From an uncultured Anaeroplasmataceae bacterium (lineage in GTDB: Bacteria > Bacillota_I > Bacilli_A > Acholeplasmatales > Anaeroplasmataceae): a stretch of DNA of 64,000 nt. Shown here piece by piece: positions 1-64,000 of this stretch (within the stretch, counting starts at the first letter, position 1; each line of letters starts with the position of its first letter). Position numbers and translations under genes: made by a program. Below the pieces are notes generated by a model. That model saw nothing but the letters and a program-made list of their open reading frames with translations, was not told the origin of the DNA and searched no databases. The DNA is taken from NCBI GenBank assembly GCA_949840955.1, contig CATKXV010000003.1, forward strand, positions 124,001-188,000. The letters run 5' to 3'.

Positions 1-2607
1 TCCTAGAGGAATAATGTAATCATAATAATATCTTCCTAATGGGGTCGTTGCATAATAATCTGCCTTGATTCTATCATCGTCATCAATCGCAGCATCATAG
101 GCCTCTGATTCTACCTCATAATAGCTTTTATCAAAGATAGGAGCCTCTGACCAATCTCCAAAGAAGGCAAGTAAAGGAATATTTAAATCAATCCCTTCTT
201 CTGCTTTTAAGCAAATAAAGCCCTCAACATACATACCATTATCAAAATTTTGATTAATATAAGATTTATCCTTTTTAGACAATTTCATTGTTATGGTAAT
301 GACAGCATCACCATTTGCCTCAACAACAACATTGTTTTTCTCCTTTTTACCGTTTCCAGCTACATCAAATTCTAAACTAGGGTTTAGCATATATGCCATT
401 TCAGCCACATAGTTAGAATCTGATGTAGATAAAGATTCTGTCATAATCAAAGAGGAGAGATCATAAGTTAATACTTGATTAGACAAATTCTTCAAATGGA
501 AACTAAAGATATATTCACCACTTCTCTTAGGGTCATCCCCTAATTCGATTTTCGTCTTATTTGAATTTTCTACATAAAGATAAGCATTCGTATTTACTGA
601 ATTATAAAGACTTGCAAGTCCTGCTCCCTGCTTTCTTGGAGAGTATGGATTTCCCTTTTGATCTAAGGCAATTGTAGCAGTAGACATACATAACTGATTC
701 ACCATATCTCTAATTTCAGTTGTAGAAAGGTTAGGATATTTTTCCTTAACATATTGACGGATTAGAATAGTAATACCACACATATTAGGGGAAGCCATAG
801 AGGTACCTGATAATTTATCATAGCCCCCACCAGGGATTGCTGATAAAATATTCCCACCATGAGCTGTAATTTCTGGCTTCAGCTCTAGGCTTGGTGTAGG
901 TCCCCAGCTTGAAAAATCAGACATAAATGGACCTGCTAAATTATTGGCATTAAATTCTAAAACTCCCTCAGCCTTAGAGGCCAAAAGAATACCATCATCC
1001 TTAGAAATTGAAATCACTGGAATTTTTACATCATTTCCTACAGTCATAATAATATCTCCAAAGACATTATTATAAACGATACAAGCAATCGCTCCAGCCT
1101 CAGCAGCATACTGTACCTTTTCCTCAAAGGATATATCTCCACGCTTAACCAAAGCAATTTTACCCTTTACATCAATTCCCATATAGTTGGCTGTCATACC
1201 AACACCTGGAACAGTAACATAATCATAGGTTACAGATGTACTTCCCGTAACTCCAAGCATTTCAAAGAAATTATATTCCTTTGCAGATTGATTAAAGGAT
1301 TCATGGAAAAATACAGTTTGTTCGCCATTAGCAAGCATATACTTATCCTTATTCCCATTAATGGAAGCAACAGACATAGCTCCTTTATAGGTAGACGGAG
1401 CTCCAACCGTAGCTGAATCTGGATTTGTAGTCTTATTGGTATTACCAAAGGCTGATCCATAGGCACTGCTATAGTCATTAGAAGCTGCAACAACTAAAGA
1501 TATACCTGCCTCTTCAATAGAATCATATATTTTATTTTTATATGTTTGGTCTACTTCTCTTGTAAAGCCACAGGAAGTGCCCAAGGACATATTAATTGCA
1601 TCAACACCAAGGAGGACAGCATCATCTAATCCAGCAAGGATATCTCCATCATCTGCACCATCCTTATAATCTGAGAACACCTTCATAATGGCAAGCTGTG
1701 TATCAACAGCAACACCATGAATTGTAGAATCATAGCCTCCAATTATACCAGCAACATGGGTTCCATGCTCACTATGATAAGGCATAATATCTGGATCCTT
1801 ATCTGCATAATCATAGCCATAAGGAATTTTACTAGAATAATAAACATCCCGAGTCTCTAAACCCTCACTATAGCCACTAGCCACGGTATTGGGTAATATT
1901 TTCCCTATATCTTCTCTACTCATTAAAGGATCTTCCGTTATATGTGTAGTAAAAGCAGTATGTGTATAATCACAACCAGTATCCAGTATAGCTACAATTG
2001 TACCTTTACCCGTAAAGGAAACATCACTGCTATCAAAGATACCTGTATCATAAACCTTGACTTCATTCGTCACGGCTAAAGGTGCCTCATAGGTATCAGA
2101 AATCATAACACGTTCAATTCCATTTAATTTAGTTAAGGCTTCTATATTCGCGTAGGTGGTTGTAGCATAAATACCATCTAAAATTGTAGAATAAGAATAC
2201 TTAATATCCTTAACTAAACCTGAATTTCTTAAATGATTTTTAATCCCATTTTGTTTATTGTTAAGCTTTTTGACAAAATCGACTGCATCTTTTGATTTTG
2301 CATACTCACTGACATTTTCAAATTTAGTATTTGTTTCATTAAATCTAGAAACCAAAGAATCATCAGAAAATGTAATAATTACATTTACCTCCTGATTCAT
2401 ATCGAAATTTTTTATTTTTTGGATTAAATCCTTATTGATTGAATCAATAAAATTCGCCTTGAAATCTGTATCGATTTTCTTTAAAGAAAGATGATTATCA
2501 CTTTCCATATTCGAAATATCATTAAGATTAGAAGGCGCTAAAGAACAGCTTGTTAGCACACCCGTTAAAGTGATGCATAATAAGCCCAATTTTTTTACTA
2601 TCTTCAT
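1..2607 (-). CDS. Cell-surface S8 subtilisin-like protease lipoprotein, partial (C-terminus beyond the window)
   Basis: Surface-anchored serine endopeptidase of the C5a-peptidase/lactocepin type; 869 codons are visible and the frame is open at base 1. A signal peptide ends in a lipobox (L-T-S-C, Cys21). A propeptide-like region follows, then the catalytic triad: Asp209 in AILDTGCDYTH, His281 in HGTHVAG and Ser603 in SGTSMASPN. A PA-type insert lies at about residues 440-540, and a C-terminal beta domain of the Fn3/DUF1034 kind starts near 680. The ATG at 2605-2607 follows an unusual G-rich ribosome site (AGCGGGGGC). It lies downstream of two InlB-repeat lipoproteins on the same strand, with a hairpin between. 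Family membership is firm; substrate is unknown. Confidence 0.93.
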   Translation of the reverse strand, partial: MKIVKKLGLLCITLTGVLTSCSLAPSNLNDISNMESDNHLSLKKIDTDFKANFIDSINKDLIQKIKNFDMNQEVNVIITFSDDSLVSRFNETNTKFENVSEYAKSKDAVDFVKKLNNKQNGIKNHLRNSGLVKDIKYSYSTILDGIYATTTYANIEALTKLNGIERVMISDTYEAPLAVTNEVKVYDTGIFDSSDVSFTGKGTIVAILDTGCDYTHTAFTTHITEDPLMSREDIGKILPNTVASGYSEGLETRDVYYSSKIPYGYDYADKDPDIMPYHSEHGTHVAGIIGGYDSTIHGVAVDTQLAIMKVFSDYKDGADDGDILAGLDDAVLLGVDAINMSLGTSCGFTREVDQTYKNKIYDSIEEAGISLVVAASNDYSSAYGSAFGNTNKTTNPDSATVGAPSTYKGAMSVASINGNKDKYMLANGEQTVFFHESFNQSAKEYNFFEMLGVTGSTSVTYDYVTVPGVGMTANYMGIDVKGKIALVKRGDISFEEKVQYAAEAGAIACIVYNNVFGDIIMTVGNDVKIPVISISKDDGILLASKAEGVLEFNANNLAGPFMSDFSSWGPTPSLELKPEITAHGGNILSAIPGGGYDKLSGTSMASPNMCGITILIRQYVKEKYPNLSTTEIRDMVNQLCMSTATIALDQKGNPYSPRKQGAGLASLYNSVNTNAYLYVENSNKTKIELGDDPKRSGEYIFSFHLKNLSNQVLTYDLSSLIMTESLSTSDSNYVAEMAYMLNPSLEFDVAGNGKKEKNNVVVEANGDAVITITMKLSKKDKSYINQNFDNGMYVEGFICLKAEEGIDLNIPLLAFFGDWSEAPIFDKSYYEVESEAYDAAIDDDDRIKADYYATTPLGRYYYDYIIPLG

Positions 2608-2661
2608 ATTATTGCCCCCGCTAAAAATATTTGATAAATATTTAATTTTAAATAATCAACC

Positions 2662-2694
2662 GAATAAGACAAGCATCAAAGGCTTGTCTTATTC
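2662..2694 (-). terminator. Strong hairpin between two lipoprotein genes
   Basis: Perfect 13-bp inverted repeat (arms 2662-2674 and 2682-2694, 7-nt loop), 22 bases past the stop of the 1766-residue lipoprotein gene. The 3' side on the minus strand is GGTTGATTATTT, only moderately T-rich. It may terminate incompletely or protect the 3' end, leaving the downstream protease at lower expression. Confidence 0.65.
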
Positions 2695-2715
2695 AATTGT
2701 ATGCTTTATTTCTTT

Positions 2716-5700
2716 TTAAGATTGCTTCTTATACTCCGCATAATTATTATCATCATCCGTTAGATTTAAGCCATCTCCACTTATTGTTATATAAATGTCT
2801 GTTTCACTAATCGTATATCTATTCCCAGTCAATTGCTTTACAGTAAAGCCTGAATAGGTTTGATTTAATGCAACTGTATAAGTTCCATCAGAATTTTTTG
2901 TAATGATGATTTTTTCAACAAAATAAGATTTATATTTACTATATTCTGTTCTAACCCAAGTACCTACATATGGATCTGTTTCTTCAACAACCTCTTTTGT
3001 ATACGTACAAGAATATTCATCCCAACCTTGCGTATAATTTGCTGTAATTGTATTATCAGAATTTAACTTTATTCCATATGTATAGTTTGTATCCAAATCA
3101 TAGCCTTCTTTTAATTGTTCTAAAGTTAAACTAGTCCATGAGGTTTTATCTCCTAATACAACCTTATAAGTGCCATTAGAATTTTTAGTAATCGTTAATG
3201 AAGTTGGCATTTTCTGACTATTATAGCTATTTGGATTACCACTCCAGGTTCCAACAATATCGAATTCTTCAATAGGATCATCTCCACCATTAGAATCCGT
3301 TGTATAAATGATCTCATCACTACTATACCTTGCACGCATCATAAGTACATCATTTTCATAGTAACTATTTAAATAAACATATTTTGAATTTAAAGTTACT
3401 CCATTACTATTTGAAGTATTAGAGAAATATTTTAAATCTGTTTGAATACTAGATGAACCAGATGTAACTGTATATTTATTCGTAGCTTCATCATAGGCTA
3501 CTGTAAATGTATCTCCCATAGCAAGATAAGGTTGTTTTGTCTTATCACCAGAAGCATAATAATATGTGCCTACAGGATTTGTCACAAGATATAGTGTTCC
3601 ACTTCTGCTAACACCAGAATATGTACAAGTAATTGTATAACTGCCATTTAGAGTTGAATCAAAATTTGAAGGAAGTTGAATCATATCAGCAGTTACAGGA
3701 ACAGGAGTTCCATTAAGCTTTGCAGTAAACATATTACTTGCTAAAATTTCATTAATCATTTCAGCATTTGTTCTTTGATTTGCTAATAAATACGTTGTTG
3801 TTGGATAATTAACCTCTGGATTATTAATAATTTTAATATAGGTTGTAGCTTCAAATAAAATACCACAGTAATATACATTCGCAACTATTGCATAAACCTC
3901 ATCTACTGTCTTTAGTTCTTCAGCAGTTAAAGTTGTTTTAACTGAAACATTACTAATGGATACGTTACTACCATTATCGGTCAATTTGAAATACGTACTT
4001 CCAGTAAAGCTACTAGCACTAGAATAAGCTCCTGCCTTCACCTCAACTGGAGTATCATTAGTTCCTTTTCCTTCAAATGATGTATTATCATAGGAAACTA
4101 ATGAAAAATTCTTTGATTTTAAATAATATGCAGGATTTGGATATGTAGGGTTAGAATAATACGTTGAAGAATAATATTTCAATTCTAAAACATTTCCATT
4201 TTCTACAGTCATATCATATTCATAATCATATTTATTTAGGGAAATCTTTATTCTATTATTGGCAACTGTAAAAGTACCTGTATAATCACCCGTTGGATAT
4301 GTAGAGGAAAATTTAGTATCATCGTAGATTACTGTTCCACCCGTCTTAGTTTCATTTACTGTTAATAATAAGAAGATGTCACTAGACTTAAAACTACCAT
4401 ATACATATAAATATGGATTTGGTTTGATTGTTAGCTTATAAGATAATTCTTGATCATGATATGTACAAGTAATCATATATTCGCCTGGAATATTGGAATC
4501 AAAACCAACTGGTAAAGTAATCATGTCCTCCGTTATTGGTTCTGTTGTTCCATTATGACTGGCTTTGAACATATTTAAAGCAATAATATCAGCTTTACTA
4601 AAATCCTCTACAGCTACAATCTCTTTTGCAGAACCTGTTAATGAATAGGCATCAAGTACTGTAATATCTACCATTACAGTATATTTCACACCATAGGCCC
4701 AACTATATGCTTCTAATGAATAGGTTCCTGGAGTGTTTCTCTGATCACTTGTCATAGAGTTAGTCCAGGAAAGACTAAAGCGTGTATCTAAAACATCATC
4801 TACATACATTCCCATAATAGAACTTAAGCTTGGAGGGAAACTTCCTGCATTCATCGTTATCGCTGCTGCATCTTTTTTCTTTAATTCTACTGTTTTCGTC
4901 AATAATTCAAAATCTTTTGATTTATAATCATATGCATTTGTGCTTGCTCCTGTAAGGTACTTTGTTTGATTATCATTCGTAAATGTAAAGATTTGATTAT
5001 TAAAGCTAAACGTTTTTTCTTCCACATCTACATCAAAAGTATTTGATGTAGATGCTGCATTTGTATAGTATGCATATGTAACTTTCAATTTAGTTTCATC
5101 ATCTGGATTTAAGAATAATCTTACAAAATAATTTCCATTAACATATGTGCCCACATATTCACTTACAGCAGATACTGGAGCTTCTTCTAATTCATAGCTG
5201 TCAGTTCCAACAACCAATGATAATAGATCTGTTAATATGAATTCCACTTCCACATTTTCTATTGTTGCTACCAAACGATCAAACACATAAACGGCTTCTA
5301 ATACAGTATCAGCAGGAACTTCGTTTCCATTTAAGGTGAATTGCTCTAAAACCTTAATACTGTACATATTATCTGTATAAGATATTCTAAATTTTGTATT
5401 TAAGGTAGCATTCATATAAGGCTTATCTAAATAATCTGTAAAGGACTTTTCTTCTACCTGATAGCCTTCTTTAACATAGTGAGACGTTCCAGTAGATAAT
5501 ACATTTCCTTTATGATAAATCGTATAGGTTGTACTATTTAATTTTATCGTCTTATTTTCTTCATCATATACATAGGTGTCATAATAACTTGCACCTGATC
5601 TTTTATAGTATCCTAAGCCACTAACCTCAAAGTAAGATGTGCCAGAAGCATATTTTCCTTCCATGCCATCCTTTTCTGTCACTTCAATTAACGTTCTATC

Positions 5701-8016
5701 CTGGATTTGATAGAATTTTTCCACATGGTCTGTGTGAATCACTAGCATATTTTTCATGTAACCAACCATTGCGTATTGAACTGGTTCATTATTCAATAAT
5801 GCATCTCCAGGTAATCCATTTGTAGGACCAAAGCCATCTAATACCAATACATCCTCTGTTCCTTGAATCTTGTATGATCCAGCATGTTCTTTACCAGCCT
5901 CTAACAATCCCCAAGAGAAATCAGTAGGTAATTTTGTTACTTTGAATTTCACCGTAGACTGGTTATATGCTAAAGTGATAAGAGAATCTACCACAAATTC
6001 TCCTTCAACCTCAGCTACATAATCATTCCCATTCACTTCAACAACACATAATGTATCAAATTGATAAACACTGATTGAATTATCACTTAAATAGCTTTTT
6101 GGAATACTTCCTTTTACATATACCTTAGTAACCTCATCCTTTGTTAATATCATTACTCCATTTTCTAATGTTCCTGTATAGGTAATGGTATCGCCTTGAT
6201 TCGTTGTTTTATAGGCTAGGGTTACTATATTATTTTCATAGGTTGCTGTTCCTTGATAGGTATCTGAGCCATCAAATCTAGTCAAATGTCCATACGCATC
6301 AATTACCAAATTCTTGACGGTTCTACTATCTCCAGTATAATAGGTTCCTGCAATATCCTTTGTATCTGGCAATGTGATTCTAGTTAGCGTTGAGGTCTCA
6401 GAAACACGGTCCAAATCATCTTCTGTCCTATAATATTCTCTAACAAAGGTAATTGTTTCATTTTCTGGATTATAGCTAAAGGATACGAGATCATTTCCAA
6501 CTGTGATTTTAGCTGATGTAAAATCATTCATTGTGTAGGAATATTCTACACCCTTATAAATTAATTTTGATGAGGATACCTCTAAAAATACATCATAATT
6601 ATCCTTAGACCATGTACCATACATCAAGTCATAAGTATTTGCAAATTTTGCATAAAAATGCTTTTCCCCTGTGGAGCCTAGAGAAATCCCTGTAGCTGCT
6701 GTTTGCAATGCTTCATCCAAATACCAGCCTGCAAAAGTATAACCTAATTTATTCGCATCCACTAAGACTACTGCATCCTTAACAGTATATGTAGAAGGAT
6801 TATCCCCATTAGTACCACCATTCAGGTGATATGTTATGTCATATTCTTCTAAAATAAACTTAGCAAATAGTGTTTTATCTTCCTTAGAATCACTTGATAT
6901 TTCTGTTATTGCATGCTCAAAGCTTGCATCTGTATACCACCCTACAAAGGTATAGCCCTTCTTTGTTGCAGGATGTAAAGAAATTGTATTTCCTGTTGTA
7001 TAACCTGCTGGATTGGATTGACTATTTTCTCCTCCATCCAATTCATAATGAATTACAAAATCTACCATTTCCCATTTTACATATAAATCTAAATTTCCTG
7101 TTGTTCCAGCCTTGATTTCTGTAATGGAATTGTTAAATTCAGAATCCGTATACCATCCCTTAAATACCATGTGATCTTTTGTAGGCTTCAAGAAGGTAAC
7201 CTCATCCAAAATTGTAAAGCTCTCTGGATTTTCTACTCGATTTGTACCACCATCTAGATGATAGGTAATGGTATATGTGATTATCTCAAATTTAGCATAG
7301 AAATCTAGATTTGCTTTATCATCCTTAGTTACACCCGTAACCTTATTCTTATAGGAGCTATCAGAAAACCATCCTACGAAGGTATAGCCCTTCTTTGTAG
7401 CATCCTTTAATACTACTGTAGTTGCTTCCTTATAAGAACTTGGATTATCTTCATGATTTGTACCACCATCTAAATGATAGGTAATCGTATAATTTGCAGG
7501 AGCCACCACAGCTGGATCTTCCCACTTGGCGTATAGATCCAAATTTCCCTTTGAACCCTTTTTGATTGCTGTAACACCTGTTTTAAAAGCTGAATCTGAG
7601 AACCAGCCTTTAAATATCTTATCTCCATTTGTAGGATCACTGAGTGCTACCTCATCTAAAATTGTATAAGAGCTTGGATTAGCTGACGCATTTGTGCCAC
7701 CATTTAAATGATAGGTAATCGTATAAACAACAGCCTCCCATTTCGCATAAAGTGTAACATCTTCTTTTTCTAAATCAAGAGGAAAAGTTACTCTTTCATC
7801 CTTAAAGTCACTTGTTTTAAACCACCCTGCAAAGGTATAACCGTCCTTTGTAGGTACAGGCTCTTCAGCTACAGCTTGATTCGATTCAGCAATAGGTGAA
7901 CCCTCATTGCTATTAAATATAATTTTGCTTTCCTTATGGCTTGTACAGCTCCATAAGGAAATAGATATACCAACAGCAACCACCAGCAGTAGCATTTTTT
8001 TAAAGATTTTTCTCAT
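2716..8016 (-). CDS. Giant InlB B-repeat lipoprotein (1766 aa)
   Basis: Predicted lipid-anchored surface protein. The signal peptide ends at Cys24 (L-W-S-C; Trp at -2 is unusual). Six Listeria-Bacteroides (InlB B/Flg_new) repeats of about 65-70 residues fill roughly residues 33-460, each with a Y-x-I-x-Y-x-L-(N/D)-G-G start, a G-(W/Y)-F/Y core and an LYAKW end. The remaining ~1300 residues hold many tyrosine/threonine-rich beta units beginning G-T-(W/Y) or G-S-(Y/F), for example at the two C-terminal GTW units, which share ITKNS-x-G-TY. These resemble serial lipocalin-like strands but match no family I can name. The start has a good GGAGGG site. Probable adhesin or matrix protein; function is inferred from repeat type only. 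Confidence 0.88.
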   Translation of the reverse strand: MRKIFKKMLLLVVAVGISISLWSCTSHKESKIIFNSNEGSPIAESNQAVAEEPVPTKDGYTFAGWFKTSDFKDERVTFPLDLEKEDVTLYAKWEAVVYTITYHLNGGTNASANPSSYTILDEVALSDPTNGDKIFKGWFSDSAFKTGVTAIKKGSKGNLDLYAKWEDPAVVAPANYTITYHLDGGTNHEDNPSSYKEATTVVLKDATKKGYTFVGWFSDSSYKNKVTGVTKDDKANLDFYAKFEIITYTITYHLDGGTNRVENPESFTILDEVTFLKPTKDHMVFKGWYTDSEFNNSITEIKAGTTGNLDLYVKWEMVDFVIHYELDGGENSQSNPAGYTTGNTISLHPATKKGYTFVGWYTDASFEHAITEISSDSKEDKTLFAKFILEEYDITYHLNGGTNGDNPSTYTVKDAVVLVDANKLGYTFAGWYLDEALQTAATGISLGSTGEKHFYAKFANTYDLMYGTWSKDNYDVFLEVSSSKLIYKGVEYSYTMNDFTSAKITVGNDLVSFSYNPENETITFVREYYRTEDDLDRVSETSTLTRITLPDTKDIAGTYYTGDSRTVKNLVIDAYGHLTRFDGSDTYQGTATYENNIVTLAYKTTNQGDTITYTGTLENGVMILTKDEVTKVYVKGSIPKSYLSDNSISVYQFDTLCVVEVNGNDYVAEVEGEFVVDSLITLAYNQSTVKFKVTKLPTDFSWGLLEAGKEHAGSYKIQGTEDVLVLDGFGPTNGLPGDALLNNEPVQYAMVGYMKNMLVIHTDHVEKFYQIQDRTLIEVTEKDGMEGKYASGTSYFEVSGLGYYKRSGASYYDTYVYDEENKTIKLNSTTYTIYHKGNVLSTGTSHYVKEGYQVEEKSFTDYLDKPYMNATLNTKFRISYTDNMYSIKVLEQFTLNGNEVPADTVLEAVYVFDRLVATIENVEVEFILTDLLSLVVGTDSYELEEAPVSAVSEYVGTYVNGNYFVRLFLNPDDETKLKVTYAYYTNAASTSNTFDVDVEEKTFSFNNQIFTFTNDNQTKYLTGASTNAYDYKSKDFELLTKTVELKKKDAAAITMNAGSFPPSLSSIMGMYVDDVLDTRFSLSWTNSMTSDQRNTPGTYSLEAYSWAYGVKYTVMVDITVLDAYSLTGSAKEIVAVEDFSKADIIALNMFKASHNGTTEPITEDMITLPVGFDSNIPGEYMITCTYHDQELSYKLTIKPNPYLYVYGSFKSSDIFLLLTVNETKTGGTVIYDDTKFSSTYPTGDYTGTFTVANNRIKISLNKYDYEYDMTVENGNVLELKYYSSTYYSNPTYPNPAYYLKSKNFSLVSYDNTSFEGKGTNDTPVEVKAGAYSSASSFTGSTYFKLTDNGSNVSISNVSVKTTLTAEELKTVDEVYAIVANVYYCGILFEATTYIKIINNPEVNYPTTTYLLANQRTNAEMINEILASNMFTAKLNGTPVPVTADMIQLPSNFDSTLNGSYTITCTYSGVSRSGTLYLVTNPVGTYYYASGDKTKQPYLAMGDTFTVAYDEATNKYTVTSGSSSIQTDLKYFSNTSNSNGVTLNSKYVYLNSYYENDVLMMRARYSSDEIIYTTDSNGGDDPIEEFDIVGTWSGNPNSYNSQKMPTSLTITKNSNGTYKVVLGDKTSWTSLTLEQLKEGYDLDTNYTYGIKLNSDNTITANYTQGWDEYSCTYTKEVVEETDPYVGTWVRTEYSKYKSYFVEKIIITKNSDGTYTVALNQTYSGFTVKQLTGNRYTISETDIYITISGDGLNLTDDDNNYAEYKKQS

Positions 8017-8064
8017 AAAAACTTTCCCTCCTTTGATTTTTTATTTTGTTTTTATAAAATTTTC

Positions 8065-11000
8065 TTATTTTTCTTCCACAAATTCAGAATAATCGGTATC
8101 CCCATAATCCAGCTTTTCCTGTCCCCAAATACGGTATGCTGTATTATCTTCTCCAACCAAATCAAAGGAGAAGCTATAGAATCCACTATTATATTGAGAA
8201 AGGAAATATTTCATACTTGTAAACTCTGTATCAAATAATATGGCAAAAGGAGTAACATGCTTATAATTTGAAAGCTCTCCTTCAGGCACATTATATTCAA
8301 ATTGTGGATAGGATGTACTCTTATCCTCATATTTATAGGTAGGTGTATCAGCCAAGATTTTATATGGCCGCTCTACATTTTCTAAGACTGTCGTTGTAGT
8401 TTTTCCTGTAAGATTGGATAAATCAATTACCTTTGCCTTAGGTATTTTATTTTCCATATAATAATAAATTGTAACCAAACGTTCAGGATAAGAATAGGTA
8501 AATTCATTGCTGTTATTTGGATAAATTCTTGCAACTAATTTCCCCTTATTTAAGGCTTGATCATACCAATATTCGAAGGACCCGTTGTATGTTACAGCTC
8601 CATTTACCTTCACGCTAAAGGATTGCTTTACCATATGAGAATGCTGAAATGCTTCTAGCATTTTAGCTAATTTATCCTCAACAGAATAATTAATGGTAGT
8701 AATATCGCTATCCCGATAGGTGATGTTATCGCCCATCGCATAAATAGAAATTTTGTAGGTTCCCTCAGTATAACTTAAGTCATAATGATTGGCATATACC
8801 TCTTCTTGCTTTAAAAGATTCCCTTTAGAATCTGTAATCCGAATCAAATACTTTTGAGCCCCTGTAACCTCATCCCATTCTAACGTATTTGTTGTTCTAT
8901 TAACGATTACATTCGTTGGAGCATCTAATTTTATATATTTAGAAATTTCAAATTCTATTTCATTGGAAGGTAAGGAATCTTTATATCGAGTTTCATCCCC
9001 TTTACCAACCATTCGTATTGTATAGGTAGCATCCCTTTCTCCGTTTGGAGATAAATCTGCTTTAAAATCAAAGCCATTGGTAACAAGCTTTGGATAGCCC
9101 TCTACCAATTCATTATTTAAATAAACATAAGCCTCATAGCCCGTTGCAGTAGAATTCGGCTCAAGGGTAAGAATTCCCTCAGAGCTGATAGAGAACTTAG
9201 GTGCGTCCTGATTTCTTAAAACATGTTCTGGTGCAACAGCATCTGCTGTTATTCCAGAAGGTAGCGTAACTGTTGTAGAACCAATATTTAAGAATACACC
9301 TCTACCACTAATAATCTCTGTAAAGGAACCAAATAAATCAACTACACGTAAAATACCAGAATAATAAATGTTATCAATTTTGTTACCATAAAGGTTAATA
9401 GCAATAAAATCTAATTCAATATTATATTTACGGGTTGTAGAGCTATTTTGATGGAAGGAATTAGAACCACTAAATCTAGAAAGTACATAAGAGCAATCCT
9501 TTAAATATTCCTCCTTACAATAATAATTCCCATCAACACCCTCATAGAACCAATTAACATTCAACATATTTAATAATGGTGTTCCCCAATCAATATCAAC
9601 ATTTCCTGCCTCTACTTCTCTTTGAGAGGAACCATAATATGCATAAGCAATTCCATTTTTAAAATAATAGTAATAATTGCTATTTACCTTTGAAGCATTG
9701 GCTGTATGATAATAGGTATCATATTCGCCATTAAAAATTCCATATAATTCATCTCCAGCAAATACAAATTCATCACGATAGGTATAGTTTGTCCCCATTG
9801 TATTCCATACATTGGTTAAACGATTTACGCTTCCATTTTCCTTTGGTGTACCTGGAACATATAGTACACTTTCAGAAACAGGTAATTCTACAGTCTGCTC
9901 ATCATAATTTTGAACAATGATTTCCTTAATTAAGTATTCAGTAGCATCTGGGCTCATCGTTGTAAAATCAGAATAAATATCAATATGGCTAGCCGCAAGA
10001 ACTCTAGAAAGCTTTCCATTCGTTAAATATAAGTAAAGATAATCATAGGTTTCAATTTCAGCATACGGATTATAATAATAGTCATTATCTCCAAAAATAA
10101 AACGTCCGATTTCTGTCACATTATTTCCTTGATAAACAAATCCCATAATGGATTCATCAAAATGAAATTCATTTTTGTCTAATGCCAAATTAGAGGTAGG
10201 AATCTTACAATTATAGCTTAAGGCCACATTGGCTTCTGCATCTAATAAAAATTGATTGTATTCATATTTATTCTTATAGGAATACTGATCACAATAAACT
10301 TTCCCATTTGTAATATAGAAATTAGCCTTGGAGATTGAATCATAATAATAGTAACCAACATTTCCACTTTCTAAGTATTCAACCTTTCCCTTAACGCCAT
10401 CCACATAAATAAATTGATTCATTTTAGCTATGGAGCCACCTACATTTGCAAGTAAGGTATAATAAGCTTTATAATCAGCTAAAGCCTCTAATGCCTTTTC
10501 TAAATCATTTAAAGTGTACAAAAGATTATCTGCTGTATACGTACGATTTGGATCTGTATCATCTAGCTTAGGATAATTTCCTGATGGCAATTCCTGATTT
10601 CCAATAAAATCATTTTCTTCAATTGGAGCAATATTATTCAAATTATCAAAGCCTAAGGTATAGGTTTGACGATATTCAGTTGCAGGGATTCCTGTAGCGC
10701 CTGTCTGTGCCTCACCATAGGTTAGCTTAGACTTAGCCTCTATTCCAGTAATATTTCCATTGACATCAAAAACTAAGCATAAGGATGAAAATGCCTCAGC
10801 ACGAATAATATGGCTAGAGCCTACAACTCCTGAAAAATCTTGATCACCCAAAAGCATCTTGGCTGCATCATTCACATATTCATCTAAAGCATACCAACGA
10901 TTGTCATACTTATAGAACATATTTGGATTTAAATTTTTCAAGGCATATAGATTCGTTTCATCAAAATATTCCTCATAAGGATTATCTGTTTCTACACATT

Positions 11001-12033
11001 CATAGAAAACTCCACCATTTTCAACAGTCCCTTCAGGACTTTGGAAATAGGCAAAATATTTATCCTCTGCTTCTCTATAAAATAAGAAGGAACGATAATA
11101 TAAGATATTTCCGTTATCGTCACGTTCAAAATCACCATCAATAAAATTTGGAGCTAAGCGTGTTAAATTTTTACCGTTAACAGTATAGGTTGATGCTCCT
11201 CTAAACACAATTCCATTATCATTAGAAACCTCTAAGCCATAGCTTTCCCGATAACTGGTTATATTTTTGTTTAAAAGTGCAGTTAAAGTAGCTACATCCT
11301 CTGGATTTGTATTTTTTGTTGGCTCCCACTTTGCATATAAGGTACAATTTTCTAAAAGCTCAAATGGAAAGCTAACCTTTTTCGTAAGGTCCTCATCCTC
11401 ATACCAGCCTACCAGGGTTGCATTAGCTTTACTGGATGCTGGAGAGCTTTCAATGACAGTACCTACAAAATCATCAACAGCACTTCCACCATTGGTTTCA
11501 AAGGTTACTGTATAGGTTTCCTCAGGACTATCATCTCTTAAATATGCATACAATGTAACATCCTCTGTCACTACAAATGGGAAGGTTACCTTTGTTTTAA
11601 AATTGCTTTCTAAATACCAACCTAAAAACGTATGATTTTCCAAGCTTGTTTTAGGCTCTTCTTCTATCACATCTGTTTTTACAGAAGGAACTGGAAGACC
11701 TCCATTGGTTTTAAAGGTAACAGTAAACATTTTCTTTTCAACTGTCTTTTCTTCCCATTTGGCATAAAAGGTTTCATCCTTTGTTATGGAATAAGGGAAG
11801 GTAACTTTATCAGAGGAAAAATCCTCAGCTAAATACCAGCCTAAAAACGTATGCTCGTCCTTTTGTGTTAAAGGCTCGTATTCAATTTCTTTTGCCGTTA
11901 TAGGATTAACTTTTGTACCACCATTGGTTTCAAATAAAACCGTAAACATTTTATCCTTTGTTGTACAAGCCATTAAAACTATAGTTGCCAATACTACCAC
12001 GATACTGGCAAAAAACATTTTAATTTTTTTCAT
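8065..12033 (-). CDS. InlB B-repeat lipoprotein (1322 aa)
   Basis: Lipoprotein with lipobox L-M-A-C (Cys23), followed by three InlB B-repeats at about residues 31-240 (each F-T-V-x-F-x-T-N-G-G to LYAKW or similar). A long tyrosine- and asparagine-rich region comes next, and a fibronectin-III-like segment near 920-1080 with APTNVIVNRTTNTLEWDEV at its centre. Its G-rich ribosome site (AAGCGGGGGTC) is nearly the same as that of the S8 protease. It is first in the run of three surface lipoproteins and sits directly behind a promoter with a G9 spacer, so its expression is probably switchable. No enzymatic motif was found; adhesion is the best guess. Confidence 0.88.
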   Translation of the reverse strand: MKKIKMFFASIVVVLATIVLMACTTKDKMFTVLFETNGGTKVNPITAKEIEYEPLTQKDEHTFLGWYLAEDFSSDKVTFPYSITKDETFYAKWEEKTVEKKMFTVTFKTNGGLPVPSVKTDVIEEEPKTSLENHTFLGWYLESNFKTKVTFPFVVTEDVTLYAYLRDDSPEETYTVTFETNGGSAVDDFVGTVIESSPASSKANATLVGWYEDEDLTKKVSFPFELLENCTLYAKWEPTKNTNPEDVATLTALLNKNITSYRESYGLEVSNDNGIVFRGASTYTVNGKNLTRLAPNFIDGDFERDDNGNILYYRSFLFYREAEDKYFAYFQSPEGTVENGGVFYECVETDNPYEEYFDETNLYALKNLNPNMFYKYDNRWYALDEYVNDAAKMLLGDQDFSGVVGSSHIIRAEAFSSLCLVFDVNGNITGIEAKSKLTYGEAQTGATGIPATEYRQTYTLGFDNLNNIAPIEENDFIGNQELPSGNYPKLDDTDPNRTYTADNLLYTLNDLEKALEALADYKAYYTLLANVGGSIAKMNQFIYVDGVKGKVEYLESGNVGYYYYDSISKANFYITNGKVYCDQYSYKNKYEYNQFLLDAEANVALSYNCKIPTSNLALDKNEFHFDESIMGFVYQGNNVTEIGRFIFGDNDYYYNPYAEIETYDYLYLYLTNGKLSRVLAASHIDIYSDFTTMSPDATEYLIKEIIVQNYDEQTVELPVSESVLYVPGTPKENGSVNRLTNVWNTMGTNYTYRDEFVFAGDELYGIFNGEYDTYYHTANASKVNSNYYYYFKNGIAYAYYGSSQREVEAGNVDIDWGTPLLNMLNVNWFYEGVDGNYYCKEEYLKDCSYVLSRFSGSNSFHQNSSTTRKYNIELDFIAINLYGNKIDNIYYSGILRVVDLFGSFTEIISGRGVFLNIGSTTVTLPSGITADAVAPEHVLRNQDAPKFSISSEGILTLEPNSTATGYEAYVYLNNELVEGYPKLVTNGFDFKADLSPNGERDATYTIRMVGKGDETRYKDSLPSNEIEFEISKYIKLDAPTNVIVNRTTNTLEWDEVTGAQKYLIRITDSKGNLLKQEEVYANHYDLSYTEGTYKISIYAMGDNITYRDSDITTINYSVEDKLAKMLEAFQHSHMVKQSFSVKVNGAVTYNGSFEYWYDQALNKGKLVARIYPNNSNEFTYSYPERLVTIYYYMENKIPKAKVIDLSNLTGKTTTTVLENVERPYKILADTPTYKYEDKSTSYPQFEYNVPEGELSNYKHVTPFAILFDTEFTSMKYFLSQYNSGFYSFSFDLVGEDNTAYRIWGQEKLDYGDTDYSEFVEEK

Positions 12034-12108
12034 ATCTTTGACCCCCGCTTGTCATAATAAATAGCTATAAATATAAATTATAATTTATAATTATAAGTAT
12101 TAATCGCT

Positions 12109-12138
12109 ATTATACCCCCCCCCATATACTTTTGTCAA
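12109..12138 (-). promoter_or_regulatory. Consensus promoter with a G9 tract in the spacer (putative phase-variable promoter)
   Basis: On the minus strand a perfect -35 TTGACA (12133-12138) and a perfect -10 TATAAT (12109-12114) are separated by 18 bases. The -10-proximal nine spacer bases are all G (12115-12123 as C on the plus strand). Gain or loss of one G changes the spacer to 19 or 17, the range over which sigma-70-type promoter strength changes sharply. It is about 75 bases upstream of the 1322-residue lipoprotein start. Confidence 0.85.
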
Positions 12139-12317
12139 GATTATGCACAGTATTTTATGTCTTTTTTTACCAAAAAAGCCTTTTCATAGTTTTTTGTTTG
12201 TATTTTATTTTGAGAAAATATAATTTTGACGAATATTGTTCACACAAGAAAAAAATGCAATTTTTGTCGAAAAAGATATAAAAATCAGGCTAGAAATGAT
12301 TTGAAAGGCAAAAGAAA
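12139..12317. other. Non-coding AT-rich stretch between the lipoprotein promoter and spoVS
   Basis: Together with 12034-12138 and the hairpin at 12318-12351 this makes a gap of about 330 bases without a gene. Beyond the promoter and the spoVS terminator I see only AT-rich sequence with no ORF of note and no clear RNA structure. Confidence 0.6.
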
Positions 12318-12351
12318 AGGATGAGGATTTTCTTTTGAATATCTTCATCCT
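12318..12351 (-). terminator. Terminator after spoVS
   Basis: Arms AGGATGA (12345-12351 read on minus) and TCATCCT (12318-12324) with a partly paired loop, followed on the minus strand by TTTTCTTTT. It lies 13 bases after the spoVS stop. Confidence 0.65.
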
Positions 12352-12363
12352 AAAAATGAATTA

Positions 12364-12624
12364 TTATAAGGCCTTGACAATGAGCTTAATTGCTGTTTTT
12401 TCTTCTCCTTCTATTAGAATATCAGAGAAGGCTGGAATAACTACTAAATCCTTTCCAGTAGGAGCAACATATCCTCTAGCTATCGCAATTGCCTTAATCG
12501 CTTGATTGATAGCTCCTGCGCCTATGGCTTGAATCTGTACTTGGTTTTTCGTTTTAAATGAATTAGCTAAGGCTCCTGCAACGCTTGCAGGCTTTGATCT
12601 TGTGGATACTTTTAATATTTCCAT
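12364..12624 (-). CDS. spoVS: Stage V sporulation protein S family (SpoVS)
   Basis: Small Alba-like protein of 86 residues, the normal family length, with the conserved MEILKVS start, the GAGAINQAIKAIAIARG core and the VVIPAFSDI segment. SpoVS affects septation and coat assembly in Bacillus, but the family also occurs in non-spore-formers as a probable nucleic-acid-binding regulator. A clear AAAGGAG site precedes the ATG. It follows rny and ymdB, the same order as in Bacillus subtilis, which supports the assignment. Sporulation cannot be concluded from this gene alone. Confidence 0.96.
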   Translation of the reverse strand: MEILKVSTRSKPASVAGALANSFKTKNQVQIQAIGAGAINQAIKAIAIARGYVAPTGKDLVVIPAFSDILIEGEEKTAIKLIVKAL

Positions 12625-12719
12625 GAAAATACTCCTTTCTACTCTAATTATATGGAAGAAAGGAAGTAAAAATTCCTAATATTTTTTTATGGAAAGTCCT
12701 ATGCCATGAAATAAAAAAC

Positions 12720-12765
12720 GTTGCTATCCTTCTTCCGTATTTCCTACGAATTTAAAAATAGCAAC
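12720..12765 (-). terminator. Nested hairpin terminator after ymdB
   Basis: Outer arms GTTGCTAT (minus, from 12765) and ATAGCAAC (to 12720), with a small inner CGTA/TACG hairpin, followed on the minus strand by GTTTTTTATTT. It is just past the ymdB stop and would separate ymdB from spoVS. Confidence 0.6.
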
Positions 12766-12771
12766 TATTTT

Positions 12772-13542
12772 TTAATAATATGAAATATCAATCTCTTTTT
12801 TAAAGCCTTCAATCGTATTGACTTTACCTAAATCTAAAATTACCCCATTGAGGATATATTTTGTATCTGTAGATACTTTAACAGAATCATAGACGCCTGT
12901 TTTAAAACGTTCTAAAATTCCTGAAACATCACTTCCCAAAATAGAATATTTGGGTCCACACATACCCATATCTGATATGTAGCAGGTATTCTTATACACC
13001 TCTTCATCATCTGTTTTGATGTGCGTATGGCTTCCTAGGATTGCATCTACCCTTCCAGAATATTCATAGAAAAACGCCTTTTTTTCGCTTGTAGCTTCTC
13101 CATGGAAATCTACTAAAATATGATCCGCCTGAATCTCTTTCAATAAGGAATCAAAGGTTTGAAAAGGACAATCCAAAGGAGAATTCATATAAACCCTTCC
13201 CATCAAATTGACTAATGCAATTACCTCTGTATTGTATTTGATATAAACAACCTTTTTCCCTAAATCACAAGGTAAATTTGCAGGAATCGCTATGGTTGCA
13301 TCTGGCAGATAATCCTTAATCTCAGATTTAGAAAAGGTATGATTTCCCATGGACATACCTGCAATTCCTAAGGCCTTTAGCTCCTTATAATGGCTATAAG
13401 AAAGCCCACGTCCCTTTGTAACATTTTCTGCATTACAAAATACAAGCTGGATATGATGTTCTTTTTTTATTTCCTCTAAATTCTTTTTTAAGACCTCAAT
13501 TGTTTTTTCTCCAACAATGTCTCCTAAATAAAGTATCCTCAT
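12772..13542 (-). CDS. ymdB: YmdB-family metallophosphodiesterase
   Basis: 256-residue TIGR00282/YmdB enzyme; the Bacillus protein is a di-iron phosphodiesterase acting on 2',3'-cyclic nucleotides and shaping biofilm versus motility fate. The metal ligands known from the family are present at the expected numbers: Asp8 (GDIVG), Glu39 and Asn40 (NAEN), Asn67 and His68 (GNHTF), plus later HGE and GSHTH motifs. The ATG is preceded by GGGAGG. It lies between rny and spoVS, the conserved context. A hairpin terminator sits between rny and this gene, so read-through or a separate weak promoter must feed it. Confidence 0.96.
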   Translation of the reverse strand: MRILYLGDIVGEKTIEVLKKNLEEIKKEHHIQLVFCNAENVTKGRGLSYSHYKELKALGIAGMSMGNHTFSKSEIKDYLPDATIAIPANLPCDLGKKVVYIKYNTEVIALVNLMGRVYMNSPLDCPFQTFDSLLKEIQADHILVDFHGEATSEKKAFFYEYSGRVDAILGSHTHIKTDDEEVYKNTCYISDMGMCGPKYSILGSDVSGILERFKTGVYDSVKVSTDTKYILNGVILDLGKVNTIEGFKKEIDISYY

Positions 13543-13569
13543 AAATCCTCCCTGTTTTTAAAAAAATTA

Positions 13570-13590
13570 AGGGATGAGCTTCTCATCCCT
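13570..13590 (-). terminator. Terminator or attenuator between rny and ymdB
   Basis: Perfect 9-bp stem (AGGGATGAG and CTCATCCCT with a 3-nt loop), followed on the minus strand by TAATTTTTTT. It stands 8 bases after the rny stop and 28 bases before the ymdB start. Confidence 0.85.
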
Positions 13591-13597
13591 CTTTCAA

Positions 13598-15196
13598 CTA
13601 CTTTGCTACATCTACAGCACGAGTTTCACGAATAACCGTAACCTTAATCGTACCTGGATAGGAAAGCTTGTTTTCAATTTCTTCTTTAATCTGCCGAGCT
13701 ATAGATATTGTTGACAAATCATCTACCTCATCTGGATTAACAATGACACGGACCTCACGTCCTGCCTGTATAGCAAAGGATGAGGCTACCCCCTTGACAT
13801 TATTTGAAATTGCTTCTAAGCTCTCTAAACGCTTTGCATAATTCTCTAAAGAATCACTTCTAGCACCTGGTCTTGCAGAAGATAGGGCATCTGCCGCAGC
13901 GACCAATACAGCAATGACACTTTTTGGTGCTACATCCTCATGGTGTGATGCAATAGCATCGATAACCTCTTTTGGCTCATGATATTTTTTAGCAAGTTCA
14001 ACACCAATGTCAACATGAGATCCTTCAATCTCGTGATCCACAGCTTTACCAATATCATGAAGTAAGCCTGCACGTCGAGCAATTACCTCATTTTCTCCGA
14101 TTTCACTTGCTAGCTTTCCAGCAATCATAGCAGTTTCTAGTGAGTGAAGTAACACATTTTGACCATAGCTTGTACGGTAATTCAAACGACCAATCAAACG
14201 TACTAAATCTGGATGAATCTTTCCAATTCCAGCTTTAAATACAGCTTCCTCGCCCTTTTCACGAATTGCCATTTCAACCTCACCACGACAACGCTCAACA
14301 ACCTCCTCAATTCTAGCAGGATGGATACGACCATCTCCAACTAAAATTTCTAAAGAACGCTTTGCAATTTCTCTACGTACTGGATCAAAACCAGATAATA
14401 CGACTGCCTCTGGAGTATCATCAATAATTAAATCTACACCAGTTAAGGATTCTAAGGTTCTTATATTGCGGCCTTCACGACCAATAATACGCCCCTTCAT
14501 TTCTTCTACAGGTAGGGAAACTGTAGAAACTGTGGTTTCACCTGCTGTTTCTCCTGCATACTTTTGAATGGCCAAGGCTAATATATTTTTAGCCTTTGTC
14601 TTTACTTCTAAGCGAGCCTTTTCTTCTTCCTCTTTGATGTAGGTGGCAATCTCTGTGCTCATATCCTCACGAACACGATCCATTATGATTGTCTTTGCTT
14701 CCTCCTTAGTTAAGGATGCAATCTCAATCAACTTTTGCTCCTGTTGCTTCAAAATGGCTTCTACCTTATTATTTTGTTGTTCTAATTCATTTTTCTTTTC
14801 ATCAATCTTATTTTCTTTAGCATTCAACATTTCTTCGCGACGATCTAAATTAATAGAACGGCGATCCAAGGTATCCTCACGTTGATTTAATTTATTCTCT
14901 AAATCAACCACAGCTCCTCGTCTTTCTTTAATGTCTCTATCCACATCACTTTTTAAACTTGCAATTTCTTGCTTCGCCTCTTGTATAGCTTCTTTTTTTC
15001 TTTTTTCGGCATCAGCTTCTGCCATTGCAATTATTTTTTCAGCTTCGGATCTCGTTTTTGCAAAGGACTTTTCATGCAATTTAACTCGTATAAAATATCC
15101 TATTACTAATCCAATACCTATTCCTAAGATTAAGCACAAAACAATAAGAGAAATCCAAATTGGGACACTTAAGCTTGATAAAATAGTAGTTCCCAT
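13598..15196 (-). CDS. rny: Ribonuclease Y
   Basis: 532-residue membrane-anchored endoribonuclease that starts bulk mRNA turnover. Features in order: one N-terminal membrane helix (about residues 5-30, [17 protein letters not shown]), a long charged coiled coil (about 40-200), a KH domain with [15 protein letters not shown], and an HD domain with [10 protein letters not shown] followed by SHHED. The start chosen is the ATG at 15194-15196, because AAGGGGG lies 5 bases upstream; an in-frame start ten codons earlier has no such site. A good promoter lies at 15242-15270. Full length and normal for the family. Confidence 0.97.
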
Positions 15197-15241
15197 ACTT
15201 TTCCCCCTTGTTGATATAAATTTCATTCGAAATCATCTTTT

Positions 15242-15270
15242 ATTATACCCATTTTATTTCCTTAAGTCAA
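15242..15270 (-). promoter_or_regulatory. rny promoter
   Basis: Minus-strand -35 TTGACT (15265-15270) and -10 TATAAT (15242-15247) with a 17-base spacer, about 45 bases upstream of the rny start. Confidence 0.75.
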
Positions 15271-15362
15271 TCAAAAACCCTTTATTAATGCGAAATATGC
15301 CAAATTAAGTATGAAATATCAAAAAAAATAACATAATTAATAGTGAAATTCTTCTTATTATT

Positions 15363-15371
15363 TGATATAAT
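15363..15371 (+). promoter_or_regulatory. Extended -10 promoter of the tryptophan-rich repeat protein
   Basis: TGATATAAT (extended -10 with consensus TATAAT at 15366-15371), 28 bases before the 15400 start. No convincing -35 was seen. Confidence 0.55.
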
Positions 15372-15399
15372 AGAGGAAATCATATGAGGTGGAATATAT

Positions 15400-16767
15400 A
15401 TGAAAGATAAAAATAAGAAAAAAGTAAAGTTACCTAATAAGAAAAAAATAGGGTTACCTAAGTTAACCCCGTTAAATTTAATAATATTAATTGGAGGTAT
15501 TATTCTATTATTCTTTATAATTGCTATCCCAGTAGTATATGTTAAGGAATATAATTCAACTAAGGTCACTCCATTTGAAAGTGACATAAAGGATCTTTCC
15601 TCAAAGGATATAATTCGTGGAAATAAAAATTCTATTGAAGATTTCAATTTTGTATTATGGTGCAAAAACTATAATAATGAAACTGGAAGTATCTCCTTTA
15701 GAATGATCGCCTATGAAAATGAAGACACAAGAAGCAAAATTAATGTTGCAAACAAAATTAGTGTAAAGCTTGGAATGTATAGCAATTGGATAAAAACAGA
15801 AAAATCAACAAGCTCCTATTCACGTATGATTGCGCCAGGTCCTAAAGCTGCCTTAAATAGTTCAAGATATTATGCAGATTATACTCTATCAGGACTTCCA
15901 ACCCTACCTAAAAAGGGTGGGGTACCCTTTGTAAAAATTAAAAGCATTCCTTTATATGCTTATGTAACCTATACGACAACCATTAATGGTACAGAAACTA
16001 CAAAACGATATATCCTGAAATATGAATATAAGGATTATATCATTGAATCCAAGGTTTTAGATGATAATCGAAATAAAGAGGTACAGGTTAGTACTTCCTC
16101 CTCTCCTTATTTCCAATGGAAATATGAAAAGGATACCTCTTGGACGAATATATGTGCTGTAGATGATGTTACGGGTATTGAAATACGTGCCTGGGCTGAT
16201 GCTGATCATATACAATGGAAGAGAAAATGTGACAATGATTGGATAAATCTTATACCTTATAGTAAATTGAATGGGTATGAGATTGGAAAAATTCCTCAAG
16301 TCCGAATTAGCAGCAATTCAATTCAATGGAGATGGGAAGATAGTGAGGAGTATAAGAGTCTACCAACCTCTAGTGAATATCCAAACAGCACCGTTACTCT
16401 ATTGAAACAACCAGATTATCGTGTTACAGATACACATATTCAATGGAAGAGAAAAAATCAAACAGAATATATAAATTTAAAGCCATTAACTGAATTAGAT
16501 AACTATGCTGAAGGGAAAAAGGTCTTATTACGTATTAGTGGTAGTAATCTAGAGTGGAGATATGATAATGAATCAACCTATAAGGTTTTAACAAGTATTA
16601 ATTCACTTATGGGAGTAGAAATCAAAAAAGATTCTTCAGGTGATATCTTATTTAAATGTGTGGATGAAACCGAATGGAAAAATCTAATGCTAAAGGGTCA
16701 AAAGGTAACCACTTCTTCTTTAGAATCTTCTCCCGCTGTCATTGGACCAACCGCTGGTGGTATTTAA
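15400..16767 (+). CDS. Single-pass membrane protein with six tryptophan-containing C-terminal repeats
   Basis: 455 residues. A very basic N-terminus (about 20 Lys/Arg-rich residues) leads into one membrane helix at about 27-49, then an extracytoplasmic region. From about residue 235 to 440 there are six degenerate repeats of 33-41 residues with cores (F/I/L)-(Q/E)-W-(K/R) near 238, 271, 307, 348 and 384, and a decayed ILFK core near 416, each followed by W/Y-x-N-L about ten residues later. Such IQWK...WxxL repeats are known to me mainly from phage tail and surface proteins, where they form serial beta units; that link is inference. Ribosome site GAGGTGG. Divergent from rny; monocistronic with its own terminator. 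Function unknown. Confidence 0.85.
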   Translation: MKDKNKKKVKLPNKKKIGLPKLTPLNLIILIGGIILLFFIIAIPVVYVKEYNSTKVTPFESDIKDLSSKDIIRGNKNSIEDFNFVLWCKNYNNETGSISFRMIAYENEDTRSKINVANKISVKLGMYSNWIKTEKSTSSYSRMIAPGPKAALNSSRYYADYTLSGLPTLPKKGGVPFVKIKSIPLYAYVTYTTTINGTETTKRYILKYEYKDYIIESKVLDDNRNKEVQVSTSSSPYFQWKYEKDTSWTNICAVDDVTGIEIRAWADADHIQWKRKCDNDWINLIPYSKLNGYEIGKIPQVRISSNSIQWRWEDSEEYKSLPTSSEYPNSTVTLLKQPDYRVTDTHIQWKRKNQTEYINLKPLTELDNYAEGKKVLLRISGSNLEWRYDNESTYKVLTSINSLMGVEIKKDSSGDILFKCVDETEWKNLMLKGQKVTTSSLESSPAVIGPTAGGI

Positions 16768-16782
16768 AAAGAATATGCTTAA

Positions 16783-16807
16783 AGTAGGAACCCCAAAGAT
16801 TCCTACT
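16783..16807 (+). terminator. Terminator of the repeat membrane protein gene
   Basis: Arms AGTAGGAA and TTCCTACT, 9-nt loop, followed by a run of seven or more T on the plus strand. Confidence 0.85.
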
Positions 16808-16820
16808 TTTTTTGTATATA

Positions 16821-16864
16821 AAAAAATCGTAATACGAGACAGATTCCCGTTATTACGATTTTTT
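16821..16864. terminator. Second, bidirectional terminator hairpin
   Basis: Perfect 14-bp inverted repeat (arms 16821-16834 and 16851-16864) with A6 and T6 ends, so it works on either strand. It closes the minus-strand 2H phosphoesterase gene, 5 bases past that stop, and backs up the terminator at 16783-16807. Confidence 0.85.
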
Positions 16865-16869
16865 CATCT

Positions 16870-17373
16870 TTAAAATGTAGCAGTTAAAATAATTTTAGGA
16901 GGGAAAAATTCTCCTAGCTGTAATCCTATAATATTTCCTTGAATTGAGGACACCTTATATTCTGTTAAAATATCCTTTATATCTTCCTTTTCTCCACAAT
17001 ATAAGGTTGTATGAGGTGTCCATGGGTAGCCATCACTAAAATTTCCTTCAAAAATCGAATGAAGATCTACCAATTCATCTGTAATTTTTGGTTTGATGAA
17101 TAGGACAGAATGATTAAAATGACCTAATCCCTCTAGCTCTATAGGGAAAGCCTTAAGCTTTTCTATATTTTTCCCGATTTTTTCAATAAGCATAGCTTTA
17201 TCTTCTACTGGAAAGCTTCCTAAGGAAATATGAAATGGAATTCCCATAGTTTGAGTTCCTTTAGAATACTTACCTAGGATTCTTTGTTGAATTCTATTCA
17301 ATTTTTCTTGTGTCTCATTGTCAAACACAGCATATATCGTCAAAAAATGCTCTTGCTTCATATTCACAAGCAC
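16870..17373 (-). CDS. 2H phosphoesterase (LigT/2'-5' RNA ligase-like)
   Basis: 167-residue member of the 2H superfamily, recognised by its two H-x-(S/T)-x motifs: HISL (His48, Ser50) and HTTL (His121, Thr123). The family cleaves 2',5' or cyclic phosphate bonds in RNA or nucleotides; the actual substrate here is unknown. The start is uncertain: the listed GTG, a second GTG four codons on, or the ATG at codon 5 are all possible behind AAGGA. It follows a 72-residue conserved protein by 7 bases, so the two are probably cotranscribed. Confidence 0.85.
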   Translation of the reverse strand: MLVNMKQEHFLTIYAVFDNETQEKLNRIQQRILGKYSKGTQTMGIPFHISLGSFPVEDKAMLIEKIGKNIEKLKAFPIELEGLGHFNHSVLFIKPKITDELVDLHSIFEGNFSDGYPWTPHTTLYCGEKEDIKDILTEYKVSSIQGNIIGLQLGEFFPPKIILTATF

Positions 17374-17380
17374 CGATTCC

Positions 17381-17599
17381 TTATAAGCTAAATTTTTTAG
17401 CCTTGCTATCTCCCTTAAATGTAACCTCTAATTCGTTTACTGCATTACGAAGTGTTTTTAAAATTTTATCCACATCATGTGTATCATATTCATAATTGCT
17501 AGTATTCGCTAAATTCCCGATTAACGAAATTTGTTTTAAAGCATTATTTGTACGTGCCTCTGCTAAACGTGTGAATTTTTCTTTTTTTGTTTCTTCCAT
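17381..17599 (-). CDS. Conserved small protein of unknown function (72 aa)
   Basis: Short acidic/basic helical protein with KFTRLAEARTNNAL near the N-terminus and YEYDTHDVDKI in the middle. This pattern is shared by a widespread family of uncharacterised Bacillota proteins that I recognise but cannot name. An AAAGGAAA site lies close to the ATG. It precedes the 2H phosphoesterase gene. Confidence 0.7.
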   Translation of the reverse strand: MEETKKEKFTRLAEARTNNALKQISLIGNLANTSNYEYDTHDVDKILKTLRNAVNELEVTFKGDSKAKKFSL

Positions 17600-17689
17600 T
17601 TTCCTTTACCATCCTTTTACTATAATTTTACAATATATAAAATTATTGTCAATAATGTTTTAAAAACTTATTCCATAATCTCAACCTAT

Positions 17690-18571
17690 TTACCATTTAA
17701 AACTATTTTTCAAGCGTTCAGATAAGGTTTTACTAACATCCTTTCCATTTACCCGAATGCTTCCAGAAATGGTTGTGGATTTGATTAAATCTACATTTCC
17801 CCCTTTATGGATGGTTACATCGCCACTTACAGATTTAATCCTATATTCTGCTTCAGTTGCATTCCTAATATCAATATCCCCTGAAACTGTAGATATTTCA
17901 TTCATTTCACTAGTCAAATCCTCAATTTCAATATCTCCTGATACATTACTTAGTGTGAATTTAGGGGCATTTAAAATCGTAAAGCTTAAATCTCCAGTGG
18001 TATTGTGAATCGTTGTAGTCTTTTCAGCAATAACAGAAATTTTTCCAAAATCCCCATTGACATTGGTCAAAGAAAAGTTTACGCACTCAATCGCTAAGTT
18101 GCAATGTAAATCTGTATAAATGCTTTTGATCACAAAATCACGGAAGGAAACATTAGGTCCAACCAGCATTGTGCCTTCGAATTTCTTTTTGTTAGGATAG
18201 GAGACGAAGCTTTTTTTCTTCTTTAATTCAAGATGATTTCCTTTTCTAAGGATTTCAACATAGTCTAGAGACTCCTCATCCAAATCAAAGCAAATGCCAG
18301 AGGCTTCTGTTTTCTTAATATAAAACTCCTCAAAGCAGCTTAAATCTAAAACCACATCATAGCAACTTGCATTCTTATTTGAAGATTTCTTTTGACTCAG
18401 CTTAGAGACAATCTCATCTATTGAGTCAAAACGCTCAATGATTTCTTCATCTGTCATTCCTGCCTCATGACCTAATGCAAAATGCTCTTCATAGGTTGCA
18501 AGGATTTCTTCCTGATTCTCAACCTGAGAATCCTCAAGAGCTCTTTTTAATTCCTCTAAAAACTTTTCCAT
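17690..18571 (-). CDS. DUF1700/DUF4097 protein (helical N-terminus, beta-solenoid C-terminus)
   Basis: 293 residues. The N-terminal ~60 residues (FLEELKRALE...ILATYEEHFALG) are the helical HAAS/DUF1700 kind often found with PadR-type or other envelope-stress regulators. From about 115 to the end is a DUF4097 'toast-rack' beta domain with repeated SGDI/SVSGDV turns. There is no membrane segment. It starts 1 base past the DUF2089 regulator stop, so it is translationally coupled and most likely works in the same sensing circuit. Family assignment is solid, function inferred. Confidence 0.85.
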   Translation of the reverse strand: MEKFLEELKRALEDSQVENQEEILATYEEHFALGHEAGMTDEEIIERFDSIDEIVSKLSQKKSSNKNASCYDVVLDLSCFEEFYIKKTEASGICFDLDEESLDYVEILRKGNHLELKKKKSFVSYPNKKKFEGTMLVGPNVSFRDFVIKSIYTDLHCNLAIECVNFSLTNVNGDFGKISVIAEKTTTIHNTTGDLSFTILNAPKFTLSNVSGDIEIEDLTSEMNEISTVSGDIDIRNATEAEYRIKSVSGDVTIHKGGNVDLIKSTTISGSIRVNGKDVSKTLSERLKNSFKW

Positions 18572-18572
18572 A

Positions 18573-18950
18573 TCAATTTAACTCCTTTAATAATCTTTGT
18601 GCTTCATCAAAATCAATTTCTTTTCTTTTTAAAGCCTGCAAAACTTCTTCTCTTGTCATCTTTTCTTCTGGTAAAACACCAGTAGACTCATAGCCTAATT
18701 TCTTAATCAATTCGGCCAAATTCTTTTTAACCGTAGGATAGGACACCCCTAAATCCTTTTCTACCCCTTTGATATTTCCAGCATTTTTTATAAATATCAA
18801 AGCGAATTCTTGGAGCTCAGAATTCAAATAATCAAATTTAGATAAATAAAACTCCCCACTAATTTTAGTCCCACATGTCTTACAAGTTAATTCTGTAACC
18901 ATGAGCCTGTCTTCACAGATAGGACAATTTCCTAATATTTTTTTCTTCAT
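18573..18950 (-). CDS. DUF2089-family zinc-ribbon transcriptional regulator
   Basis: 125 residues. An N-terminal zinc ribbon (CPICEDRL...CKTCGT, four Cys), a helix-turn-helix (VEKDLGVSYPTVKKNL at about 60-75), and a C-terminal short helical unit (REEVLQALKRKEIDFDEAQRLL) like the SHOCT-type tails. The ATG at 18948-18950 is preferred over an in-frame GTG three codons upstream because AAGG is 8 bases before it. It lies between a 55-codon gene and the DUF4097 gene, and is the natural candidate to bind the tandem palindromes upstream. Confidence 0.85.
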   Translation of the reverse strand: MKKKILGNCPICEDRLMVTELTCKTCGTKISGEFYLSKFDYLNSELQEFALIFIKNAGNIKGVEKDLGVSYPTVKKNLAELIKKLGYESTGVLPEEKMTREEVLQALKRKEIDFDEAQRLLKELN

Positions 18951-18955
18951 CGCCT

Positions 18956-19123
18956 TCACCTTTCTCTTCGAATCAATTGAGATAACTCATCTTGTATATG
19001 CTTTTTTTCTTCCCTTTGCTTTTTATCTTTAAAGGAAAGTATATCTCGTTCATCTATGGTAGCCACAAGATGTTCGGGATCAAAAATCTTTCTATCCTTT
19101 TTTCTTCTTTTTATTATCGTCAT
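18956..19123 (-). CDS. Small charged protein (55 aa), first gene of the DUF2089 operon
   Basis: Short reading frame, easily missed. The ATG at 19121-19123 is preceded by an excellent AGGAGG-type site (GGAGGGATCGAAATG). The peptide starts MTIIKRRKKDRKIFDPEHLV and is very rich in Lys, Arg and Glu, with a helical C-terminal half (KDKKQREEKKHIQDELSQLI). Its TGA stop lies 5 bases before the DUF2089 start, implying coupling. No membrane or secretion signal. Function unknown. Confidence 0.7.
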   Translation of the reverse strand: MTIIKRRKKDRKIFDPEHLVATIDERDILSFKDKKQREEKKHIQDELSQLIRRER

Positions 19124-19132
19124 TTCGATCCC

Positions 19133-19174
19133 TCCTTTATACTATTATATTATCACTTAAATTAATTTTGTCAA
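19133..19174 (-). promoter_or_regulatory. Promoter of the DUF2089 operon
   Basis: Minus-strand -35 TTGACA at 19169-19174. The -10 is probably TAATAT (16-base spacer) within the overlapping run TAATATAAT. It ends about 20 bases before the 55-codon gene. Confidence 0.6.
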
Positions 19175-19183
19175 TAGTTTTTT

Positions 19184-19240
19184 TTAATTTTATTAATTTC
19201 AAGTTTAATTTTATTAATTATATGATTAATTTTATTAATT
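19184..19240. repeat. Three tandem 15-bp palindromic operators with 21-bp period
   Basis: The sequence TTAATTTTATTAATT occurs exactly at 19184-19198, 19205-19219 and 19226-19240. Each contains the palindrome TTAAT-TTT-ATTAA, and the starts are 21 bp apart, two helical turns. A fourth degenerate copy (TTAATTTTGTCAA, from 19162) overlaps the -35 box. Likely binding sites for a dimeric regulator, perhaps the DUF2089 protein. Confidence 0.7.
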
Positions 19241-19261
19241 TTTATGATTAAAAAATAAAAA

Positions 19262-19279
19262 AGCCCACAGATGTGAGCT
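19262..19279 (-). terminator. Terminator of the polyamine transport operon
   Basis: Stem formed by AGCTCACA and TGTGGGCT (one wobble pair, 2-nt loop), followed on the minus strand by TTTTTTATTTTT. It is 5 bases after the stop of the 131-residue membrane protein. Confidence 0.8.
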
Positions 19280-19283
19280 GAAA

Positions 19284-19679
19284 TTATTGATATATGGTTT
19301 TAATATAGGCCTTATCCTTGGCATCAACCACAAAGCTACAATCCAATCCTAGAAAATCTCTAACTCTAAAGGAGGCTGAATAATAGGTGCATAGATAGGT
19401 TTTTCCCTTAGATTCTAGGTGTATTGTATATCCCCTTTTCTTATACTTAATTTGAGTGATTTTTCCTTCCTGTGTCTCTTTCAGCCTCATATAGGCAAAG
19501 AGCTTATACACTTTTACTAGAAAAATTGCCAATAGTAATCCAGAGGATACCGAAGCAATGAGTATAGCGTTCTTTGTTTTCAAGGCTATAAAGGATAATA
19601 ATGCGATTCCCAAGAGCAAATATAGAACTATCTCATATATTAAATTTTTCTTTGTTAAATCTTTAATTTTTACATTCAT
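19284..19679 (-). CDS. Two-helix membrane protein at the end of the pot operon
   Basis: 131 residues. Two hydrophobic segments at about 15-33 and 38-59, then a soluble C-terminal domain of about 70 residues with alternating beta pattern (GKITQIKYKKRGYTIHLESKGKTY). It begins 2 bases after the potD stop, so it is the last gene of potABCD. I do not recognise the family. The context suggests an accessory role in polyamine uptake or simple cotranscription. Confidence 0.7.
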   Translation of the reverse strand: MNVKIKDLTKKNLIYEIVLYLLLGIALLSFIALKTKNAILIASVSSGLLLAIFLVKVYKLFAYMRLKETQEGKITQIKYKKRGYTIHLESKGKTYLCTYYSASFRVRDFLGLDCSFVVDAKDKAYIKTIYQ

Positions 19680-19681
19680 GA

Positions 19682-21007
19682 TTAAACCTTAGCATTATTG
19701 AAGATGATATTGATTTGATTGATATATTTCCTATCAAAGGTAGCTAAAATATCCCCTTTATATTTTTTATTTCCCTCATCAAGAATCTCTTCCTTTGGAT
19801 AATACTTTTCAAAAGCAATTCCTATAGATTTATCATATATTTTCCAGAAGAAATCTGAATCATAGGCATTATTTTTATGAAAACCTTCCTCATCCTCAGG
19901 TGTAAATACAGAATTTTTTAAGGATACAATGTCATCATATAAGCTTTGATAAGGAGCATTATAGCTCACATAATAGGTATTTGCAAAGGCAGGATCCACA
20001 CGCCTTTCTCCTTCTTCTCTACCACACATAAAATTAATGAAGTCTAAAGCCAAATCATAATGCTGAGCATGCTTTGGGATGACAAAATTATCACAAAAGG
20101 CAATGGTATCCTCTGGGATAAATATATCAAATCCAATCTGATACTTGTCCTTATAAATCCCTGCATTTGTAGTAAGGATTTCAATCATCGCCTCTATTTC
20201 TTCTAAAGCTACATCATTAGCCAAATATGCATCCATTACAGTACTAGCAATATTTTCACAATAATAATATAAAAAATCTCCCGTCCACATGAAGCCCAAA
20301 TCTCTATTTTTAGCAACAATATCCTTTTTGATATCATCCGTTCCCCAAGCATCATATTTCATATTTTTAATCAGCTTATAAATCTGGTCAAATTCTGTAG
20401 TAGACAATTCCTTTTCTGTATCAAAATTTAGATATCGGCAAGCTGCATAATAGGAATGTAAATTAGAATCATACATAGCAACACGTGTACCAGCGGGCAA
20501 TGCACTTCGGTCAAAAAGGGAGCTCCAGGGATTTGATGCATGGGTAACAGCATCCTTTAGCCCTTCCTTTTCTGTTGAATACACAATTCCCCAGGTTCCC
20601 CATAAATATGGTACATAGTAGGAGGTAATTCCAGTCATTTTGTTTTCTAATGTCTCCGCAATCCCCTCCACTCCAGGCATTCTATCCTCTAGCCTAAAAT
20701 TAGGTAATCTCGTAAAGTCAATTTCTTGAAGCATATTCTTTTGAGCCATTTTTAAAACCATATAGTCAGAAGGACATACAATATCGTAGCAGGTCGTTCC
20801 TGCACTAACCTTGGAATAAAACAGTTCATTGGATTCCCCCAAATCCATTACAACCTCACAATGATAGGTTTTCTCAAATTCCTCTAGCATTTCCTCATCT
20901 ATATACTCTCCCCAATTGAGGAAAAGCAGCACATTTCTGCTTTGACAGGAAGAGCATATAACCAGCAGGAGTGCTATCAAAAAACAAAAGCTAATTCTTT
21001 TTTGCAT
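19682..21007 (-). CDS. potD: Spermidine/putrescine-binding lipoprotein PotD
   Basis: 441-residue extracytoplasmic binding protein. The signal peptide ends I-C-S-S-C (Cys21 lipidated). The mature part starts VLLFLNWGEYIDEEMLEEFEK, the classic PotD opening, and contains the TCYDIVCPSDYM and WGTWGIVYS segments typical of polyamine-binding proteins. At ~420 mature residues it is longer than the E. coli protein. It overlaps potC by 17 bases, which supports coupled translation. High confidence for the family; spermidine versus putrescine preference cannot be read from sequence. Confidence 0.95.
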   Translation of the reverse strand: MQKRISFCFLIALLLVICSSCQSRNVLLFLNWGEYIDEEMLEEFEKTYHCEVVMDLGESNELFYSKVSAGTTCYDIVCPSDYMVLKMAQKNMLQEIDFTRLPNFRLEDRMPGVEGIAETLENKMTGITSYYVPYLWGTWGIVYSTEKEGLKDAVTHASNPWSSLFDRSALPAGTRVAMYDSNLHSYYAACRYLNFDTEKELSTTEFDQIYKLIKNMKYDAWGTDDIKKDIVAKNRDLGFMWTGDFLYYYCENIASTVMDAYLANDVALEEIEAMIEILTTNAGIYKDKYQIGFDIFIPEDTIAFCDNFVIPKHAQHYDLALDFINFMCGREEGERRVDPAFANTYYVSYNAPYQSLYDDIVSLKNSVFTPEDEEGFHKNNAYDSDFFWKIYDKSIGIAFEKYYPKEEILDEGNKKYKGDILATFDRKYINQINIIFNNAKV

Positions 21008-21869
21008 GACCTCTTCTTCCTTTCATAACAAGTACATAAAAAATAATCAACACCATAGATACTAAGGTTAAAGCTGTAGAAAAGGCATAAACAGCTGGAT
21101 CTAATGATTTTTTTCCAATCGATGCATAAATCCATATGGATAAAGTATTAAAGCCATTTCCTGTAGTATAATATCCGACCACAAAATCCTCAAAGCTTAT
21201 CGTAAAGGCTAAAATAATTCCAGAAAAAATACCACCTCTGATTGCAGGAATGAGCACCTTAACCACAGACTTTAAAGGAGATATCCCCAAATCCATGCTT
21301 GCATCCATCAAATTAGGATCTATTTCTTTCATTTTAGGTAAAACAGATAATATGATGTAAGGAAAAATAAAATATAAATGCGCAATTAAAATCGTCCAAA
21401 ACCCAAAAATATGTCGATTGATGGGTAACAAAAGAGAAAATATTAGCATCAAAGAAATTCCAGTTACTATATCGGCATTTAGCATTGGAATATTGTTTAA
21501 CAGCATAATTTTTGATTTAGCCTTGGGAGGTAAATAAAATATACCAATAGCTACAAGCGTTCCTAAAACAGCCGCAATCAAGGTTGCTGTAATGGAAACC
21601 AAAAATGTATTTTTTATGGAGTTTGTCAAGCTAGGCTTACTCGAAAACATCGTTAAATAATTATTGAAGGTGAAGCCTTGAAATTCTGTAGTTGAAGCAC
21701 TGGTATTAAAGGATTGAATTGCTATAACCACAACAGATAAATAAAGCATAAAAATAGTAAAGATTACAAGTATTATTTTAACAATCTTCCATATCATCTT
21801 TACTGCCTTATATTCTTTATATCCATATTCCTCTAAAGTAGCCTTAGGATAATTTGTTTCATTTATCAT
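20991..21869 (-). CDS. potC: Spermidine/putrescine ABC transporter permease PotC
   Basis: 292-residue inner-membrane permease with six predicted helices and the EAA coupling loop (MDASMDLGISPLKSVVKVLIPAIRGGI) that contacts PotA. It overlaps potB at its start (ATGA-type) and potD at its end. Length is normal apart from a slightly longer N-terminal tail (about 30 hydrophilic residues). Confidence 0.95.
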   Translation of the reverse strand: MINETNYPKATLEEYGYKEYKAVKMIWKIVKIILVIFTIFMLYLSVVVIAIQSFNTSASTTEFQGFTFNNYLTMFSSKPSLTNSIKNTFLVSITATLIAAVLGTLVAIGIFYLPPKAKSKIMLLNNIPMLNADIVTGISLMLIFSLLLPINRHIFGFWTILIAHLYFIFPYIILSVLPKMKEIDPNLMDASMDLGISPLKSVVKVLIPAIRGGIFSGIILAFTISFEDFVVGYYTTGNGFNTLSIWIYASIGKKSLDPAVYAFSTALTLVSMVLIIFYVLVMKGRRGHAKKN

Positions 21870-22729
21870 ATCAATGTTTCTCCTTCCTTATCTAGCTTAT
21901 TGACTAGAAGGATTGACCCTAATATTAGGATTAAAAGAATAATGGCAAGAACAGCACCCTGATTATAGCTCATATTCAAGAAGCTTTGTTCGATACTATT
22001 TCCTATCATTGGAATATTTCCTGCTCCTAAAACCTTAGGGATGGCAAAGCCAGAAATACAAGGCAATAGTACCATCATAGATCCAGATACAACGCCTTTT
22101 AAGGACAATGGGAAAATAACCTTCCAAAATTTTGTAAAATGGGTGACACCCAAATCTAGGGCAGCCTCCTCTAAGGAAGGGTCAATTTTCTCTAAGGAAG
22201 TATAAATCGGTAGTACAATAAAAGGCAAATAGGTGAAAACCATCCCCAATAAAATTGCCCAATCGGTTCCTAATATATTTAAGCCTGGAAGATGAAATAA
22301 ATCTACTAAAATATTTTCTGGCTTAAATATAGAGGCTAAGGCATTAATTCTTAATATCACATTTGTCCACATTGGTAAAATGAGTAAAAGTAAAATCAGA
22401 TATTTATTTTTTAAATTAGATTTATATAGACTATAGGCTAAGAGATATCCAAAGAAAATACAAAGTAAGGTTGTAAGAATACTATATTTTAAAGAATTCC
22501 AAAAGGCAACCAAAGTTCCCTCTGTTCCTAGAATTTCAAAGTTTGCTGTAGTAAACTGCATCTCCTCAAAACGAATCCCCTCGGCATCGACAAACATCAA
22601 GCATATCATAATCAATACTGGAAAACAGGCAAAGATATAAAGCCAGTACATATATGGCTTAGCCAATCGATCCAAACGATGATTTCCGTTTGGGTGGAGC
22701 TTAGTTATTCCGTGACGATGGTTTTGCAT
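21866..22729 (-). CDS. potB: Spermidine/putrescine ABC transporter permease PotB
   Basis: 287-residue permease with six predicted helices and the EAA loop LEEAALDLGVTHFTKFWKVI. The ATG at 22727-22729 is chosen because GGTGG lies about 8 bases upstream; an in-frame start eight codons earlier would overlap potA further. The gene already overlaps the potA 3' end by 25 bases. Confidence 0.94.
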   Translation of the reverse strand: MQNHRHGITKLHPNGNHRLDRLAKPYMYWLYIFACFPVLIMICLMFVDAEGIRFEEMQFTTANFEILGTEGTLVAFWNSLKYSILTTLLCIFFGYLLAYSLYKSNLKNKYLILLLLILPMWTNVILRINALASIFKPENILVDLFHLPGLNILGTDWAILLGMVFTYLPFIVLPIYTSLEKIDPSLEEAALDLGVTHFTKFWKVIFPLSLKGVVSGSMMVLLPCISGFAIPKVLGAGNIPMIGNSIEQSFLNMSYNQGAVLAIILLILILGSILLVNKLDKEGETLI

Positions 22730-23895
22730 GACCCATCCACCTTCATTAAGCATATTTCATAAGGGTCAACAGATAATCCAACCTGCTCTCCTGTTTTTAC
22801 ATCCTCATAGGTATGAACTACAAACTCTTTGCCCTGTAAATCTACACATAGCTCATAATGAACTCCTTTGAAAATAGATGAGGTTACATATCCAATAAGC
22901 TTTGCCTTTTCTAAAGGAACAACATCCCAATCCTCAGGACGAATAACTACATCCACAGGTTCATTTTCATCAAATTTATACCCAACACATTCAAAATCAA
23001 CATCTAAAAATCGAACCAAATTTTTCTTTACATAGACACCACGCACAATATTAGATTCACCAATAAAGTTTGCAACAAAACGATTTATAGGCTCATTATA
23101 AATATCTTTAGGAGTTCCAAGCTGCTGGATGATACCATCCTTCATAACAACAATTCGATCGGACATAACCATTGCTTCCTCCTGATCATGGGTTACAAAA
23201 ATAAAGGTTATCCCCAAATCTCTTTGCATTTCTTTTAATTCATATTGCATGTTTTGCCTTAGCTTTAAATCAAGAGCAGATAAAGGTTCATCTAATAAAA
23301 GGATTTTCGGCTTAAGAATAATCGCTCTTGCAATAGCCACTCTTTGCATCTGTCCTCCAGACATATTGGTTATTTTTCTATCTTCAAAACCAGCTAAATT
23401 TACCATTTCTAATGCATTTTTTACAGCTGATTTTAATTTTTCCTTTAACTTCCAATTCATATCAAAAAAAGTAATTTTATGTGCTTTATCCTCAGGAACA
23501 CCTAAAGACAGCTTATCTTTGGTTATTTCTTCCTTTAAAGCTTCTTTTCCACCAAAAAATTGAATCATAAATTTTCGACCACGATTTTTCAAGCCGAAGG
23601 CCACATTATTAAATACATTCAAATGTGGAAACAAGGCATATCTTTGGAAAACCGTATTGATTGGCCTAGCATAAGCTGGCAAGTCATTAATCTCCTTACC
23701 ATTCACTACGATTTGCCCAGAATCTGGATTCTCAAAGCCTCCAATCATACGCAAAGTTGTCGTTTTTCCACAACCAGAAGGCCCTAAAAGTGTAAGAAAT
23801 TCATTCTCATAAATCGTCAAATTAATATTGTCAACGACAGTTACTGCACCATACTGCTTCACAATATTGTGCAATTCGATAATTGGTTTATTCAC
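22705..23895 (-). CDS. potA: Spermidine/putrescine ABC transporter ATPase PotA, with an inserted helical segment
   Basis: 396 residues. Walker A GPSGCGKT (38-45), Q-loop Gln83, signature MSGGQ (178-182), Walker B KILLLDEPLSALD and the switch HDQEEAM. A C-terminal TOBE-type regulatory domain follows. Compared with standard PotA, about 45-50 extra charged residues (about 105-153, including KEALKEEITKDKLSLG) sit between the Q-loop and the signature in the helical subdomain; longer PotA forms with insertions are known from Mollicutes. The start is a GTG with only a weak GGTAAA site, downstream of a hairpin, so translation may be limited. Confidence 0.94.
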   Translation of the reverse strand: MNKPIIELHNIVKQYGAVTVVDNINLTIYENEFLTLLGPSGCGKTTTLRMIGGFENPDSGQIVVNGKEINDLPAYARPINTVFQRYALFPHLNVFNNVAFGLKNRGRKFMIQFFGGKEALKEEITKDKLSLGVPEDKAHKITFFDMNWKLKEKLKSAVKNALEMVNLAGFEDRKITNMSGGQMQRVAIARAIILKPKILLLDEPLSALDLKLRQNMQYELKEMQRDLGITFIFVTHDQEEAMVMSDRIVVMKDGIIQQLGTPKDIYNEPINRFVANFIGESNIVRGVYVKKNLVRFLDVDFECVGYKFDENEPVDVVIRPEDWDVVPLEKAKLIGYVTSSIFKGVHYELCVDLQGKEFVVHTYEDVKTGEQVGLSVDPYEICLMKVDGSCKTIVTE

Positions 23896-23912
23896 CGCAA
23901 TTTACCGAACTT

Positions 23913-23933
23913 GAAGAACAGCGTTTGTTCTTC
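23913..23933 (-). promoter_or_regulatory. Leader hairpin in front of potA
   Basis: Perfect 8-bp stem GAAGAACA / TGTTCTTC with a 5-nt loop, 17 bases before the potA GTG. Its 5' arm overlaps the only strong AGGAG in the leader (AAAAAGGAGAAG), which is too far from the GTG to serve it. Possible translational or polyamine-responsive control; inference. Confidence 0.45.
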
Positions 23934-24010
23934 TCCTTTTTTTCCTTTCTTCCGTATTTTTTAAAGGAAAATTCCCTTACAAAAATATCTATATTTTTAT
24001 AGACGAAATA

Positions 24011-24038
24011 ATTATACAACAAATTTTAAATTTGACAA
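24011..24038 (-). promoter_or_regulatory. Promoter of potABCD
   Basis: Minus-strand -35 TTGTCA (24033-24038) and -10 TATAAT (24011-24016), 16-base spacer. It implies a leader of about 105 bases before potA. Confidence 0.65.
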
Positions 24039-24060
24039 TATTTTTTTATGAATTTACAAA

Positions 24061-24093
24061 AATAATTCTCCTAAAAATTTAGGAGAATTCATT
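24061..24093. repeat. 33-bp hairpin repeat, copy 1
   Basis: Stem AATTCTCCT / AGGAGAATT (24064-24072, 24081-24089), extended by A/T pairs. 32 of 33 bases match 25228-25260. It probably acts as a terminator; together the two copies bracket the duplicated-domain lipoprotein gene. The 180 bases between this copy and that gene's stop show nothing recognisable. Confidence 0.6.
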
Positions 24094-24274
24094 ATCCTTA
24101 CGGAGATATTAATTTCGCAGATTTCATTTTGGATATAGTCTTTAAATTACTTAATTGTAAATAAGAAAGTACATCCTCTTATACAAAAGTATACCTATGC
24201 TTTTTTTAGTTTACATGCACGAAGGAAATGTAAGAGTTTCACCTGAGCTTATAGCAAATGAAATCTTTCTCCTT

Positions 24275-25126
24275 CTATTTTATAGTTCCATTGTATTGAG
24301 TCACATAGTTTTCAACAGTCGTAAGAGAATTCCTATGTACCTTAACCAAAAAATAATACGTATCTTTATCTTCTTGCAAACCATCTATAACTGAAGAGAA
24401 AATTTCAAAATGCATATTCTGTTCTTTAATAGAGATTTTTTTTATTTCAAAAGCTTTATCTGTGGCTACTTTTGGAACATATTCAAAATAAATTAAACAA
24501 TAATCAATAAATGTTTCTTCCTTGATTTTATTTATACCCTCTTTTGGAAAATGTTCTTGAAATGCATTGAAATCATCAATTATTAAAAAAGTATTTTCAT
24601 CATATTTATTAGCCTTTTTAGTATCACTTATTATTTCAAATCCAATATTCGTCTCAAGTAACACATTTTTTTCTTTTATTAAATTTTCAATATAAAAATG
24701 GTCTTGTTCAGAAATATCTTTTTTCTTTAAACTAACTAGATAATATAGAGTTTCAAAACGCATAACATCAGCAACTACACCAGACTGAAATACTTCAAAG
24801 AAAATTCGATTAGATTCTTTTTTTATGGATTTTAAATTTAAATCATCTCTCAATACTCCATAATTAGAAGTAAACTCAAAATAAATCAAACTATGATTAA
24901 TAAACACTTCTGCATTGATCTGATTCAAATCTTTCTCTTCTAAATAATTAGGAAAGTAATTGACAAAAGATTCCATATCATTTATTATTTCAAAGGATCC
25001 ATTTTGATAATTCATCATTGGGATATCTTGGCTTATCAAATCAAAATCAACACTCTTTTTATTAGAACACCCAGATAAAATACAGGTCAACACTCCAATG
25101 CACATCCATATAAATATCTTTCTCAT
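24275..25126 (-). CDS. Lipoprotein with a duplicated ~115-residue domain
   Basis: 283 residues; signal peptide with lipobox L-S-G-C (Cys20). The mature protein is an internal duplication: unit 1 (about 40-150) and unit 2 (about 160-275) share SFEII/TFLII-(N/D)D, F-x-x-x-FP, (V/T)FI-(N/D)-x-(S/C)-LIYFE(F/Y) and F-E-(V/I)-F. I do not recognise the domain. A ribosome site AAAGGA precedes the ATG. The gene is alone between two near-identical hairpins, suggesting an independently transcribed or separately acquired unit. Confidence 0.8.
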   Translation of the reverse strand: MRKIFIWMCIGVLTCILSGCSNKKSVDFDLISQDIPMMNYQNGSFEIINDMESFVNYFPNYLEEKDLNQINAEVFINHSLIYFEFTSNYGVLRDDLNLKSIKKESNRIFFEVFQSGVVADVMRFETLYYLVSLKKKDISEQDHFYIENLIKEKNVLLETNIGFEIISDTKKANKYDENTFLIIDDFNAFQEHFPKEGINKIKEETFIDYCLIYFEYVPKVATDKAFEIKKISIKEQNMHFEIFSSVIDGLQEDKDTYYFLVKVHRNSLTTVENYVTQYNGTIK

Positions 25127-25227
25127 TTTATAAAAGTCCTTTCTAGTTTTTTCATCAAAATGTTCTCCCTTCTTAGTTTTATTATATCATATGTAAGCCC
25201 TTTCAGTCAATGAATTTAAAAGATAAC

Positions 25228-25260
25228 AATAATTCTCCTAAAAAATTAGGAGAATTCATT
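25228..25260. terminator. 33-bp hairpin repeat, copy 2 (terminator of the GT8 gene)
   Basis: Stem AATTCTCCTAA / TTAGGAGAATT (25231-25241, 25246-25256). It is 2 bases past the stop of the glycosyltransferase gene on the minus strand and differs at one base from copy 1 at 24061-24093. Confidence 0.65.
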
Positions 25261-25261
25261 C

Positions 25262-26080
25262 TTAATATTCTAATTTTAATTCATCAGGGAATAAGATCTC
25301 ATATTGCTTATAAAGATCATCAAACTCATAAATTTTAAAAAACTTATGCATTTTCCCTACCTGCCATTGCTTAAAATTATAAACCTTGAAAAAAGGCAAA
25401 TATCTTATTCCTTTACAAAAATGCTTTATAACGGTATCTTCTTTTATTGCTCTTTGTTCATTAAATCGAAATGGAATATACACCTTTTCCTTGCAATAGG
25501 TGTATAAGGCAGTTTGATCGGAAAAATAAAGCTTCTTTTCCTTAAGTAAATCAATTGCTCTTTCAAAAAGCTTTGTTTCCTTTACTCGCTTTACATTAAT
25601 ATATAAAACTCCAGAATTGAAATAATCCTTTTTAATCCAAAATTTCCCCAAATAATCTAGACACACTGCCATTTCCTTGTTTTCTATATCAATCAATTTA
25701 AAGGTTTCCAATCCAGAGCAAGTCATAGTATCTGCATCTAAATAAATGAGTTTATCACAATCAATATATCTTGTGAAAAGGAGGCGTATTAAAGAAGCTG
25801 GAGAATACTTGGGATTTCGATTTGGAGTATCCTTAAAGGTGGCCTCAAAATCCTCAGAGACATCATAATAGCTGAGTTCATTTAATGGATTTGCATCCTT
25901 CATTACCTTTCTTAAATGATCACAAGAGGCCTCACTGATTTTAGGAACAGTAGACCATGAAATTTCCATTGTCATAATATGAAGATGAACTGGTTCCTTT
26001 GTATGCTTTAAAATTGATAAAACATTTAAACAAATCCCATGAAAAATCTTACTATTTCCAGTTTGTAATACGTGGATCAT
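25262..26080 (-). CDS. Family 8 glycosyltransferase
   Basis: 272-residue GT8 enzyme (galactosyl/glucosyltransferase type, UDP-sugar and Mn2+ dependent in the family). The DxD metal/nucleotide motif is LDADT (Asp115, Asp117), the donor-binding FNSGVLYIN is present as YFNSGVLYINVK, and a late KHFCKGIRYLPF carries the family H-x-x-G. It follows the YbhN-like membrane protein by 10 bases, so both are likely in one unit making a glycolipid or surface glycan. Acceptor unknown. Confidence 0.92.
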   Translation of the reverse strand: MIHVLQTGNSKIFHGICLNVLSILKHTKEPVHLHIMTMEISWSTVPKISEASCDHLRKVMKDANPLNELSYYDVSEDFEATFKDTPNRNPKYSPASLIRLLFTRYIDCDKLIYLDADTMTCSGLETFKLIDIENKEMAVCLDYLGKFWIKKDYFNSGVLYINVKRVKETKLFERAIDLLKEKKLYFSDQTALYTYCKEKVYIPFRFNEQRAIKEDTVIKHFCKGIRYLPFFKVYNFKQWQVGKMHKFFKIYEFDDLYKQYEILFPDELKLEY

Positions 26081-26090
26081 ACCTCATACC

Positions 26091-27209
26091 TCATACATCT
26101 TCTTCTAAAAGCTGTTCTTTCTTTTTTTCTTTTTTTACTCTTATTTCATATATGATATAGGCAATTGCACTCAAAATCATTAATAAATAATAGGTTAGAG
26201 CGCGCCATAATATCATTCCTGTAACACCAATGTCACTCACATTTGTCAAGCCTTCAACAAATAATGAAGCGGTAAATATGGTAGTAAATGCAAATTCTAT
26301 GCCTCCTGTTCCACCTGGTGTTGGAACCCATACCATTGTCGTTATAGCAAAGGCTGAGGCTAAAATAATATAAGGCATTAAGTCAAAGCTAAAGGTTGCA
26401 CCTAAGGCCTTTAATATGAAATAGGGAATTGCATAATAAAATAATAATGCAGCCATTTTTAAAAAGATTGCTCCAATAAAGGATGTTTTATGTGAAAATA
26501 TTTTTTTTGCTGCAATTTGAGCATTTTCACAATAGGTATCAAAGGCTGGAATGGCCTTTGTTAAATGCTTCCCTATAAATTTAATTTTACAAAGCTTTTC
26601 TAAAATCTTCCGTAATGCATCACGGATAAACTTACAGGTTGCAATCAAGATTACAAAGACAAGTGTAAATAGATTCATTGCAAAGCCAAGTCCAATCATC
26701 CATGCTGTAGAGGAATCAAAATTTTCTGAAAATTTTCCATAAAAAACAAGGGAGGCTATCGCAAAAATATTGCTTGCTATTAAAAATGCAATAAAATTAG
26801 AAACAATGATTCCTGTAGAATCACTCGCCTTGATTTTTTTCTGTGTAAATAAATAGATTTGTATTGGCTGTCCTCCTGTTGCAAAGGGAGTAATTGCATT
26901 AAAGAAATGCTCTGATTCTCCTATCATATAGGTATCCATAAACTTTGAAGCAAATTGATTTTGCTTTGCAATAAAGCATAAGGATAACGGCCATAATAAA
27001 GCATAAAGCAATAAGCATAGCACCGCTTTAGCCATTTCTATACCATCAACCGTTTTGATTAAATCTATTGTTTTATGAATATCATTAAAGCTAAAAAATA
27101 CTACAAAAACTACCGCTGTTATGAGGAGTACTATCAATACTGATATAATTGTTTTTTTATGATTAACAGGCTTCTTCTCCTGTTTTTCTTCATGTTCTTT
27201 TATTTCCAT
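26091..27209 (-). CDS. YbhN/AglD-type membrane protein (lysylphosphatidylglycerol synthase transmembrane domain)
   Basis: 372 residues with about eight membrane helices and the hallmark VPTPGGTGGIEFAF motif near residue 300 of the UPF0104/flippase-like family. There is no C-terminal MprF lysyl-transfer domain. Partnered with a GT8 glycosyltransferase, it most likely takes part in glycolipid synthesis or translocation. Charged tails at both ends (EIKEHEEKQEKK; KKEKKKEQLLEE). Confidence 0.88.
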   Translation of the reverse strand: MEIKEHEEKQEKKPVNHKKTIISVLIVLLITAVVFVVFFSFNDIHKTIDLIKTVDGIEMAKAVLCLLLYALLWPLSLCFIAKQNQFASKFMDTYMIGESEHFFNAITPFATGGQPIQIYLFTQKKIKASDSTGIIVSNFIAFLIASNIFAIASLVFYGKFSENFDSSTAWMIGLGFAMNLFTLVFVILIATCKFIRDALRKILEKLCKIKFIGKHLTKAIPAFDTYCENAQIAAKKIFSHKTSFIGAIFLKMAALLFYYAIPYFILKALGATFSFDLMPYIILASAFAITTMVWVPTPGGTGGIEFAFTTIFTASLFVEGLTNVSDIGVTGMILWRALTYYLLMILSAIAYIIYEIRVKKEKKKEQLLEEDV

Positions 27210-27280
27210 ATTTTCCCAAGCCCTTCTTTCATTATTTTACTTAATTATTGCGATTTTATCAAGACTTATTGACATTTTTC

Positions 27281-27309
27281 TTGATAAACTCCAATAAAAA
27301 TGATAAAAT
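27281..27309 (+). promoter_or_regulatory. Promoter of the PlsC-like gene
   Basis: Plus-strand TTGATA (27281-27286), 17-base spacer, TAAAAT (27304-27309), 42 bases before the start. TTGACA slightly upstream is not at usable spacing. Confidence 0.5.
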
Positions 27310-27351
27310 TCATTCATACAATAGATTTTTACATTTTAAGGAATATGTTTT

Positions 27352-28155
27352 ATGAAGCAAAAGGAAAAAATAATTTACTATAATGATTTAAAAAATGATG
27401 ACTTTTCAGGAACTCATATTAAGGCAAAGCCTTTAGAGGATTCCTTCAAATATATCCATAAAAACCCATTTTGGAATCTTGCTGCGGCTGGACTTTACTT
27501 TTTAATTGCGAAGCCCTGTATGCTCTTTATCACCAAATGTATTTGCCATCAAAAATATGCCAACAAAAAGGTAATTAAGCAGGCTAAAAAAACTGGTGCT
27601 ATCATTTACGGAAATCATACAACGAAGCTAGCAGATTCCTTTGTTCCAAATTTACTTTTTCCTTTTAAAAGAACCTATATCATCGCTTCTCCAGAAACGA
27701 TGTCTATTAAGGGAATACAAAGATTATTAGCTATGCTTGGTGTTATGCCTCTTACAGAAAAATTATCCTTAAAAAAGAAATTTTTGCATGCAATGCGTAC
27801 TCATCTTCAAAAGAAAAAAATGATAACCATTTATCCTGAGGCTCATATTTGGCCTTATTATACAAAAATAAGACCCTATGATGATGGTAGCTTCAAATAT
27901 GCCGCCTTATTTGAACATCCCGTATATGCTATGACTACCTGCTATCAAAAAAGAAAGCTCGGAAAGAAACCCAAAATTATTACCTATTTTGATGGTCCAT
28001 TCTATCCAAAGCCTGAATTCAATACAAAAGAAAATGCAGCCTATTTGAGAGATTTGTGCTATAGGGCTATGGTAGATAGAGCAGAAAAATATTCTACCTA
28101 TGAATATATAAAATATGTACAAAAAGAACCAGATAAAGAAAAAAATCAAGCCTAG
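27352..28155 (+). CDS. 1-acylglycerol-3-phosphate acyltransferase-like protein (PlsC family)
   Basis: 267 residues; predicted membrane-associated acyltransferase for phosphatidic acid or a related lipid. One hydrophobic segment near 40-60, then the catalytic motif GNHTTKLAD and the later YPEAHIWPYY block corresponding to the glycerophosphate-binding region. The His-to-Asp spacing is HX5D rather than the standard HX4D, so it belongs to a divergent branch. The stop codon lies in the loop of its terminator. It is divergent from the GT8/YbhN pair, which supports a lipid role. Confidence 0.82.
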   Translation: MKQKEKIIYYNDLKNDDFSGTHIKAKPLEDSFKYIHKNPFWNLAAAGLYFLIAKPCMLFITKCICHQKYANKKVIKQAKKTGAIIYGNHTTKLADSFVPNLLFPFKRTYIIASPETMSIKGIQRLLAMLGVMPLTEKLSLKKKFLHAMRTHLQKKKMITIYPEAHIWPYYTKIRPYDDGSFKYAALFEHPVYAMTTCYQKRKLGKKPKIITYFDGPFYPKPEFNTKENAAYLRDLCYRAMVDRAEKYSTYEYIKYVQKEPDKEKNQA

Positions 28156-28167
28156 AACTTGATTTTT
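28141..28167. terminator. Bidirectional terminator between plsC-like gene and esterase gene
   Basis: Arms AAAAATCAAG and CTTGATTTTT with a 7-base loop that contains the TAG stop of the plus-strand gene; T-run continues to 28170. It also serves the convergent minus-strand esterase gene. Confidence 0.85.
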
Positions 28168-28179
28168 TTTATTGAATTT

Positions 28180-28938
28180 TTAATCTAAAATACGATACAG
28201 AAAATAAGGAACCTGCTCTAGCCAGCTTGGCCAATCATGTGGGCAATCATACCCCCAATAATCACACCAGGCAGGAACACCGTGACGCTGAAGTTCAAAG
28301 TCCATTGCTCTTGTATCCTTTAAGCACTCTTCCTCCCATGCTCCTTGCCCTACACAGAGAATAATTCGTGCCTTTCGATATAAGTCCAAATAATAATGAT
28401 CCATAGACATACATCGCATTGAATCCAATGGAGAATTTAGGAAGGTTAAATCATCCGCATAATCTTTGAAGAAAAATCCGGAGTGATAAATGCCTGAAAG
28501 AGCCAAAACTGCATCAAATATATCTGGCTTTCTCAAAAAGAAGTTCATGGCATGATAAGCACCCATAGAGCATCCAAAGGTTAATATCCCTGAAGCGATG
28601 CCTCCTCCATTTCCATAGGTATTTATTTCATATACTCGAGGAACAATATCGTTTAAAATATAGGAATAATATGCCTCCTGTGCCTCAATTCTATGACGAG
28701 GGTATTTCCACTGTGCACTCCAGGATTCTTCATCTATGGAATCTACACAAAAGACCTGTATTTTTCCTTGGTCAATATACCACCGCATAGCCTCAATTAA
28801 TCCACGATTCTCATAATCATAAAATCTACCATTTTGGCATGGAAAGGCAATGCATGGCTTTCCTGCATGACCAAACACCTTATATTCCATATCTCTTCCT
28901 AGAGTGGGACTATATTCCTTGTAGTACTCTACCTTCAT
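28180..28938 (-). CDS. Putative esterase (alpha/beta hydrolase, esterase D-like)
   Basis: 252 residues, no signal peptide, so cytoplasmic. The nucleophile elbow is GCSMG, followed by AYHAMNFFLRKPDIFDAVLALSG, with a C-terminal DYWGYDCPHDWPSW that supplies the catalytic His. Similar proteins are annotated as putative esterases of the PF00756 group. It follows xylA by 12 bases; removal of acetyl or other acyl groups from xylo-oligosaccharides would fit but is inference. Confidence 0.85.
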   Translation of the reverse strand: MKVEYYKEYSPTLGRDMEYKVFGHAGKPCIAFPCQNGRFYDYENRGLIEAMRWYIDQGKIQVFCVDSIDEESWSAQWKYPRHRIEAQEAYYSYILNDIVPRVYEINTYGNGGGIASGILTFGCSMGAYHAMNFFLRKPDIFDAVLALSGIYHSGFFFKDYADDLTFLNSPLDSMRCMSMDHYYLDLYRKARIILCVGQGAWEEECLKDTRAMDFELQRHGVPAWCDYWGYDCPHDWPSWLEQVPYFLYRILD

Positions 28939-28950
28939 AGGAGCACCCTT

Positions 28951-30255
28951 TTATAAATACTGGTTTAAAACAGCTTCTAGCCATTCCTGACGACCTGAAG
29001 TGTTTTGGATTGTATCATGGGCTAAAGCATATTCGCTTAATTCCTCTAATGTAATTTTTTTATCAGCTATCTTCTTACCAATTCCTGTTGTATAAGAGAC
29101 ATATCTTTCTTGCTTAAAGTTTTCAAAAACCTTATCCTCTAAAAGCTTAGCAGCAACTCTTAGCCCTCTTGCAAAGGTATCCATACCCGCAATATAGGAA
29201 ATGAATAAATCCTCATCTGTAAAGCTTTGACGGCGAACCTTTGCATCAAAGTTTAAGCCTCCCTTGCCTAATCCACCATTTAATAAAACCTCATACATCG
29301 CCAAGGTTGCATCATATAAATTCGTAGGGAATTGATCGGTATCCCAGCCTAAAAGCATATCCCCCTGATTGGCATCAATGGAGCCTAATATTCCATGAAT
29401 TCTTGCCATATTGAGCTCATGATTAAAGGTGTGAATTGCTAAGGTTGCATGGTTTGCCTCAATATTCATTTTAAAATCATGCTCTAAGCCATAGTTCTTT
29501 AAAAAGCCTAAAACGGTTTGTACATCAAAATCATATTGATGCTTGGTTGGCTCCTTTGGCTTAGGCTCTATTAAAAGCTGTGCGTTTAAGCCACTTTTTT
29601 TATTGTAATCTCTTGCAAGCGTAAGGAGCGTTGCATAGTGGTCTAATTCCTGCTTTACATCTGTATTTAATAGGGTATCATAGCCTTCTCTTCCACCCCA
29701 GAATACATAGTTTTCTCCACCAAGCTTTTTGGTTATATCCATTGCCTTTTTAATTTGGGCTGCCGCATATGCAAATACATCAGCGTTAGGGCTTGTCCCT
29801 GCTCCTGCCAAATACCTTTTATGATTAAAGCAGTTTGCTGTACCCCATAAGCACTTGATTTGACTTCCCTTCATCTTTTCTAACACATAATCAGATACCT
29901 CATCTAGCACCCTATTGGATTCAGCTAAGGTATCCATTTCAGGAGCCATATCCCGATCATGGAAGCAAAAATATTCTATCCCTAGCTTGTCCATAAATTC
30001 AAAGCCTGCATCAACCTTTTCAAAGGCTTCTTTTACAGGATCACTATTTTCAAAGCTACGCACCATAGTATTTGATCCAAACTGATCAGAGCCCTTTGCA
30101 CATAGCGTATGCCACCAGCTCATAGCAAATTTTAAATGCTCCTTCATTGGCTTTCCTAAAATCATTTCATCCTTGTTATAATATTTGAATGCTAAAGGAT
30201 TGGTTGATTTTGGTCCTTCGTACTGAATTTTTCCTACTGTAAAATACTCTTTCAT
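28951..30255 (-). CDS. xylA: Xylose isomerase
   Basis: 434 residues, normal length for a class II enzyme; converts D-xylose to D-xylulose using two divalent metals. Motifs: [11 protein letters not shown] (catalytic His/Asp), [18 protein letters not shown] (metal ligand Glu and Lys), [18 protein letters not shown], and [26 protein letters not shown] ribosome site. Directly downstream of xylB (12 bases). Confidence 0.98.
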
Positions 30256-30267
30256 TTTTTTGTCCTC

Positions 30268-31734
30268 CTATATTTTAAAAGCTTTTTTGTAGAATTCTTT
30301 TAAGCTAATATATGCTTCTTTATATAAGGCATATCCTTTTTGATATGCCTCTACCCATAAAGGATTTGGTTGGGTAATATCCATAATTTCAATAATTTGC
30401 TTCGTAGCCTCCTCAATCGATGGATATATGTGATCGGCAACCATAGCTAATATAGCAACGCCCAATGCACCACCCTCATCCTGAACGATTCGTTCGAGCT
30501 GCTCATGAAAGCAAGAGGCTATAATGGTTCTCCAAAGCTCTCCTTTAGCTCCACCACCAGCAACTCGTATATGATATTTTGATTTAGGAAGCAAGGAATA
30601 GCAATCCTTTAAGCTATAGGCAACACCCTCTAATACAGCTCGAATGATATCCCTAGAGCTTGTGTTTTGCCTTATACCAATAAAGGTTCCTGAGGCATAC
30701 GGATCTAAGTGAGGTGTTCTTTCTCCATTTAAATATGGCAAATAGATAAGTCCATTGGCTAAAGGCTCAGAAGCCTCTGCTTCTGCATTCAAATCATTAT
30801 ATTTCACATCAGCAAATAAGGTTTCCTTTAGCCATTTATAGGATAATCCACAGCCATTGGTTACTCCCATAATATGATAGGTATCTGGAACGGCATGCAT
30901 AAATACCTGTAGTTCATTTTCTTTTATATCGGATTTCAAGATGGGAGAAAATACAACTCCAGAGGAGCCTAAAACTATACTTAAATCGCCTCTTTTAATA
31001 ATTCCATTCCCAATAGCTGCCGCAGCCTGATCTCCTGCCCCACCTACAATAAAACAGGTTTCCTCTAATCCCAATTCCTCTGCAATTTCTTTTTTTACAT
31101 AGCCTGTAATATCACTAGATTCCATTAATTTAGGAAGCTTGTCTAAAGATAGCTCCATATAATCCAAAATATCTTTTGAATAGCATTTATGAAGGATATC
31201 TAGCATTTGCATTCCTGATGCATCAGAATATTCCGTAGTAAAGCTTTCTGAAAGGGCATACCGAACATAGTCCTTAGGAAGCATAATTTTATTGATTTTT
31301 TTGTACAGCTCAGGCTCATTATTTTTTACCCATAATAGCTTAGAAAGCGTAAAGGAGGGAATGACAGGATTCCCAGTGATTTCTTTCATACGATTTCCAA
31401 AATGAGCTTCAAGCTCCTGTGCTTCTAAAATGGCACGATTATCACACCATATGATACTATTTCTTAAAATATGATCCTTATCATCTAATAATACGAGTCC
31501 ATGCATCTGTCCTGATAGACCAATACCTGATATGCTATATCCCTCCTGGGTGATTTCCTTTATGGTGCTTTTCGTAGCAATAACCCAATCCATAGGATTT
31601 TCCTCTGCATATCCTGGATGAGGTACAGTCATATCATAAGCATAGGACTTAGAGGTCATGACCTTTCCCTTTTCATTAAAACAAACGGTTTTTGTTCCAC
31701 TCGTACCAATATCAATTCCTAAATAATATTTCAT
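30268..31734 (-). CDS. xylB: Xylulokinase
   Basis: 488-residue FGGY kinase phosphorylating D-xylulose. N-terminal phosphate loop YLGIDIGTSGTKT, substrate region SGQMHGLVLLD, central GGAGDQAAAAIGNG and C-terminal VAGGGAKGELWR. Paired with xylA, which fixes the substrate. It begins 13 bases after cysE, so cysE-xylB-xylA-esterase looks like one unit. No XylR or xylose transporter lies in the window. Confidence 0.97.
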   Translation of the reverse strand: MKYYLGIDIGTSGTKTVCFNEKGKVMTSKSYAYDMTVPHPGYAEENPMDWVIATKSTIKEITQEGYSISGIGLSGQMHGLVLLDDKDHILRNSIIWCDNRAILEAQELEAHFGNRMKEITGNPVIPSFTLSKLLWVKNNEPELYKKINKIMLPKDYVRYALSESFTTEYSDASGMQMLDILHKCYSKDILDYMELSLDKLPKLMESSDITGYVKKEIAEELGLEETCFIVGGAGDQAAAAIGNGIIKRGDLSIVLGSSGVVFSPILKSDIKENELQVFMHAVPDTYHIMGVTNGCGLSYKWLKETLFADVKYNDLNAEAEASEPLANGLIYLPYLNGERTPHLDPYASGTFIGIRQNTSSRDIIRAVLEGVAYSLKDCYSLLPKSKYHIRVAGGGAKGELWRTIIASCFHEQLERIVQDEGGALGVAILAMVADHIYPSIEEATKQIIEIMDITQPNPLWVEAYQKGYALYKEAYISLKEFYKKAFKI

Positions 31735-31747
31735 TTTTTTACCTCGT

Positions 31748-32551
31748 TTATAGCTTTTTATTTTTATCTAAATTCCTATTTTCTGGAACACTCTTTGTAA
31801 TAAAGGCATTGCTTCCTATGGTAATATTCGGACCAATGATGGTTTCTCCCCCAAAAATAGATGCCTCAGAATAGATTGTTACATGATCTAAAATGGTTGG
31901 ATGTCTTTTCTTTCCTTGAAGGCTATGACCATCCCTTAAGGATAGGGCGCCTAGGGTAACTCCTTGATATATTTTAACATAATTTCCAATGATTGTTGTT
32001 TCTCCAATAACAATTCCCGTGCCATGATCAATAAAGAAATGATGACCGATTTCAGCTCCAGGATGAATATCTATCCCTGTTTTATTATGAGCCTCCTCAC
32101 TTAATACTCTTGGCAATAGGGGAATATCTAATAAGAATAGCTGATGTGCTATTCTATAAATAAAGATCGCGTACAATCCTGGATAGCATAAAATAATTTC
32201 TGTTTTAGTATTTGCAGCAGGATCGCCATCAAATATTGCTGATAAATCCGTCTGTAGTAAGGCATCAATTTGAGGTAATCCCTCGACAAATTGTTCTACA
32301 AGAAGCTCCTTATCCAATGGAAGCTTAAGTAGCTGCTCAATGCTTTGTAATAACAAGGCTAAATTTTTTTTCAAGGCATTTAGCTTTAATTCAAAATAGG
32401 TGTTTTTATCTACAATTTCATCACTAAAGCCTGGAAATATAACGCCCCAAGCAGAGTGAATAAAATCCTCGACAATTTCTTTTTTTAGCATTTGCATTTC
32501 ATGAAGATTAAGCTTTTTCGAATTTATCCAATTTTCTAAAGTTTCACTCAT
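31748..32551 (-). CDS. cysE: Serine O-acetyltransferase (long, EpsC-like form)
   Basis: 267 residues. A helical N-terminal half (to about 130) precedes a left-handed beta-helix of hexapeptides: IDIHPGAEIG, FIDHGTGIVIGETTIIGN, VKIYQGVTLGAL, IFGGETIIGPN, ITIGSNAFI. The HPGA and DHGTG motifs are diagnostic of serine acetyltransferase, the first step of cysteine synthesis. No cysK follows; instead it heads a xylose gene run. A TATAAT at 32578-32583 is a plausible -10. Confidence 0.92.
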   Translation of the reverse strand: MSETLENWINSKKLNLHEMQMLKKEIVEDFIHSAWGVIFPGFSDEIVDKNTYFELKLNALKKNLALLLQSIEQLLKLPLDKELLVEQFVEGLPQIDALLQTDLSAIFDGDPAANTKTEIILCYPGLYAIFIYRIAHQLFLLDIPLLPRVLSEEAHNKTGIDIHPGAEIGHHFFIDHGTGIVIGETTIIGNYVKIYQGVTLGALSLRDGHSLQGKKRHPTILDHVTIYSEASIFGGETIIGPNITIGSNAFITKSVPENRNLDKNKKL

Positions 32552-32621
32552 ATATTCAACTCCAATATCTCATATTTATTATATATCTTTTCTTCTAAAA
32601 AGGAAACATGAAAAAGAAAAA

Positions 32622-32643
32622 AATTCCTCTGATTAGAGGAATT
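32622..32643 (-). terminator. Terminator of gdhA, overlapping its stop codon
   Basis: Arms AATTCCTCT and AGAGGAATT, 4-nt loop, then TTTTTTTCTTTTT on the minus strand. The TAA stop of gdhA (32642-32644) lies within the first arm. Confidence 0.88.
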
Positions 32644-33985
32644 AATATACACCTAAAGCAAGCATGGCTTTCGCAACCTTGTCAAAGCCTGCTATATTCG
32701 CACCTGTAAGCGTATCAAAGGAATTTCCAAGAGATTTTGCTGTATGGTAGGTATTATGGAATATCTGAACCATAATTTTCTTTAATTTAGCATCAACCTC
32801 CTCAAAGCTCCAGCTTAATCGTGCTGAATTTTGACACATCTCTAATCCAGAGGTTGCAACACCCCCTGCATTGGCAGCCTTTGCAGGACCATAAACGACC
32901 TTATGCTCTATAAAATATTTAGCTGCTTCTAGGGTAGAAGGCATATTGGCTCCTTCACAGACAGCAATAACTCCATTTTGAACTAAGACCTTAGCGTCCT
33001 CCAAATCAAGCTCGTTTTGAGTTGCACAAGGTAAAGCTATATCACAAGGAATTTGCCAAATGCCCTTAGCTCCCTCATGATAAGAGGCTGTAGGTACTTT
33101 TTCTATATATTCCTGAATTCTGCCTCTTCTTCCCTCTTTGATTTCTTGAATGAGCTCAAGCTTTATTCCAGTCTTGTCATAAATATATCCATTTGAATCA
33201 CTCATAGCTACTACAGTCGCCCCAAGCTCAATCGCCTTTTTACATGCATATATGGCTACATTTCCAGACCCAGAAACAAGGACTGTTTTCTTCTTAAAGG
33301 AATCCTCCTTCATGACCTTTAGAGCTTCTTCTGTAAAATAACATAATCCAAAGCCTGTGGCCTCCTTTCGAACCAATGACCCACCAAAAGGAATTCCTTT
33401 TCCAGTTAAAACCCCAACGGTTTTATTTTGGATTCTTTTATATTGACCATATAAATATCCAACCTCTCTTGCACCAACCCCAATATCTCCAGCAGGAACA
33501 TCTGTATCTTCCCCAATATGTCGATATAATTCTGTCATAAAGGCCTGACAAAAGCTCATAATTTCATGATCTGATTTCCCCTTAGGGTCAAAATCAGAAC
33601 CACCCTTACCCCCTCCCATAGGTAAAGAGGTTAAGGAATTTTTGAGTACCTGCTCTAATCCTAAAAATTTTATAATAGAGGCATTTACACTTGGATGGAA
33701 GCGTAGCCCACCCTTATAGGGTCCAATACTGGAATTATATTGAACACGATAGCCTCGATTCACTTGAACTTCTCCCTTGTCATCTATCCAAGCAACGCGG
33801 AATTGGACAAAACGCTCAGGCTCCACAAAGCGTTCTAATATCTTATTCTTTTCCAGCTCAGGATGCTTCTTTACATAAGGCTCTAAGGATTCTAAAATCT
33901 CATAGGCTGCCTGTAAAAATTCTTTCTCATTTGCATTTTTCCTTTGTAAATCCTCATAAACTCTTTTCACATATGGTGTTTGCAT
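32642..33985 (-). CDS. gdhA: NADP-type glutamate dehydrogenase
   Basis: 447-residue hexameric enzyme assimilating ammonia into 2-oxoglutarate. N-terminal substrate domain with GPYKGGLRFHPSVN, PMGGGKGGSDFDPKGKSD (catalytic Lys) and DVPAGDIGVGAREVGYL; dinucleotide fold with VSGSGNVAIYA followed by SDSNG, typical of the NADP-dependent small GDH class. GAGAGGAC ribosome site. Monocistronic by its terminator. Confidence 0.97.
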   Translation of the reverse strand: MQTPYVKRVYEDLQRKNANEKEFLQAAYEILESLEPYVKKHPELEKNKILERFVEPERFVQFRVAWIDDKGEVQVNRGYRVQYNSSIGPYKGGLRFHPSVNASIIKFLGLEQVLKNSLTSLPMGGGKGGSDFDPKGKSDHEIMSFCQAFMTELYRHIGEDTDVPAGDIGVGAREVGYLYGQYKRIQNKTVGVLTGKGIPFGGSLVRKEATGFGLCYFTEEALKVMKEDSFKKKTVLVSGSGNVAIYACKKAIELGATVVAMSDSNGYIYDKTGIKLELIQEIKEGRRGRIQEYIEKVPTASYHEGAKGIWQIPCDIALPCATQNELDLEDAKVLVQNGVIAVCEGANMPSTLEAAKYFIEHKVVYGPAKAANAGGVATSGLEMCQNSARLSWSFEEVDAKLKKIMVQIFHNTYHTAKSLGNSFDTLTGANIAGFDKVAKAMLALGVY

Positions 33986-34077
33986 AGTATCATGTCCTCT
34001 CTTTTTTATATCATATCATTAAAGAATAAAAAAATCTAGAAAAAATGTGATTTATTCGAAATATGGCAACAAAAAAA

Positions 34078-34096
34078 GAATAATCTTCTTATTCTA
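34078..34096 (-). terminator. Terminator downstream of the ABC-F/flavin reductase unit
   Basis: Arms AGAATAA and TTATTCT, 5-nt loop, then TTTTTTTG on the minus strand, about 100 bases after the flavin reductase stop. Confidence 0.65.
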
Positions 34097-34197
34097 ATTT
34101 GTTTTACTGTATATTTTATTCTATAGGCCTTATAAAAATACATCTTTATTTCGAAAAACTGATATTCTAAAAAAGATAGGCCTTTTTCTACGATTTG

Positions 34198-34761
34198 TTA
34201 AGATTTTTTAATAGAATATCCAAATCTTCCTAGATTTTTACCTAAAGTATAATAGGCTCCATGAGAATACGTTATCGGATTTGCTAAATCCAAATGAAAT
34301 CGATTCATCTCATCTAAATATCCATCCTCTACTGTTACACCTAGAACCTCAGCCAAAAACATATCATGAGAGCCTAGAGGGATAATCTCCTTTACTCTAC
34401 ACTCTATATTTACAGGGGACTCCTTTATACTTGGGGCTTTCACAAATTTTGATGCAATGGGGGTTAGCTTCGTAGCTTTAAATTTATCCACGGTTTGACC
34501 AGAAGTAACTCCACAATAATCTGTTGCGTAAGCCAAAGCCTCCGTTGTCAGATTGATAACAAATTCTTTTGTTTCTTTCAAAATAGCATAGGAATAGCGC
34601 TCAGGTCTCACAGAAATATATACCATAGGAGGATTGGTACAGCATGTTCCTGTCCAAGCTATGGTTATTATATTCCTTTTTCCCTTTGAATCCTGCATGC
34701 TGACTAAAACCGCAGGTAATGGATATAGCATATTTCCCGCCTTCCAATATTGTTTTGACAT
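34198..34761 (-). CDS. Flavin reductase-like FMN-binding protein
   Basis: 187-residue split-barrel protein of the flavin reductase/flavoredoxin family. Typical segments are LYPLPAVLVSM at the N-terminus, NIITIAWTGTCCTNPPMVYISVRPERYSY and FVINL, ending with GHDMFL-type SHDMFLAEV and a YSHGAYYTLGKNLG tail. Good AAGGAG site. It follows the ABC-F gene by 13 bases. Electron partner unknown. Confidence 0.9.
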   Translation of the reverse strand: MSKQYWKAGNMLYPLPAVLVSMQDSKGKRNIITIAWTGTCCTNPPMVYISVRPERYSYAILKETKEFVINLTTEALAYATDYCGVTSGQTVDKFKATKLTPIASKFVKAPSIKESPVNIECRVKEIIPLGSHDMFLAEVLGVTVEDGYLDEMNRFHLDLANPITYSHGAYYTLGKNLGRFGYSIKKS

Positions 34762-34774
34762 AAATACACACTCC

Positions 34775-36517
34775 TTAGGATAAGTATTGCTCCTTGATTT
34801 CCTCTATTTCAAGTAGCCTTGTTATAGCTTCATCTAGCTTTTGTTCTATTTCTTTTTTTATCTTTTCCTTTTCCATAAGCTGGACATAGTCTGTCGTTAT
34901 AGAAGCGATTTGATTTGTTATTTCCTTAACTTTTTCCTCGTAGTCCTGAATATCCTTTTCAAGCCTAGCCTGCTCATTTCTTAGCTTTGCAGGAAACTTA
35001 TTCTCCTTAGGTCTAGCTCCCTTGGTGATGGACATCGTATTTTTTTCCTTTTGGACTTGATTTAAAAATTCACTAAAGGATAACAAATAAGGGCAAATCG
35101 TTCCATGCTCATATACCAACAGCTGATTACAGATTTTATCAAGAAAATAACGATCATGGCTTACGATGAGTATTGGTCCCTTAAAGGATTCAATATAATC
35201 CTCTAAAATCTCTATTGTATAAATATCTAAATCATTGGTCGGCTCATCAAGTAATAATACATTGGGATTTCTCATTAAAACTCTTACCAATTGCAATCGT
35301 CTTTTTTCCCCACCAGAAAGCATTTTTACTTTAGAATATTGAAGCTCTGAGGTAAATAAAAAGCGCTCTAATAATTCACTTGCTGAAATAGTTCCATCGA
35401 GGGTTTCTATGTAAGATTGCTCCTCTTTTATATAATCAATGACACGGATTTCTGGATCAATACAATCTAAGATTTGAGAAAAGTACCCAATCTTAAGTGT
35501 TTCTCCAAGGATGAGCTCTCCTTCATCTAGCGTCTCTTCCTGCATTAGTATTTTGAATAGGGTTGTTTTTCCTGCCCCATTGTCTCCAACAATCCCAATA
35601 ACATCACTACGCTTTAAGGAAAAGGAGACATCCGAAAAAAGCTTCATATCTCCATATGCCTTAGACCCATGCTTCATTTCAATTATTGTTTTTCCTAAAT
35701 ATGTATCCTTAGAGGAAAAAGCCATATCCTTTGCTTCATGAAAGGTAATTTGAGAAAGCTTTTCAAAGCGTTCAATTCGGCTTTTACTTTTCGTCCTTCT
35801 AGCCTCCACACCTCGATGCATCCATTCTGCCTCTGTTTTTAAGATACTTTTGAGCTTTAGCTGCTCCTTTTTTTCATTTTCTAAACGAACTGCCTTCAAT
35901 TCTAAAAACTTTTCATAATTGGCATCATACAAATAAGTCTTCCCATAATCAAGCTCAAGCATTTTATTACAAACTCTTTGTAAAAAATATCGATCATGGG
36001 TTACCATTAAAAGACCTCTTCTAAATTTGATTAAATATTTCTCAAGCCAAAGAATCATTTCATTATCTAAGTGATTGGTCGGCTCATCTAAAAGTAAAAA
36101 ATCAGAATAAGAAACTAAGACCTCAGCAAGAGCCAATCGTTTCTTTTGACCTCCAGAAAAATGCCTTGTAGTCGCCTCATACTCATGAAAGCCTAGCTTA
36201 GAAAGAATGGATTTTGCCTCATACTCTAAAATCGGATGCTCCTTCGTGCTATTCTTCATTATCAGCTTTAAGATTGGAACATCCTCTTCAAACTCTGGAG
36301 CCTGAGGTAAATAATTGAGAATCATTCCCCCAGATTGGATAATAGCTCCTGAGATGGGCTTTTCCAACCCAAGCAATAGTTTTAAAAGGGTCGTTTTTCC
36401 TGTTCCATTAACTCCAATGATTCCTACCTTATCCTCTTCTGTAACAGAAAAGCTGGCATGATCTAAAAGAAGTCGATCAATATATTTAAAGCTTACATCA
36501 TCAAAATGAATGACCAT
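34775..36517 (-). CDS. ABC-F family ATPase (ribosome-associated type)
   Basis: 580 residues with two ABC domains and no membrane segments: Walker A GVNGTGKTT and GDNGAGKTT, signatures FSGGQKKRLALAE and LSGGEKRRLQLVR, Walker B LLLDEPTNHLD and LLLDEPTNDLD. The interdomain linker (about 210-270) is charged and helical, and a C-terminal coiled coil follows 500, as in Uup/YfmR-like ABC-F translation factors. Resistance function is possible in the family but not indicated here. It starts 2 bases after the GNAT gene. Confidence 0.92.
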   Translation of the reverse strand: MVIHFDDVSFKYIDRLLLDHASFSVTEEDKVGIIGVNGTGKTTLLKLLLGLEKPISGAIIQSGGMILNYLPQAPEFEEDVPILKLIMKNSTKEHPILEYEAKSILSKLGFHEYEATTRHFSGGQKKRLALAEVLVSYSDFLLLDEPTNHLDNEMILWLEKYLIKFRRGLLMVTHDRYFLQRVCNKMLELDYGKTYLYDANYEKFLELKAVRLENEKKEQLKLKSILKTEAEWMHRGVEARRTKSKSRIERFEKLSQITFHEAKDMAFSSKDTYLGKTIIEMKHGSKAYGDMKLFSDVSFSLKRSDVIGIVGDNGAGKTTLFKILMQEETLDEGELILGETLKIGYFSQILDCIDPEIRVIDYIKEEQSYIETLDGTISASELLERFLFTSELQYSKVKMLSGGEKRRLQLVRVLMRNPNVLLLDEPTNDLDIYTIEILEDYIESFKGPILIVSHDRYFLDKICNQLLVYEHGTICPYLLSFSEFLNQVQKEKNTMSITKGARPKENKFPAKLRNEQARLEKDIQDYEEKVKEITNQIASITTDYVQLMEKEKIKKEIEQKLDEAITRLLEIEEIKEQYLS

Positions 36518-36519
36518 AA

Positions 36520-37023
36520 TTACCCTCCTAATTTCTTTTCTAAAACCACTATAGAATATTTTTCCTCTTGAACAACAATTCCCGTCTTTTCAAAGCCTTG
36601 CTTTAACCAAAAGGATTCACTTTGCTGATTCCCCTGGACATAGCCTAAGCGAACAAATGCGAACCTCTTTTTCCAGGCAAGACATGCTTCCTCTATAATT
36701 TTACTTCCAACACCTCTATGCTGAACCTCCTTATTCACCATAAAAAAGCCAATAAATACCGTTTTTTCATTTGGATATTCCACTATAAAATCCATAACAG
36801 CATAGAGCATATTTTCTTTAAAAAAGCCAACATAAAATTTATCAAAGGATGTCTTTTTTGAAGGAAGCCTCTTCATATCCTCTTCTATACTTTCTTTGGT
36901 TGGAAAGGGTGGACAAAATTCATAATATAAAGGATTTTTCTGGCAAAGCTTAAGGATTAAATCAAGATGATTCTTCTTTAATTTTATTACCTGAAATTCG
37001 GTAGATAATAGCCTAAGCTCCAT
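36520..37023 (-). CDS. GNAT-family N-acetyltransferase
   Basis: 167 residues. The acetyl-CoA binding motif is VNKEVQHRGVGSKIIEEACLAW, preceded by the beta-hairpin ENMLYAVMDFIVEYPNEKTVFIGFFMV and followed by VQGNQQSESFWLKQGFEKTGI. Substrate unknown. It is first in a GNAT/ABC-F/flavin reductase run that diverges from the aminotransferase. Confidence 0.9.
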   Translation of the reverse strand: MELRLLSTEFQVIKLKKNHLDLILKLCQKNPLYYEFCPPFPTKESIEEDMKRLPSKKTSFDKFYVGFFKENMLYAVMDFIVEYPNEKTVFIGFFMVNKEVQHRGVGSKIIEEACLAWKKRFAFVRLGYVQGNQQSESFWLKQGFEKTGIVVQEEKYSIVVLEKKLGG

Positions 37024-37079
37024 AAAAGCACACCCCTTCTTCTACTTCTTATAAAAGTATACCATAAAATACGAATTTT

Positions 37080-37111
37080 TTGACAAAAAAATGAAACACT
37101 TATGCTATAAT
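37080..37111 (+). promoter_or_regulatory. Promoter of the aminotransferase/aldo-keto reductase operon
   Basis: Extended -10 TGCTATAAT (TATAAT at 37106-37111). A TTGACA at 37080-37085 is 20 bases upstream, too far for the best contact, so the extended -10 probably dominates. Confidence 0.6.
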
Positions 37112-37141
37112 ATACTATAAATAAGGAAAGGAGAGATTTCA

Positions 37142-38287
37142 GTGATACCACTTAATAAAAGAATTTTAACCGTACAAACCTCTAAAATTAGACAGTTTAA
37201 TGATTATACAAAAGAGGTTGGTGTGGATGTGATACTGACCTTAGGGGAGCCAGATTTTCATACTCCAGAAGAAATATCAAAGGAAGCCATCTATGCATTA
37301 CAGCACCATGAAACAAAATATGGTCCTACCCCTGGATTTTTAGATGTAAGAAAAAAGATTTGTGAATATGAAAAAAGAGTCAATGATTATGACTGTACCC
37401 CGAATGAGGTGCTTGTTACACATGGCTCTACAGAGGCCTTAACTAGCGCTTTATTTACAATGCTCAATGAGGAAGATGAGGTCATTGTATTGAACCCAAC
37501 CTATCCGATGTATCGACAAATGGTTGAGTTTATGGGAGGGAGGCTCGTTCCAATTGATATTTCTGTAACTGATTTTCAGGTAACCAAGGAGCAATTAGAA
37601 AAGGCAATCACACCGAAGACCAAGGCTATCATACTGACCTCTCCAAATAATCCTACAGGTACAGTTTTAAATGATCAGTCCTACGAAATACTATATCAGC
37701 TCGTCAAGGATAAACCCATTTTTATCATATGTGATGATGTATATAACCAGATTATATTTGAGAATCGAAAGCCTGGATTTGTTCGTTATAAGGATTTAAA
37801 GGATAGGATTATCGTTTGTCAATCCTATTCCAAATCCTATGCTATGCCTGGCTGGAGATGTGGATATTTGATAGCCAATGAGGAATTTATATCTCATGCT
37901 GTTAAAATACATCAATATATGATAGTTGCGTTAAATACATTTATACAGCCAGCAATGATTAAGGCCTTAGATTTTGATTCTAAGGATATGGTTCAAAGCT
38001 ATAAGGAAAGACGAGATTATATATATGATCGCTTAATCCGAATGGGACTTGAGGTTAAAAAGCCAGAGGGTGCCTTCTACATCTTCCCTTCTATTAAGAA
38101 ATTCAAAATGAGCTCCTTTGAATTTTGCAAAAAATTTGCAGAGGAATATAAGGTTGCTATTATTCCAGGAGACTGCTTTGAAGCAGATGATTATATACGA
38201 ATTAGCTATTGTGTAGACATGGATACCATTCAAACAGCATGCGATCGATTAGAAAAATTTATTAAAGCACTGGAGGAAAAAGAATGA
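37142..38287 (+). CDS. Class I/II pyridoxal-phosphate aminotransferase
   Basis: 381 residues. LGEPDFHTPEEI near the N-terminus, TSPNNPTGTVL in the cofactor region, and the PLP lysine within SYSKSYAMPGWRCGYL, with the phosphate-binding Arg eight residues on. This is the aspartate/aromatic aminotransferase subgroup Igamma; specificity is not readable. Start is GTG with AAGGAGAG six bases upstream. Its stop overlaps the aldo/keto reductase start by 4 bases. Confidence 0.93.
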   Translation: MIPLNKRILTVQTSKIRQFNDYTKEVGVDVILTLGEPDFHTPEEISKEAIYALQHHETKYGPTPGFLDVRKKICEYEKRVNDYDCTPNEVLVTHGSTEALTSALFTMLNEEDEVIVLNPTYPMYRQMVEFMGGRLVPIDISVTDFQVTKEQLEKAITPKTKAIILTSPNNPTGTVLNDQSYEILYQLVKDKPIFIICDDVYNQIIFENRKPGFVRYKDLKDRIIVCQSYSKSYAMPGWRCGYLIANEEFISHAVKIHQYMIVALNTFIQPAMIKALDFDSKDMVQSYKERRDYIYDRLIRMGLEVKKPEGAFYIFPSIKKFKMSSFEFCKKFAEEYKVAIIPGDCFEADDYIRISYCVDMDTIQTACDRLEKFIKALEEKE

Positions 38288-39120
38288 TACAAAAGGAAAA
38301 ATTTACATTATCTAACGGAATAAAGATTCCTACTGTTGGTTTAGGAACCTGGCAAACCAAGGATGGGGAAGATGCCTATAATTCTGTCAAATGGGCTTTA
38401 GAGGCTGGCTATAGACATATTGATACAGCCTACACCTATGGAAATGAGGCAAGTGTAGCTAAGGCAATAAAGGATTCTAAGATAGACCGCAAGGAGATAT
38501 TTATAACAACCAAGCTCCCTGCCAATATAAAAACCTATGAGGGAACCTTATCTCATTTTACCCAGTCCTTAAACCATCTTGAAACCGAATATATTGATTT
38601 GTATTTAATTCATGCCCCTTGGCCTTGGACAAATGTGGGAGAGGATTGTACCGAAGGAAATATTGCCTGCTGGAAAGCTATGATTGAGCTTTATAATGCA
38701 GGTAAAATTAAAGCGATTGGAGTTTCAAATTTTCATCCTAAGGATATAGAGGCTCTCATAGAAGCTACGGGTGTTGTTCCTATGGTCAATCAAATCCGTT
38801 ATTTTATTGGAAATACTCAGGATAAAATAACCACCTATTGTAAAGAAAGAAACATCCTCATAGAGGCTTATTCTCCTTTTGCTACAGGTGAAATTTTAGA
38901 AAACGAAAAGCTATTTCATATGGCGAAGAAATATAATACAACCATCCCAAAGATTTGCTTACGCTTCTGCTATCAAAATGGTACGCTTCCTCTTCCAAAA
39001 TCAATTCATAAGGAAAGAATCTTTGATAATTTAGAATTTGATTTTGAAATCACAAAGGAAGATATGGAGTATTTAAATTCCTTATCAGGAATTGGATCAA
39101 TTAAGCCTTTAAGAAGCTAA
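38284..39120 (+). CDS. Aldo/keto reductase
   Basis: 278-residue NADPH-dependent TIM-barrel reductase. Catalytic tetrad segments: GYRHIDTAYTYGNE (Asp, Tyr), TTKLP (Lys) and LIHAPWPW (His), with the cofactor-binding LPLPKSIHKERIFDN near the C-terminus. It is translationally coupled to the aminotransferase (ATGA). Confidence 0.94.
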   Translation: MIQKEKFTLSNGIKIPTVGLGTWQTKDGEDAYNSVKWALEAGYRHIDTAYTYGNEASVAKAIKDSKIDRKEIFITTKLPANIKTYEGTLSHFTQSLNHLETEYIDLYLIHAPWPWTNVGEDCTEGNIACWKAMIELYNAGKIKAIGVSNFHPKDIEALIEATGVVPMVNQIRYFIGNTQDKITTYCKERNILIEAYSPFATGEILENEKLFHMAKKYNTTIPKICLRFCYQNGTLPLPKSIHKERIFDNLEFDFEITKEDMEYLNSLSGIGSIKPLRS

Positions 39121-39121
39121 G

Positions 39122-39148
39122 AAAAAAGGAGTTCAAAACTCCTTTTTT
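39122..39148. terminator. Bidirectional terminator closing the fructan locus
   Basis: 12-bp arms AAAAAAGGAGTT and AACTCCTTTTTT with a 3-nt loop and T-run, shared by the convergent aldo/keto reductase gene and the minus-strand fructan operon. Confidence 0.9.
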
Positions 39149-40717
39149 TTACTCTACTATAATATCTGTTTTGGTTAGATTGCTGAAGGATGCACTACAC
39201 TTTTCAGCATATAAGGCAACACCATCATTACCAAGTGGTGTAAAGGTTGTTCCAGTCATCGTATAATATCCATCATTTATAAATACCTCTACAGAATTAT
39301 TATCTAAATAGATTTCTAACTTAATTTTTCCCTGAATTGGGTCTACCTTAGCATATCTTACCCCATCCATTAGGCTACCACAATGAATTCGATCAAAATA
39401 AACATAGCCTCTAGAAGCATCATAGCCAATTCTTGTATAATACTTTGTTCCTTTAAATACCTCAATTCCGGCTTTTCCAGAGGAGCCCATAGAAGCAACA
39501 TCTATATCCATTGTAATTCTTGAGGTTCTTGAGGTAAAGCTATCCAAAGGCTTTATCTCATTTTCTAATCGTATAGCATTTTCCTTTACTTCATTTTTGA
39601 AGTAATTTTTTATTTCTCTTACTGGAGCTTGATAGATATGATTTTCCTTTAAGGTTAGCTCTCTAGGAAGAACCATTCCTCCACACCAACCATCCTCTTT
39701 GGTAATATTTGCCTCACTCCAGCTTCTCATCCAAGCCGTTAAAATTGCTCTACCATCGCTGGTTTTAACGGTTTGAGGTGCATAAAATGAAAAGCCTTTA
39801 TCAAATTCTTCTACATCTGTATTGGGTGTTTTATAAAACTTATTTGAATTAACAGATAAATTTCCTAAGACATATATACAGGAATCTGCATTTTGGAATA
39901 CATATTCTCTTTCATCTCCAATCGATTGAGGAGATGCAATTAAAACATCTGTAGTATCAATTGTGATTAAATCTGGACATTCCAAAATTCCACCCAAATC
40001 ATTTCTAGAATAAACAACTCCTGCATAGGTATAAGGTCCTGTAACCTCCTCTGCCTGAAACATAATAATTTGTTTATTTCCCGTCTTATTGTCCTTGTTT
40101 CCAGTCAATATATAAAATTTACCATCCCGCTTAAAAAGCTTTGGATCTCTGAAATCTGCATTAGAGAAGCCCTCAGGCAAATCCTTACCACTTAAAAGTA
40201 ATTCATCTAGCTTTTGATAGGTTTTTCCGTCGTAGGAATAAGCCATTCCCTGATTTTGAACATCTGTTACAGCAGTATATGCAAGATATTGAACTCCGTT
40301 TTCTACTAAGGCTGTTCCTGAAAAGCAACCACTAGCATCATATTCCTTATCTGGTGCTAGAGCAACATCCTCTAGCTCCCATTTGATAAAATCCTTTGTC
40401 GTCTGATGCCCCCAATGCATCGGTCCCCAAACGGCATCATAGGGATTATACTGATAATATAAATGGAACTTATCCTGAAATTCTGAAAAGCCATTTGGAT
40501 CATTCACCCATCCGATTGGAGGATTTAAATGATATGTGTTTTTCAGCTCTTGATTTACAGAAGATATATTATCCTTTATGTAATTGTTTGCGTTTGTAAT
40601 AGCCTCCGATACCGCAAAGGTTTTTTCTTCTGGCTTTGTCGTACAAGAGGTAAGGGAAATTGCTCCTACTAATACCATAGTTCCTAATACATTATAAACC
40701 TTTCTTCTCTTCATCAT
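39149..40717 (-). CDS. Surface-anchored GH32 fructan hydrolase (lipoprotein)
   Basis: 522-residue levanase/inulinase-type enzyme. The signal peptide has lipobox L-T-S-C (Cys25), so it acts on fructan at the cell surface. Family 32 triad: nucleophile Asp73 in GWVNDPNG, the transition-state FRDP motif and the acid/base Glu in LECPD. A C-terminal beta-sandwich domain starts near 370 (with NNSVEVFINDG). It overlaps the end of the MsmK-type ATPase gene and is last in the operon. Exo versus endo activity and levan versus inulin preference are not readable. Confidence 0.93.
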   Translation of the reverse strand: MMKRRKVYNVLGTMVLVGAISLTSCTTKPEEKTFAVSEAITNANNYIKDNISSVNQELKNTYHLNPPIGWVNDPNGFSEFQDKFHLYYQYNPYDAVWGPMHWGHQTTKDFIKWELEDVALAPDKEYDASGCFSGTALVENGVQYLAYTAVTDVQNQGMAYSYDGKTYQKLDELLLSGKDLPEGFSNADFRDPKLFKRDGKFYILTGNKDNKTGNKQIIMFQAEEVTGPYTYAGVVYSRNDLGGILECPDLITIDTTDVLIASPQSIGDEREYVFQNADSCIYVLGNLSVNSNKFYKTPNTDVEEFDKGFSFYAPQTVKTSDGRAILTAWMRSWSEANITKEDGWCGGMVLPRELTLKENHIYQAPVREIKNYFKNEVKENAIRLENEIKPLDSFTSRTSRITMDIDVASMGSSGKAGIEVFKGTKYYTRIGYDASRGYVYFDRIHCGSLMDGVRYAKVDPIQGKIKLEIYLDNNSVEVFINDGYYTMTGTTFTPLGNDGVALYAEKCSASFSNLTKTDIIVE

Positions 40718-41948
40718 CTTTTTTCTTATCCTTTATCTTTTGTATCACTTTAGAAATAAGTCCTTTTTTCTTTTCTTCTATTATAATAACATTATCCTCA
40801 TCTAAGGATTCTGTAACCTCAACCTCTTCAAATTCATTATACTCCATTGTTATAGCCTTGGTTGTTGTTTCATTAAAGAATCTTGCCTGATCTGGCTTGA
40901 TTGCAACACGAATTTGCTCATTTCCTTTGATCTTATGCATGCTTGTTGTTTTGATAATGATATTTTTTTCTCCGATGCTTCCATGAACATTAATGATATC
41001 TCCTAAAAGCTCAACGATTTTTGTTTGCATTGTAAGAGAATAATTTTCTAATTTCTTAAATTCTTCATCCTTTTCATACACTAGGTTTTCTGGACGAATA
41101 CCATAAACAAGACGATGCCCAACATAATTCTTTAAAAGACTCATTTGGTCCTTTGTCATATGAATTACATCCTGACTATGATCAATTTTAAAAGTGCCAT
41201 CCTCTAATAATTCTCCATGAATAAAATTCATAGCTGGTGTACCAATAAACCCTGCAACAAACATATTTGTTGGATACTGATAAATTTCATTTGGCTCTCC
41301 AATTTGCTGGATAAAGCCATCCTTCATTACTACAATACGAGATGCCATGGTCATGGCCTCTATTTGATCATGGGTTACATAAATGGTGGTTGCCCCAACG
41401 CTTTCATGGATTCTTACAATCTCGCTTCGCATTGCTACTCTTAGCTTTGCATCTAGATTGGATAACGGCTCATCCATTAAGAATACCTTAGGCTGACGCA
41501 CAATTGCTCTACCTAAGGCCACTCTCTGCCGTTGACCTCCAGATAACGCCTTAGGACGTCGATATAGATAAGGCGTAAGCTTTAATATTTTAGCAGCCTC
41601 TAGTACTCTTCGGTCAATTTCCTCCTTAGGTACCTTTCTAAGCTTTAACGCATAAGCCATATTCTTATAAACAGTCATTTGAGGATAAAGAGCGTAGGAT
41701 TGGAATACCATCGCAATATCACGATCCTTAGGAGCCATAGTATTCACTACAACATCATCAATATATAAATCCCCAGAGGATATTTCCTCTAATCCTGCAA
41801 TCATACGTAGGGTCGTTGATTTTCCACAGCCTGAGGGTCCAACAAATACAATAAATTCTCTATCTCTTATATCAATGGTAAAATCATGAACTGCATGAAC
41901 TCCCCCTTCATATACCTTGTTTACATTGATTAATTTTACTGTTGCCAT
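40692..41948 (-). CDS. MsmK/UgpC-type sugar ABC transporter ATPase
   Basis: 418 residues. Walker A GPSGCGKST, signature LSGGQRQRVALGRAI, Walker B VFLMDEPLSNLDAKLR and H-switch THDQIEAMTMA; C-terminal TOBE/OB regulatory domain typical of MsmK/MalK ATPases. A lysine-rich tail of about 35 residues (EEKKKGLISKVIQKIKDKKK) is unusual. It sits in the fructan operon and is the only ATPase available to the LplB/LplC-type permeases upstream; ATPases of this group often serve several importers. Confidence 0.93.
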   Translation of the reverse strand: MATVKLINVNKVYEGGVHAVHDFTIDIRDREFIVFVGPSGCGKSTTLRMIAGLEEISSGDLYIDDVVVNTMAPKDRDIAMVFQSYALYPQMTVYKNMAYALKLRKVPKEEIDRRVLEAAKILKLTPYLYRRPKALSGGQRQRVALGRAIVRQPKVFLMDEPLSNLDAKLRVAMRSEIVRIHESVGATTIYVTHDQIEAMTMASRIVVMKDGFIQQIGEPNEIYQYPTNMFVAGFIGTPAMNFIHGELLEDGTFKIDHSQDVIHMTKDQMSLLKNYVGHRLVYGIRPENLVYEKDEEFKKLENYSLTMQTKIVELLGDIINVHGSIGEKNIIIKTTSMHKIKGNEQIRVAIKPDQARFFNETTTKAITMEYNEFEEVEVTESLDEDNVIIIEEKKKGLISKVIQKIKDKKKDDEEKKGL

Positions 41949-41949
41949 A

Positions 41950-42900
41950 TTATTTACCTACACTTTCTATTTCTTTTTCATTTCCCATAGCCTTCATAGC
42001 ACCAAAGCCCGTTGTTGTATATGCACCACACTTACATGCAAACTCTACCATGGGCTGATACTCTTGTAGGGTAAGATTTTTCGCCTGGCTTCCCTTTTTC
42101 AGCAGCATAGAGATCAATCCACCGAAAAACGAATCTCCAGCTCCCGTGGTATCAACGGCCTTTACTTTAAAGCCCTTAACCTCAATCCTACATCCATTTC
42201 TATATAAAATTGCACCTGCTGAGCCTAATGTAATCAAAAATATTTTATCCTGATGTTTAAATTGCTCCATACCCTCTTCTATTTGATTGGTATCGGTTAA
42301 ATAGAACAGCTCATCCTCACTAAACTTTATAATGTCAGCATATGTGATATATTCTAAAATAACTTCCTTTAATTCCTTGTGATTCTCCCAAAGATTTAAC
42401 CGAATATTAGGATCAAAGCAGATGAGTGCATCCTTTTGTCTTGCCCGCTGAATCAAATCAAGATGAACCTCTCTAGAAGCTTCTGTTTTTAACGCAACAC
42501 TTCCAAATTCAAGGATATCCCCTTGTTCAAAAGTAACCTCTTTAAAATCCTCTTTCGTAAAATATAAATCAGCAGCATTTGCCCTATAAAAGCTGAATTC
42601 CCTCTCTCCATCCTCCTTATAGCTGACAAAGGCTAAGGATGTATGATATTGCTTGCTTTTTTTTATATAAGAGGTATCAACCCCTGTGTTTTGTAATTCT
42701 TCAATTAAAAATTCACCAAAGCCATCATCTCCAACCTGAGTCAAATATATAGCTTTTTGTCCAAGCTTAGCTGCTTGTACACAAACATTGGCTGGAGCTC
42801 CACCTGCATTTTTTATAAACTGCTGGATATGCTTTAATGAGCCTGTTCCAACCGATTGAAAATCAATTAATACTTCGCCAATACTAACCAGCTTACTCAT
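41950..42900 (-). CDS. PfkB-family fructokinase
   Basis: 316 residues; phosphorylates fructose released by the GH32 enzymes. N-terminal SIGEVLIDF and NAGGAPANVCVQAAKLG (substrate side) and the PfkB signature VDTTGAGDSFFGGL with the catalytic Asp. The start overlaps the GH32-like lipoprotein gene by 8 bases and the stop is 1 base before the ATPase start, so it is deep in the operon. Confidence 0.94.
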   Translation of the reverse strand: MSKLVSIGEVLIDFQSVGTGSLKHIQQFIKNAGGAPANVCVQAAKLGQKAIYLTQVGDDGFGEFLIEELQNTGVDTSYIKKSKQYHTSLAFVSYKEDGEREFSFYRANAADLYFTKEDFKEVTFEQGDILEFGSVALKTEASREVHLDLIQRARQKDALICFDPNIRLNLWENHKELKEVILEYITYADIIKFSEDELFYLTDTNQIEEGMEQFKHQDKIFLITLGSAGAILYRNGCRIEVKGFKVKAVDTTGAGDSFFGGLISMLLKKGSQAKNLTLQEYQPMVEFACKCGAYTTTGFGAMKAMGNEKEIESVGK

Positions 42901-44377
42901 AGAATTTCACATCCTTATAGATAATATCTGCCTTATTTCCGAAAAAGGAAAAATTAGACTCTGGCATGGCATACATTCTCGTTGATAATGCAGCTTCATT
43001 ATTTACATAAATTGTAAGAATTTGTCCATCTATGATTCCATCAATATGGATTGTAGATTGCTTCTTAAAGGAATATGGCATAGCCAGCTGTATTTTTCCA
43101 TAATCAGAAAACCCCTTAGCCTGATTATAAAAGCCAATCTCATTCTTATCCAAGTTCAAGGAAAGCACTAGCTCACTTAATACATGATTTGCTTTTGTAT
43201 TAAAGCTTAAACCAAAACTCCCCTTTACATCCTTAACCTCTACATCAAATTCAAATCGAGTAATATTTTTCGCTAAGGTCTCAACTACATATGCCTTGGA
43301 AGCATCAGCATCAAAGTTCATACTCTTAAGTGCATCCCCATTTTTCAAGGAATAGGATACAGGAGTCTGAAAGGTTTGCTTATATTCCTCAATCATTTTT
43401 GGCTTCAATTCCCCATTTTCCTGCTGAACCAGCTCATGGGTTACTAAATTTCCTGCCCAATCAAAGCCTCCATTATCCCATTCACCCGTTTTTGTTGCAC
43501 ACCAGGCAAATACATAAAGCTTATCTAGGCCCTTTTCCATTCGACCTGCATAAAAGCCCTCATCATCAAAATAATCTACTTCTGGCTTAATCCATGCATC
43601 ATTTAAATTCTTTTTATATCGATAATGAGTAACTCGGTGAGCGCCCTGCTCACTATAGCTTAAATAATAGTATCCATTATACTGAAGAAAGGTAGGACAT
43701 TCCATATTATAGGTACCAGAATCATTTTTAAAGAATACTCCATTATCTGTCCATACCGTAAGATTTTTACTTTTATATTGCTTGATTACACCACAATCAT
43801 TTACTCGGGTTGTAACTAGCATATACCATGTATTATCTGCATCGTTAAAATATACATAGGGATCTCTAAAATCATTACAGCCTCCATAAAAGCCATCTGC
43901 TTCTATTTTTTTCCATTTGATTTTATCTAAACTTGTAGCATGCTGAATTTTCTCAAAATAAGGAAGCCCACTATTTTTATAATCATTATGTCCTGTATAA
44001 AAGCAATGATATAATCCATTATGATCCTTAACCACAGAGCCTGTCCCTAAAGCTAAATCCTGACTATACAAATCATTTTCATATGGAATGACTTCTCCAT
44101 AATCATGATAATTCACAAAATCCTTTGTTGTCATCAAAGCAAAGGGATGAAATCCTAAATGCGTATTTCTTCCATCCTGAAGATAAAAAATATTCATTTC
44201 ACCATTGTCATAAAATGGCATAACATCTCCTACATAGCCTACTACAGACTTTGGATTGACAGAATATGCTCCTTGATCTACAGAATCCTTTTCAGCTGCC
44301 TTTACAGAACCACCAAAATCACAGGCTGTAAGTCCAAAGCAGAGCAAGGCTACTGCTAGCAGTTTTTTTATTTTCAT
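42893..44377 (-). CDS. Divergent GH32-type lipoprotein
   Basis: 494 residues with lipobox L-T-A-C (Cys19). Five-bladed propeller enzyme of clan GH-J: the nucleophile motif is VGDVMPFYDNG (Asp51) instead of W-x-NDPNG, with NDFRDPYVYF and the acid/base MECPTFL retained. A C-terminal beta-sandwich follows at about 330. This branch is often annotated as GH32 without known activity. Between two standard GH32 genes, it probably handles a different linkage or chain end. It overlaps the upstream gene by 4 bases. Confidence 0.85.
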   Translation of the reverse strand: MKIKKLLAVALLCFGLTACDFGGSVKAAEKDSVDQGAYSVNPKSVVGYVGDVMPFYDNGEMNIFYLQDGRNTHLGFHPFALMTTKDFVNYHDYGEVIPYENDLYSQDLALGTGSVVKDHNGLYHCFYTGHNDYKNSGLPYFEKIQHATSLDKIKWKKIEADGFYGGCNDFRDPYVYFNDADNTWYMLVTTRVNDCGVIKQYKSKNLTVWTDNGVFFKNDSGTYNMECPTFLQYNGYYYLSYSEQGAHRVTHYRYKKNLNDAWIKPEVDYFDDEGFYAGRMEKGLDKLYVFAWCATKTGEWDNGGFDWAGNLVTHELVQQENGELKPKMIEEYKQTFQTPVSYSLKNGDALKSMNFDADASKAYVVETLAKNITRFEFDVEVKDVKGSFGLSFNTKANHVLSELVLSLNLDKNEIGFYNQAKGFSDYGKIQLAMPYSFKKQSTIHIDGIIDGQILTIYVNNEAALSTRMYAMPESNFSFFGNKADIIYKDVKFYE

Positions 44378-45753
44378 ACTCCCTTTACCTCTCTTATCAT
44401 TAAATTCATAACCATACCTGAGGATTTTATCTCATATCCTCCATCCAAATAGATTCTACTGGAGATGGTTTCCTTTCCTTCATCAATAAATACTTCCACA
44501 CTGGATTGGTCTACAAGAATTCGAATTTGAATTTTCCCATAGGCCTCATTCGTGTATCGTATACAGCCATTTAAATTATTGGAAGCCTTTGTATCAAGAT
44601 AGATTCCCTTCTCATTGCCTCCAATAATAAAATTACCATTGAATGCTTCAAAGCAAAGACAAAAGACCTCTCCTACTTCGGCTACTATATCTAAACTACA
44701 ACCTATCCTTTGTCCATCATAAGGGTACTCCTTACTATAATACTCCTTTATTGTATGAACTGGACTTTGACAAATTGTATTATTTTTCCAAGTTAATTCA
44801 CGTGGGAAAGTTGTAGCTCCTACATATCCATGATCCCACTCATCTGTAGGATATCTCTTCCCCCACATTTCAAGCCATCCAACCATAATTGGCTTTTCTT
44901 CTCCCGAAATAAATTGAGGAGCATAAAAGGTATCTCCCTTATCTATTTCTTGAATTCGAAGAACATCCATCCTCTTGTTTTCTAAATCAAGATGTCCTAA
45001 AATAAAGACGCTTGAATTGACATTTTTAAAATCATTATTTCTTTCTTTTACATTACAGCCGGATACTAAGATAACATCCATATCCCCAACCTTGTGATAG
45101 CTTGGACATTCCCCCATATCTCCGAGCTCATAAAAAGGTCCTATTGTAAAATCATATTTAAAATTAGACAGTGTCTTACTTTTTAAAACAAGAATAACCC
45201 CCTCGTTTGTAGAAAGCTTCTTTCCACCAATAAAAATATAATACTGCTGATTCATATATACTGGATAAGGATCTCTAAAATCAGCTCTACTATAATCTAA
45301 AGGTAAATCCGATGGATTAAATAGACAGCTTTCACTTTTTTGAAAAAATATCCCATCCTGTGAAGTGGCACAATAAATATCCTCTTCCTTATATTCCTTT
45401 GTCTCTAGGTGACGTGTATATATTAAATGTAATTCATCCTTTGATACAATAGCACCCCCAGAAAAGCAACCAGACTCAACTGCTTGATTTTCCGGAGCTA
45501 AAGCTACTGGATAATCCTGATATGAAATTAAATCCTTTGATACAAAATGTCCCCAATGCATCGGTCCCCATTTTGAATCATATGGATAAAACTGATAAAA
45601 CAAATGGTATTCATCCTTGAATTTAACCAAACCATTTGGATCATTCATCCAACCAACAGGAGGCATCATATGATATTTTAAACGATAGTTTTTATTCACT
45701 TTTTTGGCGTTTGAGCTAATAAAATCATTAGCACTTTTTATACTATAATTCAC
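44374..45753 (-). CDS. Cytoplasmic GH32 beta-fructofuranosidase / sucrose-6-phosphate hydrolase type
   Basis: 459 residues without a signal peptide. Nucleophile Asp38 in GWMNDPNG, DFRDPYPVY, and acid/base Glu in GECPS; C-terminal sandwich with DQSSVEVFIDEG. The lack of a PTS transporter and the presence of an ABC importer argue that it cleaves imported, unphosphorylated fructo-oligosaccharides or sucrose rather than sucrose-6-phosphate. Start is GTG with a strong GGAGGGG site. Confidence 0.92.
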   Translation of the reverse strand: MNYSIKSANDFISSNAKKVNKNYRLKYHMMPPVGWMNDPNGLVKFKDEYHLFYQFYPYDSKWGPMHWGHFVSKDLISYQDYPVALAPENQAVESGCFSGGAIVSKDELHLIYTRHLETKEYKEEDIYCATSQDGIFFQKSESCLFNPSDLPLDYSRADFRDPYPVYMNQQYYIFIGGKKLSTNEGVILVLKSKTLSNFKYDFTIGPFYELGDMGECPSYHKVGDMDVILVSGCNVKERNNDFKNVNSSVFILGHLDLENKRMDVLRIQEIDKGDTFYAPQFISGEEKPIMVGWLEMWGKRYPTDEWDHGYVGATTFPRELTWKNNTICQSPVHTIKEYYSKEYPYDGQRIGCSLDIVAEVGEVFCLCFEAFNGNFIIGGNEKGIYLDTKASNNLNGCIRYTNEAYGKIQIRILVDQSSVEVFIDEGKETISSRIYLDGGYEIKSSGMVMNLMIREVKGV

Positions 45754-45787
45754 AACATCCCCTCCTTCACTTTTTATTGCTATTGTA

Positions 45788-45815
45788 GGAGGAAGAACTT
45801 ACTTTTTCTTCCTCC
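45788..45815 (-). other. Intercistronic hairpin after the carbohydrate-binding lipoprotein gene
   Basis: Perfect 10-bp arms GGAGGAAGAA and TTCTTCCTCC, 8-nt loop, not followed by a T-run. It lies between the carbohydrate-binding lipoprotein and the cytoplasmic GH32 gene and most likely stabilises the upstream mRNA segment, allowing unequal expression within the operon. Confidence 0.6.
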
Positions 45816-45830
45816 CATCAGCATTACGAA

Positions 45831-47528
45831 TTATGCTACATCTTGAGCATAAATAATTAATTCACTAAATTCAATTACAGCACCATTAAGCTTCGCATTG
45901 GCTTCACTACCAAACTGCCATAAAATCTCAAAATACATATCTGTTGCAAAGGCACTTGTTGTAGAAAATTCAAATGTTTGCTCCGTTGTCGTAAAGTTAA
46001 CTGTCGCACTTAACCGAGGATCCCATTGACCAAATACATTTAAGAACATTGCACAAGAAATATCCTTATCTGCCTTAGCCTTAAAAGAAATCGTATAGAT
46101 CTTATCAGCCTCTAGCTTGATTTTTTTCACAAACATTTTATTATGCCAATCGGTTGTACCAATCTTTGTCATTTCATAAATGAGTTTTCCATCATTGGTA
46201 TAAAGATTACCAGCAGCACTTTCAGCATCATTATACGTTTCTAAGCCTTCTGGAGTAAATACATAGGAGGATGTCTCTGTAGTCTTGTCTCCACCAACCT
46301 CTTCAATTTTTAAATTACTTACAGTAAGCTTGTTTCCTAAAGATAAATCATCTAAATGTCCAAACTGGAATTGTAATGTTACATTATCTTTTGCTGTATC
46401 TGGTTTTACAATTGTACTAAAGTTTTTCTTTTCTCCTGCTGCAAGGCTTAAGCCATACAAAGCATCAATTCCCTTTTCAGCATCGCCATTATTAATACAA
46501 ATTTCAAATTGAGATTGTGCATATTCAGCTTCTACATCCACACTTATTTTATACTTTTTATTTGCAGCTAAATCATAGCCTGGACGAACATATAATCTAG
46601 ATTGCCATACGCCATTGTCTCCACCTGTTGTTTTAATATGAACCGTAGTAGCATCATCCTTACTATCAATTGTAGCTTCTCCATCAAAGCCACCCCAAAC
46701 AACACCCTCTGTATTATATTTAAAATCAGGAGTTACATTTGTGTATGTATCTTCCCCTACACTTTGAGTCACCTCAACATTAGAAATATCAAGAGTAAAT
46801 ACCTCCAGCATACCTAATTGTAGGCATACATATGTTTCTTCTGCCTTAGCAGTAAATGTATGTTCTATTTTATTTGCACCAGCAACAATATCATATTCAA
46901 CATTGTTTACGCCACCAACTTCAACCTTTATTTTTCCAGCAACAGAGGATGTAAAGCTAAATGCAATCTTACAATCGGCTCCTGCTTGAGTGGCAAGCTT
47001 TGAATTTTCAAATTTAATATGCCATGCTTCTCCATCCACCTTGGTTGCTTTAATCTGGTAGTTTCCTTTGACAATACCACTGCTACCTTCTACAAGACCT
47101 GGTGTTTCATTAAAGAAAAATGTATTAAAATCACCAACAGCTGAATCATTAAATTCATACTTTTTATACATCTTTTTTTCTGCTAAAGCAGGTGTTACAC
47201 TTAAGGTTGCAAAGGCTGTTCCTTCATTTCCTGCTTTATCGGAAACAGCATATTTTACTTCATAATCTCCATCAGCTGCTGGAGTTACCTTTCCATTGGT
47301 TACAGTAAGGGTTGGCATAACCGTAATTTCAATAGAGCTTGTTAAATCACCATCAACATCGTCTAAAGCACTTACTCCCTTTAGTAAATCAATCGTCTCA
47401 TTTACAGAGCAGCTGACATCTTCTACCCCTGTAATTTCAGGACTTACCTCGTCCTTTGCCTTTTTTTCGCCACAGGATGCTAGCCCTAGGGCAGCAACTA
47501 ATGTGACTAATACTAATCCTTTTTTCAT
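45831..47528 (-). CDS. Lipoprotein with DUF5011 domain and three carbohydrate-binding-like modules
   Basis: 565 residues, no catalytic domain. Signal with lipobox L-A-S-C (Cys19). About 33-115 is an immunoglobulin-like DUF5011 domain (EITGVEDVSCSVNETIDLL...YAVSDKAGNEGTA). Three jelly-roll modules of the CBM4/9-like kind follow at about 122-255, 265-420 and 425-565, each with GEAWHIKF, GVWQSRLYV or DWHNKMFV strands. It probably holds fructan at the cell surface for the anchored hydrolases. The ATG at 47526-47528 follows AGAGGA; an upstream in-frame start lacks one. Confidence 0.85.
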   Translation of the reverse strand: MKKGLVLVTLVAALGLASCGEKKAKDEVSPEITGVEDVSCSVNETIDLLKGVSALDDVDGDLTSSIEITVMPTLTVTNGKVTPAADGDYEVKYAVSDKAGNEGTAFATLSVTPALAEKKMYKKYEFNDSAVGDFNTFFFNETPGLVEGSSGIVKGNYQIKATKVDGEAWHIKFENSKLATQAGADCKIAFSFTSSVAGKIKVEVGGVNNVEYDIVAGANKIEHTFTAKAEETYVCLQLGMLEVFTLDISNVEVTQSVGEDTYTNVTPDFKYNTEGVVWGGFDGEATIDSKDDATTVHIKTTGGDNGVWQSRLYVRPGYDLAANKKYKISVDVEAEYAQSQFEICINNGDAEKGIDALYGLSLAAGEKKNFSTIVKPDTAKDNVTLQFQFGHLDDLSLGNKLTVSNLKIEEVGGDKTTETSSYVFTPEGLETYNDAESAAGNLYTNDGKLIYEMTKIGTTDWHNKMFVKKIKLEADKIYTISFKAKADKDISCAMFLNVFGQWDPRLSATVNFTTTEQTFEFSTTSAFATDMYFEILWQFGSEANAKLNGAVIEFSELIIYAQDVA

Positions 47529-47659
47529 TTTTTCTTTTCCTCTTATCATAGATTTGGTTGTAAATATAACAACTCCTATTGATTAACAACCATAAAATAA
47601 TCAATAAAAGCATTAAACAGATTTATCAAAATTTTTGAAAGCACGTTAACTTTGCTTTT

Positions 47660-48319
47660 TTATTCTGAATGATCTACCTGTCCATACTCATTGAGATAGG
47701 CATCCTCTTTTTCTTTTTTCATTAATTCCTGAGGTGTTGTTTTTAAAGCCCTAGCCTTTAATGTATACATATTGAAAAACATCGTTTTCGCTATCATAAA
47801 TAAAATGAAGTATGGAATAAAAAATAATAGATGTGGGAGATATACGGCTATATACCCTACACCAATCATAACAATAATTAAAGTCAAGCTTCGTATCAAG
47901 CCACCAAAAATCAGCATAATGCTATTGTAGATTAGCTGTCTAAAATTAACATTCATAGATAAAATTATAATAGGTGCATGAATGAAAAATACAATTCCAA
48001 AAAATAAAGCGATATAGGATAAAATCAATATGACAATTTGATTATTTTCTGGATGAGTCATAAAGAAATAGATATTCAAAATAGAAAATACTAATAAAAT
48101 AAGTTCAAATATTGTAAATTTTAAAATAATCCAGCCATTTTCCTTTATGCCTATCCAGCCATCTCGAATCGTTCTTGTATTGACATCGTTTTTTAAATAC
48201 GCAACAACCCCAATACATACTGGGATAAAGGGGAGTACAAGGCATGCTGAAAGGATTAAGAGAATCGTTATTGCAATATATTCAAATATCACATCACCTA
48301 GTAATCTTAATCCTTTCAT
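47660..48319 (-). CDS. DUF624 (YesL-family) membrane protein
   Basis: 219 residues, about five membrane helices, with the DUF624 opening (GDVIFEYIAITILLILSACLVLPFIPVCIG). These proteins are regularly encoded beside LplB/LplC-type oligosaccharide importers, as here, directly after the binding protein. Function is not established. GGAG ribosome site. Confidence 0.88.
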   Translation of the reverse strand: MKGLRLLGDVIFEYIAITILLILSACLVLPFIPVCIGVVAYLKNDVNTRTIRDGWIGIKENGWIILKFTIFELILLVFSILNIYFFMTHPENNQIVILILSYIALFFGIVFFIHAPIIILSMNVNFRQLIYNSIMLIFGGLIRSLTLIIVMIGVGYIAVYLPHLLFFIPYFILFMIAKTMFFNMYTLKARALKTTPQELMKKEKEDAYLNEYGQVDHSE

Positions 48320-48340
48320 ACCTGAATACTCCTTAAAAAT

Positions 48341-50044
48341 TTATTTTCCCATGGATTCTAAATAGCGATTATACCCATCCTGATTGATCTTCTTCACCTG
48401 TTCAATACCAGCCTTGGTAAGTTTTGCTTGGAAATCATTCCATTCAGAATCAGAAATAGCCTTACCTGCAAGCATCCATTCCATGAACTGTGCACTAATT
48501 ACATCTCCTAAATTGGTTTCATAACGAGCAAGTGAATTGATTTCCTCTAGGGTATAGGAAATATTTGGAAAGCCCGTAGTTCCTTCATATGCATAAGGCT
48601 TAACATATTTTTCTAATCTTTCTAAGCGTAGAACTGCTCTAGGCTCCATCACTACATTTTTTTCCCATTGCTCATGTGATAAATAAATCATTCCTAGAGG
48701 AGCATTTTTTAATCTTAATTCATCCATTGTTGTTCCAGCAGGAAGCTCAAGGTTTACCAATCTTCCTTGTTCATCCTTCGTTTCTGAATAAACAATCCCT
48801 ATTGGACCATAATTGATCTGTGCAGAAATATATGGATCAAAGAAACGATCTAAATAGGTTAATAGCACTTCCTTATAATCACATTTTGAAAATACAACAC
48901 ATTCTCCCTTTTCTACCTCTAATAGATTGCTCTTCCCAACATATTGCTTTCCTGTTTCATCATCTACAAGAGGCTCTAAGGTAATATAATTTTTTTGCTC
49001 TGATTCGGAAATTACAGTTTCCATTTCCCACCAATAAAAGGAGCCTAGCTTTTCAAAGCCCTTAGCATTTACTTTACCCTTAGCTAAAAATGTATCCTGG
49101 CTATCCTCAAAGGCTGCTGTTTCAATCAATCCATCCTTAACCCAGCCAGCAAGCTCAGAAATCGCTGTTCTCCATTTTGTATCCTGACAGGTAAAGGTAA
49201 CCTTCCCATTGAGAATTGTCTTATGATCTGTATTTTCAGGGATGCCAAAGGACGCAATTAAATCTGATTCATTTCCTTGCCAATTTCCATGAACAAAGGA
49301 TAGAGGGATTTCATCTGTTGAGCTCCCATCACCATTCATATCTAATGATTTAAAATGAGTTAGAATTTCCTTATATTGACTTCTTTTCAGCTTTAAGCCA
49401 TCCTTTAGATCTGCCTTAGATAAGGTAAAGGATAGCTTATTTTCATCAATTAGCTTGCCAATCCATTCCTTATTAATGAAAAGTATGTTTGGATACTCCT
49501 TTAATCCCATCTCTTCTACACGAGGTAAGGAATAAATATGGCCATCTGGAGATTCTAAAGCTGCCTTAATATCTGGGCGTTTTTCTAAAATCGCTTTAAA
49601 ATTAGGCATATATTCTAAATACTGATCAATAGGAATAATTACATTTCTAGATGTTCCATATTGAATAAGCTCCTTGTTGGTAAAACCAGCATGATATAAA
49701 GCATCTGGATGTCTAGATGCAGTAGACATAATTAAAGACTTTTGGGTTGCATAGGCACTTTCAGATAGATTTTCCCAATTCACATTCACATTGGTGGATG
49801 TCTTTAAATCCTGAATGATTTTCATTTCATTATAATCTAAGGCCAAAGCATTCTTAGATGAAATGATCTTAAAGCTTACATTCGCATCATTTGAATTTAA
49901 AATTGGGGCATTGACATCTTTCCATTGATAACCGATTGTATTATTTTCAGGATCAAAATCAATACCATTTTTTTTGGTATTGCCACATGAAGCCAACCCA
50001 ACTCCAAGTAGCCCAAGAACTACAGGTATAAATAATTTTCTCAT
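48341..50044 (-). CDS. Oligosaccharide-binding lipoprotein of the ABC importer
   Basis: 567 residues, lipobox L-A-S-C (Cys20). It belongs to the large LplA/YtcQ-type solute-binding group seen with LplB and LplC permeases; a calcium-like loop DMNGDGSSTDEIPLSF occurs in the middle, as in other large oligosaccharide binders. In this locus the ligand is most likely fructo-oligosaccharide. AAGGAGG site; 15 bases after the permease. Confidence 0.9.
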   Translation of the reverse strand: MRKLFIPVVLGLLGVGLASCGNTKKNGIDFDPENNTIGYQWKDVNAPILNSNDANVSFKIISSKNALALDYNEMKIIQDLKTSTNVNVNWENLSESAYATQKSLIMSTASRHPDALYHAGFTNKELIQYGTSRNVIIPIDQYLEYMPNFKAILEKRPDIKAALESPDGHIYSLPRVEEMGLKEYPNILFINKEWIGKLIDENKLSFTLSKADLKDGLKLKRSQYKEILTHFKSLDMNGDGSSTDEIPLSFVHGNWQGNESDLIASFGIPENTDHKTILNGKVTFTCQDTKWRTAISELAGWVKDGLIETAAFEDSQDTFLAKGKVNAKGFEKLGSFYWWEMETVISESEQKNYITLEPLVDDETGKQYVGKSNLLEVEKGECVVFSKCDYKEVLLTYLDRFFDPYISAQINYGPIGIVYSETKDEQGRLVNLELPAGTTMDELRLKNAPLGMIYLSHEQWEKNVVMEPRAVLRLERLEKYVKPYAYEGTTGFPNISYTLEEINSLARYETNLGDVISAQFMEWMLAGKAISDSEWNDFQAKLTKAGIEQVKKINQDGYNRYLESMGK

Positions 50045-50059
50045 TTTTCTTCCTCCTTT

Positions 50060-50989
50060 TTATTTAAATGAGCCGACCAAGATTCCCTGGTCAAAATGTT
50101 TTTCTATAAATGGATAAATAATAATGATTGGCAAGCTGGATACAATGATAGAGGAATACTTAATCTGGTTGGCTATTCTAAGCTGCTCCAAAATCGTATC
50201 ACTGCTTGAACCACTATTGGATTGTGCTTCTGCACTAACTAAAATATTTTTCAAAACAAGCTGTAATGGGAAATATTTTTCATTTGTTATAAAAATTAAT
50301 GCATCAACATAATTGTTCCAATGCCCAACGGCATAAAATAAAATCATAACACTGATGATTGATTTAGATAAAGGCAGTACGATATCAAAGAAGGTTCTAA
50401 ACTCACCACATCCATCAATCTCACTTGCCTCTATTACCTCTTTTGGTATATTGGTTTGGAAATAAGATTTACACATAAAAACATTATAAACACTTACGCC
50501 TCCACCAATAATCAAAATTAAAGGATTTTCTACAAGACCTAAAGCATTACATACCAAATAATAAGGGATTAATCCACCACCAAAGAACATTGTTATAATG
50601 AACACTACCATAAAAAATTTCCTAAATGGCAGGTAATCTCTGGATAAAGCCCATCCTGCTGGGATAGTTAAAACGATATTAAATACTGTCCCAAACACGG
50701 TATAAATAATGGTATTTAAGTATCCTGACCATATTAATGGCTCATCAAATAGCTTTGCATAGCCAGAAAGTGTTATCCCCACTGGATAAAGCCAAACCTC
50801 TCCGTTAAGCACTGCGTCTGTATCTGAAACAGACGCTATGATAATAAAATACAAAGGGTAAATTACGATTATGGCTAATAAAGCCAAAATGATTCCACAG
50901 ATGGCATAATATACATAATCTGTTTTACTTTCCTTGATTTTATTTTTTTTGTGATCTACTTTTACTGTTTCTACCATATTCATCACCAC
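50060..50989 (-). CDS. Oligosaccharide ABC permease, LplC/YtcP type
   Basis: About 309 residues with six membrane helices; the EAA loop is EASEIDGCGEFRTFFDIVLPLSKS, and the protein ends IEKHFDQGILVGSFK, the conserved LplC terminus. The start is ambiguous within GTGGTGATGAATATG; the fourth in-frame possibility (ATG at 50975-50977) is spaced best from GGTGA. It overlaps lplB by several bases. Confidence 0.93.
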   Translation of the reverse strand: MVMNMVETVKVDHKKNKIKESKTDYVYYAICGIILALLAIIVIYPLYFIIIASVSDTDAVLNGEVWLYPVGITLSGYAKLFDEPLIWSGYLNTIIYTVFGTVFNIVLTIPAGWALSRDYLPFRKFFMVVFIITMFFGGGLIPYYLVCNALGLVENPLILIIGGGVSVYNVFMCKSYFQTNIPKEVIEASEIDGCGEFRTFFDIVLPLSKSIISVMILFYAVGHWNNYVDALIFITNEKYFPLQLVLKNILVSAEAQSNSGSSSDTILEQLRIANQIKYSSIIVSSLPIIIIYPFIEKHFDQGILVGSFK

Positions 50990-51954
50990 ATACTATTTTC
51001 TGAAAATTTCTTTGAAGCATAGTTTGCAATTACTAAAAGTACAATGTTGATGGCTGAATTAAATAAGCCCGCAGCTGTTGTCAAACTATAATCGCCTCCT
51101 ACAATACCCATATTATATACATAGGTAGAAAGTATTTGGCTTGCTTCAATATTTCCATCTGTCTGCATTAATAAAACCTTCTCATAGCCACAGCTCATTA
51201 AATTTCCTATGGATAAGATAAGAAGCATAGAAATTGTTGGAGCAATCGCTGGAAGATCTACACTGAAAATTCGCTTAAATCTAGAAGCACCATCAATTTT
51301 TGCCGCCTCATGAAGCGCTGGATCTACTCCCGCTAATGCAGCGATATAGATGATGGCTGACCAACCAAAATCCTGCCAGTTTCCCGAAAATATAAACAAT
51401 GGCTGAAAGGCTTCCTTTTTCAAGAAAAACGGATAGGATTGACCACCAAACTTAGTAATCAAATTATTAATTAATCCATTAGAGCCAAAAAATAAATAGA
51501 GAATACCAACAAGCACTACTAAAGAAATAAAATGCGGTGCATAGAATATCGTTTGTAATACTTTTTGTCTTTTTTTAGACCGTAAAGAATTAAGTAATAA
51601 TGCTACAATAATCGGAAGTGGAAATCCTACCAAAAACCCAAACAAGCATAAGGTAAAGGTATTTAAAAATATTTCCTTGAAATTCGGTATTGCAAAGAAT
51701 GCTCTAAAGTTATCCCAGCCAACCCAAACCGCATCGCTTCCAAACATATTATCTCCAGGAATAAAATCCTGAAATGCAATTATGATTCCATACATTGGCA
51801 CATAACAGAAAATCACGATGTATATAAATGCTGGTATAATAAATAAAATACTCCACCATCTTCTCTTAAAGTTCATTTTCCATTTTTCCCATTTGGAAAG
51901 TCCTTGGTTGATAATATCTGGGGTATCTAGATGTAATTCTAAATTATTCTGCAT
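50983..51954 (-). CDS. Oligosaccharide ABC permease, LplB/YteP type
   Basis: 323 residues, six helices, with the LplB-type YVPMYGIIIAFQDF segment and EAA loop HEAAKIDGASRFKRIFSVDLPAI. The ATG at 51952-51954 follows GAGGAGGGG, so it is preferred over a start six codons upstream. First gene of the fructan operon, with promoter at 51999-52027. Confidence 0.94.
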   Translation of the reverse strand: MQNNLELHLDTPDIINQGLSKWEKWKMNFKRRWWSILFIIPAFIYIVIFCYVPMYGIIIAFQDFIPGDNMFGSDAVWVGWDNFRAFFAIPNFKEIFLNTFTLCLFGFLVGFPLPIIVALLLNSLRSKKRQKVLQTIFYAPHFISLVVLVGILYLFFGSNGLINNLITKFGGQSYPFFLKKEAFQPLFIFSGNWQDFGWSAIIYIAALAGVDPALHEAAKIDGASRFKRIFSVDLPAIAPTISMLLILSIGNLMSCGYEKVLLMQTDGNIEASQILSTYVYNMGIVGGDYSLTTAAGLFNSAINIVLLVIANYASKKFSENSMW

Positions 51955-51979
51955 ACTTCCCCTCCTCTTCATTTATAAA

Positions 51980-51993
51980 TGATACCGTTTTCA
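51980..51993. promoter_or_regulatory. cre-like / LacI-family operator at the fructan operon start site
   Basis: On the minus strand TGAAAACGGTATCA fits the CcpA cre consensus TGNAANCGNWNNCW fully. It covers the expected transcription start of the operon, so bound protein would block transcription. It could serve CcpA or the divergently encoded LacI-family regulator. Confidence 0.7.
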
Positions 51994-51998
51994 CTTTA

Positions 51999-52027
51999 AT
52001 AATATAGGAAAGGCTTTCATTTTTCAA
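51999..52027 (-). promoter_or_regulatory. Promoter of the fructan utilisation operon
   Basis: Minus-strand -35 TTGAAA (52022-52027), 17-base spacer, -10 TATTAT (51999-52004), 45 bases before the lplB-type ATG. Confidence 0.7.
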
Positions 52028-52080
52028 ATTTTTTATTAAAAAAATATAAAATTGTGCATTTGCCCCCAATAGAAATCGCT

Positions 52081-52104
52081 TTTTTTGTGCAAAAGCACAA
52101 AAAA
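52081..52104. promoter_or_regulatory. 24-bp perfect palindrome upstream of the LacI-family gene
   Basis: Arms TTTTTTGTGC (52081-52090) and GCACAAAAAA (52095-52104) around AAAA. It ends one base before the regulator's -35 box, in the divergent region, and is a probable second operator. Confidence 0.6.
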
Positions 52105-52105
52105 A

Positions 52106-52134
52106 TTGTAGTTTTTTAAAATAAGTGATATAAT
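52106..52134 (+). promoter_or_regulatory. Promoter of the LacI-family regulator
   Basis: TTGTAG (52106-52111), 17-base spacer, TATAAT (52129-52134) with an upstream TG giving an extended -10 (TGATATAAT). Confidence 0.65.
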
Positions 52135-52162
52135 ATAATGGAAAAGGAACGTGAGAAAAAAT

Positions 52163-53194
52163 ATGAAAAAAGCCATAACCATCAAAGATATAGCTGAGCA
52201 ATTAAATTTATCAAGAAATACAGTAGCAAAGGCCTTAAATGGGCAATATGTTCCCCAAAGGACAAGAGATAGAGTCATAGCTAAGGCTAAGGAATTAAAT
52301 TATAAAACCCTCAGCGATAATCTTTATCAGCCCTCCACACAAAAGCATTATAGAATCCTTTTGATTTCAGGAAAGCCATTGAACAATATCCACTTCTTCG
52401 TTCCCATTATAAGAGGTATAGAAAATTATTGCTATGACCATCATTATGAATTGTTCCAATATATATTTAATAAGGATAAAACTACATTTGAAGGTTTTAT
52501 AAGCTATATAAAGGATTTTGAGGCAGATGGTATTATTACCATTGAATCCTTTGACAAAGATTTTATTATGAAGTTAGTTCATTTCAATAAACCCATCTGC
52601 TTTATAGACTTTTGTACCTATGGAAATAGCGTTGAGGGGAATTATGATATTGTAGAAACAAGCAATGAACTTCCTATTTTTGAAATCACTCGGTCATTAA
52701 TCCGAAAATATAAATTTACGAAATTTACCTTTGTTGGAGATTATGAGCATTGCTTGAGCTTTCAGGAACGTTATTTTGGAATGATAAATGCTCTTCATTC
52801 CGAAAATATTACCCACCATAAGACAGATGATATTTTAAGAAGTGATTCCTTTGATTATGGCAACCTAGAATCCATAAAAACTGAAATTTTAAAATTAAAG
52901 CATAAAGCCCAGGTTTATATTTGTAGTAATGATTTTATTGCAAGATCTGTATGCAATGCCTTAAAGGAGCTAAATATTAAGGTTCCAGATTCAGCTATGG
53001 TTGTAGGATATGATAATGTATCTGAAGCAGTTCTTAACAATCCTACTATTACAAGTGTAGGTATCAATAAAGAACAAATAGGACTTGAGACAATGAAGAC
53101 TCTAGTACATCGAATTGAAAATCCAAACACTCCAACAAAGCGAATTTCTTTAAATACAAAAATATATTATAGAAATTCAACAAATCGTATCTAA
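52163..53194 (+). CDS. LacI-family transcriptional regulator of the fructan locus
   Basis: 343 residues. The N-terminal helix-turn-helix is TIKDIAEQLNLSRNTVAKALNG followed by a hinge; a periplasmic-binding-like sensor domain fills the rest, with VYICSNDFIARSVCNALKELNIKVPDSAMVVGYDN near 255-295. The ATG at 52163 is preferred to the GTG at 52151 because the GTG overlaps the AAAGGAA site. It is divergent from the importer operon, so it most likely controls it in response to a fructo-oligosaccharide. Confidence 0.93.
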   Translation: MKKAITIKDIAEQLNLSRNTVAKALNGQYVPQRTRDRVIAKAKELNYKTLSDNLYQPSTQKHYRILLISGKPLNNIHFFVPIIRGIENYCYDHHYELFQYIFNKDKTTFEGFISYIKDFEADGIITIESFDKDFIMKLVHFNKPICFIDFCTYGNSVEGNYDIVETSNELPIFEITRSLIRKYKFTKFTFVGDYEHCLSFQERYFGMINALHSENITHHKTDDILRSDSFDYGNLESIKTEILKLKHKAQVYICSNDFIARSVCNALKELNIKVPDSAMVVGYDNVSEAVLNNPTITSVGINKEQIGLETMKTLVHRIENPNTPTKRISLNTKIYYRNSTNRI

Positions 53195-53198
53195 AAGA

Positions 53199-53227
53199 AA
53201 AAGCCTCCTATTTGATAAGAGGCTTTT
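53199..53227. terminator. Bidirectional terminator between lacI-type gene and surE
   Basis: Arms AAAAGCCTC and GAGGCTTTT. It ends transcription from both convergent genes; the surE TAG (53208-53210) lies in the loop. Confidence 0.85.
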
Positions 53228-53954
53228 CATATTTTGTTTTAAAATGTTCTAAGCAATCTGTTTTGGTTTGATCAACCTGAAGAGGAACAAAAGTAATATA
53301 TCCTTGTCCTGCTAAATATACATCCGTATCTTTATTTTGGTCTAAAGTAATTACTCCATCCACATTATCATAAAGATTATCTTTGTTTTTTACAAAAAAT
53401 GTTTTAAAATTCTTTATCCCCTGTCTACAAAATCTGTTTCCTTTAGATGTATGGTACTTTCCTTCGGGGAAATTCACATTCAATACATAATCCTTTGAAT
53501 ACAAGTTTTCTTTAAAAATATAATCCAAAAGCTTTTCAATCTCTTTTTCAACAATCTCAAAGGAGTCAAAATCCGTAGATACTGCAACCGCAGGAAGACC
53601 TTCAATATGTGCTTCTCTTGCTGCGGATACGGTTCCAGAATAAATAATATCTGTTCCAATATTTAATCCATTGTTAATCCCTGAAAAAACAATATCAAAT
53701 TTCTTAGCTACTAAATACATAGGAAGTCTAACACAATCCGCAGGCATTCCGTTTGTCTTATACCAATGGATTCCATCCTCTACACCTAAATCCTCAAAGC
53801 TTAAGGATTGATGTAAAATAATGGCGTGAGAGGATGCACTTCTCCCTGTATCTGGTGCACAAACAACAACATTTCCATATTTTTTTAATGCTCTTGCTAG
53901 AATATGTATCCCTTTTCCATCAATGCCATCATCATTTACAACAAGTATATTCAT
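53208..53954 (-). CDS. surE: 5'/3'-nucleotidase SurE
   Basis: 248-residue survival protein E. Metal-binding NDDGID at residues 7-12, then VCAPDTGRSASSHAI and SGINNGLNIGTDIIYSGTVSAAREA. Dephosphorylates nucleoside monophosphates in the family. The ATG at 53952-53954 is chosen: it follows GGAAGGG and fits the family start MNILVVNDDG; an upstream in-frame extension of 26 codons has no site. Confidence 0.96.
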   Translation of the reverse strand: MNILVVNDDGIDGKGIHILARALKKYGNVVVCAPDTGRSASSHAIILHQSLSFEDLGVEDGIHWYKTNGMPADCVRLPMYLVAKKFDIVFSGINNGLNIGTDIIYSGTVSAAREAHIEGLPAVAVSTDFDSFEIVEKEIEKLLDYIFKENLYSKDYVLNVNFPEGKYHTSKGNRFCRQGIKNFKTFFVKNKDNLYDNVDGVITLDQNKDTDVYLAGQGYITFVPLQVDQTKTDCLEHFKTKYEKPLIK

Positions 53955-54076
53955 AAATTTCCCTTCCATTTCTATTATTAAGTATATCAAAAGTATATCA
54001 CTAGACATTTTTAAGAAAACAAAAAAGCCCAAATTATATTGCTATTTCAACATATTTTAGACTTGCTATTTTTAAG

Positions 54077-54152
54077 TGGTGCCGAAAATAGGGCTCGAAC
54101 CTACGACCTACGCGTTACGAGTGCGTTGCTCTACCAACTGAGCTAATTCGGC
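54077..54152 (-). tRNA. tRNA-Thr (anticodon CGT)
   Basis: 76 bases with encoded CCA. Cloverleaf: acceptor GCCGAAT/TTTCGGC (T-T mismatch at the seventh pair), D arm GCTC/GAGC, anticodon loop CTCGTAA with CGT, T loop TTCGAAC. The last anticodon-stem pair is A-C. It borders the accessory region. Confidence 0.94.
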
Positions 54153-54232
54153 TTGTTTACTTTTCTAATCCAAATTATACTATAATTTGTTCAAGAAAGC
54201 AAGCCCTCAATTTAGCTTAGAACAACTCCTAT

Positions 54233-54799
54233 TTATTTGCTGATAACTTTTATCTCCTGAAGCTTTTCCCACTCTGTTTCAAAGTCATCATCTGGTACCC
54301 AGCTTTTTCCAAAATCAACTTCTTTAAAAAGAGATGCTAATCCTGTTAATTGCTTAAGTCTTAGTATTTCATCCTTATCCATACCAAGATGCTTCGCAAT
54401 CCATGCATCTGATCTACCCAATTCATGAAGTTCATTTACAATACTACTCATTAAATCTACATTATGAATACCTCTAGCTCGATTATGTCTTATCGTGCTT
54501 GCCATTCTTTTATCTAATGGCTTATCAATTACGGTTACTGGAAGCATCCCATTTTCACGCTCATAAATATCCTTATGCTCTAGCATTATACGATATCTAT
54601 GAAACCCGTCCACTATAATGTATTTATCATTTTCTTGATCATAATAGCAAACTACTGGCATTGTATAGCCATCCTCTTTAATGCTATCATATAACAATTT
54701 CATTTCGGGTGGAGCTACAGAATTGGGATTATAATTATTTGGTTCTATTTTTTCTATAGCAATGGGTATGACATGATAGACTGGACTAATGTAAGGCAT
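54233..54799 (-). CDS. IbrB-like ParB/Srx-domain protein
   Basis: 188 residues. A ParB-like N-terminal fold (IPIAIEKIEPNNYNPNSV, then YIIVDGFHRYR with GFHR at 65-68), followed by a helical part with a helix-turn-helix look (SDAWIAKHLGMDKDEILRLKQLTG). It overlaps the PAPS-reductase-like gene by one base. This pairing is the IbrA/IbrB combination described in E. coli as activating Eib genes and common on mobile DNA. Biochemical role unknown. Confidence 0.88.
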   Translation of the reverse strand: MPYISPVYHVIPIAIEKIEPNNYNPNSVAPPEMKLLYDSIKEDGYTMPVVCYYDQENDKYIIVDGFHRYRIMLEHKDIYERENGMLPVTVIDKPLDKRMASTIRHNRARGIHNVDLMSSIVNELHELGRSDAWIAKHLGMDKDEILRLKQLTGLASLFKEVDFGKSWVPDDDFETEWEKLQEIKVISK

Positions 54800-56118
54800 T
54801 ATAATTCCTCCAATACTAAATATTTTTGTTTTATATTTTCTATTTTTTTCTGTTGCTCACGAGATAAACCAAATCCCATAAAGCGACAGATGTGATCATT
54901 TTTTAAGATACAGTAACACATTCTTTTCCAGCTCGGAATATCCTTAGATGATTTTATATCATCTGTATGGTCTGGAATTTTCCCTAAAAAAATAACTCTT
55001 TCATTTTTAAAAATCGTATAATTTGAAATTCCATTTCGCTTAATATGATATCCTCTTTGCTCTAGCTCTCTTATAACGGATTCCTCTAGACCTCCACCAA
55101 CATTATGCCAAAAATGAATCGAGGTGTTAAATTTTTTAATATAATTATTTCTAACCCTTGTAGGAAGAGTACTTAATAAAAATTTTGTGTAGGATTCCCA
55201 TGTATGTCCTTCTGGCAAAGAAATATTGCGATATCCCAATGCCTTTGTTCTTCCGTATATACCTGCAAAATTCACTCCTTTCACTCTGCCTAAAAGCTTT
55301 ACCCAGGTATCCGGCTCAATCACTCTATATAAATTTAAGCTATCCTTGGCATAATCATTAAAGGGAGAGGCAACCCTCATAGCTGATGGCTTTACTCCAG
55401 CCTGATAAAATAGATCATATAAAGGATTATATTTATAATGATTTAAAGAAATAGCATGCCACACATCAGAAACACTCCAATCATATAATGGAGATCCACA
55501 CCAAACATTTTTAAATTGCTGCGTAATCCAACACTGGTGCTTATATCCTTTTTTCTTATTTAAAAAACCACTATATCGATGCAAAGACTCATCAGCCCTT
55601 ATTCCCAACAAGCAAATGGTAGAGGTTTCCCCATGAGACAGCTTATACCATCTACCAAATTGCTTGGCAAGATCCTCTTGATGCATCTTATATTTATAGG
55701 TTGTTATTGGATTATTATCTAAGGTGATTACATATTCATGCTCAGGAAGTTGCCTTACCCATAATTCCTTTTTGGCATCATCCCAAGGATACCAATACAT
55801 CTCATAATTACTTAAGGCTGTTCGAGTTGCCATAGGTAAGCATACCCAATATAACTCGGCTTCATTTTTGAGATTTTCAAAGGTCTCCTCCACATATCGA
55901 GTCGTATAACTGTATTGTGCTTCAAAGTCTTGATGAAAAACTCCAATCATTTTATTAGGATAATATTTTCTTTTATAATCTAATACTAGGCTCAATAAAA
56001 GCCCACTATCCTTACCGCCAGAAAAAGAAACAAATATATTTTCAAATTCTTCAAATATGAATTTCAATCGCAGCATAAGACTATCATATACATTGATATC
56101 TAGATACTTCTTTTTCAT
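54799..56118 (-). CDS. IbrA-like PAPS reductase/ATP-pyrophosphatase family protein (DUF3440)
   Basis: 439 residues. PP-loop SGGKDS at 33-38, an HQDFEAQYSYTTRYVEE segment, and the long C-terminal part of the DUF3440 group (WCGSPLYDWSVSDVWHAI...YNPLYDLFYQAGV). The fold activates a substrate with ATP, as in PAPS reductases and DndC-type enzymes; the natural substrate of IbrA is not known. The ATG at 56116-56118 is listed; a TTG two codons earlier is closer to AAGGAG. Its promoter carries a palindromic operator. Confidence 0.88.
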   Translation of the reverse strand: MKKKYLDINVYDSLMLRLKFIFEEFENIFVSFSGGKDSGLLLSLVLDYKRKYYPNKMIGVFHQDFEAQYSYTTRYVEETFENLKNEAELYWVCLPMATRTALSNYEMYWYPWDDAKKELWVRQLPEHEYVITLDNNPITTYKYKMHQEDLAKQFGRWYKLSHGETSTICLLGIRADESLHRYSGFLNKKKGYKHQCWITQQFKNVWCGSPLYDWSVSDVWHAISLNHYKYNPLYDLFYQAGVKPSAMRVASPFNDYAKDSLNLYRVIEPDTWVKLLGRVKGVNFAGIYGRTKALGYRNISLPEGHTWESYTKFLLSTLPTRVRNNYIKKFNTSIHFWHNVGGGLEESVIRELEQRGYHIKRNGISNYTIFKNERVIFLGKIPDHTDDIKSSKDIPSWKRMCYCILKNDHICRFMGFGLSREQQKKIENIKQKYLVLEEL

Positions 56119-56152
56119 AGGCAAATATACTCCTTCTTGTGAAAGTGAATAT

Positions 56153-56182
56153 ATTATATCATAAAATTGGTAAAATTTACCA
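56153..56182 (-). promoter_or_regulatory. ibrA-type promoter with palindromic operator
   Basis: Extended -10 TGATATAAT (minus, 56153-56161). The palindrome TGGTAAA-A-TTTACCA at 56168-56182 covers the -35 position, a typical repressor arrangement. No regulator gene is adjacent. Confidence 0.6.
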
Positions 56183-56320
56183 TTTTTTGACAAAATTTGT
56201 TACGCACTCATAAAACAAAAAAGTTTTTAAAAAAAGAAGATATACTTAAAAATCAAATGCTTTATTGCTTTGGAATATTGATTTCAAAACCAACAAAAAA
56301 GGTACTGAAAAAACCTAACT

Positions 56321-56540
56321 TCATTCTATCAAATGGTATAGTATAGGAATTGAATTTTCAGAAAATATATATGCTTTCGTGCCATACTCTCTAACAATAA
56401 TTGGAACATCATATCCTAATTGATCTACAATATCGCATTGCAAAAAATCTTCATTATTCTGCATTCACTGGCTTTGTTTCACCAGTTAAAAATCCTTTTT
56501 TGGTTAAGCCTTTAGAAATACCACCATATGATATTATAAG
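56321..56540 (-). pseudogene. Remnant of an AlbA_2/RecG-like ATP-binding regulator (C-terminal piece)
   Basis: Minus-strand translation gives IISYGGISKGLTKKGFLTGE then KPVNAE and a stop; a second frame gives DIVDQLGYDVPIIVREYGTK and ISENS-like AYIFSENSIPIL. Joined, they match the end of COG2865-type proteins (SYGG...F..G...PVN......VEQLG.GIP.I..KYG). Two single-base deletions, one after the GAA codon near 56474 and one about 20 bases on, would explain the frame changes. The rest of the 56183-56690 stretch holds no recognisable gene. Confidence 0.65.
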
Positions 56541-56690
56541 ATTTTTTAAATGCTTTTATATTAAATAAATTTTTCTATCTTCTTAGTCTAACACTTACAT
56601 CAATATATGTTTCACTCAAGGATTTTAAAAAAATAAAAAGAGTACTATTTACTCTTTTGCCATTTATAATTTTTGTTCTTTTGTTATTTT

Positions 56691-56747
56691 CATAAAAAAT
56701 ACCTCTACTGATTGTAACATATTTGTCCAATAAATGGGGTAAGTTCA
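56691..56747. repeat. Direct repeat, left copy
   Basis: About 57 bases (from CATAAAAAATACCTC to GGGGTAAGTTCA), closely matching 58564-58622 in the same orientation. It bounds the toxin-antitoxin segment on the left. Confidence 0.75.
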
Positions 56748-56795
56748 CTTAAGATGTCTTAAGCATACAGAATAAAAACGAATCTTTAATTTCAA

Positions 56796-57257
56796 CTATT
56801 CTAATCCTAATTCATTATGAAAATACTTTAATGTAGAATACTTACTTAAAGCATCAAACTCATAGGGGTACTTCGCTGGTTCTAACATTATTTTCTTATA
56901 CTTTAAAACAAAATTCTTAAACTTATTGATAATAAAAATTGATTTAGAAGATAGTTCAACAAATTCTTTTTGATCTATTGTTGCTGAATCACCAATATAT
57001 CTAGTATCATTTACTATTACTGCTTTAGAATAATCAAGAGCTGTGCTTGTTAATGTGTTCCTATTCGAATTAGAAAACTTATAACAATACTTATGTTTAA
57101 TGTTTGTTCTAAATGGAATTGCAAATGTATTATTCTCAATTTTTACTAATAACACTAAAAATGGTCTAAACTCTTTATCTTCCATTTCTGGATATTTAGC
57201 AACATTATAATCAATATAGAATTGTGGTGATAATAGTCTTATTTCGTAATTTTTCAT
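56796..57257 (-). CDS. Type III toxin-antitoxin endoribonuclease toxin, TenpN/CptN-like
   Basis: 153 residues. Recognised by EIRLLSPQFYIDYN, the FRPFLVLLVKI strand, AIPFRTNIKHKYCYKF and the late DQKEFVEL and FKNFVLKYKKIM helices of the type III toxin fold; such toxins cut A-rich RNA and are held inactive by a repeat RNA. The ATG at 57255-57257 follows GAGG by 8 bases; earlier in-frame codons lie in the terminator. Upstream are a terminator, RNA repeats and a promoter in the exact order of known toxIN, cptIN and tenpIN loci. Subfamily assignment is tentative. Confidence 0.85.
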   Translation of the reverse strand: MKNYEIRLLSPQFYIDYNVAKYPEMEDKEFRPFLVLLVKIENNTFAIPFRTNIKHKYCYKFSNSNRNTLTSTALDYSKAVIVNDTRYIGDSATIDQKEFVELSSKSIFIINKFKNFVLKYKKIMLEPAKYPYEFDALSKYSTLKYFHNELGLE

Positions 57258-57273
57258 TGTGTTTACCTCAAAA

Positions 57274-57303
57274 AAATTGTGCTCCATTGAAAGAGCACAA
57301 TTT
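57274..57303 (-). terminator. Intrinsic terminator between antitoxin RNA and toxin gene
   Basis: 11-bp perfect stem AAATTGTGCTC / GAGCACAATTT, 8-nt loop, then TTTT on the minus strand, 16 bases before the toxin ATG. Leaky termination here sets the RNA-to-toxin ratio in known type III systems. Confidence 0.9.
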
Positions 57304-57398
57304 CATCTTCTAATTAGGATTTCTTTTTTCAGTGTTACCTTCGCACTGTATCTACCTTTTGAGATTTCTTTAGAGTGTTACTCTCACACTTTATCTTC
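57304..57398 (-). ncRNA. Type III antitoxin RNA with two ~44-nt repeats
   Basis: Two related units on the minus strand: AGTGTGAGAGTAACACT (57374-57390) and AGTGCGAAGGTAACACT (57331-57347), start-to-start 43 bases, each followed by an AGAAATC box (45 bases apart). Each unit can pair AGTG with CACT. The RNA start is placed about 7 bases after the -10 box, and the terminator follows the second unit. Confidence 0.8.
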
Positions 57399-57404
57399 AC
57401 TTAT

Positions 57405-57433
57405 ATTATATGTTATTTTTATAATTTTAGCAA
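57405..57433 (-). promoter_or_regulatory. Promoter of the type III toxin-antitoxin module
   Basis: Minus-strand -35 TTGCTA (57428-57433), 17-base spacer, -10 TATAAT (57405-57410), directly before the antitoxin repeats. The ~135 bases between here and the GIY-YIG remnant hold nothing else recognisable. Confidence 0.75.
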
Positions 57434-57570
57434 GTATAAAATCAAGTTTTATTTAAAAGGTTCTTATACGATATACAGATTTAAGTTCTATATATCTTAA
57501 TTATTACGCATATTAATCAAAGGACAAATCATCTATGGCATACATATTCTTTTTCTTCTATAGAAAATCT

Positions 57571-58023
57571 TTAATTGCTATTTAGCCCAAATTGTCTTGA
57601 CATTAGAACTTCTTTCCAATAATTTTCCCTTTGAATGATATAGTCTTTTCCTAGGTTCATATTCCAAACTTCTAAAATAAAATATTTAAAATTAGTTTTA
57701 TAATTCTGACCATTTGTATTCAATAAGTTCTTTAGATCTATATTTCCACCATGACCATTTTTTACATATTCAGACCATCGTTGCCATATACAATCCTCAC
57801 CATAAGCACTACCAACATATTGCTTTCTCGTAAACATATCTACGATCAAGTAAACTCCCTTCACATTAGATAAAGCAGATTTCAAAGTTGCTATATTATT
57901 ATCTATAATTTTTGATTTATGACCATTCTCTATAAAAGTATCTAATGCTTTTTCATCATAAATGGATTGTATAAGTCTAATTGTTATCTCTTGAAGATTA
58001 GAAATGTCTTCAGGAAAACTAAT
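57571..58023 (-). pseudogene. GIY-YIG nuclease domain, N-terminally truncated remnant
   Basis: The open frame encodes a GIY-YIG core: GVYLIVDMFTRKQYVGSAYG, then IWQRWSEYVKNGHGGN and a C-terminal RENYWKEVLMSRQFG. Intact relatives have a larger N-terminal part; here the frame opens only 45 codons before the core (FPEDISNLQEITIRLIQSIY) and has no ATG or GTG with a ribosome site. The nearest start is a TTG giving 104 residues. It abuts the truncated RhuM frame, so a deletion probably joined the two. Confidence 0.6.
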
Positions 58024-58374
58024 TTAATATATTAGAAGCCCCATTTCTAAAGTGAATACCACAATGAGATTTTACACGATAACCGACCGCAAGAATTGCA
58101 TCTAAATTATAATGTTGAGTTGGTCTTTGACGACTAAATTCGGAAATTCCGAATTTAGTCATTACTTCTGATTCAATCAATTCGCCTTCTGAAAAGATAT
58201 TTTTTAAATGTTCATTAATTGTGGATTTAGATTTCTGATATAATTCCGACATTTTTTCTTGCGTAAGCCATATAGTATTACCGTCAAAAACATCTTCTAC
58301 TTTTGTTTGGCCATCTTCAGTTTGATAAAGAATTATACTTCCATTAGGATTCTTCTTTAGATTTGATATATATA
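58019..58374 (-). pseudogene. RhuM-family protein, truncated and lacking a normal start codon
   Basis: The frame reads NPNGSIILYQTEDGQTKVED, then DGNTIWLTQEKMSELYQKSK, then HYNLDAILAVGYRVKS and FRNGASNILN before a stop: the N-terminal domain of virulence RhuM proteins, which are normally about 330 residues. A good AAGGAG lies upstream, but the codon at start distance is ATA, not ATG, in an AT-repeat. An internal ATG (58250-58252) would give only 77 residues. Confidence 0.65.
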
Positions 58375-58563
58375 TACTCCTTTTGTGATATTTGTTCTTT
58401 TTATAATGAAATTACTTATATGACATATATACTTAAGATTTTCTCAATTCGCAAGTGGTTTTGGAAAATTTTAAAATCCCCGTTATATACTAGGAATTAT
58501 AACATAATAATCAAAAAATGCCACTTTAAAAAGAGAAGCCTGGTAATTCTGAGTGAAATTGTG
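58375..58563. other. Non-coding remainder of the island
   Basis: AT-rich stretch between the RhuM remnant and the right direct repeat. I see no gene, terminator or repeat here beyond short chance frames. Confidence 0.5.
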
Positions 58564-58622
58564 CATAAAAAAATACCTCCACTTATTGTAACATATTTGT
58601 CCAATAAATGGGGGTAAGTTCA
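58564..58622. repeat. Direct repeat, right copy, adjoining tRNA-Ser
   Basis: About 59 bases matching 56691-56747 with a handful of differences. Internally an imperfect inverted repeat: TACCTCCACTTATTG against CAATAAATGGGGGTA, two mismatches. It ends 7 bases from the 3' end of tRNA-Ser, suggesting an attachment site, a small non-autonomous element or a transposon end. Confidence 0.7.
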
Positions 58623-58629
58623 TTTTCTT

Positions 58630-58720
58630 TGGCGCAGAGAAGGGGATTTGAACCCCTGCACCGTGTTACCGATCTGCACGCTTTCCAAGCGTGTCCCTTC
58701 AGCCTCTTGGGTATCTCTGC
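58630..58720 (-). tRNA. tRNA-Ser (anticodon GGA)
   Basis: 91 bases including CCA; long variable arm typical of tRNA-Ser, anticodon stem CACGC/GCGTG with loop TTGGAAA, T arm GGGGTTCAAATCCCC. Its 3' end borders the accessory island. Confidence 0.96.
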
Positions 58721-58721
58721 A

Positions 58722-58795
58722 TGGAGCAAGCGGCGGGAATCGAACCCGTACTAACAGCTTGGGAAGCTGGAGTTCTACCATTAAACTACGCCTGC
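58722..58795 (-). tRNA. tRNA-Gly (anticodon CCC)
   Basis: 74 bases with encoded CCA, one base from tRNA-Ser. Acceptor GCAGGCG, D loop GTTTAATGGTAGAAC, anticodon loop TTCCCAA, T loop TTCGATT. Confidence 0.94.
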
Positions 58796-58865
58796 ACTAT
58801 TTTCTTAACTGCAATAAATTTTATCACATCTTGCAAAAATAGTCAAATAGTAAATGCTAGCAATT

Positions 58866-59258
58866 TTAGCCATTGAAGCTTGTAACAATGAAAATCAAAC
58901 TGCCAATAATTCCAATAACAAAGATAAGTACAGCAAGCCACTCCGACCAATTCCTATTTATTCCAAATTGAAGAAGCAATCGTATTAGCGCCCAAACAAA
59001 TAAAATAACACCACAGGCTATAAATCCAATGCCAATGATAATAGTAAATATTTCCAATCCAGAATCTGAAAAATTTTTAAAAAACCAAGCACCTAGAATA
59101 CAAAAGGCTATTGCAATACAGCTTGTAATACAGCTTGTAACACCAAAATGAAAGCTTTTATGTCGTTTTTCCTCATCTTCTTTTATTCTATTGGCCTTAT
59201 CCCTCATACGTAGATATCTACTTATAAAACCAAAAATATTTCTTGTGTGATTTGCCAT
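58866..59258 (-). CDS. Small membrane protein, three predicted helices (130 aa)
   Basis: Basic N-terminal 35 residues (FISRYLRMRDKANRIKEDEEK), then helices at about 40-60, 68-92 and 103-126. A 12-bp tandem duplication in the gene gives the repeated TSCI in the first helix. AAGGAGG ribosome site. Family not recognised. Confidence 0.75.
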   Translation of the reverse strand: MANHTRNIFGFISRYLRMRDKANRIKEDEEKRHKSFHFGVTSCITSCIAIAFCILGAWFFKNFSDSGLEIFTIIIGIGFIACGVILFVWALIRLLLQFGINRNWSEWLAVLIFVIGIIGSLIFIVTSFNG

Positions 59259-59416
59259 ATTTCCTCCTTCTGTTTTATAATTCTCTTAGATATAACAGAA
59301 TATACAAAACTTTTTATTCTTTTTATTTAAAATCGTATAGCTTTTTTACTTCTATCCTTATCATACCTAATTTTTATAAATAAGTCAATCCTATTTCATA
59401 ATTAACGGAAAAAATA

Positions 59417-59425
59417 TGATATAAT
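59417..59425 (+). promoter_or_regulatory. Extended -10 promoter of the lipase-like gene
   Basis: TGATATAAT (TATAAT at 59420-59425), 27 bases before the ATG; no clear -35. Confidence 0.5.
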
Positions 59426-59451
59426 GTAAATTAAAGAAGGAGGGAACGGAA

Positions 59452-60222
59452 ATGAGTTGCACCAATCCGATTATTTTAGTGCATGGAATTGTCCTAAAGG
59501 ATATAAAATTTTTTAAGGCCTTTGGACGGATTGAAAGAATTCTAAAAGAACAAGGTCATATGGTCTATACAGCTAAAACAGACGGATTTGGCACTATAGA
59601 AACCAATGCCATTCAATTAAAGGCCTTCATTGAACAGGTTTTAAAAAAACATTCAGCTGAAAAAGTCAATATTATAGCACACTCCAAAGGAGGATTAGAT
59701 GCAAAATATATGATTCAAGAGTTAAATATGCATCAAAAAGTTGCTTCCCTAACAACCCTTTGTACCCCTCACAAAGGATCCCAGATTGCATCAAAAATAT
59801 TAAAGCTTCCTAAGCCAATTATTAAAATAACTGCATTTTGGATAAATCTGATTTATCGTATTTTTGGAGATAAAAAGCCCAATGCTTACCAAGTATGCAA
59901 AGAGCTCCAAAGTAAGCCTGTAGATACTCTTTTATTATCCAATGATATATATTGCCAAAGCTATTCTACTACATTAAGACGCAGTAGAGATGATTTCATT
60001 ATGGGAATTCCCCTTATATTTTCTAAGCATTGGGAAAAGGAACCTTCCGATGGACTCGTTTCCAATCAATCCTCCTGTTTTGGAAATTACAAAGGAGATT
60101 GTCTAGAAGAGTCAATTTCTCATAGTGAAATTGTAGATTTTATGGTGAATAAAAGGAAAAAGGAAAAAATATATCAATTTTATATAAGCCTATGCTTAGA
60201 ATTAGAAAATATGGGATTTTAA
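59452..60222 (+). CDS. Lipase-like alpha/beta hydrolase
   Basis: 256 residues, no signal peptide. Oxyanion segment IILVHGIVL, nucleophile elbow AHSKGG (Ser in the GxSxG position with Ala first), as in LipA-type triacylglycerol lipases, LTTLCTPHKGSQIA and EPSDGLVSNQSSCFG near the C-terminal catalytic Asp/His region. Substrate unknown; probably cytoplasmic. Strong AAGGAGGG site. Confidence 0.87.
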   Translation: MSCTNPIILVHGIVLKDIKFFKAFGRIERILKEQGHMVYTAKTDGFGTIETNAIQLKAFIEQVLKKHSAEKVNIIAHSKGGLDAKYMIQELNMHQKVASLTTLCTPHKGSQIASKILKLPKPIIKITAFWINLIYRIFGDKKPNAYQVCKELQSKPVDTLLLSNDIYCQSYSTTLRRSRDDFIMGIPLIFSKHWEKEPSDGLVSNQSSCFGNYKGDCLEESISHSEIVDFMVNKRKKEKIYQFYISLCLELENMGF

Positions 60223-60251
60223 AAAGTCAGGAAATTTCAACCTGACTTTTT
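60221..60251. terminator. Bidirectional terminator between lipase and flavoprotein genes
   Basis: 11-bp arms AAAAAGTCAGG and CCTGACTTTTT, 9-nt loop; serves both convergent genes. Confidence 0.88.
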
Positions 60252-60256
60252 ATAAT

Positions 60257-60874
60257 TTATCTAATAAAATTTGTAGAAACTCTTTTTTCCTTTTCCGGAA
60301 GACCATATTGTTTTTTGCCAAGTTCTATGCTTTTCATTAAAAAAACCATATTTTTAGCTAATGTTCTCATCGTTTGAAGTCCTTCCAAATCCGCTTCTGC
60401 CTCATGAATATCTCTACCATGAATACTATTCCAATACTGGCTAGAAGCAACAGGCATACTATTAATGGTAAAGTATTTATTCAATTCATCAAATGTAGCA
60501 GATAATCCTCCCCTTCGAGCAACAACAACACTTGCGCCAACCTTCATTGTCTTATCAAAATGAGAACTATAGAATAATCTATCTAAGAAGGATATAAGCG
60601 TACCATTTGCAGAAGCATAATATACTGGACTTGCAATAATCAGTCCATCAGCCTCTTCAAATTTTTTTGCAGCCTCATTCACAGCATCCTTAAATACGCA
60701 TTTTCCTGTTTTATAGCATGATCCACAAGCAATACAGCCTCGAATGTCCTGATTACCTATTTGCATTATTTCTACTTCAACTTGATTTTCTAAAAAAACC
60801 TTCTCCATTTCTTTAAGGGCAATACTTGTGTTTCCACCAATTCTTGGGGATCCGTTAATCATTAATACTTTCAT
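60257..60874 (-). CDS. NAD(P)H-dependent FMN reductase / iron-sulfur flavoprotein-like
   Basis: 205 residues. FMN-binding flavodoxin-like fold: MINGSPRIGGNTSIAL phosphate loop, GCIACGSCYKTGKC cysteine cluster and ASPVYYASANGTLISFLDR. The cysteine spacing CxxCxxCxxxxxC resembles iron-sulfur flavoproteins, though some members have no cluster. Ends with a KRVSTNFIR tail typical of the group. AAGGAG site. Confidence 0.92.
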   Translation of the reverse strand: MKVLMINGSPRIGGNTSIALKEMEKVFLENQVEVEIMQIGNQDIRGCIACGSCYKTGKCVFKDAVNEAAKKFEEADGLIIASPVYYASANGTLISFLDRLFYSSHFDKTMKVGASVVVARRGGLSATFDELNKYFTINSMPVASSQYWNSIHGRDIHEAEADLEGLQTMRTLAKNMVFLMKSIELGKKQYGLPEKEKRVSTNFIR

Positions 60875-61044
60875 TGTACTTCTCCTTACCTCTAAATTTT
60901 TAATACTTTTTTATAGATTCCATATTTTTTAGTTTACCAATACTTTATAAATATAATTTTAAAATATTTGCTTTTCTAAAAAGGATGAACAAAAGAAAAA
61001 GAAACCGCCAATGCAATTTCTTCTAAGGGACATTTACCCTATTC

Positions 61045-61129
61045 TGGTGCAGATAACGAGAGTCGAACTCGTATGGCAATAGCCACTACCGTCTGAAGAT
61101 AGCGCGTCTACCAATTCCGCCATATCTGC
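61045..61129 (-). tRNA. tRNA-Leu (anticodon CAG)
   Basis: 85 bases with CCA; long variable arm (TGGCTATTGCC), anticodon stem CTATC/GGTAG with loop TTCAGAC, T loop TTCGACT, and the GGCGGAATTGGTAGACGC D arm characteristic of tRNA-Leu. Confidence 0.95.
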
Positions 61130-61184
61130 AAGTAAGCATAATTATACCACAAGGTTAAAAATTATGCTATGCTTTATAGTAAAA

Positions 61185-62189
61185 TTAAAAATTTTCTTGG
61201 AAATAAGCATCCTTTTGCTTATTCCAATAGCTTTTATCTTCTTCAGTAATCTCACGTATTACCCTACATGGATTCCCACAGGCAACCACATTAGAGGGAA
61301 TATCCTTGGTTACAACAGAGCCAGACCCAATAACGACATTAGAGCCTATAGTAACACCTGGATTAACTACAACAGAGCCTCCAAACCAAACATTAGATCC
61401 CACACGAATTGGATATCCATACTCCAAATCCATATTTCTTACCTCAGCATCAATTGGATGCCCTGCTGTATAAAAGCAGCATCTAGGTGCAACATACACA
61501 GAATCACCAAATATTATTGGAGCAACATCTAGGAATACACAATCAAAATTCGCATAAAAATGATCTCCTATATGAATGTTAAATCCATAATCCATTTTTA
61601 TGGAGGGTTCAATATAGAAATGCTCCTGAGTTGACCCAAAAAGCTCTTTTATAATTTTTCTTCTTTTATCTAACTCATCTGGCATTGTTTTATTGTATTC
61701 CATCGCCATAGCAACAGCCTTTTTATGCATCTTTGCATCCTCAACATTGGATCGATATAAGGCTCCTGCAACCATTCTTTTAAAGTTTGATCCAAACTTT
61801 ATATTTGTATTCTGAATAACATATGTAAATAATCGGGGCTGAATATGAGGATAGGTTATCTCTAGTGGCATATAATCCTTAAAGCATAAGCTTTCTATTT
61901 CGTATTCTAGCTTTCCCAATTCTTCTATTTCAGCATAAAATAAAGCTCCCAAAGCATCATAGGCATAATAGCTAACAAATTCTATAGAAAACCGAATCGC
62001 TCCAGTCTCTTCTACCAATTCCCTTTTTGCAGCAGTTAAGATATCCTCATTTGCTTCTACATGACCTCCAGGTAATTCATAGGTAGTTCTATCCTTATGC
62101 TTACAAAAGACAAAGGAGTCTTTATATCTTGCTACAATAACTACATACTTAATATTTTCCTTTTCTTCTTTATAAAATTTTACTTCCAT
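61185..62189 (-). CDS. Fusion protein: Nudix hydrolase and maltose-type O-acetyltransferase
   Basis: 334 residues. N-terminal Nudix domain (about 1-135) with a complete box from G42 (GHVEANE, seven residues, RELVEETGA). From about 150 starts a full sugar O-acetyltransferase: the Maa helical cap (KRMVAGALYRSNVEDAKMHKK) and left-handed beta-helix with APRCCFYTAGHP (catalytic His), GSNVWFGGSVVVNPGVTIG and CGNPCRVIREI. Both halves look catalytically intact. The ATG at 62187-62189 is chosen for its spacing from AAAGGA. Last gene of a five-gene run. Confidence 0.92.
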   Translation of the reverse strand: MEVKFYKEEKENIKYVVIVARYKDSFVFCKHKDRTTYELPGGHVEANEDILTAAKRELVEETGAIRFSIEFVSYYAYDALGALFYAEIEELGKLEYEIESLCFKDYMPLEITYPHIQPRLFTYVIQNTNIKFGSNFKRMVAGALYRSNVEDAKMHKKAVAMAMEYNKTMPDELDKRRKIIKELFGSTQEHFYIEPSIKMDYGFNIHIGDHFYANFDCVFLDVAPIIFGDSVYVAPRCCFYTAGHPIDAEVRNMDLEYGYPIRVGSNVWFGGSVVVNPGVTIGSNVVIGSGSVVTKDIPSNVVACGNPCRVIREITEEDKSYWNKQKDAYFQENF

Positions 62190-62202
62190 AAACACTCATC
62201 CT

Positions 62203-62445
62203 TTAATTTATTAAATGTGCTGTAATAATCGTATAGCTTTTGGCATGAATTGTCCATCTTCTACTTCCTATAGAAGCATACCAATTTTTTCCAGCCCTAT
62301 ATAAGCTTATTTTTGGATTTTTCAAATCCTCTTTACAAAGGGTAACAACATCTTCTTTTGAACATTTTAAATTTTTTTTAATTCGTTCATATCTCATCTC
62401 AGTTGTATGAATTTCATCTATATTGTTTAGTAAATCCTGGTTCAT
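62203..62445 (-). CDS. DUF3781 family protein (80 aa)
   Basis: Complete small protein of the DUF3781 family: NIDEIHTTEMRYERIKKNL at the N-terminus, GKNWYASIGSRRWTIHAKSY and the terminal TIITAH. Function unknown in the family. GAGG site eight bases before the ATG; 13 bases upstream of the fusion gene. Confidence 0.85.
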   Translation of the reverse strand: MNQDLLNNIDEIHTTEMRYERIKKNLKCSKEDVVTLCKEDLKNPKISLYRAGKNWYASIGSRRWTIHAKSYTIITAHLIN

Positions 62446-62455
62446 GATGCTTACC

Positions 62456-62863
62456 TCAAAAGCTTTTTTTTAAAAAGACTTCATATTCCTCCTCATTTGG
62501 ATGAAATCCTCCAATCACTTGATATCCATGCTTTAAATAAAAATGAATTGCTGATTCATGTACTAAGGTTGATGTCATTACCTCTGGATACCCTAGCTCC
62601 TTCATATGGTTTTCCCAATGCTTTACCAATGCTGTTCCATAGCCTTTATTTTGAAATTCCTCTAAAATATAAAGCATATTCATAAAGGGCGTATTATCCC
62701 AAAATAAATTATACCGAAGCCAGCCTATCCATTTTTTATCAGCTTCTAGGATATAAACATTTCCATCCTCTATACTTTTCTTTAATCTATCATAAGCAAT
62801 ATGGGTATCCTTTTCAGAAAGTATTTCTAAATCATCTTTTGTTGCAAGTCGTATTGTTTTCAT
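62456..62863 (-). CDS. GNAT-family N-acetyltransferase
   Basis: 135 residues. Acetyl-CoA motif YILEEFQNKGYGTALVKHWENHM, preceded by the WIGWLRYNLFWDNTPFMNML strands and followed by HESAIHFYLKHGYQVIGGF. Substrate unknown. Ten bases upstream of DUF3781. Confidence 0.92.
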   Translation of the reverse strand: MKTIRLATKDDLEILSEKDTHIAYDRLKKSIEDGNVYILEADKKWIGWLRYNLFWDNTPFMNMLYILEEFQNKGYGTALVKHWENHMKELGYPEVMTSTLVHESAIHFYLKHGYQVIGGFHPNEEEYEVFLKKSF

Positions 62864-62884
62864 TTTTCTTAGCCTTTCAAAAAC

Positions 62885-63682
62885 TCATAGATTTTCCTCT
62901 ATCGCATATGCTTGAAGCAAAGATAGCTTTTCTTTATCCAAAACATAAGTTCCTCGTTCTTTAACAAAATTTCTTGAGCCTCGCATCTCATCCTTATATC
63001 GTGGAATGAGTTGAATGTGAAAATGGTTCATTGGACCATCACACATCGTACATAAATAGACACTTTCACATTGAAAAATCTTTTGGATGCCTTGCATCAG
63101 CCTGTGGGCAAAGCTATAAATATCTATAACCAAATCCTTTGGAGCAGTAAGCATATCCTTATAATGAACTACAGAGGAAATTATAGTATGCCCAGTTGTT
63201 CTAGGATTTCCTGCAAAAAAGCACACAATTTTCTCATCCTGATAAATCAATTTATCTGTTATATCTCCATATAAACAATTTCCATATTTCCTATCAAAGC
63301 AGGTTGGACATATACCTGAATCTACTAAAAGCTTTGGAGTCAGCAAGGACAAGCTACAAACTTGTATTGCTAAGGCGCCATAGGTTTCTATATCTTCTTT
63401 TGGATAATAGGCATACATATCTTCAGGCTTTGCCTCTTCTGATTCTTTATAGCCTATGCTTATTTTGTCATAGACCTCATAAAGCTCCTTAAAAGAAGGG
63501 AATACCCTTTTATCTAACACTACACAACAAATGACCTCTTGGGTCAATGTATTCATAAATTGGAGGATATCTCCGATTTGAATTTTTTTCCTTTTTTCAT
63601 CATTCAACCGCATCTCAACTGTTTTGGTTCCTGCTTGAATTGCTTCAAAGGAATCTGGCCAAAGCTTCATATCATATACCAT
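62885..63682 (-). CDS. Fusion protein: ASCH domain and HIT-family domain
   Basis: 265 residues. The N-terminal ASCH (PUA-like) domain runs to about 108 (MKLWPDSFEAIQAGTKTVE, KKIQIGDILQF). A HIT-type domain follows, with an ICPTC...GNC cysteine set near 125-140, GHTIISSVVHYKDML and the active-site NHFHIQLIPRY (His220, His222, Gln224), the HxHxQ form. ASCH domains bind RNA or modified nucleosides; HIT enzymes split nucleotide phosphoanhydrides. GGGAGG site before the ATG. Confidence 0.85.
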   Translation of the reverse strand: MVYDMKLWPDSFEAIQAGTKTVEMRLNDEKRKKIQIGDILQFMNTLTQEVICCVVLDKRVFPSFKELYEVYDKISIGYKESEEAKPEDMYAYYPKEDIETYGALAIQVCSLSLLTPKLLVDSGICPTCFDRKYGNCLYGDITDKLIYQDEKIVCFFAGNPRTTGHTIISSVVHYKDMLTAPKDLVIDIYSFAHRLMQGIQKIFQCESVYLCTMCDGPMNHFHIQLIPRYKDEMRGSRNFVKERGTYVLDKEKLSLLQAYAIEENL

Positions 63683-63698
63683 ATAAGAAACCTCCCTT

Positions 63699-64000
63699 TC
63701 ATTGTATTTCCTTTAACAGAATAAAAGCCCTCTTGATTTCTCTTAACGTGTTATTCTTAAAAGAAAAATCACCTGTACTAAAAATAAGCTTATAGGGTTT
63801 ATCTAGCCTAAGCTCCTCTTCATGATAAGAGGGATGTACTACAATCAAAAATTCTCCTCTTTTATATACAAAAAGCTTTGTATTTTCCTTATGATAATAT
63901 ACCTCAAAATTATGAACAGCACGTAAGGATGGATAGTGATGCCGAAAATACAGCAATTTCCTTATATAATGAAATAAAGAGGTATCATTTTTCAAAGCAT
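63699..64000 (-). CDS. GH13 alpha-amylase family enzyme, C-terminal end only
   Basis: About 100 residues visible; the frame is open through base 64000. SLFHYIRKLLYFRHHYPSL is the characteristic end of the GH13 catalytic barrel, followed by the C-terminal beta domain (VYKRGEFLIVVHPSYHEEELRL) and the stop at 63699. It is upstream of the ASCH-HIT gene by 16 bases. Specific activity cannot be told from this part. Confidence 0.8.
   Translation of the reverse strand, partial: ALKNDTSLFHYIRKLLYFRHHYPSLRAVHNFEVYYHKENTKLFVYKRGEFLIVVHPSYHEEELRLDKPYKLIFSTGDFSFKNNTLREIKRAFILLKEIQ

What the first reader, a model, noticed from the sequence alone, without database searches (positions are those of the whole stretch)
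12109..12138. Putative phase-variable promoter: G9 tract inside a consensus -35/-10 spacer driving surface lipoproteins
A perfect TTGACA and a perfect TATAAT are 18 bp apart, and nine consecutive spacer bases are G. In an AT-rich genome a G9 run is unexpected, and its position lets slipped-strand replication toggle the spacer between 17, 18 and 19. The gene behind it, and perhaps the two after, encode large InlB-repeat and protease surface lipoproteins, the class of product usually phase-varied in host-associated bacteria. The sequence is seen directly; switching is inference from known poly-G/poly-C or poly-TA spacer switches.
Basis: partly seen in the sequence, partly recalled or inferred. 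Interest (0 to 1): 0.82.

Follow-up and report, generated by a model that had tools for sequence, protein, structure and literature searches.

The report
Poly-G spacer promoter driving surface lipoproteins
A run of nine Gs inside a perfect promoter in a gut/rumen bacterium (probably Anaeroplasma) belongs to a family of such promoters that recurs in its relatives, mostly in front of surface-protein genes and sometimes in front of probable anti-phage genes, and it most likely works as a slipping-DNA on/off switch of a kind so far studied mainly in pathogens.

Summary
It is not a one-off. The same genome has four such promoters (G9, G9, G9, G11). The host family has 32 strict sites in 13 of 55 genomes. 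The reversed pattern gives none in 160 genomes of the order, and poly-C in the same spacer gives none in the family. In the genus 20 of 21 sites have at least 8 Gs. The tract usually starts 8-9 bp after the -35. Three near-identical orthologous promoters carry G10, G10 and G12, the tract being the only indel in ~170 bp. A sibling gene pair carries G8 (in frame) versus G10 (out of frame) in a signal peptide. Downstream genes are mostly lipoproteins or secreted proteins, and some are candidate defence operons. I support phase variation by spacer length (porA/tp0126 type). Not shown: length variation within one clone, or any effect on transcription; reads and RNA were not available. The mechanism is known. 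The setting (a multi-locus set in commensal gut Mollicutes with mismatch repair, similar sites in many gut Bacillota) appears unreported in the library searched.

The parts
12133..12138 (-). -35 hexamer TTGACA (perfect)
12115..12132 (-). 18-bp spacer AAAGTATAT+G9
   Evidence: 8-9 bp before the tract at most family sites
12115..12123 (-). G9 tract (C9 on + strand), abutting the -10
   Evidence: orthologous and paralogous sites carry G8-G12
12109..12114 (-). -10 hexamer TATAAT (perfect)
12057..12104 (-). AT-rich 24+24 bp inverted repeat in the 5' leader, just downstream of the promoter; folds as a weak hairpin (z -1.0)
   Evidence: role unknown
12042..12046 (-). probable ribosome-binding site GGGGG, 8 nt before ATG; AGCGGGGGTCAAAGA conserved in the G006 ortholog
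8065..12033 (-). gene 1: 1322-aa surface lipoprotein (lipobox LMAC) with Flg_new/List_Bact repeats
   Evidence: syntenic 63%-identical ortholog in G006
2716..8016 (-). gene 2: 1766-aa lipoprotein with Flg_new/InlB-like repeats, 48 bp after gene 1, no terminator-like site between; probably co-transcribed
2657..2699 (-). terminator-like hairpin, 18 pairs, between gene 2 and gene 3
1..2607 (-). gene 3 (runs off window): S8 subtilase lipoprotein with PA and Fn3-like domains; perhaps a separate transcription unit

Best explanation
A spacer-length phase-variable sigma-70-type promoter. The G tract gains or loses Gs by slipped-strand mispairing during replication. G8 gives a 17-bp spacer (predicted strongest), G9 gives 18 (the state assembled here, predicted on or near on), G10-G11 give 19-20 (predicted weak or off). 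The promoter drives a large repeat-containing surface lipoprotein and probably the one after it, so a clone becomes a mixture of cells with and without them. It is one of at least four such promoters in this genome, which together would mix surface lipoproteins with two candidate defence operons. Shown: anatomy, recurrence, strand polarity, long-tract bias, between-species length change, nature of the products. Inferred: slippage within a clone, and the effect of length on transcription.
For: Exact anatomy. Four sites in the own genome; 21 in 8 of 11 genus genomes, 20 of them G8 or longer although G6-G7 were allowed; 32 in 13 of 55 family genomes; 0 reversed-pattern hits in 160 order genomes and 392 phylum genomes; 0 poly-C versions in 55 family genomes. 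By my count, 30 of 46 non-artefact G9+ tracts in the genus sit in such spacers. Orthologous promoters with near-identical flanks differ essentially only in tract length, G10/G10/G12; this gene's ortholog has at least G10 against G9. Downstream ORFs: 24 of 32 signal-peptide-like versus 12 of 44 window ORFs (Fisher p 6e-5). The genus also carries a poly-G tract in a signal peptide, G8 in frame in G000 and G10 out of frame in G006. Precedent: poly-G between -35 and -10 of T. pallidum tp0126 is optimal at 17 bp, and porA works alike (PMC7864442; PMC2791445).
Against: No reads, no two strains of one species and no RNA data, so variation within a clone and any effect on transcription are untested. 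MAG tract lengths can be wrong by one. MutS and MutL are present in all 11 genus genomes, so slippage is not helped by missing mismatch repair. Promoter tracts lie at contig ends far above expectation (11 of 47 within 150 bp, 0.7 expected), but other G tracts also do (2 of 23, 0.1 expected; difference p 0.2), so this may be a sequencing artefact and is not counted as proof.
Confidence: 0.84

Rival explanations
1. A fixed, non-switching promoter class: the G run is a conserved structural or regulator-binding element (for example it weakens the spacer or binds a G-tract protein), and its length is maintained rather than varied.
For: The tract sits at a nearly fixed distance from the -35 and always on the same strand. 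A different conserved tract, TATACT-G10-TATATT before a HAD hydrolase, is exactly G10 in six species, so fixed-length G runs do exist in this genus.
Against: Promoter tracts range over G8-G13, spacers mostly over 17-21, and near-identical orthologous promoters differ by 2 Gs. Target genes are the usual contingency class.
Confidence: 0.11
2. Chance or assembly artefact: a low-complexity run that happens to fall in a promoter, or an Illumina two-colour poly-G artefact.
For: Real poly-G artefacts occur at contig ends in this genus (L233, L245, L246, L252, L257).
Against: Those follow adapter-like or A-rich sequence at contig ends. The window site is 63 kb from the nearest contig end (C3:136109 of 199379), and the architecture recurs with zero control hits.
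Confidence: 0.01
3. Invertible promoter or other recombinational switch rather than a slipping tract.
For: There is an inverted repeat at 12057-12104.
Against: That repeat is a contiguous palindrome downstream of the -10, not a pair of repeats flanking the promoter. The other pairs are short and weak.
Confidence: 0.02

Closest known systems
Neisseria meningitidis porA (also fetA) promoter: homopolymer between -35 and -10
   Same: Poly-G between -10 and -35 of a surface-protein promoter; length sets transcription (PMC2791445, PMC3899988, PMC7864442)
   Different: Different phylum and host biology; here near-perfect hexamers and many loci share one layout; length-expression link not measured
Treponema pallidum tp0126 promoter
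   Same: Poly-G between -35 and -10, best at 17-bp spacing (PMC7864442)
   Different: Here the products are lipoproteins and defence proteins of a gut mollicute, not an OmpW homologue of a spirochaete
Bordetella pertussis fim and Mycoplasma hyorhinis vlp promoter tracts
   Same: Repeat tracts in promoters switch surface proteins (PMC3899988); vlp products are mollicute lipoproteins
   Different: vlp uses poly-A and fim poly-C (from memory); here strictly poly-G on the non-template strand
Invertible-promoter phase variation of gut bacteria
   Same: Stochastic control of surface genes in gut commensals
   Different: No flanking inverted repeats found here

Membership tests
Spacer-length phase-variable promoter (porA/tp0126 type) | Homopolymer between -35 and -10 | tested here: met
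Spacer-length phase-variable promoter (porA/tp0126 type) | Tract long enough to be hypermutable (about 8 or more G) and longer than chance | tested here: met
   G9 here; 20 of 21 genus sites are G8 or longer; zero controls
Spacer-length phase-variable promoter (porA/tp0126 type) | Tract length varies between isolates or within a clone | tested here: inconclusive
   Varies between sibling species at matching promoters; several strains of one species, or reads, not available
Spacer-length phase-variable promoter (porA/tp0126 type) | Transcription depends on tract length | not testable with these tools
   No RNA or reporter data
Spacer-length phase-variable promoter (porA/tp0126 type) | Drives a surface-exposed product | tested here: met
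   Lipobox plus List_Bact repeats; surface exposure itself inferred
Mycoplasma Vlp-type lipoprotein switch | Poly-A tract in the promoter of each lipoprotein gene | tested here: not met
   Tract is poly-G
Invertible promoter (fimS/PhaseFinder type) | Promoter flanked by inverted repeats | tested here: not met
   region 11900-13000 only

The most novel reading that the evidence does not exclude
Poly-G spacer promoters are a widespread, repeatedly evolved switch of gut and other host-associated commensals (Anaeroplasmataceae, many Clostridia/Bacilli MAGs, Saccharibacteria, Ancillula, Streptobacillus). They control surface proteins and anti-phage systems together in cells that keep mismatch repair, so multi-locus simple-repeat phase variation is not mainly a pathogen trait.
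Probability: 0.5. Interest if true: 0.78.

Novelty: new member of a known kind. Interest (0 to 1): 0.62.

Why it matters
[quoted passage not shown] Here a gut/rumen commensal lineage has a repeated, strictly built set of promoter switches, and a single pattern scan finds the same layout in more than 100 places, largely in gut MAGs. That makes the question testable with existing long-read metagenomes by counting tract lengths at named loci. Candidate defence operons under the same switch suggest phage-driven as well as host-driven bet-hedging.

Tried and rejected
My first own-genome pattern had a 4-bp gap in the wrong place and found nothing; corrected. The viral contig scan gave 0. Contig-end clustering was considered as evidence of mixed tract lengths, but control G tracts show it too, so it is not used. 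Loss of mismatch repair as the driver was rejected: MutS and MutL are present. Inverted promoter rejected. The leader hairpin is not better than shuffles. High-GC hits (e.g. near-identical Chloroflexi contigs) look like chance or a repeat and are not counted as support. No paper on Anaeroplasma phase variation or on poly-G spacer promoters in gut Bacillota was found in the open library; subscription journals were not searched.

Full report
OBSERVATION. On the minus strand the sequence reads TTGACA-AAAGTATAT-GGGGGGGGG-TATAAT (12138 to 12109), spacer 18. The ATG of a 1322-aa ORF lies 75 bp downstream at 12033. It is the only 12/12 promoter in 1-13600. G/C runs in the 33.5% GC window stop at 5, except for this 9. 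As an isolated run it would be only mildly surprising (about 0.14 expected per window); what follows shows that it is not isolated.

RECURRENCE IN THE SAME GENOME. Searching the genome with the upstream region returned short extra hits exactly over the promoter. The genome has four TTGACA-N9-G(9,9,9,11)-TATAAT sites: C1:224482, C2:13598, C2:33064, and the window site C3:136109. Of the five G9+ tracts in the genome four are these sites.

RECURRENCE IN RELATIVES, WITH CONTROLS. In the genus 8 of 11 genomes hold 21 sites; in the family 13 of 55 genomes hold 32; in the order's other 105 genomes none. In a phylum sample 13 of 392 genomes hold 27 sites, nine of them in five genomes of other families. 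The tools' built-in control, the pattern read backwards, gives 0 throughout. Poly-C in the same spacer gives 0 in 55 family genomes, so the polarity is strict: G on the non-template strand. The search allowed six Gs, yet 20 of 21 sites have eight or more, which suggests selection for long, slippage-prone tracts. The segment between -35 and tract is 8-9 bp at most family sites, and the tract usually touches the -10. Spacers at the 33 family sites examined are 17 or 18 in 22, 19-20 in 9 and 14-15 in 2. Across the genus 30 of 46 non-artefact G9+ tracts lie in such spacers (my count).

WHO IT IS. The window's own genome (2.1 Mb, 97% complete) shares the genus of G006. The host is therefore inferred to be an Anaeroplasma or close relative, a lineage placed in the class Mollicutes.

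WHAT IT DRIVES. Genes 1 and 2 are Listeria-Bacteroides-repeat lipoproteins; gene 3 is a subtilase lipoprotein beyond a terminator-like hairpin. G006 keeps the order and similar sizes of three ORFs, gene 1 being 63% identical. Across the family 24 of 32 first ORFs have signal-peptide-like N-termini versus 12 of 44 window ORFs (Fisher p 6e-5): List_Bact, BspA-LRR, Big_2 and GDSL lipoproteins, pilin-like and other secreted proteins. Notable exceptions in this same genome are the RyR-domain/TIR operon (TIR by Pfam; weak SAVED-TIR match in PADLOC) at C2:13598 and a MkoA-like helicase plus partner at C2:33064. G006 has a related helicase behind its own G8 promoter. These look like phage-defence operons, by domain content only.

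DOES THE TRACT CHANGE LENGTH? Three orthologous promoters (L208, L209, L237) are near-identical over about 170 bp except for G10/G10/G12 and single substitutions, including TATAAT to TTTAAT in the G12 copy. The ortholog of the window gene has at least 10 Gs, its contig ending inside the tract, against 9 here, with promoter and start region otherwise conserved. Separately, a secreted protein has its signal peptide interrupted by G8 in frame in G000 (L046) and by G10 out of frame in G006 (L273), as expected for two states of a translational switch. Variation inside one clone could not be tested.

MECHANISM. By analogy with porA and tp0126, where tract length sets the -35/-10 distance and 17 bp is best (PMC7864442; PMC2791445), G8 should be strongest, G9 close, G10-G11 weak. 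Three of the four promoters in this genome are assembled at 18 bp and one at 20. Mismatch repair genes are present, so switching rates may be moderate.

BREADTH. My rough uniform-composition expectation is about 7. Seventy-two of 131 sites in that scan plus the non-family phylum hits precede signal-peptide-like ORFs. High-GC hits are probably chance in part. This breadth is suggestive and lacks a matched control in that collection.

VERDICT. Observation exact; interpretation supported at the level of comparative genomics; mechanism already known elsewhere; organism, multi-locus set and defence targets apparently new in the literature I could search.

Noticed in passing
L046:1501-1508 (G000:C12:26259) and L273 (G006:C98:22850): Poly-G tract inside the signal peptide of related secreted proteins: G8 in frame in G000, G10 out of frame in G006; candidate translational phase variation.
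   Followed up: partly
L205:8265-8274, L234, L235, L238, L239, L256: TATACT-G10-TATATT upstream of a HAD hydrolase in six genus genomes, always exactly ten Gs and not in a -35/-10 spacer; unexplained fixed-length tract.
   Followed up: partly
L199:632-7128 (G000:C2): Candidate defence operon (RyR-domain protein, TIR protein with weak SAVED-TIR match, two unknowns) behind a G9 spacer promoter.
   Followed up: partly
L200:519-7364 and L202:941-7649: MkoA-like helicase plus unknown partner behind G11 and G8 spacer promoters in two species; candidate phase-variable Mokosh-like defence.
   Followed up: partly
L108:3086-4325 and L183: Streptobacillus notomytis: three paralogous secreted-protein genes each with its own poly-G spacer promoter.
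   Followed up: no
L233, L245, L246, L252, L257: Poly-G runs at contig ends after A-rich or adapter-like sequence: likely sequencing artefacts in these MAGs.
   Followed up: no
window:12057-12104: 48-bp AT-rich imperfect palindrome (83% complementary arms) in the leader between promoter and gene 1.
   Followed up: partly

Follow-up and report, generated by a model that had tools for sequence, protein, structure and literature searches.

Computational evidence for a TenpIN-family type III toxin–antitoxin module with two pseudoknotted RNA units in an uncultured Anaeroplasmataceae bacterium

The 64,000-nucleotide stretch of contig CATKXV010000003.1 analysed here (positions 124,001 to 188,000, referred to as the window), from an uncultured Anaeroplasmataceae bacterium, very probably carries a type III toxin–antitoxin module of the TenpIN family on its minus strand. 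A module of this type had been proposed in a sequence-only reading, and the proposal is now supported by the family profile of the protein, by its predicted fold and by covariation in the repeat RNA. With family, fold and RNA pairing all computed, an RNA-inhibited endoribonuclease of the TenpIN family is the best supported description of the system; processing, complex formation, toxicity and a role in phage defence or DNA retention may be expected by analogy with known systems. The family itself was already known, and it gains a well-supported member from an Acholeplasmatales-related lineage.

Layout of the module and identity of the toxin

Read along the minus strand, positions 57433 to 56796 contain, in order, a promoter-like site, a pair of repeats, a hairpin terminator, a site for ribosome binding and an open reading frame (ORF) of 153 codons (Table 1). 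Every element of the earlier reading, including the 17-bp promoter spacer, was therefore present in the claimed order, and its two repeats of about 44 nt were found at about 43 nt (start spacing 43, period 43–45) with 79% identity over a 28-nt ungapped core. The promoter scan listed 8 sites in the region against a mean of 11.8 in shuffled sequences, a count not above chance, and the repeat score, matched or beaten by 9 of 1000 dinucleotide shuffles and 3 of 426 window tiles, is alone moderately unlikely. Neither the promoter nor the repeat carries much weight alone; the case rests on the protein and its relatives. What raises the repeat above chance is the recurrence of the same arrangement upstream of related toxins; an A/T-rich, −10-like element is also seen at the same place upstream of the closest of these, L003.

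The terminator hairpin (57304–57273) has a folding energy of −17 kcal/mol and none of 200 shuffled sequences was as stable; a consensus terminator scan listed no terminator in the region, though the hairpin is clear by folding. The ORF finder had chosen a longer, 163-residue frame whose start at 57287 falls inside the terminator stem. As a GAGG sequence also lies 8 nt upstream of the ATG at 57257, this ATG is the likely start.

Table 1 Positions of the module features in the window and of the apparently divergent arrays in plasmid records
Feature	Position	Strand	Basis or remark
Promoter-like site, TTGCTA-17-TATAAT	57405..57433	-	10/12 matches
Antitoxin array with AGA(T) motifs at its three unit borders	57305..57398	-	
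Antitoxin unit 1 core	57361..57390	-	sequence, repeat alignment, comparative parse
Unit 1 S1, AGUG(U)/(A)CACU	57390-57386 with 57378-57374	-	
Unit 1 S2, GAG/CUC	57383-57381 with 57363-57361	-	
Unit 1 A-rich linker	57373-57364	-	
Antitoxin unit 2 core	57316..57347	-	sequence, repeat alignment, comparative parse
Unit 2 S1, AGUG/CACU	57347-57344 with 57334-57331	-	
Unit 2 S2, AGG/CCU	57340-57338 with 57318-57316	-	
Unit 2 A-rich linker	57330-57319	-	
Hairpin and T-run of the intrinsic terminator that separates antitoxin from toxin	57270..57304	-	folding, z −5.6
Ribosome-binding site GAGG, 8 nt before ATG	57266..57269	-	sequence
TenpN-family toxin, 153 aa, ATG at 57257	56796..57257	-	NF047358 profile, fold, alignment
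Apparently divergent array regions (plasmid records)	L033 1210-1414; L034 1285-1480; L078 1-162 with L080 450-811		

In a profile search, a check that the sequence-only reading had suggested, the sole match of the toxin in NCBIfam was NF047358 (TenpIN), with an E-value of 7e-39 and 133.3 bits against a curated cut-off of 90. The match extended over the full length of the profile (positions 1–141 of 141). Pfam gave no match and PADLOC did not recognise the toxin. A sequence search of the PDB with the toxin found no match, and with an 8-sequence profile it found one insignificant match (E 1.2). In the 8-sequence alignment the toxin keeps all 15 invariant columns, which include R31, P48, R50, H55, D75, K78, Y120 and T142-L143-x-Y145-F146.

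The AlphaFold model of the toxin (pLDDT 91.7) has the type III, Kid/MazF-like RNase fold. In structural alignments the five best matches were ToxN (4ato, Z 10.8), CptN (4rmo, 10.6), ToxN (2xd0, 10.4), AbiQ (4glk, 10.4) and E. coli ToxN (7d8o, 10.2), and MazF-type toxins came next, with Z 6.7 and below. The type III toxins headed the list only after re-alignment of the Foldseek candidates; plain Foldseek returned nothing at E ≤ 0.001, with the MazF family first at 0.019.

The module had been described as TenpIN/CptIN-like, and a CptIN-type system was considered on the grounds of a likeness to CptI of Eubacterium rectale (two repeats of about 43–45 nt, an A-rich linker) and of the place of CptN in the fold list, second but tied with others. 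CptI of this organism is described in a passage of PMC4627078 as a 45-nt pseudoknot from two genetic repeats. However, the Z-scores of ToxN, CptN and AbiQ are tied within 1, so the fold comparison does not separate the families, whereas the one NCBIfam profile that the sequence matches is TenpIN, above its curated cut-off. A CptIN-type module is thus very improbable, and only the TenpIN half of the description is retained, the single NCBIfam match being the TenpIN equivalog. CptIN_Er (4rmo), ToxIN (2xd0, 4ato, 7d8o) and AbiQ (4glk) share the predicted toxin fold and a pseudoknotted repeat RNA with the module, but differ from it in sequence, with 7–12% identity in the structural alignments and no sequence-level match to the PDB chains.

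The closest described counterpart of the module is within its own family. TenpIN_Pl of Photorhabdus luminescens shares the toxin family by the curated profile NF047358 and the order array–terminator–toxin (according to the Figure 1 legend of PMC5086642), but probably differs in its RNA sequence, and the window has two non-identical units in a Bacilli host. The tandem nucleotide repeats upstream of the toxin that define type III systems in section 7 of PMC5086642 are present in the window, as is the rho-independent terminator expected between repeats and toxin in TenpIN.

The repeat RNA and its pairing

The array–terminator–toxin layout recurs upstream of relatives of the toxin. Units of the clade closest to the window share the pattern S1(4 bp) N-GA-S2(3)-UA-N S1', followed by an A-rich linker ending in GAA(A/G)U or similar and then S2'. 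This is the H-type pseudoknot order given for ToxI and CptI in passages of PMC5086642 and PMC4627078.

Units were parsed with positions fixed, S1 required to pair and S2 ignored, so that only S2 provides an unconditioned test. In 19 regions the parse yielded 34 units, of which 23 are distinct, and S2 pairs in all 23. All 69 of the S2 cells in the distinct units are Watson–Crick; shuffling gave a mean of 60.1 and a maximum of 67, and none of 20,000 shuffles reached the observed value. The S2 combinations were GGG/CCC (18 units), GAG/CUC (3), AGG/CCU (1) and UGG/CCA (1), and the covariation rests on GAG/CUC (window, L003 and L008), AGG/CCU (window) and UGG/CCA (L003). S1, on whose pairing the parse was conditioned, occurs as AGUG/CACU, GGUG/CACC, GGUC/GACC and two G–U-containing forms. 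A fifth S1 pair is Watson–Crick in 16 of the 23 units and C–A in the remaining 7. Within the window's genome the unit pattern occurs only at these two units. The comparative evidence therefore indicates pseudoknotted repeats, as in TenpIN, and the repeats are very probably the RNA antitoxin of the toxin.

For unit 1 of the window an alternative S2 register, GAGA/UCUC, is also possible. Minimum-energy folding of the single units was ordinary (z −0.4 and −0.7) with a program that is blind to pseudoknots, and Rfam gave no match for the array. A solved structure for the TenpI antitoxin family was not encountered in this analysis; the window and its relatives provide a comparative pseudoknot model for one TenpI antitoxin clade.

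As the repeats lie directly upstream of the terminator and the ORF, they could instead control the toxin gene in cis, as an attenuator or leader, and give rise to no trans-acting antitoxin RNA. Against this, three plasmids that encode TenpIN-family toxins apparently have the array, together with promoter-like and terminator sites of its own, on the opposite strand (see below), where action in cis on the toxin message would be impossible; members of TenpIN, CptIN and ToxIN have moreover been shown to act as toxin–antitoxin pairs, as stated in a passage of PMC4627078. A leader of this kind is highly unlikely.

The sequence AGA is found in the border stretch preceding unit 1 in 13 of the 15 two-unit arrays, in the one separating the units in 15 and in the one following unit 2 in 9, and it stands at all three borders in 8 of the 15, the window included. 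The AGA(T) borders are candidate sites of cleavage by the toxin, and cutting there would release two complete units.

A mechanism can be proposed in which a single promoter would give a short RNA containing two H-type pseudoknot units. The terminator would halt most transcripts and a minority would read through, allowing TenpN to be translated. By analogy with ToxIN and CptIN, TenpN would act as an RNA endonuclease, cleaving the precursor RNA at its AGA(T) borders into two pseudoknots of about 43 nt, and it would be kept inactive in a protein–RNA complex with these pseudoknots. If the supply of antitoxin dropped, through gene loss or takeover of transcription by a phage, free toxin would be expected to cut cellular RNA and growth would stop. 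A TenpIN from Photorhabdus aborts phage PhiM1, with plating lowered to about 1e-2, according to a passage of PMC5377504.

Number and divergence of the units

By self-alignment a two-copy array with a period of 41–57 was found in 47 of 50 upstream regions, which are not independent (L047/L048, L049–L052, L036/L071/L072/L074 and L073/L076 are near-copies) and include six whose toxin frames have stops, splits or truncation (L008, L010, L012, L013, L016 and L020). The exceptions were L044, whose contig begins inside the array, and L054 and L020, in each of which one unit was seen; the 50 do not include L077, a satellite phage in which a single unit was recognised by eye. Having only two repeats, which had been put forward as a peculiarity of this module, is thus shared by nearly all of the related regions, and a low-order assembly like that of CptIN, a heterotetramer of two toxins and two RNAs, does not follow from the repeat number alone. 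Upstream of position 511 in L014 (minus strand), two near-identical units and a third, degenerate copy were seen by eye.

Identity between the units of an array ranges from 71 to 100% and is 79% in the window. In the window, the S2 stem of unit 1 (GAG/CUC) and that of unit 2 (AGG/CCU) are each self-complementary, and the crossed combinations, GAG with CCU and AGG with CUC, do not pair. The suggestion that the window holds a distinct antitoxin sequence is correct insofar as the pseudoknot stems of its two units differ and each is matched within its own unit. The gut and rumen metagenome-assembled genome (MAG) modules L003/L041 (Acholeplasmatales) and L042–L048 have 47–61% toxin identity and the same unit architecture as the window. 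L042–L048, from Ruminococcus, Lachnospiraceae, Clostridium and Eubacterium MAGs, mostly have GGG/CCC stems in both units, unlike the window, whereas the unit-1 and unit-2 types of L003 are those of the window: its stems are GAG/CUC and UGG/CCA and its linkers show the same difference between units. Since the split is shared by the window and L003, it probably predates their separation.

Automatic mapping of the stem of one unit onto the other showed compensation from unit 2 to unit 1 in the window and in both directions in L002, L037, L040 and L060. From unit 1 to unit 2 of the window the mapping fails, the longer GAGA/UCUC register having been picked (0 Watson–Crick, 2 G–U and 2 unpaired). 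It also fails in L003, where GAT/ATC was picked (2/3) and the automatic register choice missed the shared stem. Mapping gave no compensation in L036/L071/L072/L074 (3/5 or worse), L045, L057 and L010, and none in one direction in L042, L046 and L048; no knot was obtained in one or both directions in L030, L035, L036, L059, L072, L074, L075 and others.

Insulation, in which stems diverge to block cross-pairing between neighbours, found no support as a general rule. Many arrays have identical stems in both units, L002 and L040 each have one of two cross-combinations that pairs when G–U is allowed, and the same is true of 72 of the 194 cross-combinations of different stems among the 23 distinct units. 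The divergence is read here as drift under selection for each pseudoknot, and a functional difference between the units is possible. An unlikely reading is that the units form a fixed pair and are not interchangeable: their stems would have diverged with compensation until each unit could fold only with itself, and the toxin would form an asymmetric complex containing a single copy of each unit type. The split is found in a second species, and L002, L037, L040 and L060 show comparable compensated differences within their arrays. The individually compensated stems of two-unit arrays make the equivalence of the units a testable question.

Distribution, genomic setting and divergent arrays

The family is sparse. 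TenpIN matches above the cut-off were found in 4 of 100 relatives (counting the window's own genome) and in none of the 10 other genomes of the genus, and TenpIN matches were found in 12 of 395 genomes in the class and 10 of 392 in the phylum. A tblastn search matched 60 plasmid and 4 phage records, all at less than 60% identity. Single-protein searches of viral contigs and genome contigs found no relatives; alignment-based searches gave 4 matches in the former and 21 in the latter. Records representing the same place were counted once (L006 = L050, L015 = L054, L041 = L003 and L055 = L013). L038 duplicates L037 and was dropped, as were L009, which has too little upstream DNA, and L005, L017–L019 and L021–L025, which are weak, partial or broken matches. 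A Streptococcus phage record named after fexA and optrA (L075, 700–923) has a gene annotated as TenpN at 76 bits, under the cut-off; read by eye, its two upstream units have differing long stems, AGAGUA/UACUCU and AAGGGUC/GACCCUU, and no separate terminator hairpin was seen before the toxin.

The closest relative, L003/L041, has 61% toxin identity and comes from an Acholeplasmatales MAG that belongs to the same family as the genome of the window. Positions 56820–57410 of the window are 75% identical in DNA to its contig over 602 columns, covering toxin and array. Only the module matches between the two contigs, and the flanks in L003/L041 are different, housekeeping-like ORFs.

In the window the module sits between genes for tRNA-Ser (58630) and tRNA-Thr (54077). 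On one side (54233–56193) a ParB-like gene, below the Pfam cut-off, overlaps a DUF3440/PAPS-reductase-like gene with weak similarity to DndC, a pair that we take to resemble IbrB/IbrA pairs. On the other side are a 104-residue ORF (57571–57885) whose match to UzuA profiles (1.3e-40) is confined to their C-terminal third, and a 77-residue ORF (58019–58252) that matches part of PDC-S05 profiles (1.3e-25). These two partial ORFs are probably remnants of defence or mobile genes. The module and the adjoining fragments are flanked by a 46-nt direct repeat, 96% identical (56694–56739 and 58568–58613), whose copies are perhaps the ends of a lost insertion element.

A surE-like gene and the tRNA-Thr gene are kept together in six genomes of the genus, and in five of these, examined further out, no TenpN-like match was found around tRNA-Thr. 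One, L083, has a distant PDC-S05-like match beyond tRNA-Thr, and the DNA between the two partial ORFs of the window (57896–58018) gives a 123-nt match, at 87%, to L083 4177–4299 near the same tRNA-Thr. The setting and the comparison within the genus together indicate that the stretch is a variable site adjoining a tRNA gene.

The partial UzuA and PDC-S05 neighbours, with the 46-nt repeat on both sides, could suggest that the module too is a decayed, inactive remnant amid mobile-element fragments, and the toxin frames of the relatives L008, L010, L012 and L013 do contain stops. The toxin ORF of the window is nevertheless full length over the profile with its 15 invariant columns kept, and S1 and S2 are preserved in both RNA units. 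Decay is therefore very unlikely, and the module is real and probably intact.

Three Gram-positive species have plasmids on which the array appears to run divergently from the toxin: Enterococcus faecalis (L033), Jeotgalibaca porci (L034) and Staphylococcus arlettae (L078/L080). The array is present in 4 plasmid records. The toxins are of the TenpIN family (113, 127 and 118 bits, respectively), and the two units before each, with an A-rich linker and an AAGC/GCUU stem, are read on the opposite strand. Because the symmetry of S1 and S2 does not tell the strands apart, the strand was assigned from the promoter, terminator and linker. Scans of L033 and L034 gave a promoter-like site and a terminator of 13 or 12 pairs on the opposite strand; they also report terminator-like sites on the plus strand at the S1 hairpins, and their promoter counts are near chance. 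The same divergent order was read by eye in L078/L080. Section 2 of PMC5086642 states that all type III systems share a single-promoter operon arrangement, and among the titles returned by full-text literature searches no divergent type III arrangement was found. If the divergent order is true, co-transcription of antitoxin and toxin would not be obligatory in type III systems.
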